Of a stretch of 28,729 bases of DNA, positions 1 to 28,729 are shown in pieces (within the stretch, counting starts at the first letter, position 1; every line of letters begins with the position of its first letter). The position numbers and the translations under genes are program-made. Source of the stretch: a virus; the IMG/VR virus record IMGVR_UViG_3300043449_000662, positions 1 to 28,729 of that record, one strand, 5' to 3'. The notes under the pieces are model-generated. The model had not been told where the DNA came from. It worked only from the letters and a program-made list of their open reading frames with translations, and did not search any database.

Positions 1-2
1 CT

Positions 3-293
3 CTTTGTGGCCTGGAGATTAAGGGCAAGCGCTGGGTCGTCGAACACATGCGACCGCTTGGCCTGGGCGGAACGAATGAGGTCGAAGATAACCTCCGGCC
101 AGTCCATGAGGCTTGCGCAAGAGAAAAAACGATTGAGGACGTTAAAGCAATCGCTCGCGCGAAACGTATCAAAATGCGGGCGATTGGCATTGAGACGAGC
201 GGAAAAAAGATCCAGTCCAGAGGCTTCCCGCGAGCTGAAAAACAAGCGCGCATAGAAAAACAAAAGCTGCCGCCGAGGAGCCTATACGAATGA
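3..293 (+). CDS. HNH endonuclease, 5' end cut by the window edge
   Basis: The frame is open from the left edge to TGA at 291-293, giving 96 visible residues with no start seen. The pieces fit an HNH nuclease: a Cys near the start (CGLEIKGKRW), EHMRPLGLGG with the first His, EDNL with the Asn, and VHEACA with the last His, followed by a KT..D stretch. The tail is basic (Lys/Arg rich), as is common for DNA-binding HNH proteins. Phage HNH nucleases often assist terminase cleavage, but this gene sits on the integrase side and its role is not shown by the sequence. Its stop overlaps the next start (ATGA). Annotating from the ATG at 48 would drop the Cys and call the gene too short. Confidence 0.8.
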   Translation, partial: LCGLEIKGKRWVVEHMRPLGLGGTNEVEDNLRPVHEACAREKTIEDVKAIARAKRIKMRAIGIETSGKKIQSRGFPRAEKQARIEKQKLPPRSLYE

Positions 294-598
294 ATGGCGT
301 CGTGTTCATGTTGAGCAAGGAGCAGCGGGAGAGGCTCAAACCGGCTTTCGCGCTCTATGAGAAAATCGGCGCCGCCATCGGATCGTCAAAGGGCCAAGAC
401 GTGGTCAACGCCTTCGCCCTGCTCATCGCCGCCAACTGCTCGGCCAGGGGCTACGACGTGGAAGATGTGATCGATTTTCTGGAAGAAGCGACCGAGGAGG
501 TTTTCCAAGCGATCGTCGTCAGCGGCGAGATAAAGGAAAACAACGTCGTGGACATCAATGATTTTATGACGCCGGTCAATAAAAAGGACGGGCATTGA
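290..598 (+). CDS. Small helical protein of unknown function
   Basis: 102 residues starting in an ATGA overlap with the HNH gene, so translation is probably coupled; GAGGAG lies about 10 bases upstream. A second ATG at 308 is possible. The sequence is mostly helical, with a hydrophobic centre (NAFALLIAANCSARGYD) and an acidic C-terminal half (DVIDFLEEATEEV). No signal peptide or membrane segment is seen. I do not recognise a family. Its place between an HNH gene and the excisionase/integrase pair makes it part of the early or lysogeny-side operon. Confidence 0.6.
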   Translation: MNGVVFMLSKEQRERLKPAFALYEKIGAAIGSSKGQDVVNAFALLIAANCSARGYDVEDVIDFLEEATEEVFQAIVVSGEIKENNVVDINDFMTPVNKKDGH

Positions 599-634
599 CA
601 CTAAAGTATCAGCAAGGGTAAAAGGAATACTGCG

Positions 635-985
635 ATGGCGGAAGCTATGGCTAAATTGATGAACCTGGAAGAGGCGTCCGGCATCCTCGGCATATGCAGC
701 CGTCAGATGCGGAAGATAATCAAGGAAGGGAAAATCCCTTTCGTGAATGTCGGCAATAAGACCCGCCCAGCTTACAGGTTCAGGCCCGCCGACATCGATG
801 CGTTTATTTCGGGGAGGATCACACTATGCCAGCCAAAATTACAGGCCTCATCAAGCGTGGAGACGTCTGGCATTTCGACTTCCGGCTTCAAGGTCATCGA
901 TTTCACGGAACTACACATGAAAATGAGCGGGGGAAAGCCGAAAGGCGGCTCGCGGAAATCAAAGCCGAGAAATCTGAGTATCTAA
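635..985 (+). CDS. Excisionase-like helix-turn-helix protein
   Basis: 116 residues; AAGGA lies 8 bases before the ATG. Residues 8-60 have the shape of an AlpA/MerR-type winged helix: LEEASGILGICSRQMRKII is the helix-turn-helix, EGKIPFVNVGNKTRPAYRF the wing, and RPADIDAFI the closing helix. Small proteins of this fold next to an integrase are usually excisionases or directionality factors, and that role is inferred here. The domain ends by about residue 63. The rest (Ser/Lys/Gly rich, no fold seen) overlaps the integrase gene by 160 bases in another frame. Either the tail is a true overlap or a homologous short version has lost its stop codon. Confidence 0.7.
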   Translation: MAEAMAKLMNLEEASGILGICSRQMRKIIKEGKIPFVNVGNKTRPAYRFRPADIDAFISGRITLCQPKLQASSSVETSGISTSGFKVIDFTELHMKMSGGKPKGGSRKSKPRNLSI

Positions 986-1914
986 AACAGCTGAACGGGA
1001 CGATCCCGTGGACGTTTGGCATGGCCGCAACCACCTGGTGGGAGCATAAGGGCCAGCATCGCAAAGACCACAAGGATGTCGTGCGTTTTTTGAAATGGCT
1101 TAACTTGCAAATCGGCTCGAAAAGAGCGCTTGCCACGATCGACAACCAGGTCGTGGCCCAGCTCGTCGCCAAGCGCCGCGCCGAGGATGTAACCGCCGGC
1201 ACCGTCAATCGCTCGGTCACTGAGCCAATGCGCGCGATCCTGCGCTACGCCGAGTTCCTTGAGCAGCCGGTCAAGCGGATCAACTGGCGTGAGCATCTCC
1301 TGAAAGAGGACGCCGAGCGCGTCCGCGAGATGTCAGCCGACGAGGAGCAGCTTCTATTTGCCGCCTTCCGGCAAGACTTTCTGCCGATCATCAAGTTCCT
1401 GCTCTCCACCGGCATCCGGCGCGCCGAGGCCTGCAACCTGGTCTGGAACGACGTGGACATGAACACCGCCACCATGACCGTGCGCGGCAAGGGCGGGACG
1501 GTCGATCGGCGCCCGCTGCCAAAAGCCGCTATGGCGATCCTTCAGGGCGAGCTGGGCAATCACCCTACCCGCGTCTTTACCTATGTCGTCAAACGCCATG
1601 AGTTCGCCAACGCGCCGCTCGGCTCCCGCGTTCCGATCTGCCCCGACACCCTCTCCACCGCTTATTGGAGAGCCAGGAAAAATTCCGGCGTCACCGATCT
1701 GCGCCTGCATGACATCCGGCACACGACCGCCTCTCGTGTCGTGCGCAAGACAGGCAACCTGATGGCGGCGAGCAAGGCTCTCGGCCACAAGCGGATCACG
1801 ACGACCCAGCGCTACGCCCACCTCGCCGCCGAGGACGTGCGCGCCGCTCTGGACGCAGCCGCATCTCCCACAATCGTCCCACAGGACAAGCAGGATAAGG
1901 CTGCAAATGATTGA
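826..1914 (+). CDS. int: Tyrosine recombinase / phage integrase
   Basis: 362 residues, normal length for the family. The N-terminus (VWHFDFRLQGHRFHGTT) resembles the arm-type DNA-binding domain, followed by a SAM-like core-binding domain at about 60-160 and the catalytic domain at 170-335. Catalytic residues can be read: R198 in STGIRRAE, K222 in GKGG, H295 and R298 in HDIRH, H321 in LGHK, and the nucleophile Y330 in QRYAH. The start is supported by GGGGAGGA 6 bases upstream. It would recombine the attP at 1948-1985, 34 bases downstream, with a host tRNA-Gly gene. Two likely arm-type sites (TCCCACA at 1866 and 1877) lie inside its 3' end. Confidence 0.95.
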   Translation: MPAKITGLIKRGDVWHFDFRLQGHRFHGTTHENERGKAERRLAEIKAEKSEYLKQLNGTIPWTFGMAATTWWEHKGQHRKDHKDVVRFLKWLNLQIGSKRALATIDNQVVAQLVAKRRAEDVTAGTVNRSVTEPMRAILRYAEFLEQPVKRINWREHLLKEDAERVREMSADEEQLLFAAFRQDFLPIIKFLLSTGIRRAEACNLVWNDVDMNTATMTVRGKGGTVDRRPLPKAAMAILQGELGNHPTRVFTYVVKRHEFANAPLGSRVPICPDTLSTAYWRARKNSGVTDLRLHDIRHTTASRVVRKTGNLMAASKALGHKRITTTQRYAHLAAEDVRAALDAAASPTIVPQDKQDKAAND

Positions 1915-2102
1915 TATGTCTGGGATCTATGCTTGCTGGAAGCGCATCTTGGGAAGCTGTCGTTCTACCACTGAACTACGCCCGCGCGCTTTTGTAAAGC
2001 ACAGAAATCATTACAGCTTCTCTAGCGCCTCGGCAAGACCCCCAGAACAAAAACTAGAACAAAACGGGCCATGTGGGAGTTTTGTGGGACAGATCTCCCA
2101 CA
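1866..2102. promoter_or_regulatory. Candidate integrase arm-type sites flanking attP
   Basis: The 7-mer TCCCACA occurs at 1866-1872 and 1877-1883 (start to start 11 bases). Its complement TGTGGGA occurs at 2072-2078 and 2083-2089 (again 11 bases), and TCCCACA returns at 2096-2102. The last two form a 10-bp inverted repeat (TTTTGTGGGA, 2080-2089, with 2096-2105). Five copies within 240 bases around the core, spaced by one helical turn, match how arm sites flank an integrase core. Between core and right arm is a second direct repeat, AGAACAAAA at 2044 and 2056, which could bind Xis or a host factor. The protein assignments are inference. Confidence 0.6.
1948..1985 (-). other. attP: attP core: 5' half of a tRNA-Gly(CCC) gene
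   Basis: Read on the minus strand from 1985, the bases give acceptor strand GCGGGCG, a D-arm with GTTC/GAAC stem and loop AGTGGTA, and an anticodon loop TTCCCAA with anticodon CCC. Similarity to tRNA-Gly stops just past the loop: the 3' side of the anticodon stem, the T-arm and the CCA end are absent. This is therefore not a working tRNA but the identity block used for integration. Integrase and late genes lie on the two sides, so no host junction is present here and the sequence is best read as attP of an unintegrated genome. Confidence 0.8.
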
Positions 2103-2253
2103 AAATTCACTACATTGTTCGCCGCCTGTTCTCTCGCTCAAAAATTACCGGCGCCCGCCACTGGGGATCGCCCGGCACCAATAACCCTCCCCCGGCTGGC
2201 CGCCCGCCGCGCGTGAGGGTTCGCATCTCCCTGGGCGGCCAGGAGATGTCAGA
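1986..2253. other. Non-coding attP right arm and leader of the next gene
   Basis: About 270 bases with no credible gene. The left 120 bases hold the AGAACAAAA repeat pair and the TGTGGGA/TCCCACA sites. The rest is GC-rich and ends in CAGGAG, a good ribosome site 7 bases before the ATG at 2254. I see no convincing -35/-10 pair. Confidence 0.5.
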
Positions 2254-2574
2254 ATGAGCTTTGAGGCTATCATCAACGACCAGCGCGCCATCTCGCGCCT
2301 GACCGTCGCCATTAACTCGATCGTCGCTCAGCAAGTGTTCGATGGCCGGGCCAACAAGCCGTGGATCTATGACGACACCCAGCGCATGCTCGGCGTCGCC
2401 TGGAACCTGGATCTTGCCTCCCTGGCGCCGACCCAGCAGTCGGGCGACCACTATGGCCTCGTCTCTGAGACGCAGGCGCCGGCGAACCCCAAGCTGGAAG
2501 CGCTCAGCAAGATCATCTCGGATCAGCTGGAGACGATCGAAGAGAAGCCGGCCAAGCGTAAGGCGGCGGCATGA
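2254..2574 (+). CDS. Small phage protein of unknown function
   Basis: 106 residues; CAGGAG precedes the ATG by 7 bases. The N-terminal third (SFEAIINDQRAISRLTVAI) is helical, the middle has WIYDDTQRMLGVAWNLD, and the C-terminus is Lys/Glu rich and ends KPAKRKAAA. There is no signal peptide, membrane segment or known motif. It is coupled to the next gene by an ATGA overlap. It runs towards the late operon and shares no promoter with it, so it is probably expressed separately. Family not recognised. Confidence 0.6.
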   Translation: MSFEAIINDQRAISRLTVAINSIVAQQVFDGRANKPWIYDDTQRMLGVAWNLDLASLAPTQQSGDHYGLVSETQAPANPKLEALSKIISDQLETIEEKPAKRKAAA

Positions 2575-2768
2575 GAGCCGCCCTTGAAATCTTCGAGGCG
2601 GCGATGATCGTTTTCCTGATCGGGCTGGTCGTCATCCTCGGGGTGGCGGCCCTCGTTCATACGTTTCTCGACCCGCCAGAAACAAAAAAGGCCCGGCTAG
2701 AGTTTCCTCCAGCCGGGTATTTCTGTCCCCTCGACCATGAGGGGCATTGCGCTGCGAAAGCTGATTGA
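2571..2768 (+). CDS. Small single-span membrane protein
   Basis: 65 residues, starting in an ATGA overlap with the gene before it. Residues about 11-32 form one transmembrane helix (AMIVFLIGLVVILGVAALVH). The C-terminal third overlaps the hairpin that ends the opposite late operon (2692-2717), and the stop codon overlaps its own terminator hairpin at 2767. The N-terminal half looks real; the tail after about residue 40 may be shaped by the terminator. Function unknown. Confidence 0.5.
   Translation: MRAALEIFEAAMIVFLIGLVVILGVAALVHTFLDPPETKKARLEFPPAGYFCPLDHEGHCAAKAD
2684..2717 (-). terminator. Rho-independent terminator of the late operon
   Basis: On the minus strand CCCGGCT and AGCCGGG pair (7 bp, 12-base loop), followed by CC and six T. 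It lies about 70 bases past the last late gene (stop at 2786) and inside the 3' part of the convergent + strand ORF. Confidence 0.75.
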
Positions 2769-2795
2769 GGGCTACGGCCCTCTTTCTATCTTCGC
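2767..2795 (+). terminator. Rho-independent terminator of the short + strand operon
   Basis: GAGGGC and GCCCTC form a 6-bp stem around a TACG tetraloop (UNCG type), followed by TTTCTATCTTC. It begins at the stop codon of the 65-aa gene. The tail is broken by C, so strength is moderate. Confidence 0.55.
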
Positions 2796-3064
2796 TTCTC
2801 TATTGCGGCCTCTATTCTCTCAACAGACTTTAAGATGCTTTCCAGCTTCTCTGCGGATCTGGCTTGTCCAGTTTCCAGATCTCTCACGCGGGTCTCGATG
2901 TCTTTCTGCGCGACCGTCAGATGCGACAGACCCTGGTGGGTTGCATCAGATCGTTCAGTCATCGACCCCCAGGCGATAAAGCCGGCGCCGGCCAGAGCCA
3001 CAAGGTTCACGATATTACCTAAAGAGAAATCCCATCTAATGTGGCCGGTCGGTTCTTCGTCCAT
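2786..3064 (-). CDS. Small membrane protein with coiled-coil tail, last gene of the late operon
   Basis: 92 residues. The start is placed at the ATG at 3064, which shares a base with the stop of the o-spanin gene (TAATG); an upstream in-frame ATG at 3079 is less likely. One transmembrane helix at about 20-38 (NIVNLVALAGAGFIAWGSM) is followed by a charged helix with heptad-like spacing to the end. This shape is frequent for accessory proteins in phage lysis cassettes, for example holin regulators. That role is suggested only by shape and position. Confidence 0.65.
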   Translation of the reverse strand: MDEEPTGHIRWDFSLGNIVNLVALAGAGFIAWGSMTERSDATHQGLSHLTVAQKDIETRVRDLETGQARSAEKLESILKSVERIEAAIEKRR

Positions 3065-3276
3065 TATTTCACCCTGCAAGCATCGCGGAATTTGCCATAG
3101 TCAGTAACCAGGCGGCGCAGCTCGGCGTCTTTATGGAGCGCTCGCATTTCAGCGGCGGCTCGCTTCATCTGGTCGGCGGAATAATTGACCAGGGGCGGGC
3201 AACCGCCGCCCCCCGTCGATTGGCAGGCAGCGAGATTAAAAAGTGCCGCCGTTAAGGCGATCGATTGTTTCATCAT
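3064..3276 (-). CDS. Outer-membrane spanin lipoprotein (o-spanin, Rz1-like)
   Basis: 70 residues. The ATG at 3276 (or the next codon) follows GAGGACAG. MMKQSIALTAALFNLAAC is a lipoprotein signal with lipobox LAAC. The mature part is short and helical with two more Cys. The start lies inside the 3' end of the preceding TM/coiled-coil gene in another frame (overlap 3236-3276), the typical Rz/Rz1 arrangement. The pair would link inner and outer membranes and fuse them in the last step of lysis. The longer frame up to 3363 has no ribosome site and no signal peptide. Confidence 0.7.
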   Translation of the reverse strand: MMKQSIALTAALFNLAACQSTGGGGCPPLVNYSADQMKRAAAEMRALHKDAELRRLVTDYGKFRDACRVK

Positions 3277-3448
3277 CTGTCCTCGCCTGGGCAATGATCT
3301 CGGCGCGCTTCTTGTCGATCGCCGCCTGCTCCTCCAGCTTGCGCAGACGCTCGGAAAGCACACCCTTCTCGCGCTCCAGGGAGAGAGCGAAGATGAACAG
3401 GGTCACTCCGAAAGCGCCCAGCAAGCCGATGATCAGGATCGTCATCAT
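3236..3448 (-). CDS. Inner-membrane spanin (i-spanin, Rz-like)
   Basis: 70 residues from the ATG at 3448, which overlaps the holin stop (ATGA). Residues 3-24 are one transmembrane helix (TILIIGLLGAFGVTLFIFAL); the rest is a charged coiled coil (SLEREKGVLSERLRKLEEQ and onward). It is followed by an overlapping lipoprotein gene, so the two make a spanin pair. At 70 aa it is shorter than lambda Rz, though short i-spanins exist. The assignment rests on topology and order, not on a sequence motif. Confidence 0.65.
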   Translation of the reverse strand: MMTILIIGLLGAFGVTLFIFALSLEREKGVLSERLRKLEEQAAIDKKRAEIIAQARTDDETIDRLNGGTF

Positions 3449-3624
3449 TTCGTGGCAGGCGGGGTCGAGGTGATCGAGCGCATGACAGCCATCACGACAG
3501 ACATGGCGATGATCGACCAGCCGGCCTTCGGATCCTGCAGAAAAGAGTTCCAATCGGCGACCGCCAAGGCGCCGAAAGCCGCCGTCAGAGCCGACATCAA
3601 ATAAGTTCTCCAACCAATAAGCAT
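3445..3624 (-). CDS. Putative holin
   Basis: 59 residues from the ATG at 3624, which has AGGAGAA 5 bases upstream; the in-frame extension to 3678 lacks one. Two hydrophobic segments (about 8-22 and 34-48) are separated by WNSFLQDPKAGW, with a basic start and a polar tail, the layout of a two-span holin. It lies between endolysin and spanins, where a holin is expected. It would permeabilise the inner membrane at a set time and release the endolysin. No motif proves this. Confidence 0.6.
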   Translation of the reverse strand: MLIGWRTYLMSALTAAFGALAVADWNSFLQDPKAGWSIIAMSVVMAVMRSITSTPPATK

Positions 3625-3634
3625 ATGCGTTCTC

Positions 3635-3778
3635 CTAGTTGCAGGGATTGCGGGTGTTATCTCTGGCGAGGCATTCAACGTATTTCGCTGATGTGCATCC
3701 CGTCAGAAGAGTTGCTGCGCCGAACAGCGCCAGGCAGAACAATGCCGCCAGCGTTAGAAATCGGATCGTCTCGGTCAT
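3635..3778 (-). CDS. Small lipoprotein of the lysis cassette
   Basis: 47 residues from the ATG at 3778, which overlaps the endolysin stop (ATGA). MTETIRF, a hydrophobic stretch and ATLLTGC give a lipoprotein signal with Cys28 as the modified residue. Only about 20 residues remain after cleavage (TSAKYVECLARDNTRNPCN), with two more Cys. It could be a second o-spanin-like partner or another envelope protein; I cannot tell. Calling it from the upstream ATG at 3820 would bury the signal peptide. Confidence 0.65.
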   Translation of the reverse strand: MTETIRFLTLAALFCLALFGAATLLTGCTSAKYVECLARDNTRNPCN

Positions 3779-4152
3779 GTTTCGATCTGAACGTGAGGGC
3801 CATCGACGATGGATTTCCATTCGACGCCGTAGGTGATCGCCTTCGTCAGCCCCAGCTCTTTGGCCGCAGCTTTGAACGCCTTGTTGACGATGGTCTGGTA
3901 GTCAGCAAGCTTCCATGACACCTCACCGCCAGGCTTAGCGACGAAATCAATCGCCTTGCCGCGAAGGTGATAGCTGTTCATCGTGCGGCTCTTGCCGGTT
4001 TTCACCAGATACGCCTGGCGCTCTTTTGTGCGCAGTCCTTCGGTAATCTCAAACGGGATCGGGCTGATTTCGCGGGCGCGCTTCACCAGCTGCACGAGCG
4101 TAGGATCGACCCCCCGCATGCGCACGAGGCTTGTTGCATTCAGTTTCGTCAT
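3775..4152 (-). CDS. Endolysin, M15-type peptidase (L-alanyl-D-glutamate type)
   Basis: 125 residues. The start is at the ATG at 4152, with GGGAG 5 bases upstream and an overlap with the stop of the small ORF before it; the frame extends to 4227 but without such support. Zinc ligands of the VanY/T5-endolysin type can be read: H62 and D69 in YHLRGKAIDF, and H120 in DGPHVQIE. EGLRTKERQ at about 38-46 matches the substrate-side loop seen in the family. It would cut the peptide stem of peptidoglycan. No signal peptide, so it depends on a holin. Confidence 0.85.
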   Translation of the reverse strand: MTKLNATSLVRMRGVDPTLVQLVKRAREISPIPFEITEGLRTKERQAYLVKTGKSRTMNSYHLRGKAIDFVAKPGGEVSWKLADYQTIVNKAFKAAAKELGLTKAITYGVEWKSIVDGPHVQIET

Positions 4153-4262
4153 TGCAGCTCCCAATGCACAAGCCGCCCAATGTCGAAGAGCAGGCGGCAA
4201 AGAAAAAGGGCTGCACCGATCAGGCACAGCCCTTTGATGAATTGGATCTCGTCGTCCGGCAT
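4149..4262 (-). CDS. 37-aa single-span membrane protein
   Basis: A short ORF that exactly fills the gap between the ejection protein and the endolysin. Its ATG shares a base with the stop before it (TAATG), and its TGA overlaps the endolysin ATG (ATGA). It begins MPDDEIQFIKGLCL, continues into a hydrophobic helix (LIGAALFLCRLLFDIGRLV) and ends HWELQ. Double coupling argues that it is translated. A role in lysis is suggested by position only. Confidence 0.6.
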   Translation of the reverse strand: MPDDEIQFIKGLCLIGAALFLCRLLFDIGRLVHWELQ

Positions 4263-5962
4263 TACGGCTCGTCGAGGAGACCTCGGACAGCAGCAGCTCC
4301 GGCTATGCCGCCGAACGGTTGCGTCGCACGAGCCGCGCCGCGCTGGATCCTATTCGGAGGAGGCAGAACAGGGTTCCTGGTGCCGCCTGCCCTAACAACG
4401 CGCATCGCCTCGTTGACGTTGCGCCTCGTCAGTCGATCTCCGAGAACTTTTGCGCCATGCGTAACGCCTGTGATTGCGAGCGCGAGTTCAGGATAATCAT
4501 GCAGGATTGAACCCAGAGCGAGAGCCGATACCGGCCCTTTCAACGGTGAATAATTGCCGATCTTTCGCGCCGCGTTCTCTGCCGTATTGCCTCTGACGCC
4601 AACCTCCATTGCCGCGTTTTCGTCAGGCGTATAGGCCTGGGTGCCGTTTTTCTCCCAGACGCTGCGGAGGTTTTGGCGCATGGCGTTGTTGATGTTGCCG
4701 CCGGAATAGGTCGAGCCAGCGCGGTTCTGTGCGCGCCACATTGCGTCGTCCAGCTCGTTAGCCTTGGAGTAGGATCCCCAGTGCCTGTTGCCTTCAGCCA
4801 GGTTCGCCGCCGAGACCGTGCCGTCTCCACCGACAAAATGGTGGTCGGCGGGGTTGGTGAGGAGCTTGTCGAACTCATCCATCAGCATTGAGCCAAAGCG
4901 CGCCTCGTTGTCGTCGTCGGCGCGGCGGATATTCTGGATCATGCTCCTGACGTTTTGGATCTGTGTCGGCGTCGGCATACCGAGACCCATCGCCTGCATC
5001 TGCTTGAGCTTGTCCAGCTCTCGCATCACGCCGATCGGTTTTGATGTGATGGACGATGACCAGCCCTGAGACTGCAGCTTTTTCATCAGGGCGTCGCGCA
5101 TGTCGCCGACAAAGGCTGGCGTGTATCGACCGCCGGAGTTCTCAAACCGATCGTAAAAGGCCTGCGCCGTATCCTTCAGGCTCTGCGTCGATGGCGAGCG
5201 AGCGACCCGCTCTGCAGCATTTGTCAGAGCAGCGGCGTTTCTGACGCCGGCGCCGAGGGCATGACCGGCTGCGCCGCCGGCTGTGCCGACCAGGGAGCCT
5301 TTCAGCATCTGATCCGGCATCTCGGCGATCGTGTCAGCGTCGCCTGCAGCCTGGACGGCGCCAGTGACAGCGCCCGCGCCCATGCTATTTTTCAGCGCCT
5401 CATAATTGGCTCTGGAAGCCGCAGGAGCGACCGCAGCTCTAGGGGCGACAGATCCAGCGACAGCCGGCAAAGACGCGCCAGCGCCTTCCGTAGCCACAGG
5501 CAGCGACGCCCCAGCTCTGGTGAGCAGCGGGACACCCGCCTCAACCGCTTTTTTGCCGGCCATGAGACCGCGCAGGCCGGTGAATACCTCGCCGCCGGCG
5601 ATCGACGCGGGGATGGATCCGACGACCTCGGCGCCAGTGCCATACCAGCCGGTCGATTTATCTGCGGCATCCAGTGCGCGCCGCTCATAGTCGCGCGCGT
5701 TGGTGTATCGCTCGCCGAACGTGTTGCCGACTGCGCCGCGACCGCCAAAGATCCCTTTCAGTGCAGCTGACGCCTCATCGCCAAAGCCGAGCGCAGCGCC
5801 CTGCTTGAACTTGCGCATCATGCCGGAGGTGAAATCAGTCGGCGGCTCTGCCGAGCTGTGCAGCTTGTTAAATGCCGCCTCGATCGTCGCCCATTCCGGG
5901 GTTCCCTGCTTGTCGGCATTATTGACGAGCCAGCCCGCAAGCTCCTTGAGATCTTCAGACAT
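4262..5962 (-). CDS. Putative DNA-ejection (internal virion) protein
   Basis: 566 residues. The N-terminal 60 residues are helical; a Gly/Ala-rich amphipathic middle follows (for example GAALGFGDEASAALKGIFGG and Ala/Gly/Val stretches to about 260), typical of membrane-active ejection proteins. The C-terminal half is helical and charged. It is the third of three long proteins between the tail hub and the lysis genes, where P22-like phages carry gp7, gp20 and gp16. These enter the cell ahead of the DNA. I assign it by composition and order; there is no enzymatic motif. Confidence 0.6.
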   Translation of the reverse strand: MSEDLKELAGWLVNNADKQGTPEWATIEAAFNKLHSSAEPPTDFTSGMMRKFKQGAALGFGDEASAALKGIFGGRGAVGNTFGERYTNARDYERRALDAADKSTGWYGTGAEVVGSIPASIAGGEVFTGLRGLMAGKKAVEAGVPLLTRAGASLPVATEGAGASLPAVAGSVAPRAAVAPAASRANYEALKNSMGAGAVTGAVQAAGDADTIAEMPDQMLKGSLVGTAGGAAGHALGAGVRNAAALTNAAERVARSPSTQSLKDTAQAFYDRFENSGGRYTPAFVGDMRDALMKKLQSQGWSSSITSKPIGVMRELDKLKQMQAMGLGMPTPTQIQNVRSMIQNIRRADDDNEARFGSMLMDEFDKLLTNPADHHFVGGDGTVSAANLAEGNRHWGSYSKANELDDAMWRAQNRAGSTYSGGNINNAMRQNLRSVWEKNGTQAYTPDENAAMEVGVRGNTAENAARKIGNYSPLKGPVSALALGSILHDYPELALAITGVTHGAKVLGDRLTRRNVNEAMRVVRAGGTRNPVLPPPNRIQRGAARATQPFGGIAGAAAVRGLLDEP

Positions 5963-5964
5963 TC

Positions 5965-7374
5965 TTACATCCCCAAAATCTGGCGAGCTTTGTCGAGTGT
6001 CGAACTAGGCTGAGCTTGACCAGGCGCCGGCGGCGACTTTTTAGGCTCTTCACCCAGCTTCAGTATCTCAGCGATCTCCGGCTTGATCAGCGACTGCGAG
6101 GTTGGCCCCATCGTGTTTCGCCACTCTTCGTCCTGGACGCCAATCTTTTCGCCCAGTAGGCGGATCTGGTTGCGGATGCGAGCTTGGACAGCGGCTTTGC
6201 CAAGCGCAGGATCAAACAGCTCTTTGATCTTCTCGCGGCCACCCTCTGACGCAATGCCGAGAGCCTTCGCCATTTCGTCGCCGCCGATCTCCATCGTCTG
6301 CAGATAATTCATCGCGGCAATCGCATTCGGATCGCCCTCATCCGCCTTACGTTTCATTGCGTAGACGTCGTAAGAGTTCTTGGCGCCGGAGAGAAAACCG
6401 TAGTCGTTCTGCGGGAGAGCGTTGGAATAATCCATCAGCGCTTTGAAATGGCGCAGGCCGACCTCGGCGTTCTTACGCATGCCGCCGGAGGAATTGGGCT
6501 GATTGCTCGCCTGATCCAGCTGCGCCTTCTTGCGCACGTCAAACGTCGCGGCGTTGTAGGACGGGTCAACCATGCTGACTAGGCTATTCAGGACAGCGCC
6601 GGCCTGTGTGCCGAGCTTCCTAGTCGGGAAAGGCTGCTGTCCGCTGACAATGCCTTCGACCTCAGACGCAAGCGACGGGTAAGATTTCTTGATAACCTCA
6701 AGCGCCTCTTTGCCGCTTTTGCCGTTCGCCTGCTGCGCAACAGCGTCCAGGGAGGGCATGGCGTTACCGCCGCCAGCGGAATAAGGCTTGATAGTCCCGT
6801 CAGGGTAGATCCAGCCATACTGATCCTCGCCGAGCGGGTTCGTGCCGACCTTCTCAAATTTTGGCTTGGACGCGGAGGCGATCGCTGCGAGCTTGGCGGC
6901 GCGGTCGAGCGGATCCTGCGTAGCGCGGTGGACGACAATCTGCTCCAGGGAGGACGGCGACAGGGTCGCAAGCGCTTCCGGCGTGACGCCAAATTTCTCG
7001 GCGAAGCCAGGCTCAGATTTCATGCGCTCAAAGAGAGCGTTGCGGCGTTCGACATCGCCCTGCTCCTGCTGCGCGCGGGTATTCATCAGACGGGCCTGCG
7101 CCGCCATCTGCATGTCGTTCTGGATGCCGTCCATATACTGCGGCGCCTGCGCCAGGATCGTCGCGCGCTCACGCGGCGTCATGCGCTGGCCGGCGGCGAC
7201 AAGCATCATGCCGAGCTGGCCCATACGGCTTAGCGCGGCGTTGTTAAAGTCATGCTGCTGCGTCTGCTGCATTGTCGGAGCGGCGACTGTAGCCACAGTC
7301 GGTGTGGGCGCATTCACAGGGCCAGACGGCTGCTGGTTATTCGTCATCCGTTGAAGGAGATCAAAGATAGACAT
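5965..7374 (-). CDS. Putative DNA-ejection (internal virion) protein
   Basis: 469 residues, two bases upstream of the next ejection gene and sharing TAATG with the transglycosylase gene before it. The first 60 residues are Pro/Gln/Thr rich and probably disordered. Residues about 50-140 form an alpha-helical Gln/Met/Ala-rich block (MGQLGMMLVAAGQRM, YMDGIQNDMQMAAQARLM). The rest is mixed helical and ends with a Pro-rich linker and a short helix. No catalytic motif. It is assigned by its place between other internal virion genes. Confidence 0.55.
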   Translation of the reverse strand: MSIFDLLQRMTNNQQPSGPVNAPTPTVATVAAPTMQQTQQHDFNNAALSRMGQLGMMLVAAGQRMTPRERATILAQAPQYMDGIQNDMQMAAQARLMNTRAQQEQGDVERRNALFERMKSEPGFAEKFGVTPEALATLSPSSLEQIVVHRATQDPLDRAAKLAAIASASKPKFEKVGTNPLGEDQYGWIYPDGTIKPYSAGGGNAMPSLDAVAQQANGKSGKEALEVIKKSYPSLASEVEGIVSGQQPFPTRKLGTQAGAVLNSLVSMVDPSYNAATFDVRKKAQLDQASNQPNSSGGMRKNAEVGLRHFKALMDYSNALPQNDYGFLSGAKNSYDVYAMKRKADEGDPNAIAAMNYLQTMEIGGDEMAKALGIASEGGREKIKELFDPALGKAAVQARIRNQIRLLGEKIGVQDEEWRNTMGPTSQSLIKPEIAEILKLGEEPKKSPPAPGQAQPSSTLDKARQILGM

Positions 7375-8039
7375 TATTGCTCACCCCCAAGGAGGCCCAG
7401 AGCGCGGGCGTGGTTTAGTTTGTGAAAGTCGAGCATCGCCTGCTGGAAAGCCGGGACATCCTGATCGTCCTGCTCATCCTGGCTCTCATCAGCCAAGCCC
7501 ATCGCAGCCTTGCGGACGCCGATCAGGCCGGTAGGCATTGCAGGCATTGGCGTAGGCTCAGAGGGAGCGGCAGGCTGCTTGGCGCTATCCAGCAAGCCGA
7601 TAAGCTCAGTGATATTGCTCGGCGTGCGAGTGGCCGTTTCAGCCGAATACGCCATTGGCGTAGCGCCGCCCATTCTGGCGACATGAGACGCAACAGTGCC
7701 GTTGCCATCGCTTGCGCTGTAATGGCCCGGTGAGCCGGCATTGACTGTCGAATACATATCCAACAGCCCCATGCCGGGTTTGAAGCCTCTGGCGGCTAGG
7801 AACTTGCCAAAGGCGTCGATCTGGTTACGGGCGCTCGGGGTTTTCGTAGAAATGCCAAACTGCGCCCGCTCAGACGGGCCAGCCTGAAAGATGCCGAAAT
7901 ACTTGTTACCCTTGCCGCCCCAGACGTCAGGCCGGTTGCTGCTTTCATAGGAGAAAACCTTGAGAGCATCATCCGGGTTGTAATGATCACGGGCTGCTGC
8001 CTGTTTGAGGTAGGCAATATCCTCTGGCGTCAGTTTCAT
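7374..8039 (-). CDS. Virion-associated lytic transglycosylase-like protein
   Basis: 221 residues. Residues about 20-105 resemble an SLT-fold muramidase: VFSYESSNRP supplies the candidate catalytic Glu32, then GNKYFGIFQAG (the G-I-F-Q element), then a helical stretch to GHYSAS. The C-terminal half is Pro/Ala rich and probably flexible. In podophages such an enzyme is often one of the ejected internal proteins and opens the peptidoglycan for DNA entry. Neighbours on both sides look like ejection proteins. It is not the endolysin, which is the M15 enzyme further downstream. Confidence 0.7.
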   Translation of the reverse strand: MKLTPEDIAYLKQAAARDHYNPDDALKVFSYESSNRPDVWGGKGNKYFGIFQAGPSERAQFGISTKTPSARNQIDAFGKFLAARGFKPGMGLLDMYSTVNAGSPGHYSASDGNGTVASHVARMGGATPMAYSAETATRTPSNITELIGLLDSAKQPAAPSEPTPMPAMPTGLIGVRKAAMGLADESQDEQDDQDVPAFQQAMLDFHKLNHARALGLLGGEQ

Positions 8040-8053
8040 TTGAACCTACCTGA

Positions 8054-9331
8054 TCAATATTTGCTGGCGAACGGCGACCACCCAAGCAACCCTGCTCCGG
8101 TGCCAAGCGCATTTGCCATGCCGCCCATCATGCTTGTGCCGCCGGCAGGAGCGGCAAACATGCTACCCAAACCCATCAACCCACCGAGGCCTGTCATCAG
8201 CGGGTTGCTGCTTGTTTGCTGAGTAGGCATCCACGACATGCCGGAGCTGTTTGTCTTGGTATTGCCAGTCGTCGTGCCGCTCATCGTGGCATTGGTGTCG
8301 GAATTAGCCGTCGTCGTGCCGGACGTGTTCTGAGCGGTATTCATCGTCTGGTTGTTTGCGGTAGACGTTGCCGTCGAATGCGGAGCGGCGCTGAGCGTCT
8401 GGTTGTAGAGCTGCTGCAGCTGGAGAGGCATATTCTGCTGACGCAGCCACTCATTGTAGGCAGCGGTGTTTGCGTTCTGATCTGTGGTTTGAGCAAGGTT
8501 GCCGTAATTGAGCAGATTGTTGACGCCGCTGTTAAACGAGTTCTGCGCCGCCGTGCCGACATTGGCGATGGCGTTGCCGCCGGAGAGCAGATTGTTGAGG
8601 TAGTTCTGATACGAGTTCTGATTGTTCTGCTGAGCGGACAGATTATTCTGCACATCCTGGCTCAGCATACCCGTAGCCTGATTGTAGCCGCTGTTCAGAA
8701 GGTTTGCGATCAGGTTGTTAGTATTCATGTTATTCTGAGCCGTCGCGACGCCTTCTTGGATGCCGTGACGCGATCCGCCAAACGCCTTGGCGGCGATAGC
8801 CTGATCAGCCGTCTGCTTTAGCGACTGATCTAAATTCTGCCGGCTCATATCCTGAACGCTGTTCACGACGTTCTGGATGTAAGGGTTCATATAGTCGCCG
8901 ATACCGGAAAGTCCGTTTCTCAGCGTCTGAGCCTGTATCTGCGGCGCAGCCTGGAGGCCGGACTGTATCGTCTGCTGAGCCTGGCTATAATACGGCGAGA
9001 ATTGATCAAGCGAGTTCTGGTAAAGGTTGCCGGCCTGCTGCTGATACTGGTTGAGGCCAGCCGTCAGATCGCCGCCGTATGCCTGCGTTTGCTGGTTAAG
9101 CAGTCCCTGCGCGCTGGTGACGCCAGAGCGGGCGGCGTCCTCAAGCCACTGCGGGATCTGGTTTAGCGAAAGGCCATAGCTGCTGCCCTCAGACTGTCCA
9201 GACTGATTAACATCCGACGTGCCGGTTTGCCGCGTAGAGCTATTCTGCTCCTGCTCCGTCTGCGTCTTAGACTTTGTGCTGCTGCTCTGGTTCGTCAGCG
9301 ATGGAAGAGCATACATCCATTCGTTAGCCAT
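8054..9331 (-). CDS. Gln/Asn-rich internal virion or tail protein
   Basis: 425 residues, very rich in Gln, Asn, Ser and Thr. Residues 11-50 are a polar low-complexity stretch. Residues 55-200 hold the recognisable part: LNQIPQWLEDAA, then YMNPYIQNVVNSV (147-159), then AFGGSRHGIQEG (183-194). The last two motifs recur in ejection or tail-tip proteins of many podophages. The C-terminal 130 residues are Thr/Asn repeats (TTTANSDTNATMSGTTTGN) followed by a Gly/Met-rich end. Function by analogy: part of the ejection apparatus. Confidence 0.55.
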   Translation of the reverse strand: MANEWMYALPSLTNQSSSTKSKTQTEQEQNSSTRQTGTSDVNQSGQSEGSSYGLSLNQIPQWLEDAARSGVTSAQGLLNQQTQAYGGDLTAGLNQYQQQAGNLYQNSLDQFSPYYSQAQQTIQSGLQAAPQIQAQTLRNGLSGIGDYMNPYIQNVVNSVQDMSRQNLDQSLKQTADQAIAAKAFGGSRHGIQEGVATAQNNMNTNNLIANLLNSGYNQATGMLSQDVQNNLSAQQNNQNSYQNYLNNLLSGGNAIANVGTAAQNSFNSGVNNLLNYGNLAQTTDQNANTAAYNEWLRQQNMPLQLQQLYNQTLSAAPHSTATSTANNQTMNTAQNTSGTTTANSDTNATMSGTTTGNTKTNSSGMSWMPTQQTSSNPLMTGLGGLMGLGSMFAAPAGGTSMMGGMANALGTGAGLLGWSPFASKY

Positions 9332-9342
9332 TTTATTTTCCC

Positions 9343-9594
9343 TTACATCGGCGGCTGGACAACGCCGCGCGTTGCGACGGTTCTAATTAGGTTGCCTGCA
9401 TCATCCACAGTGATCTCGTAGACAGTGCCGTTTGGCGATTGCAGCAGGATCTGCGGCTGGATGATATTCGGGCCGGCAAGCAGGCCGATGCGCCGCGCAA
9501 GCTGAGACAGAAACGACGTCATCCAGATCGCGTCGTATTTCTGAGGGGCCGCGCCAAAAGATGGGAAGGCTGTCGGCTTTGTCGGCGTCGTCAT
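9343..9594 (-). CDS. Small structural protein after the tail hub
   Basis: 83 residues, ATGA-coupled to the gp10-like gene. The N-terminus is polar ([19 protein letters not shown]). A helix ([18 protein letters not shown]) is followed by a beta-rich part ([20 protein letters not shown]). No family recognised. Size and coupling suggest a minor tail component. Confidence 0.55.
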
Positions 9595-11612
9595 CGAGCG
9601 CCCCCACCCTTGACGACATCAAACCGGATCTGGCCGACGCTCCAATAGTTGTCGCTCGTCGCCTCCACCCGCAGGCGAACGTCTTTGCCCGTCACGCGCG
9701 TGTCAGTGTAGCCATCCACCCTTGGCACATACGGGCCGTAGAGCGTCTCTGTCTGCGTCGGGGCATACCGAGAATAGAACTTGATCTGATAGTTGGTTCC
9801 GACGCTGTCAGGATCCGTAGACACCAGCGCCTGGTTGATGTCGATGTTTTGATCGCCCTGGCCGAAATCCAGAATAGACGTCTCAGCCCAGACGCTGCCG
9901 ACGCGGCTTGCGCCGTTTTCTAGCCAGCCGTCTTCCTGCTGGTAGACATAATTATCGATACCAGCTGCGATCGGGTAAGCCGCAGTATTCGCGCCAACCG
10001 CTGCCGTTCTCTGACGCTGGCCTCTGATCCAGATATTGTCGGCGTAGTTCCAGATCACATAGTTGTTGCACTCGCCATTAGGCGCATTCAGATCCGGGTA
10101 TTCAAACCAGAACTCAGGGAAGACGCCGCTTTCGTGCATATGCGCGCGATAGTTCCCATACAGCGGATCGTAATTGTTCTTGATGTCGCCGAACATCGGG
10201 CATTGGATCTGCCGGATTGCGCCGCCGTCGTAGCGCCAGAAGCCAGACTGTCCGAACCATACCGTTGACGAACCGCCAGAGGCGATCGCATTTGGGGCAG
10301 AGAACGTCGTCGTGCCGAGCTTTTCAGCGCCATAAAAATACGGCGCGCCAACATAGCGAACCAGGAAGCATTCGTGCTGCGTCAGGACGAGGATGCCCTC
10401 CTTGACGCGAACGCCGGTAATGATCGGAGAGGTTGCTTCCAGATCAATATAGCCGGCCTGCCCTGTCGTCGTGTTGAACGTCCAACCATTGTAGTTTTCG
10501 AAATCGCTCCAGGCTATGCGACGCGGGTTGCCGCCAGCGCCCATAAGCATGACAGATCGCTCAGCCGTGACTGCCACTGCGTAGTTATTTGTCGGGGCAT
10601 TCGACGGGACGTCCATTGGCGGGACGTTTGAGTTCGTCGGGGCGAGATGAAGCAGGCGGCCATCTGACGAGCAGACAGAAAGGAGATCCTGGCCGAACGA
10701 CGCGAAGCTCCAGTGATCCGGCTTGCGGAAGATCGGCGGGTTGTAGTTGCGCTGGCGTCCATATGTATCTTGGCCGACGATCTGAGAGGCTGTGATTGTC
10801 GGGCTTGTCGAGCCGCTGGTGTTGATCGGCGTCTTGTTCTTGCCGATCGCCGTGATCGTCGTGCTGGAAACCGTTTGCGATGTATTGACGGTATAGGTGC
10901 CTGTGCCGCCGGATCCCGTGCCAAGCGCGGTGATGTAGGTGCCGCCGGTGACGCCAGTGCCGTTGATGAAATCGCCGACAGCCAGAGAGCCGCTAGATAC
11001 AGCCGACACCGTCAGCGTCGTGCCGGAGATCGAGCCGGTGACAGTTGAAGGCCCGCAGAGCCGGAATGTATTTGCATCCACTGGGATGACATAATACGGG
11101 GTGTTTGCCGACAGCCCTGTCGGAAGCGCGCCACCGCCGGAGAGCGTGAACTTGATGACGTCGTCAGTCGTCAGGCCGTGGTTCGTCCAAGTGACGACGC
11201 CGGGTGAGGCGATCGACACAGTAACAATGCTGGACGTGTTCACCGTTGAGCCGAACGGATCCCAGATCGTCTGCGTGTCGCCGTAAACGAGGGTGCCGTA
11301 GCCACCGCCGCCGATCGACAGCATGGAGACAAAGTTCGACGGCGTAACGTCATTAAGAACGCCAAACAGCACTTGGATGCCTGTCTCAGTCCCGATCGCC
11401 GTCCATTCGCGAGACGAGCTGTCGCGCCACTGAAATAGGCCTCGAATTTTGGAAGGCTGAGCTGCCTGCGTAATGCGCGTCGATCCGCCGATCGGCATCA
11501 TGGCGCCAGACAGCCAGCGCACGTTTGAGGTGTCCCACCAAGTGTTAGGGACGTCATAAGGCGTTGCCTGACGAACGACGCCAGGCTGCACCCTCATCGG
11601 GACAAAGGCCAA
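9591..11612 (-). CDS. Tail hub / DNA-stabilisation protein, P22 gp10-like
   Basis: 673 residues. The start is a TTG at 11612 with AAGGA 8 bases upstream; the first in-frame ATG, at 11597, has no ribosome site. The N-terminus ([17 protein letters not shown], then [12 protein letters not shown]) matches the opening seen in gp10-type stabilisation proteins, which plug the portal and carry the tail needle and fibres. A Gly/Ser/Thr-rich beta insertion at about 125-275 precedes a beta-propeller-like body with repeats such as [18 protein letters not shown] and [14 protein letters not shown]. The assignment fits the gp4-like gene upstream and the ejection genes downstream. Confidence 0.65.
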
Positions 11613-11623
11613 TGCAGTATCCT

Positions 11624-11977
11624 TTAAGAGAGCTTCGTCAGCTTGTAGTGCGTCGTCAGATATTCATCGACGAGATCATCAACGAGGTTTGAGATCGCTC
11701 GGATGTTGCCAGCGATATTATCGCGGTTTTTGTCGATCCATTTTGCCTCGGCAGCGATATGCTCGGCGATCTCATCAGGATCTACTGTCTGCTGCTTGAC
11801 GTCGCCGATAAGGCCATACGCGCCCTGGTGAGCTTCCACGACAGTATCCACCTTGTCGATCAGGCTGTCGTAAAATTCGCCGAGGACGTTATGCCGAAAG
11901 CCGGAGGTTTCCGCCCAGTGTGCGAGGTGGACAGCGTTGCGAGTTGCAAAGACGCGGGAGATAAGCTCTTCGATCAT
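11624..11977 (-). CDS. Dps/ferritin-like small helical protein (DUF5856-like)
   Basis: 117 residues, all helical. The part [18 protein letters not shown], then [18 protein letters not shown], lines up with Dps: [10 protein letters not shown] sits on the Dps helix carrying the last two ferroxidase ligands. H17, H29, D44 and E48 have the Dps spacing (12, 15 and 4 residues); the fifth Dps ligand position is Gly33, with Glu34 next to it. Phages carry short proteins of this type whose role is unknown. Here it lies in the tail part of the late operon, so it may be a virion protein or may protect DNA or bind metal. It is shorter than Dps (about 165 aa). Confidence 0.55.
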
Positions 11978-11984
11978 TTATTCC

Positions 11985-12779
11985 TCACGTCCAAGAAATG
12001 TAGATGTAGCCGGAGCTGCCTGGATCACCATTTCCGGCAATGCCATAATTCGGAATGATGCCGCCTTGGCCGCCATTTCCAGCTGAGCCGATCTGGATCG
12101 GTATTGAGGCGCCGTAATAATTTTTGATGCTGCTCCAACCCATGACATCAATGTCAAAGATCAGGCCGTAGTTCTTGCCACCCTTGCCGCCTCTGCCGCC
12201 GTTGCTGCCAGCAAAATAATATGGGAAATAACTAACAGACTGGCTGCCATATCCTGTGCCACCAGATCCGCCAGTCCTTACGCCTGTATCATCTGGGTAT
12301 GTCGCCGCGTTCGATCCAGTGTTGCCGGCATTATTGACACCACCGCCTCCACCGCCACCACCGCCATTTGCCGTCAGCGCAAATGATTGCCCGACACCGA
12401 ATATCGTTTGTCCCCCTGCGCCACCGCTGGATCCATCATCATGCGATGTCGTGTTTTTGAACTCACATCCTCCACCACCACCGCCACTGCCACCGTAAAC
12501 GGTGACATAGAGCTTATTGAACAACGCAGGCAGAGTTATTGATGAGCCAGATGTATATGTGTTGTTTCCAGCAACGACTGGGCTTCCTGCCTGCGTCGAA
12601 TAGAAATCTGTGAAAGCGATCGCATTAGGACTAGCCGGGAAATACCCGGTGCTGTTGTCTGGACGGTAGAACAACGTGCCGCGATAAGCGTTCAGATTAT
12701 TCCCGCGCCCGCTAAAGCCGCTTGAGCCGTTAATATCCAACATGCTCAACGGTGGCCGGTTGCCGCCATTAGGTAGCAT
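11985..12779 (-). CDS. Glycine-rich tail adhesin
   Basis: 264 residues, start overlapping the stop of the S74 fibre (TGATG). The N-terminal 90 residues include a beta part (SSITLPALFNKLYVTVYGGS). The remainder consists of polyglycine runs separated by short variable loops and ends SGYIYISWT. Glycine-rich proteins of this design cap fibre tips and bind receptors in T-even phages (gp38), and similar ones follow fibre genes in other phages. Receptor binding is inferred from composition and position. Base composition is lower in GC than the surrounding genes, in keeping with exchange of host-range genes. Confidence 0.6.
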   Translation of the reverse strand: MLPNGGNRPPLSMLDINGSSGFSGRGNNLNAYRGTLFYRPDNSTGYFPASPNAIAFTDFYSTQAGSPVVAGNNTYTSGSSITLPALFNKLYVTVYGGSGGGGGGCEFKNTTSHDDGSSGGAGGQTIFGVGQSFALTANGGGGGGGGGVNNAGNTGSNAATYPDDTGVRTGGSGGTGYGSQSVSYFPYYFAGSNGGRGGKGGKNYGLIFDIDVMGWSSIKNYYGASIPIQIGSAGNGGQGGIIPNYGIAGNGDPGSSGYIYISWT

Positions 12780-14209
12780 CAGCGCGCCTCCACAGCAGCT
12801 AGGCGAGCATCGATATTTTTCAGAGCCTCAATCAGGACGCCGGAGATATTGCCGTATGCTACCGACAGGGTGCCGTCATTGGTATGCACAACCTGTGGCA
12901 GAACCTCCTGCATCTCCTGGGCGATCACGCCGACGCCGGCCTTGTCGTCCTCAATGCGATCGTAGAACACACCGCGCATCCGGCGAACCAACGACATCGG
13001 ATCTTGGATCGTCTCAACATTCTTTTTGAGCTTGGCGTCGGAGTAAGCGGTGACGTTGCCAGCGGCTGTGAAATTGCCGGAGGTGTCCCAGTAAGCCAAG
13101 TTAGAGCCGCTGCTATTCTTCCAGCCAGCCGCCGAGGCGTTGCCGTAGAAATATCCGCCAGAGCTGCCGACAGTGATCGTGCGCTCGCTGGAGCCGCTGA
13201 CGATCGACAGGTTGCCCGTCATTGACGTGGTGCCGGAGACTGACAGGTTGCTGGACAGCGTGGCCGCGCCGCTGACGGCGAGCGTTGATGTAAGGGACGT
13301 CGCACCAGATGCACTGAGCGTCGTTAATGAAGCCGCGCCGGAGATCGTGCCTGACACCGACAGGCTACCCGACATGCTCACGTTGCCGCCTGAAACGACA
13401 AGTTGAGTTGAGCCGACTGTTAAGCCATTAGAGGCCAGCGTCGTCGCGCCGATCACATTGAGGGTGCTGGAGAGCGTTGTAGCCCCGGAGACGCCAAGAG
13501 TGCTGGAGAGCGTCGTGGCCCCGGTGACAGCGAGCGTGCTGGCTAGCGTCGCCGCACCGCCCGCATACAGGGTGCCTGCTCCCGCGCTTAACCCGGCAGC
13601 TGTTATTGAGCCAGTTGCTGTGACGTTCCCGCCCGTAACCTGGAGCTGCCCAGAGCCGACGTTGAGGCCGTTGGCGGCGAGAGTGGTTGCGCCGGCAACC
13701 GACAGCGTTCCAGAGAGGGCTGCATTGCCGGTGAGAGCGGTTGTGCCAGAGACTGCGAGATTGCCCGTCGTGCTGACATTGCCGCCGGAGCAGTTTAGCT
13801 GCCCCGCTCCGACGTTGAGGCCGTTATAGGCAAGAGCTGTTGCACCAGTGACAGATAACGAGCCGCCAAGGATCGTTGCACCGGAGCCGCTTAGCGTGAA
13901 GCCGCCCTGGAAGGTGACGTTAGAGCTGACGGTGAGCGTCGTGGAGAGCAGCGTCGCGCCGGACACCGTCAGGCCACCCGAGGCCGTGACATTGCCGCCC
14001 GTCACGCGCAGCTGGCCGGAGCCGACGTTTAAGCCATTCGACGGGAGGTTGATCGCGCCCGCCAGCGTTTGAGCGCTCGTCAGGATGCGCGACACCATGT
14101 TGGCGTCAATCGTGTCCAGATCGGCGTTGAGATGCGCGCCCCAGGCATTCGTGTCCGAGCCGATCTCCGGCTTCGTCAAATTGTATGTCGGGGTAAACGT
14201 ATTAGCCAT
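12779..14209 (-). CDS. Tail fibre with self-cleaving S74 chaperone domain
   Basis: 476 residues. The N-terminus (NLTKPEIGSDTNAWG, HLNADLDTIDANM) is a common phage fibre start. The shaft (50-330) consists of Gly/Ser/Thr beta repeats: the unit NGLNVGSGQL.VTGGNV appears at about 58, 129, 180 and 261, separated by GATTLSSTL-type units. The C-terminal 87 residues are a Peptidase_S74 intramolecular chaperone: the Ser/Lys pair in SDAKLKKNV (Ser390) and GVGVIAQEMQEVLP. In this family the chaperone drives trimer folding and then cuts itself off before the Ser. So the mature fibre would end at about residue 389. Confidence 0.85.
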   Translation of the reverse strand: MANTFTPTYNLTKPEIGSDTNAWGAHLNADLDTIDANMVSRILTSAQTLAGAINLPSNGLNVGSGQLRVTGGNVTASGGLTVSGATLLSTTLTVSSNVTFQGGFTLSGSGATILGGSLSVTGATALAYNGLNVGAGQLNCSGGNVSTTGNLAVSGTTALTGNAALSGTLSVAGATTLAANGLNVGSGQLQVTGGNVTATGSITAAGLSAGAGTLYAGGAATLASTLAVTGATTLSSTLGVSGATTLSSTLNVIGATTLASNGLTVGSTQLVVSGGNVSMSGSLSVSGTISGAASLTTLSASGATSLTSTLAVSGAATLSSNLSVSGTTSMTGNLSIVSGSSERTITVGSSGGYFYGNASAAGWKNSSGSNLAYWDTSGNFTAAGNVTAYSDAKLKKNVETIQDPMSLVRRMRGVFYDRIEDDKAGVGVIAQEMQEVLPQVVHTNDGTLSVAYGNISGVLIEALKNIDARLAAVEAR

Positions 14210-14211
14210 GT

Positions 14212-15246
14212 TTAAGCCGCCTGCTGTTGCGGTGTGAATGACGATTGAATAGGCGTCCAGACTGCGCTGCCTGGCGTCTCAGTCGGGGTATCCGCGACGC
14301 CATCCGAGATCGCGATGCCGCCGATCGGCGCACCACCAAGCGCGCCCGTCGGGCGAACATTCGCCTGCGGCTGCAGCGGAGTGATCTTGTCCCAGTAAGC
14401 CACGCTAGATGCCGGTTGCGTCCAGAGAGCGCCAATAGCGCCGCCAGAGGGTGGCGATGCAGTTGCAGCTATCGGAGCGCCGCCAATAGCCGAGCAGCCA
14501 AGAGCGCCGCCGATCTGCGTGACGTTGCTCGGCGGGAGAGCCGGGTTGACGCCCTGCCAGAAGGCCTCGCCATTAGCCTGCGGCGTCCATACAGACGGCC
14601 CAGAGGGAATAACCGCCCACTGAACCACAATGCCGCCAGACGCGCTGTCAGGAGCTTCTGAGGCATTCAGGACGACGTCAGCGACAACGGATGAGTTAAA
14701 TGCCGCCGTGTCTGGCGCTTCAACCAGAGCAAACGAGCAGGCGTCGAATACCTGGCCCGCAAAGGAGGCAATGTCCTGCGCCTCTGTCGCCGCCAGATTA
14801 GCCAGCGTTACCGCAGAGGCAGAACCTGACGCAGTATCCTGCGCCTCGGTGACAGCAAGATCGGCAGACGCGACAATGGCTGTCGTGATCGATGCGGTAT
14901 CAGACGCCTCAGTTGCGGCGAGATCCGCATAGGCCGGATCTATCTGAGCCGAGCCAGAGGCCGTGTCCTGCGCCTCTGTCGCCAGTAGGTTGGCGAGCGT
15001 GACAGCGGAAACGGATCCAGACGCGGTGTCAGCCGCCTCAATGGCTGCAAGATCAGCAGTGGCGGTAATTGATAGGCTGGCGGAAGCGGTGTCATAGGCT
15101 TCCGTTACAGCGAGGCTCGCCGACGCGACGATGTTAACCGTAGCGGCGGCGGTGTCTTGAGCTTCAGATACAGATAGTCCAGCAACCCGGACTACAAACC
15201 CCGCCGTCGATACTGCTGCTGACGCAAGCGGGGCAAAACCGAGCAT
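14212..15246 (-). CDS. Repeat protein with nine 21-residue EAxDTAS units
   Basis: 344 residues. Residues 26-204 are nine tandem units of about 21 residues with the core TEAxDTAS; the Glu lies at 28, 49, 70, 91, 113, 134, 155, 176 and 197. Each unit ends in a beta-like Val/Ala stretch. A second repeat follows at 219-340: a WTP/WTQ start at 220, 275 and 330 (55 residues apart) with GALG..IGG. No enzyme motif. It lies among fibre genes, so it is probably a fibre shaft or a virion-surface protein. I do not recognise a named family. Confidence 0.65.
   Translation of the reverse strand: MLGFAPLASAAVSTAGFVVRVAGLSVSEAQDTAAATVNIVASASLAVTEAYDTASASLSITATADLAAIEAADTASGSVSAVTLANLLATEAQDTASGSAQIDPAYADLAATEASDTASITTAIVASADLAVTEAQDTASGSASAVTLANLAATEAQDIASFAGQVFDACSFALVEAPDTAAFNSSVVADVVLNASEAPDSASGGIVVQWAVIPSGPSVWTPQANGEAFWQGVNPALPPSNVTQIGGALGCSAIGGAPIAATASPPSGGAIGALWTQPASSVAYWDKITPLQPQANVRPTGALGGAPIGGIAISDGVADTPTETPGSAVWTPIQSSFTPQQQAA
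14635..15171 (-). repeat. Nine-fold 63-base coding repeat
   Basis: DNA encoding the EAxDTAS units of the 344-aa protein. Eight spacings of 21, 21, 21, 22, 21, 21, 21 and 21 codons. Units 3 and 6 share the tail AVTLANL, so some copies are recent duplicates while others have drifted. Confidence 0.75.
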
Positions 15247-15249
15247 TCG

Positions 15250-15408
15250 TTACTCTTTCGGCTGAGACTGGTTCAGTTGCTCATTGGCCTGCTGCTGGAG
15301 CTTCTGGATAATCGGCGCAACCTCGATGTAAGCGCCACGTCCGAGGTTAGCGAAAACGACGTTCCATTCCGCAACCGATAGCTCAAGCGTCATATTCTGG
15401 CCTTCCAT
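15250..15408 (-). CDS. 52-aa protein of unknown function
   Basis: A short ORF between the second tandem paralogue (stop at 15413) and the repeat protein (start at 15246). It starts MEGQNMTLELSVAEWNVVF; a second ATG lies five codons in. It continues with a helix (EVAPIIQKLQQQANEQLNQ) and ends SQPKE. Small proteins beginning with a short beta segment and ending in a Gln-rich helix are common in phage tail operons. The gap is filled with no more than 4 bases on either side, which supports it. Function unknown. Confidence 0.6.
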   Translation of the reverse strand: MEGQNMTLELSVAEWNVVFANLGRGAYIEVAPIIQKLQQQANEQLNQSQPKE

Positions 15409-15412
15409 TGTT

Positions 15413-15739
15413 TTACTCACTCCAAGGTAATACCGGAGAAGCTTCCGGCGGTGTGATCTGATTTGCGATTTGCTGATCCAGATAGCTCTCGATCTCGGCG
15501 ATCTTGCCCTGCCCCATTGACGACTGAACCCAGGACAGAACCTGATCCTTCGTCAGCTGGTTGTAGGGCGTAAAATCGCCTTCTGGATCAAGCTCAACCA
15601 TCTGTGAGCCAGCGACAGTCGCCTCATGCTCGCCGTCTGTCGCAGTAACGCGCCAATAGACGACGAACACGACGTCGTTGAAGCCGTCTTTTTCCGGGTA
15701 TGCGTCAAGACGCTCCGGCGTCCATTCGTATGTGTTCAT
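15413..15739 (-). CDS. Tandem paralogue B, small phage structural protein
   Basis: 108 residues from the ATG at 15739, which shares one base with the stop of paralogue A (TGATG); the frame extends four codons further up. It aligns end to end with its neighbour: NTYEW against NTYSW, DVVF.V.WR, ATDG, GSQ.V.LDP, Y..LT, SW and LPW. Domain: a beta part (1-70) and a C-terminal helix. This type of protein is widespread in fibre regions of phages and has no known function. The pair looks like a tandem gene duplication. Confidence 0.7.
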   Translation of the reverse strand: MNTYEWTPERLDAYPEKDGFNDVVFVVYWRVTATDGEHEATVAGSQMVELDPEGDFTPYNQLTKDQVLSWVQSSMGQGKIAEIESYLDQQIANQITPPEASPVLPWSE

Positions 15740-16071
15740 CACGCCACCCAAGGAAGCGGAGGCCGGATAACCGGCGGGTTGATTTGATCCTCAATTTGTT
15801 TGTCGAGTGCAGCCTTCTGTGCTTCGAGCGTCTCAGCGCCCATAGCATCCTCAAGCCACCCAATGACGATAGCTTCCGTTAGTTCCGCGTAGGGAATGTA
15901 GGTTGCAGACGGATCAAGGGTGACTGCCTGCGAACCGTATATATCTGCGTTGTGGCCGTTGCCGTCAGTCGCCTGACGCCGCCAATGGACGGTGAACACA
16001 ACGTCAGTCTTGTTGTCTTGCGTAGGATAGCAGTCGAGTTGGGAGATTAGCCATGAATATGTATTGCTCAT
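15739..16071 (-). CDS. Tandem paralogue A, small phage structural protein
   Basis: 110 residues, starting in an ATG that overlaps the S74 fibre stop region. It is the sister of the next gene: both have NTY.W, DVVF.V.WR..ATDG, GSQ.V.LDP and end LPW. It carries a C-terminal helix (EAQKAALDKQIEDQI). It may be a fibre-associated or assembly protein; the sequence does not say which. Confidence 0.7.
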   Translation of the reverse strand: MSNTYSWLISQLDCYPTQDNKTDVVFTVHWRRQATDGNGHNADIYGSQAVTLDPSATYIPYAELTEAIVIGWLEDAMGAETLEAQKAALDKQIEDQINPPVIRPPLPWVA

Positions 16072-17900
16072 TGTTTAGCCTCTAGTGCGGATACTTTGGC
16101 GGCGAGTTCTTGGATTGCTTTTAACATCATCATCGGGAGAACAGAGTATTTGACAGCCTTAGTCGGCTTTTTTCCTTCTTCGGCTTTATCATCGCATACA
16201 AGCCCAGGAAATACTTGTTCCGCTTCCTGTGCAATCAAACCAAGCCAGTCATTAACATCACCGTCATCCTGATAATTCCAAAGGTATTTGACGACGCGAA
16301 GTTTGCACAGATCATCGAGATAGCCGCGCGCATCCCGTATGTTTTTCTTCAGTGTTACGTCAGATGAGAAAGTAGAAGCGCCATCGGCACGCAACGCATA
16401 CGATGTTCCGCCGCCGTTTGTGGCATACATGAAATAATAAGCAGATGTCGTTGCGGAGGCATTATTCAGGTTGCAACCTATTGTTGATGATCCAGCACCA
16501 CCAGAGGTATTCCTAAAATATGCGCTATATCCATTCGACGCGCTATTAAGAACAGTAAGCCCATTCGGTGAGGCATAAGCTGTCGTCGTCCCAACCAGCA
16601 GGTTCCCGCTGCCATCTAGCATCAATTTATTGTTGCCAGCGTAGTCATTAAATGCAGCAATATAACCACCACCAGATGCACCACCAGCAACGCGCAATCC
16701 GTAACCAGTTGCTGACGAATTGTTGAAGTTAACAATAACGTCGCCCGCGACAGATGTATCGGCTTGGATTTTTCCGGCAAGCGACAAAAGTGCAGAGCCG
16801 AGAACACTTGTTGTGCCCAAAGATAACTGGCCGCTGGCGTTTAGCGTCATCGCCTGCGTGAAGCTGATGGGATTGCCTGCGGTGCCGTAGGCAGCTGTGA
16901 ACCAGCGATGACTACCTTGATACTGTTGATATTGAGATGCGTAATCAGTATTTATATATTTAAGGCTTGTTCCGTCATAGTAGGTATTGCAATACACTCT
17001 GGCTGTCGAATTTGCGTCACTAACTAAGGCAGCCGCTGGACCAACCTGAAGCGCTCTAAAGGTCGACGTCCAAGCACTCGGCGTAACACCCAGTCCTAAA
17101 TTTCCTGCGGCGTCGAGCCTAAATTTTTCAGAGCCGTTTGTTACAAAGCAGATTGGAGATGAATAGTTGCTATACAGAAACGCGGCGTATGCGGGCAGTC
17201 CATAATCAGTTCCGGCTGAATTTTCCGTTCCAAAATAGAAGCTGCCAGAATTGTTTATCATCCTGACAGCATTAGAACTTGTCGCTGTGCTGTTCTGACA
17301 GATTAACGCTGTGCCGCTTGAGGATTTTATGGTTCCAGCGACTTCCAATGCTTGTCCCGGCGACGAAGTGCCAATTCCAAGCCGCTTATTCGTATTATCC
17401 CAGAACAGATTGCTGTCTGAGCTATACGTTGACGATCCGCCAAACGGAATGCGGCCTGCGTCAAGCGAGCCAATGCCCGTGCCGCCGTTCGCAACCGGGA
17501 GCGTGCCGGTGACGCCGGTAGCAAGAGGCAGGCCCGTTGCATTGGTGAGCGTGGCGCTGCTAGGCGTTCCAAGCGCGCCGCCAGATACGACAATGTCAGC
17601 CGCCAAGGCCGTGATATAAACCTGGGCGTTCGTCGTGACGCTGATCGCCGACGTGCCGTAGGTGGTGCCGTTGAAAGACTGTGTAACCGTGCGCGAGAGC
17701 GTGCCAGCAACCGAGTTAAACGTGCCGGTGCCGATCTCCCAGTTGACGCCGTCCTCAATCGTATAGCTGACGGTGTCGCTGTTCTGCGCGCCAGCAGACG
17801 AGAACGTCTGGTAGCCGGCGACAGCAACGCCAAGAGACAAAGCGCCGGTGCCGGTTGACGTCACCGTCATCCGCGCGCGGTTATACATCTTTGAAGGCAT
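16068..17900 (-). CDS. Tail fibre with self-cleaving S74 chaperone domain
   Basis: 610 residues. The N-terminal 150 residues are a beta-rich attachment part (YNRARMTVTSTGTGALSLG, then VTTNAQVYITALAAD and LPVANGGTGIGSL). The body has repeated fibre motifs such as FWDNTNKRLGIGTSSP, FRLDAAGNLGLG, LNASGQLSLGTTS and LMLDGSGNLLVGTT. The C-terminal 98 residues are a Peptidase_S74 domain: SDVTLKKNI (Ser513, Lys) and LGLIAQEAEQVFP, with a final trimeric coiled coil. Cleavage is expected just before Ser513. Base composition falls from GC-rich at the N-terminus to more AT-rich in the body, which suggests a swapped distal part. It probably forms the main host-recognition fibre. Confidence 0.85.
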   Translation of the reverse strand: MPSKMYNRARMTVTSTGTGALSLGVAVAGYQTFSSAGAQNSDTVSYTIEDGVNWEIGTGTFNSVAGTLSRTVTQSFNGTTYGTSAISVTTNAQVYITALAADIVVSGGALGTPSSATLTNATGLPLATGVTGTLPVANGGTGIGSLDAGRIPFGGSSTYSSDSNLFWDNTNKRLGIGTSSPGQALEVAGTIKSSSGTALICQNSTATSSNAVRMINNSGSFYFGTENSAGTDYGLPAYAAFLYSNYSSPICFVTNGSEKFRLDAAGNLGLGVTPSAWTSTFRALQVGPAAALVSDANSTARVYCNTYYDGTSLKYINTDYASQYQQYQGSHRWFTAAYGTAGNPISFTQAMTLNASGQLSLGTTSVLGSALLSLAGKIQADTSVAGDVIVNFNNSSATGYGLRVAGGASGGGYIAAFNDYAGNNKLMLDGSGNLLVGTTTAYASPNGLTVLNSASNGYSAYFRNTSGGAGSSTIGCNLNNASATTSAYYFMYATNGGGTSYALRADGASTFSSDVTLKKNIRDARGYLDDLCKLRVVKYLWNYQDDGDVNDWLGLIAQEAEQVFPGLVCDDKAEEGKKPTKAVKYSVLPMMMLKAIQELAAKVSALEAKQ

Positions 17901-17911
17901 TGTGAACTACC

Positions 17912-18328
17912 TTACCCGTGAGTAATTGTGCCGCTAGAGAGCGTGACGCTCTGTCCCGACGAGATCGCCGTCGCGTTGATGATGATGTCAGAGGCGCTGG
18001 TGCCGACAGTCAGGCCGGAGACGATCACATTGCCGGCGTTGTCGCGCAGCTCGGCTTTCTGGGCCGTTCCGGTGCCAATAGCTGTTGACGTCAGTGGAGT
18101 GCCAGAGATCGTCAAAACAACCGTGCCGGTGCCAGATACTGTGCCGGGGGTTGAGCCAAGGGTAAACTCAACCAACCGGCCAGTGGAGCCGGACAGAGTG
18201 CTATCGCCGATGACGAGCTTGCCTGTAGATGCAGAGCCGACAGACGTTGCCGCAGTCTTGCCGGCGATCAAGTCGGCGACGAGCTGCATCCGGTTTGTTT
18301 TAAGGGTTGTGGAATAAACGACAGACAT
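17912..18328 (-). CDS. Small beta-rich virion protein
   Basis: 138 residues. It begins MSVVYSTTLKTNRMQLVAD and is Thr/Ser/Gly rich with many short beta strands; the C-terminal part has VSGLTVGTSASDIIINATA and ends SSGTITHG. Proteins with this opening and closing occur in many phages between the head-completion and fibre genes. No function is established to my knowledge; a decoration or spike role is a guess from context. It follows the spike-base-like gene. Confidence 0.55.
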   Translation of the reverse strand: MSVVYSTTLKTNRMQLVADLIAGKTAATSVGSASTGKLVIGDSTLSGSTGRLVEFTLGSTPGTVSGTGTVVLTISGTPLTSTAIGTGTAQKAELRDNAGNVIVSGLTVGTSASDIIINATAISSGQSVTLSSGTITHG

Positions 18329-18340
18329 TGTCAGCTCCTA

Positions 18341-18583
18341 TTAGCGAAGGCCGACGATATTCGTCGCAGTGGTGCCAGTTGCCCAGACGAGCGACACGCG
18401 AATAGGAAGGACGGTGCCAACCGGGACTGCCGTAAACGTGACAGCGTCGCCGTTCTCAGTCGTAACCTTCACGTTGCCTGCGCCGCCGATATACAGGCGA
18501 GCGAACACATTCGGATCCGTGTCAGACGTCGTAACCGCCTGCGCCGTATCAGCGCTGTGAGCGAAGAATAAACCCTGTGCCAT
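18341..18583 (-). CDS. Spike-base-like small protein (GTA Rcc01079-like)
   Basis: 80 residues, beta-rich. The order of motifs (DTDPNVFARLYIGGAGNVKV, then VTFTAVPVGTVLPIRVSLVW, then ATGTTATNIVGL) resembles the small spike base protein of the Rhodobacter gene transfer agent (Rcc01079) and its homologues in alphaproteobacterial phages. In the GTA it anchors head spikes that bind capsule. A similar anchoring role on this virion is inferred. This gene is the main sequence hint that the host is an alphaproteobacterium. Confidence 0.5.
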   Translation of the reverse strand: MAQGLFFAHSADTAQAVTTSDTDPNVFARLYIGGAGNVKVTTENGDAVTFTAVPVGTVLPIRVSLVWATGTTATNIVGLR

Positions 18584-18592
18584 GTTTCCCTC

Positions 18593-19288
18593 TCAGAAGC
18601 CCTTACGAGCCGCGACAAGTTTAGTTTGCGGACGAATTGAGCGATCCGCCTCAACTTCGATGTCATTCAAAATGGACTGATAGATGCTTTCCCAAACCTG
18701 GATGCGCTCATCGTTTTTGAGATACGGCGCGGTATGCACCAGACAGCCATACAGGTAGAGATCGGGATATTGCGTCAGCGCCCAGTTGGTGGGGTTGCCT
18801 GTCGAAAGCGCCGGAAGGTTGGAATAGTACCACATCTCAAGGGTAGCTGGTGCAGCGCTCGCCGGAGGCGGCACCATGCGGAGCGTCTTGCCCATGATCG
18901 TGTAGTAAATAATATTCTGCGTCGGCGCGAAATACGGCGGCAGAACCGGCATAATGGTTGACTGAGGCTGCCAACCCTGTGACTGGATCGTCATCGACTG
19001 ATCCGGCGTGATGTAGATCATCGGGATCTGCGTATCCTGATCCATCAGCTGATACATCGACAGATAGTCAGTCGGAAGCGGCGCATAGTCATTCACAACG
19101 CTAGCAATGGCTCTCGTAATTGAGCCTGGATGCTTGATCCGCGCCATGTCACGAGAAATGCGCGTCGTCGCCATAACCGTAAAGTCTGGAATAACAAACG
19201 TCAGATCCTGACGGTTCAGGGTATCGCTGATCTTGTTGCATAAACCCTGATAATTAGCCGCGAATGTCGGATCTGCGTATGTCGTCAC
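18593..19288 (-). CDS. Head-tail adaptor, P22 gp4-like
   Basis: 231 residues from a GTG at 19288 that overlaps the previous stop (GTGA). The N-terminal half is helical, with the typical TLNRQDLTFVIPDFTVMATT and RISRDMARI; the middle is beta (MIYITPDQSMTIQSQ), and the C-terminal part is helical again (ALTQYPDLYLYGCLVHTAPY, WESIYQSILNDIEVEADR). This layout fits gp4-type adaptors that dock on the portal ring after packaging. Position after the coat gene fits too. It supports a short-tailed virion. Confidence 0.7.
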   Translation of the reverse strand: MTTYADPTFAANYQGLCNKISDTLNRQDLTFVIPDFTVMATTRISRDMARIKHPGSITRAIASVVNDYAPLPTDYLSMYQLMDQDTQIPMIYITPDQSMTIQSQGWQPQSTIMPVLPPYFAPTQNIIYYTIMGKTLRMVPPPASAAPATLEMWYYSNLPALSTGNPTNWALTQYPDLYLYGCLVHTAPYLKNDERIQVWESIYQSILNDIEVEADRSIRPQTKLVAARKGF

Positions 19289-19611
19289 AGGCTTATCTCT
19301 CGGGTTTTATACATGCGGCCTTCGGTATTCAGCCATTTCCAAAGAGCTTTTTTGTCCTGCCAGATCCCTTTTTTCATCAGATCGTGCATGACAAGCATCG
19401 GAACGCTGGCAACCTTCACGTCGTCGCCTAGCTTCTCAAATTTGGAATAGCTGCCGCGCTGCTCATGGGCAGACTTGAGGATGTGTTCGACATCCTGTGT
19501 GCTTTCCAGATGGACACCGCCATCCTGCTCAATAACGAGCCTCTGGCGAACACCATTTACTGGATCATAGTCGAAGTTTTTATCATCGATCTTGCGATAA
19601 TTCTCGGCCAT
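19285..19611 (-). CDS. Small protein between coat and adaptor genes
   Basis: 108 residues, GTGA-coupled to the adaptor gene and first after the terminator behind the coat gene. The N-terminus is charged (ENYRKIDDKNFDYDPVNGVR), followed by a helix with VEHILKSAHEQRGSY and SVPMLVMHDLMKKGIW. Similar-sized proteins with a VASVP...VV/LM...G pattern occur next to coat genes in podophages. Function unknown; a head-completion role would fit its place. Confidence 0.6.
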   Translation of the reverse strand: MAENYRKIDDKNFDYDPVNGVRQRLVIEQDGGVHLESTQDVEHILKSAHEQRGSYSKFEKLGDDVKVASVPMLVMHDLMKKGIWQDKKALWKWLNTEGRMYKTREISL

Positions 19612-19623
19612 TCATTTGCCCAT

Positions 19624-19651
19624 AAAAAAAGGCCGCCCCGAAGGACGGCCT
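19624..19651 (-). terminator. Rho-independent terminator behind the coat gene
   Basis: On the minus strand AGGCCGTCC, a TTCG tetraloop and GGGCGGCCT form a 9-bp stem (one G-T pair), running into seven T. It lies 27 bases past the coat stop codon, inside the late operon. It probably lowers transcription of the tail and lysis genes relative to head genes, so that coat protein is made in excess. Confidence 0.85.
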
Positions 19652-19677
19652 CTCTGTTGTTGGTAGTAAGGTTGGAC

Positions 19678-21593
19678 TTACGAAGTCGCCTGATTGGCTA
19701 TCACGGCATGCGCGTAAGGAGAGTTCACAACCAGCGTGTATTCGACGATGAGCTGCGATTTCTTCGCGTCGCCCGTGCGAGCCAGTTCGTTACGCTGGAA
19801 CGGACGGAGATACGCAACCTTCGCGTAGTCGGGATCGACAAGGTAGCCAAACGCCTCATTGACAAAGAGATCAGGCACGAACGCCAGATCACCGAAGTCG
19901 CTGAGATACAAATCAGCCGCGCCGACGATCACGCCCTGCTGGCCGTTGTTGCCGGTATTGCCACGGCTGTCATGCAGCGCGGTATTAATGCGCGTGGCAT
20001 TCAGGCCAGCAAACGCGCCATACAGCGGCTTGTTGACAGGGCCAACCAGCAGCATCTTCGGCTCGCCACCGTTGCTGTAGAGAGTCTTAATGGCGTTCTT
20101 CAGGTTGGTTTCCGAAGGAGCCGCAGCGCCAGACGTCAGCGTCCAACCAGTCGTCGGAACGCCGGCATAAGACGAAGCGCCACCCGAGAACACCGGGCCA
20201 GTGACAGTGCCGATGCCGATGCCGTTACCAGCCGGCGTTTGAGCCGTCGAACGGATCCACGCCGGAAGGCCAGCCAGTTTGCGAGCCGTCGAGCTGTTGC
20301 CCGCAACCGCGCCCTGGTTCGACAGGAGGATCTTCTCCATGTCGCGCTTGAGTTCCTTACCATGCTTAGCGATGGTATAGGCCTCAATCGTTTTCATACC
20401 AGCCGCATCGACTGCGCCGGACGTGCCGGACACAAGCAAGGTTTTCTGGCTGATCTGTGTATAGTTACCATTACGCGTAGGAGCGGCAAAGTTCGTCGTG
20501 GAGCTATCCGCGTCCGCGCCTTCAACCGCCGCGTTGCTGCCATCAGCGGCATACAGAACGTCAGTCTGCCCAGAATGTTACTTTCGGCCCGTTCTATGGC
20601 CTACATACCGCTTCACAGCGGCGGGAGCCTACTTCACTTCGGCTCCTCTTACGGTTTCCCGTAAGTTCAGGCTCTATCTTCACCCATTTGGGTGTCTGGC
20701 ATATTAGTCGTTGGGGATAGCCTACGGGGGTGCAGAGCGCGATGCTCATATGCCCCTGCTGAAGCCCATTCATCTACACGTTGCTGTTTACGGCTGATAT
20801 TAAACCGCGCACCGCTGTCTACCCAAGATTGCATCTTAATAGTGAACCGCGTCGGGATTTTGTATCCCGGCTTGCGTGGCTCTTCCTGAGAAACTTTGCC
20901 AACCATGATACCAACACTTCCCAGAATTTTTACAAACTCTGGCACCCAGACGTCGCAGGACTTAAAGCCCATATAGAAACGTCTGTTTGTCGTGTTTCGG
21001 TTCGCAGCGACAAAACCTTCACTATCCATCAAGCCAGAGATAAACCAGAGTTTATCTTGTCGGCTCCAAGTTTTGGCGGCGTCTGGGATTTTTTTCTTCC
21101 CGTCAGTCACCTCAACCAGATGCTTGGCAATCTCAGGATCACCGCATCTGAGCGAATAGTTAGGCTTGCTACTCTTACTTACAGCGTGTTTATGAATTGA
21201 AATTGGCCTGTCGGTAAATTCCGATAAAGCCGCTTTCGTAGCTTCAGCAAAATCTTCGTCAATCGTGTTTAGGCGAAATGTTGGATAGCCTTGATGGGCT
21301 GTCACACACCCATCGCCTAGAAACACACCGAGAAGATATGCGTAACTCTTTCCTGCTGATTGTCCAATCTTCATGACTTTTCCTCTGCGGGGCATGAAGC
21401 TCTAAGGAGTTTCCAGCATATAGCCAGATTTTACATGAGCAAGCAGATATATTTACTCATGGTAGGTATTATCGCACGACGTGCGGCCCACGTTGTTCAT
21501 AAACGGGGTGCGCGTAGGCGAAATGTTATAGATGATGTCCTCGAGATCTTCACGGATCGAGTTCGAGTAGTCGTAACGAGTAACGACGGCCAT
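19678..21593 (-). CDS. Major capsid protein (SU10/DUF5309 type), split by a group I intron
   Basis: Exon 1 is 21593-21455 (139 bases), exon 2 is 20570-19678 (893 bases); joined they give 343 residues plus TAA. AAGGA precedes the ATG. Exon 1 reads MAVVTRYDYSNSIREDLEDI and ends NTYHE plus the T of a Trp codon; exon 2 supplies GG and continues QTDVLYAADG. The spliced stretch NTYHEWQTDVL and the following NYTQISQKTLLVSG and KHGKELKRDMEKILLSNQ fit the DUF5309/SU10 coat family. Without splicing, TAA follows codon 46 and only a 46-residue stub would be made. Upstream lies the scaffold, downstream a strong terminator. An annotation starting at 20439 would miss the first 90 residues. Confidence 0.88.
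20571..21454 (-). ncRNA. Group I self-splicing intron in the coat gene
   Basis: 884 bases on the minus strand. P1: exon CATGAGT pairs with intron GCTCATG, placing the conserved U-G pair at the 5' splice site (after 21455). P3: TCTGGC (21428-21423) with GCCAGA (20700-20695). P4: TGCTG (21418-21414) with CAGCA (21358-21354). P8: CACCC-AAAT-GGGTG (20694-20681). P9: CTTACGG-GAAA-CCGTAAG (20665-20648). An S-like AAGATAGAGCC follows P8; P7 is least certain (AGGCT 20723-20719 with AGCCT 20673-20669 is one option). Extra hairpin GGAGCC/GGCTCC follows P9. The last intron base is G (20571), as required. All pairings were read by eye. Confidence 0.87.
20667..21374 (-). CDS. LAGLIDADG homing endonuclease inside the intron
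   Basis: 235 residues from the ATG at 21374, which has GAGGA 7 bases upstream; an in-frame ATG at 21395 has a poorer site. Two LAGLIDADG helices are visible: YLLGVFLGDG near residue 15 and WFISGLMDSEG near residue 125, so it is a monomeric two-motif enzyme with Asp/Glu at both active sites. It would cut intronless coat alleles and spread the intron. The frame overlaps the ribozyme core: the N-terminal codons cover P4 3' and the C-terminal codons cover P3 3', P8 and the S-like element, and the TGA falls in the proposed P7. The ORF is intact, so the element may still be mobile. Confidence 0.88.
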   Translation of the reverse strand: MKIGQSAGKSYAYLLGVFLGDGCVTAHQGYPTFRLNTIDEDFAEATKAALSEFTDRPISIHKHAVSKSSKPNYSLRCGDPEIAKHLVEVTDGKKKIPDAAKTWSRQDKLWFISGLMDSEGFVAANRNTTNRRFYMGFKSCDVWVPEFVKILGSVGIMVGKVSQEEPRKPGYKIPTRFTIKMQSWVDSGARFNISRKQQRVDEWASAGAYEHRALHPRRLSPTTNMPDTQMGEDRA

Positions 21594-21607
21594 TGTCGTT
21601 TATCCTT

Positions 21608-22630
21608 TTATAGGAGTGCTTTGATAGCCGCTGCGGCATCTTCCACGCGGCCTGATGAAGAGAGACGTTTGCGCGCGTCAAAGGCTTCCCGGTTTCTCAA
21701 CGCCTTTTTGGGATTTGACGGAGCAGGAGAAGGTTTCAAAGCCCGTTCCAACGGCGGGGCATTTGGCTTCGGCCTGCTTTTCTGCAGCTCGCGCCAACGC
21801 ATACCGTCAGCCGCTATCGCCACAAGGCGGGCATCGTAAGCCTGGCTGATTTCCTCATCGGAAAAGCCACGGCCTTTTAGATATTCCTGCACCTTGATAC
21901 GATCGCGATCGTAGACTTTTTTGTCTTTCCACTCGGGGATTAGCTCGGGGAGCTTAGCCGCGTTCTCTGCCACAAAGGCTTGGAGTTTACGTTGCTGCTC
22001 AACCTGGCTCTCTTGCATCATCCGCTGCTGTTCAGCTTTGGCTGCTTGCAAGTCGCCGAGCGCCTGCTCATACATTTCCTTCTGGCGGAGATACGCGGCA
22101 GGATCGACATCAATCAGCGAAATATCCGGCGCTTTGGGCAGGGTTTCCTGCATCCGCTGCGTTAAAGCCGGCAAAAGCTGAGCATAGATCTCGCGCTCTT
22201 GTTTGGCCTTATCCAGTTCTTCGCTAAACTGGTTTCGTTCCTCGTGAAAAGCCTGTTTGGCTCGCGTATAATCCTGCTGCCTCTGATAGCCGGCTAACGC
22301 TTCTTTCAGACTGACTTGCTCTTCCTTGCCGTTAATTTTAACGGTGTAGAGCTGATCAGCCTGCTGATCGTCCTCGGCCTCATCTTCGGCTTCTGGTTGA
22401 GGTGCATCGTCCGCATCATCCTCATCGGATGCCGTCTCAGCGGAGACTTCCTCGTCGTCAGCGTCATCAGCCGGAGCCTCTGGCGCTTCCTCTGCTGCGG
22501 CCTCTACTTGTGGCGCTTGCCGTTTCTCGGGCTTTTTGCCCGACAGCATGGCCTCAATTCGGGACGCAGCTTCCTCTACTGATCCAGTCTCGTTTTGAGT
22601 TGCTGGAGCAGTCTGAGTATCTTCAGACAT
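21608..22630 (-). CDS. Scaffolding protein
   Basis: 340 residues. The N-terminal third is strongly acidic (DDADDEEVSAETASDEDDAD and onward to about residue 95). Residues 95-240 are a long charged helix region with heptad character (VSLKEALAGYQRQQDYTRAK, QALGDLQAAKAEQQRM). The C-terminus is basic (KKALRNREAFDARKRL), as scaffold tails that touch coat protein often are. It lies directly upstream of the coat gene, 14 bases away. Low complexity and position support a scaffold; no protease motif is seen. Confidence 0.75.
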   Translation of the reverse strand: MSEDTQTAPATQNETGSVEEAASRIEAMLSGKKPEKRQAPQVEAAAEEAPEAPADDADDEEVSAETASDEDDADDAPQPEAEDEAEDDQQADQLYTVKINGKEEQVSLKEALAGYQRQQDYTRAKQAFHEERNQFSEELDKAKQEREIYAQLLPALTQRMQETLPKAPDISLIDVDPAAYLRQKEMYEQALGDLQAAKAEQQRMMQESQVEQQRKLQAFVAENAAKLPELIPEWKDKKVYDRDRIKVQEYLKGRGFSDEEISQAYDARLVAIAADGMRWRELQKSRPKPNAPPLERALKPSPAPSNPKKALRNREAFDARKRLSSSGRVEDAAAAIKALL

Positions 22631-22650
22631 ATATTTTCCGTGGGGTTACG

Positions 22651-22935
22651 TCAGCTATCCGGCGTGCGGGACGCGCGGGATAGTTTCTCTCGACGAACCG
22701 CTTGTGCCTTGCTGACTTGCATGTCCTCGATGAGAGCTGTCAGCCTCACCTTGAACATTCTTGCGCCGCGCACGAGGTGAAATGCCTCTTCGCGCTCAGC
22801 CGGCGTTCTGTATTGTCCGTTCGCCCACGCTTCGATGGTTGCAGTCTCTAACTGCTCCATCGCGATCTTGTAGGCGTCAGATGTGAGTATGTTTTGCGCT
22901 TGGCGAGCGATCTGCTCGATGTCGATATCTGTCAC
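22651..22935 (-). CDS. Small helical protein between portal and scaffold
   Basis: 94 residues from a GTG at 22935, overlapping the portal stop (GTGA). It is all helical: IEQIARQAQNILTSDAYKIA, then EQLETATIEAWANG, ending in a basic tail (VRREKLSRASR). Similar short genes with a ...EAW.....+ pattern sit between portal and scaffold in many phages and remain uncharacterised. It may assist portal or head assembly. Confidence 0.65.
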   Translation of the reverse strand: MTDIDIEQIARQAQNILTSDAYKIAMEQLETATIEAWANGQYRTPAEREEAFHLVRGARMFKVRLTALIEDMQVSKAQAVRREKLSRASRTPDS

Positions 22936-25292
22936 TGAGCCATCATCGGAGGCTGAGCATTAGGCTGCGGCTGCTGTTGCTGCTGCTGCTGTGACGGCAT
23001 ACCGATCTGCGACAATACCTGTGCAGACGCCATTTTCTCGCGATCGATCAATTCTTGCGCGAGTTGCTGGATGTCTTGGCGAGGCTTGCGCGTCATCTCA
23101 ATGATCGAGGGCCAGTCAACCTGAACACCAGACTTAGCGGCGATCTCTGCCGCTTTCAGGATGATGTTGCTTTCCATCTCATCGCGCTGCAGATCGGCGT
23201 TAAGTTGCAGTTTCGCGCGCTCAATACCCTGCTGCTGCAATTTAGCGAACGTATCCGCCTGCGCCTTGGCGAGTTCAACCTCGGCTAGCAGGACATTTGG
23301 ATCCTTCTGGTTAGCCTTTGCCGCCGCCTGCTGCTGAGCAAGCATCTGCTCCTGTTGAGGGCTTATCGGGCTGAAGAAGCTATCCGGGTTTTTATAACCA
23401 GCCTTTCGAACGATCTGGCTTAGCGTTTGCTGATACTGGCTCAGTTTTACAAGCGGGTTGTCTAACCCCATGAGCTGCAGGATCTGCTCCTGCTTCTGGG
23501 CAACCGTCGTCAGGAAAGCCATTTGCTGAGCATCGTCGCCACGGCCAAGAGCCACGGAGACGGTGCAGTCCATGTTGGCGTCCCAGGTAGTCGGATCAAC
23601 CGGCACCCACTCACCACGCAGGCGGATAAGAAGCGGCTTATCCTGATGACGCGTGATCAGCTTGAGCAGGCCGGTAAACAGCTGCTTCATGCCGTTCTCA
23701 GCAAAGGTGCGTGCAATAAGCTCGATACGCTCTTGCGCCGCAGAGATCTGAGCTGTAACCGCAGCCCGCGTGGTGGACTGCAGGAGATCGGCATCTAAGC
23801 CCTGGCTCGTCGGAGTAACGCCGGTGCGCTGAGCCTTGATCTGATCCATATACTCAATGATCGGCATGGCCGACTGGCCGACAAATGGGGTAGACAGATC
23901 CTGAACCGCCCCGATCTGACGCATACGAATAACGGCTCCAACCTCCTTATTCAGGACGTCGTCCATATTCGCCTGCCCCTCAACAACGGCTGTGCGAGGG
24001 AAGATCGACTGAGCTAAACTATCCAGCGTGGCCCGCATAACGTGGCTCTTGATGCGCTGGAGATCCATCGTCACGTCAGCGATAGAGTGTCCAAACATCG
24101 TGTGCGGCTCTGGATCTGGGCAGAACACCGCAAACGGGACGTGATCTACTATTTCGTCCTTGAGGACGAAGCATTCCTGTCCGATGCACTCAATGCAACG
24201 CAGCTCGGCAACACCGTCGCCGTCCTTATCTACGCGCATGAAGATCTTCATATATTTCACGCGACGCATTGACGGATCGTCATTGTCAGTCGGGAAGTAG
24301 ACGCCACGGTTACGCTCATAATCTTCCATCTGAGCGATCCAGAGGTTATCTTCCCCTGGCGAACCGTGTTCTACAATATCTTCCTCGTCGTAACCCATCT
24401 CAATAAGTTCAGAGACGGTTACGAGATCCCGGTAGCCGACAAGATCAAAGAACTTGTCCGTGTCCCTCGCTCGTCTGTCGCAGATGAAGCATTCGGGTGG
24501 TAGCGCGCGGACACGGTATTTGCGCTCCTGATCAACCAGCCGGACGCAAATTGAAAACGTCGGCGGTTCGATAGGGCTGATCTGTGGTTCCGGGTTTGCG
24601 TAGACGAGCTGAGCATTCGGGTTTTGCTGCATCATCAGCAAAAGCTGATCATTCGTGATGCCGCTGAAATGCCGCTCAGTAACGCGATCTTCGCTTTCCG
24701 CCCACCAGGTGACGACACCTAGCTTTTTCAGAAGGGCATCCTTAAAGGCGGAATAAAGGATGTTGAACCCTGGGTTCATCTCGTTGAAAACGAAATTAAC
24801 CGCATCCGACGCCTGATCAGCAACCGGGACATCCTCGCCAGTGCGAGGCATGTATTCAACAATGCGCTGGCCCGACGTAAAGATACGCATCAGGCTCGGC
24901 ATGATCGCCTGAATGGTGTCACGCACCTCAGACAGAACAACCTGAGATCTGCCAGGCTCTTCGTCACCAAACGGAGAACCGCGATAATACTCAGCAGCCT
25001 GAACACGCGCCGGGGTGATCAACGTGTCAATATACGTCTCAGACGCTTGAACGGCGATCTTTACTCTATTCTGAAACTCAAGCTCGCCGAGCGGGTTGAG
25101 CTTCTGACGCATATCAGAGTCGCCGGGGCCATAAGACGTCGCATCGCCCTCTTGTGCTTCCTCCGCCATCTCTAGCGGATCGGCGTCATCTTCCTGCTCT
25201 TCAGGAAGCGGCGTGGCCTCAAGGGCTTCTGTCAGGCCGACATCCCTCGGGCTAGCCGAAGGACGCGAGCGGCGACGTCTCGTGCGAGCCAT
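22932..25292 (-). CDS. Portal protein
   Basis: 786 residues, near the length of large podophage portals. The first 60 residues are disordered and acidic. The body starts at NPLGELEFQNRVKIAVQ and includes AAEYYRGSPFGDEEPGRSQV, VRDTIQAIMPSLMRIFTSG and GVTPTSQGLDADLLQSTTRA, with GMKQLFTGLLKLI, as in P22-type and related portals. The C-terminal 130 residues are a helical barrel-like Gln/Ala-rich part ending in seven Gln (about 768-774). It forms the dodecameric ring through which DNA enters. It lies between terminase and scaffold as expected. Confidence 0.85.
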   Translation of the reverse strand: MARTRRRRSRPSASPRDVGLTEALEATPLPEEQEDDADPLEMAEEAQEGDATSYGPGDSDMRQKLNPLGELEFQNRVKIAVQASETYIDTLITPARVQAAEYYRGSPFGDEEPGRSQVVLSEVRDTIQAIMPSLMRIFTSGQRIVEYMPRTGEDVPVADQASDAVNFVFNEMNPGFNILYSAFKDALLKKLGVVTWWAESEDRVTERHFSGITNDQLLLMMQQNPNAQLVYANPEPQISPIEPPTFSICVRLVDQERKYRVRALPPECFICDRRARDTDKFFDLVGYRDLVTVSELIEMGYDEEDIVEHGSPGEDNLWIAQMEDYERNRGVYFPTDNDDPSMRRVKYMKIFMRVDKDGDGVAELRCIECIGQECFVLKDEIVDHVPFAVFCPDPEPHTMFGHSIADVTMDLQRIKSHVMRATLDSLAQSIFPRTAVVEGQANMDDVLNKEVGAVIRMRQIGAVQDLSTPFVGQSAMPIIEYMDQIKAQRTGVTPTSQGLDADLLQSTTRAAVTAQISAAQERIELIARTFAENGMKQLFTGLLKLITRHQDKPLLIRLRGEWVPVDPTTWDANMDCTVSVALGRGDDAQQMAFLTTVAQKQEQILQLMGLDNPLVKLSQYQQTLSQIVRKAGYKNPDSFFSPISPQQEQMLAQQQAAAKANQKDPNVLLAEVELAKAQADTFAKLQQQGIERAKLQLNADLQRDEMESNIILKAAEIAAKSGVQVDWPSIIEMTRKPRQDIQQLAQELIDREKMASAQVLSQIGMPSQQQQQQQPQPNAQPPMMAQ

Positions 25293-25295
25293 AAA

Positions 25296-25502
25296 TTAGC
25301 AGCCTTTGCTGTTCTTAAAGCTCATGCCGTGGCCGACAGTATTCGACGTTTTCACACGGCCAGACGCAGGCGGCTTAATGCCTTTGCCATTCGCTCTAGC
25401 CGGAGCATTCGATACCTTCGGCTGCTTGGCGGGATCAGCGCCAGACGCAGCTTTGCCAGCCCCAGACTTAGGAGCCGGGGGGCGCATATTGATCTTAGCC
25501 AT
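25296..25502 (-). CDS. Small basic Pro/Ala/Lys-rich protein
   Basis: 68 residues between terminase and portal, with GAGGA about 10 bases before the ATG. It is low in complexity, very basic and probably disordered (RPPAPKSGAGKAASGADPAK), ending GMSFKNSKGC. No family recognised. A nucleic-acid or capsid-binding role would suit its charge but nothing proves it. The reverse frame of similar length has no comparable support. Confidence 0.55.
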   Translation of the reverse strand: MAKINMRPPAPKSGAGKAASGADPAKQPKVSNAPARANGKGIKPPASGRVKTSNTVGHGMSFKNSKGC

Positions 25503-25515
25503 TTAGATGTTTCCT

Positions 25516-26907
25516 CTAGCAAATAGAGACGCGTCGCTGCAGCGGCTTACCGGGTAGCCATTTCAAAGCTCGGCCACCAACCGTGGCCGCTTGGCCGGCA
25601 AAACTAAGGCAAAGTGCATCTGCGAGATCGGGAGAACGCATTCCGCGCTTCTTCAATTCAGACTTGCTCTCAACCTTAATTTTGCCATTGCTTGAAAACG
25701 AGTAAGTCGGGGCGATCAGCTCAGCCCGTAACTCATCATCTTTCGGCAGTCGGACGGCTCGAGTTTCCAGCCAGTCTTTGGCGGCGATCCATAACTCGTC
25801 TCTCAGTCGATACGCCTGCTGATTGAGCGCATTGCTCTCTGAGACGTTGACATCGCGAACATTAAAACCCAATTCGCGCAGACGATCGGCGACACCGCCG
25901 CCAAGGCCAATGCTGTCCACGCAAATCTCAGCGGGCTTGTCCATATTCGCTTCATGGACAATCCGCCCCACCGTTCCCATCAGATCCTCGCCAGACCAAT
26001 GGCGCATCTCGATGACGACGTTACCGCGTCGTTTGCAAATTACCGATCTATCCGATCCGTAACGCGCAATGTCGCAGCCAAAGATGAGATCCGCTTGCGG
26101 GTCGAGCGCAACGTCTCGCGACATAGCGCTGTCCACAAGATCAGCTGCAATAAGGCTATCATCGTCGCGTAGAGCAAACTCACCAAGAACGCGAACACGG
26201 AACGCATTCGAGTTCTCGCCATATGTGCTTTTGATCTGCTCGACGAAGTCTGAACTCACCAACGGAATATCGACGCATGAGACATGCATCGTTTTCCAAT
26301 CGCCCTTGAGCTGGTGGTGCGTTCTAAAAAACAGTCCAGTGTTTCGCGTCGGGTTGCCGATCAGGATCGTCGTCGCGGAGTGGCCCGACATAGATCCAGC
26401 GGCGCTTTCAAACACCGCTTCCGGGATAGCGCTCGCCTCGTCGCAGATGAGCAGAACATGCTCGCTATGAACGCCCGCTAGCGCCTCTGGTCTCTCAGCG
26501 GAACTTGTTCTCGCCGTGATGAACGAGCTTTCCGGCGCGCCCTTCTGGACGATGCGATCGGAGAACACGTCGAGGCTTTCGCGCAACGGCTCCGGCAGCT
26601 TATTCACCCAGTGCTTAACCTCGGCGAACAGCGCGTCATACAGCTGGCCCGCAGTCGGCGCCGTGCAGACGCTCTTTTGCGGGAGCCGCGTAATCATGTG
26701 CCAGATCAGCAGCCAGGCGCAGGCGGTGGATTTCCCGACACCGTGGCCGGCTCTCACCGAGATCCGACGCTCGCCTTTCGCGACATGCATCAGGAACTGT
26801 TCTTGCCAGGGCATAGGCTCGGCGCCCAGGACGTTCCTGACAAATTTGACCGGCTCGTCGCGATACGCCGCGATGAAGATGTCGAGCGCGGCAGCGAGAT
26901 CTGTCAT
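25516..26907 (-). CDS. terL: Terminase large subunit
   Basis: 463 residues, ATGA-coupled to the gene before it. ATPase domain: Walker A GHGVGKS (54-60), Walker B VLLICDEA (Asp156, Glu157), and ILIGNPTRNTG as the coupling motif. Nuclease domain (RNase H fold): Asp279 in FGCDIARYGSDRS, Asp331 in CVDSIGLGG, and an Asp in SPDLADAL near the C-terminus. It drives DNA into the prohead through the portal and cuts the concatemer. All key residues are present. No terminase small subunit is recognised in the window. Confidence 0.93.
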   Translation of the reverse strand: MTDLAAALDIFIAAYRDEPVKFVRNVLGAEPMPWQEQFLMHVAKGERRISVRAGHGVGKSTACAWLLIWHMITRLPQKSVCTAPTAGQLYDALFAEVKHWVNKLPEPLRESLDVFSDRIVQKGAPESSFITARTSSAERPEALAGVHSEHVLLICDEASAIPEAVFESAAGSMSGHSATTILIGNPTRNTGLFFRTHHQLKGDWKTMHVSCVDIPLVSSDFVEQIKSTYGENSNAFRVRVLGEFALRDDDSLIAADLVDSAMSRDVALDPQADLIFGCDIARYGSDRSVICKRRGNVVIEMRHWSGEDLMGTVGRIVHEANMDKPAEICVDSIGLGGGVADRLRELGFNVRDVNVSESNALNQQAYRLRDELWIAAKDWLETRAVRLPKDDELRAELIAPTYSFSSNGKIKVESKSELKKRGMRSPDLADALCLSFAGQAATVGGRALKWLPGKPLQRRVSIC

Positions 26908-27932
26908 TTATTCAAAAGGCCACGAACAATCTGCATGTTCTCGGGGACATCGTAATCCAGCCAAGGATAACGAGCCGCTCTTTGATCAGCGTCCAAGCTC
27001 ATGCGCTTTTGCGTCGTTCTTGCCTCGACCTCGCCCGCAGAGCGTCGGTAGGCTTCATTTGCGGCGTATTCCTGAGCAGCCTTGTCCGCGACAGGGCTGG
27101 GTTTCTTGGTCATCTTTAGATAGACCTGATAATCCCTATCAGGAGCTAGACCCTCATATCCCGCCGCTTTAGAAAATGTTTCATGGTTCAGAGGCGTCGT
27201 CATTGCTTTGACGCGCTCTTTGTAAATTTCCCAGGCCGGCGTTCCCTTCTTCAGGGTTAAATTATTCCCGCCCGGAGCAAACCCCTCACGATTTTGCACA
27301 GCATGCTGCATTTCATGCAATGCAGTCGAAAGCGGGTTATCAGATCTTGAGCCTATCCGAATAAATTCATCTACACCGTGAACGCCATCGATCGGAGGCG
27401 CGTAAGCGCCGCTGGCTACTCCACGCTGCCCGTAATTTACCTCTATGTCTTTCATATTCGGGTAAGCGTCAAACGCTTGATCGTGGCTTACAACCTCTGG
27501 CAGCTTGCCTTCAAAAGCAGCGCCACGTTGAATATATCCCTTTAACGAAGCCCCATTGTCTGGGATTTCAAATCGCCATTTGCCATCGACGCCTTTAAAC
27601 CATCCAGTCGCGTCCCAGATGCTTTCACGGCTCGCGCCCTCGTCAGCCATTTTTTCGGCATGGGCCAGCTTTGCGTGATCAGCAACCTTGGCGCCGCGAC
27701 CAAGAAACATACCCGTTTGCGGGGTCGCTCCCAGCATCGTCTCAAACGCGCCCAGGACATCCCCGCCCTGGTATTGCTTCACAGCGTCGCCAGCCGCCTT
27801 GTAGGGATCCGGGAGGAGCTGGTCGAGAAGGCCATATGTGCGCGCAGGGAAATCATTCGCCTGGACATATTGCGGCTGTTGCGGGTCTTCCTGGTCATCC
27901 AGCAAGCCGCGAACAAAGGCAGATGCGTCCAT
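26904..27932 (-). CDS. Zincin-like protein with a polyvalent-protein type domain
   Basis: 342 residues; GAGGGG lies a few bases before the ATG. Residues 1-110 are helical and phage-like (LLDQLLPDPYKAAGDAVKQY). Residues 110-140 read WFKGVDGKWRFEIPDN. Then comes a metallopeptidase motif: ALHEMQHAVQ with H206, E207 and H210, and, about 90 residues later, YRRSAGEVEAR, whose Glu301 or Glu303 could be the third zinc ligand. HE.QH plus AGEVEAR is typical of the large polyvalent protein associated domains (probably LPD23) of phages. It directly precedes terL. Substrate unknown; it could be a protease injected with DNA or a head-maturation factor. Confidence 0.65.
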   Translation of the reverse strand: MDASAFVRGLLDDQEDPQQPQYVQANDFPARTYGLLDQLLPDPYKAAGDAVKQYQGGDVLGAFETMLGATPQTGMFLGRGAKVADHAKLAHAEKMADEGASRESIWDATGWFKGVDGKWRFEIPDNGASLKGYIQRGAAFEGKLPEVVSHDQAFDAYPNMKDIEVNYGQRGVASGAYAPPIDGVHGVDEFIRIGSRSDNPLSTALHEMQHAVQNREGFAPGGNNLTLKKGTPAWEIYKERVKAMTTPLNHETFSKAAGYEGLAPDRDYQVYLKMTKKPSPVADKAAQEYAANEAYRRSAGEVEARTTQKRMSLDADQRAARYPWLDYDVPENMQIVRGLLNK

Positions 27933-27991
27933 TTAGCCCCTCAGAAAATCGCCACATTTCATGGAAATCATCAGACCCAGAGGGGACATCC

Positions 27992-28309
27992 ATGAAAACA
28001 ATCGCATTCGCCGCCGTAACGGCCATCGGCCTGCTTTCGCTCGCCGGTTGTAAATCACAGCCAACTCAGGCCGATCTCGAACTCCAGGCCTACGAGCGCG
28101 TCCTCGCCGAGAAGGTCGAGAAAAAGCAGATGAGCGTCGCAGAAGCGGATCTCGCTCGCCAGCAATACCTCGGCAATCTCAGAGCCAGAGAAAGCAACAT
28201 CGCCGCCTCATACGGGGTAGCTAATCAGGGCAACGCCTATGCGCAGAACTCCACAGCGCTCACAGGCCTCGCTCTCGTCTGCGCAGGCCAGAGAGGCGGC
28301 TGCAGATAG
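27992..28309 (+). CDS. Small lipoprotein on the opposite strand
   Basis: 105 residues from the ATG at 27992, with GAGGGGA 5 bases upstream. MKTIAFAAVTAIGLLSLAGC is a clear lipoprotein signal with Cys20. The mature part is a charged helix (LELQAYERVLAEKVEKKQ, ADLARQQYL) followed by a Gly/Asn/Ala-rich tail ending GQRGGCR. It is the only + strand gene in the right part and starts 59 bases from the divergent zincin gene. It may be a lysogenic-conversion or superinfection gene expressed from its own promoter; that is inference. Confidence 0.7.
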   Translation: MKTIAFAAVTAIGLLSLAGCKSQPTQADLELQAYERVLAEKVEKKQMSVAEADLARQQYLGNLRARESNIAASYGVANQGNAYAQNSTALTGLALVCAGQRGGCR

Positions 28310-28633
28310 AGGCATGCTACGATCTAACGGAGCCACATCGTTTGCAGTACAAACGGCTCGATTTCACAAAACTTGGATGAAACGCCGGGAAAAGGGCTAT
28401 TTTTGTCCAAATTTTTTGTATTTTTTTCTGGGTGGATTTGAGAAATAGGCAGAGGGGGTGCTGTGTCAGGGGCGGGGCCGATGGTGGTCAGCCCCCAGGG
28501 GGGTCTCGACGGCCCGGTCGCTCCTGGTGCGCCGATCTCCCACATATCTCCACACATACACACATCAACCATGCCGCATCTCATTGATGCGCTTGCATGT
28601 TCAGCCATACGCAATACAGGTTAGGATGCTGTG
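28310..28633. other. Non-coding stretch with AT-rich core
   Basis: About 320 bases without a convincing gene. It has an inverted repeat CGTTTG-CAGTA-CAAACG at 28339-28355, a run of T-rich DNA at about 28400-28430 and a G-rich stretch after it. A 96-codon minus frame exists but looks like chance (Cys/Met/Pro/Trp rich, no family). A late promoter reading left could lie here; I cannot place it. Confidence 0.4.
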
Positions 28634-28729
28634 CTACGTTGGCGTGACGTCTTTGTAGGTCGTCTCTATCTGCTTGGCCTGGCCTGCAAGGCGCAGCAAC
28701 GCATCAGCGTGGGCCACAGCGACATTGAC
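28634..28729 (-). CDS. C-terminal end of an unknown gene, cut by the window edge
   Basis: The minus frame is open from the right edge for 31 codons to TAG at 28636-28634. The residues (VNVAVAHADALLRLAGQAKQ, then IETTYKDVTPT) look like a real helical protein end. It would precede the late operon, where a terminase small subunit is often found, but these residues do not identify one. Confidence 0.5.
   Translation of the reverse strand, partial: VNVAVAHADALLRLAGQAKQIETTYKDVTPT

Follow-up and report, generated by a model that had tools for sequence, protein, structure and literature searches.

An interrupted major capsid gene

The window that we analysed is the whole of IMG/VR record IMGVR_UViG_3300043449_000662, a stretch of 28,729 bases. 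On its minus strand it carries a major capsid (coat) gene in two exons. Exon 1 (21455-21593) holds 46 codons and the T of a split Trp codon, exon 2 lies at 19678-20570, and exactly 884 nt (21454-20571) separate the two. The gene is flanked by SU10-type portal, adaptor and terminase genes, and a tyrosine integrase gene lies near the left end of the window. The integrase, together with the SU10-type portal, adaptor and capsid, makes the label of temperate podophage plausible for this virus.

Read without splicing, the coat frame runs from MAVVTRYDYS to CDNTYHE and meets a TAA one codon later, at the start of the intervening sequence, while its continuation, WQTDVL, resumes 884 nt downstream. Exon 1 ends in ACCATGAGT, with a U at 21455, the insert reads AAATATATC to AACATTCTG, and exon 2 begins with GGCAGACTGACG (GGCAG) at 20570, so the predicted ligated junction is ACCATGAGTGGCAGACTG. 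Joining the exons gives an open frame of 343 amino acids that matches the SU10_MCP model (PF17236) over positions 9-290 of 292 (E 3.6e-79). Each exon also matches the model alone, exon 1 at positions 8-44 (E 2.9e-7) and exon 2 at positions 89-290 (E 4.1e-50). The first-pass annotation of this DNA had described the split frame, the 884-base gap and the 343-residue product, and every one of these details holds.

Could the capsid gene be expressed without RNA splicing? An in-frame TTG at 20439, within exon 2, might allow two separately translated proteins, and recoding or an intein might rescue the frame. We give such readings an exceedingly small probability. Starting at the TTG would lose the conserved N-terminal 90 residues. 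The covarying RNA helices of the insert and the pairing of its P1 with the exon also count against these readings, as do the dozens of relatives that are interrupted at this very codon and the 77 that are cleanly without an insert. An intein was rejected, as there is a stop codon at the start of the insert.

Several other genes in the window deserve mention. Two adjacent DUF7936 paralogues (15413-15751 and 15739-16071, minus strand) adjoin two tail-fibre-like proteins (12779-14209 and 16068-17900), both of which end in an endosialidase chaperone domain. A 344-residue protein (14212-15246, minus strand) contains degenerate repeats around EAxDTAS and has no Pfam match, and a protein with an LPD23 large polyvalent-protein domain (26904-27932, minus strand) lies beside the terminase gene.

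Anatomy of the intron

The insert (20571-21454, minus strand) has the parts of a group I intron. In P1 the last seven bases of exon 1, CATGAGT (21455-21461), pair with an internal guide sequence, GCTCATG (21434-21440). The resulting helix of 7 bp, CAUGAGU/GCUCAUG, places the U of a U-G pair at the 5′ splice site, an arrangement common to all the tabulated relatives, and it is present in the predicted fold. On inspection of the sequence, exon 2 is able to pair with the bases adjoining the guide, as a P10. The 5′ strand of P3 (UCUGGC, 21423-21428) is complementary to GCCAGA at 20695-20700, and that of P4 (UGCUGG, 21413-21418) has its partner at 21354-21359. P7 consists of GACU (20706-20709) and AGCC (20670-20673). 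The Rfam alignment adds a P8 hairpin, CACCC/GGGUG (20681-20694), and a P9 hairpin, CUUACGG-GAAA-CCGUAAG (20648-20665). The final base of the intron is G. The 7-bp P1 with its U-G pair, the terminal G and helices P3, P4, P8 and P9 had all been named from the sequence at first pass; each is present, as are P6 and P7.

The Rfam model for group I introns, Intron_gpI (RF00028), matches a 1.4-kb stretch with 28.3 bits (E 7e-5) and the whole record with 22.5 bits (E 1.8e-5). At the gathering score of 50 there is no match in the window, and a relaxed threshold and a short stretch were required for the former result. The first-pass annotation had proposed this search as a check; its outcome is a significant match that falls below the gathering score. 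The gathering score is a database cut-off and not a biological feature, and the low score most likely arises because the open reading frame divides the intron core.

Covariation of the ribozyme core

Minimum free energy folding of the 5′ part of the intron alone gives structures no better than those of shuffled sequences (z -0.57), therefore the structural claim rests on covariation. This was assessed in composites of 30 family members from which the open reading frame had been cut out. For helices P3, P4, P6 and P7 together, 96.1% of cells are paired, compared with 83.4% after shuffling, and sliding one partner by 1-3 columns reduces core pairing to only 29-53%. Double, compensatory changes occur in 12 of the 18 core pairs, P7 among the helices that show them, and none of 500 shuffles scores as well for the whole core. 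In P3, five of the six pairs covary and 100% of cells are paired. The family thus has the P3-P4-P6-P7 core of group I introns, with P3 and P7 forming the pseudoknot.

In P7, the pair expected to serve as the guanosine-binding site is G-C in 30 of 30 relatives. The second pair is more varied: A-U in 20, G-U in five and A.C in five, where the window has A.C in place of A-U. The A.C combination is found in two separate clades (the window with L002 and L006, and L011 with L110), and this recurrence, along with the G.U found elsewhere, fits an isosteric wobble. The A.C pair could weaken splicing. It might even mark a decayed copy that no longer splices, leaving the capsid gene broken and the phage or prophage defective, and the Rfam score under the gathering cut-off could be read in the same way. 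We consider such decay very unlikely, because related introns keep the A.C pair, the rest of the core is preserved, both splice-site rules are obeyed, both exons are conserved and in frame, and the endonuclease encoded within the intron is intact and constrained. A functional group I intron remains our preferred reading.

A subset of the family departs from the usual terminal base. Exon 2 is directly preceded by A in L120, L122, L123, L125/L126, L128/L129 and L012, and by C in L127. No nearby G yields an in-frame junction in these members, and the guanosine-binding pair of P7 is kept. Judged from their sequences, they may be either natural introns with an end other than G or introns that follow an unrecognised 3′ splice rule.

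The endonuclease and the hairpin at its likely start

An open reading frame within the intron (20667-21395, minus strand) encodes a LAGLIDADG homing endonuclease, 242 residues as listed. The true start is likely to be the ATG at 21374, which stands behind AGAGGA and gives a protein of 235 residues. The protein matches LAGLIDADG_3 (PF14528) above the cut-off (E 2.5e-7), its AlphaFold model has a mean pLDDT of 82.8, and Foldseek matches it to PI-SceI, I-Tsp061I, PI-PfuI and I-DmoI with E-values of 1e-9 to 3e-8. It shares the LAGLIDADG fold and two acidic motifs with I-DmoI, I-Tsp061I and PI-SceI, yet these are only 14-19% identical to it and come from archaeal introns or an intein rather than a phage capsid gene. 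The two LAGLIDADG motifs read GVFLGDGC and GLMDSEGF, and the acidic GDG and DSEG are invariant among 13 members. Between the window and L006 its dN/dS is 0.026, a sign of strong purifying selection on the endonuclease.

The likely start codon lies within a hairpin of the P5 region, CUUCAUG/CAUGAAG (21369-21399, minus strand), which has the Shine-Dalgarno-like AGAGGA in its loop and the AUG in its 3′ strand. Among the 30 relatives all seven pairs of the stem have changed on both sides, 91% of cells are paired and the covariation score is 0.97, compared with 0.25 for shuffled alignments; the hairpin folds in most relatives. At its other end the endonuclease frame overlaps P7, P3 and P8. With the start codon in the P5-region stem and the frame extending across these three helices, ribozyme folding is expected to compete with translation. 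We infer that, in this intron family, folding of the ribozyme for splicing and translation of the endonuclease are probably mutually exclusive. There is a precedent in phage T4, where a hairpin limits the translation of I-TevI and loss of the hairpin harms td splicing (PMC2988022). The T4 td, nrdB and nrdD introns, with I-TevI, I-TevII and I-TevIII, resemble ours in their hairpin-limited translation and in frames that overlap core nucleotides, but they encode GIY-YIG and HNH enzymes and lie in genes of nucleotide metabolism (PMC2988022).

An intron family fixed on one capsid motif

About 40 IMG/VR contigs that carry this intron were located by scans with the endonuclease protein. Remote matches and one free-standing group aside, every member lies in an SU10-type capsid gene. 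In the three contigs of that group (L136, L137 and L138) a relative of the endonuclease with 46% identity is found without capsid exons, directly upstream of the SU10 adaptor gene, and is apparently a free-standing form. The endonuclease-alignment scan of GTDB species genomes found no prophage copy, and among named phages the endonuclease had a single remote match, with 28% identity across half of the query.

The family occupies two insertion points that are 4 nt apart in the same capsid motif. The first, after GAGT in the Trp codon, is used by the window, L002-L006, L010, L012, L013 and L015, and the second, before the Glu codon, by the remaining members. At each site the guide sequence matches its own exon, the guide having changed together with the exon, and P1 ends in U.G in every tabulated member. 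A repeated origin of the two positions was considered and rejected: the tree needs three changes, but the test does not reject a single clade of first-site members (p 0.275), so we claim only one shift of site.

We also collected 77 relatives whose capsid gene is uninterrupted at the insertion point. These are the best intact capsid relatives ranked by one continuous match, a ranking biased towards uninterrupted genes, and the number is therefore not a frequency. The insertion point in these empty alleles is near-invariant DNA, GA[GA]TGGCA.

Lateral movement of the intron is clear. The introns of the window and L006 are 92.7% identical, whereas exon 2 is 70.6% and the upstream DNA 67.6% identical, and synonymous divergence between the two is 0.45 for the endonuclease and 1.13 for the capsid gene. 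This is what recent homing predicts. A second comparison, L006 with L013, has no such excess (intron 91.7%, exon 2 92.7%). The history of the intron is thus at odds with that of its host gene, and divergent hosts carry it at the same site. The suggestion made at first pass, that the conserved NTYHEW motif would suit a homing target, gains from both the evidence of lateral transfer and the near-invariant site of the 77 empty alleles.

It is unlikely, in our view, that the endonuclease has given up homing, whether to act as a maturase or to attack co-infecting phages by cutting their capsid genes. Recent lateral transfer argues for homing, as does the invariance of both acidic motifs. Such roles have precedents, since some LAGLIDADG proteins aid splicing, with the bI3 maturase and a bifunctional endonuclease and splicing factor among the Foldseek matches, and an intron endonuclease of PhiPA3 is described as interfering with a co-infecting virus (PMC11620839). 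Either role would be compatible with homing and does not exclude it.

Further introns in SU10-type capsid genes

The NTYHEW site is not the only one to be occupied. Extra group I introns that lack an open reading frame and score above the Rfam cut-off are found in L006 (4624-4861) and L011 (about 4609-4865), both near position 25 of SU10_MCP, in L122 (about 4403-4680) near position 251, and in L128 (about 3928-4179 and 4669-4943) near positions 85 and 251. The capsid gene of L128 therefore hosts three group I introns, the highest count per gene. A further candidate in L105 (about 1926-2888), near position 34, scores 41 bits and is below the cut-off.

A Methylocystaceae MAG contig (L156, RFXM01000059.1) has a capsid 64-82% identical to that of the window and is without the NTYHEW intron; it has two introns without open reading frames (about 4330-4597 and 5047-5296) at positions 116 and 252. 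These are clearly similar to each other in sequence, which suggests spread within the gene, perhaps by reverse splicing. In Phage C72C1 (L173, OQ984150.1) there is an unannotated group I intron (about 1792-2042) at position 116 with 81.8 bits. Its coat gene was deposited as two CDSs, each named 'major head protein', and the three ORFs annotated between them on the minus strand are spurious.

With at least six intron sites, the SU10-type capsid gene family looks like a hotspot. A broader proposal would combine three parts: that group I introns have a natural hotspot in SU10-type capsid genes, that in the NTYHEW family folding of the P5-region helix with its start codon gates translation of the endonuclease, and that a terminal A or C may also serve for splicing in one subclade. 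We put this forward tentatively, at rather less than even odds.

Discussion

The first-pass reading of the insert, in which a group I intron that encodes a LAGLIDADG homing endonuclease splits the major capsid gene, is supported by sequence, covariation, Rfam, fold and intronless relatives alike. We think it very probable that this is a mobile intron, spliced from the capsid transcript and homing by means of its own endonuclease. The sequences show its anatomy, the covariation, its membership of a family, lateral transfer and purifying selection; splicing, DNA cleavage and the gating of translation are what we infer. In the late transcript the ribozyme would fold and the end of exon 1, CAUGAGU, would pair with the guide GCUCAUG. 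Free guanosine would then be used for a cut after the U, and exon 1 would be joined to exon 2 after the terminal G, restoring the NTYHEWQTD motif and the 343-residue coat protein. Alternatively, an unspliced transcript would be translated into the monomeric, two-motif LAGLIDADG endonuclease. The target of this enzyme would be the conserved Glu-Trp codons (GAGTGGCAGAC) in alleles that lack the intron, and repair of the cut allele would copy the intron in. Mutual exclusion of folding and translation would delay the endonuclease.

It had been supposed that a capsid gene is an uncommon host. This holds in part: capsid introns are already known from LittleE, Tuc2009 and crAss-like phages, but an intron family at NTYHEW was not found reported. 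For the major capsid intron of LittleE, splicing was shown by RT-PCR and protein sequencing (PMC3706429), and Tuc2009 has a capsid-gene group I intron as cited in the same paper. LittleE, a temperate phage, is similar to our case in that its major capsid gene holds an intron of about 819 bp, most likely of group I, which has a LAGLIDADG-related frame; it differs in being a siphophage with an HK97-type capsid and in having the ORF on the opposite strand (PMC3706429). In Delta crAss-like phages the MCP is named among the typical host genes of group I introns, and the MCP genes of Delta and Zeta phages hold several per gene, with one MCP in five fragments; these are unrelated, larger gut phages, and no site family is described there (PMC7886860). 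We found nothing in the open-access literature on group I introns in SU10-type capsid genes. The NTYHEW intron is thus of an ordinary kind but represents a new family, for which the comparative evidence is good, and neither this family nor an SU10-type capsid gene family with at least six group I intron sites, up to three per gene, was found reported.

Overlooked introns have consequences for annotation. They explain broken capsid annotations, such as that of Phage C72C1, and because capsid genes are used as phage markers they can result in missed or truncated markers in metagenomes. For the phages themselves, no late product is more abundant than the capsid protein, so near-complete splicing would be needed. 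With an intron family fixed on one codon pair of the capsid gene, it becomes possible to test what splicing costs, when it occurs and how it is gated.
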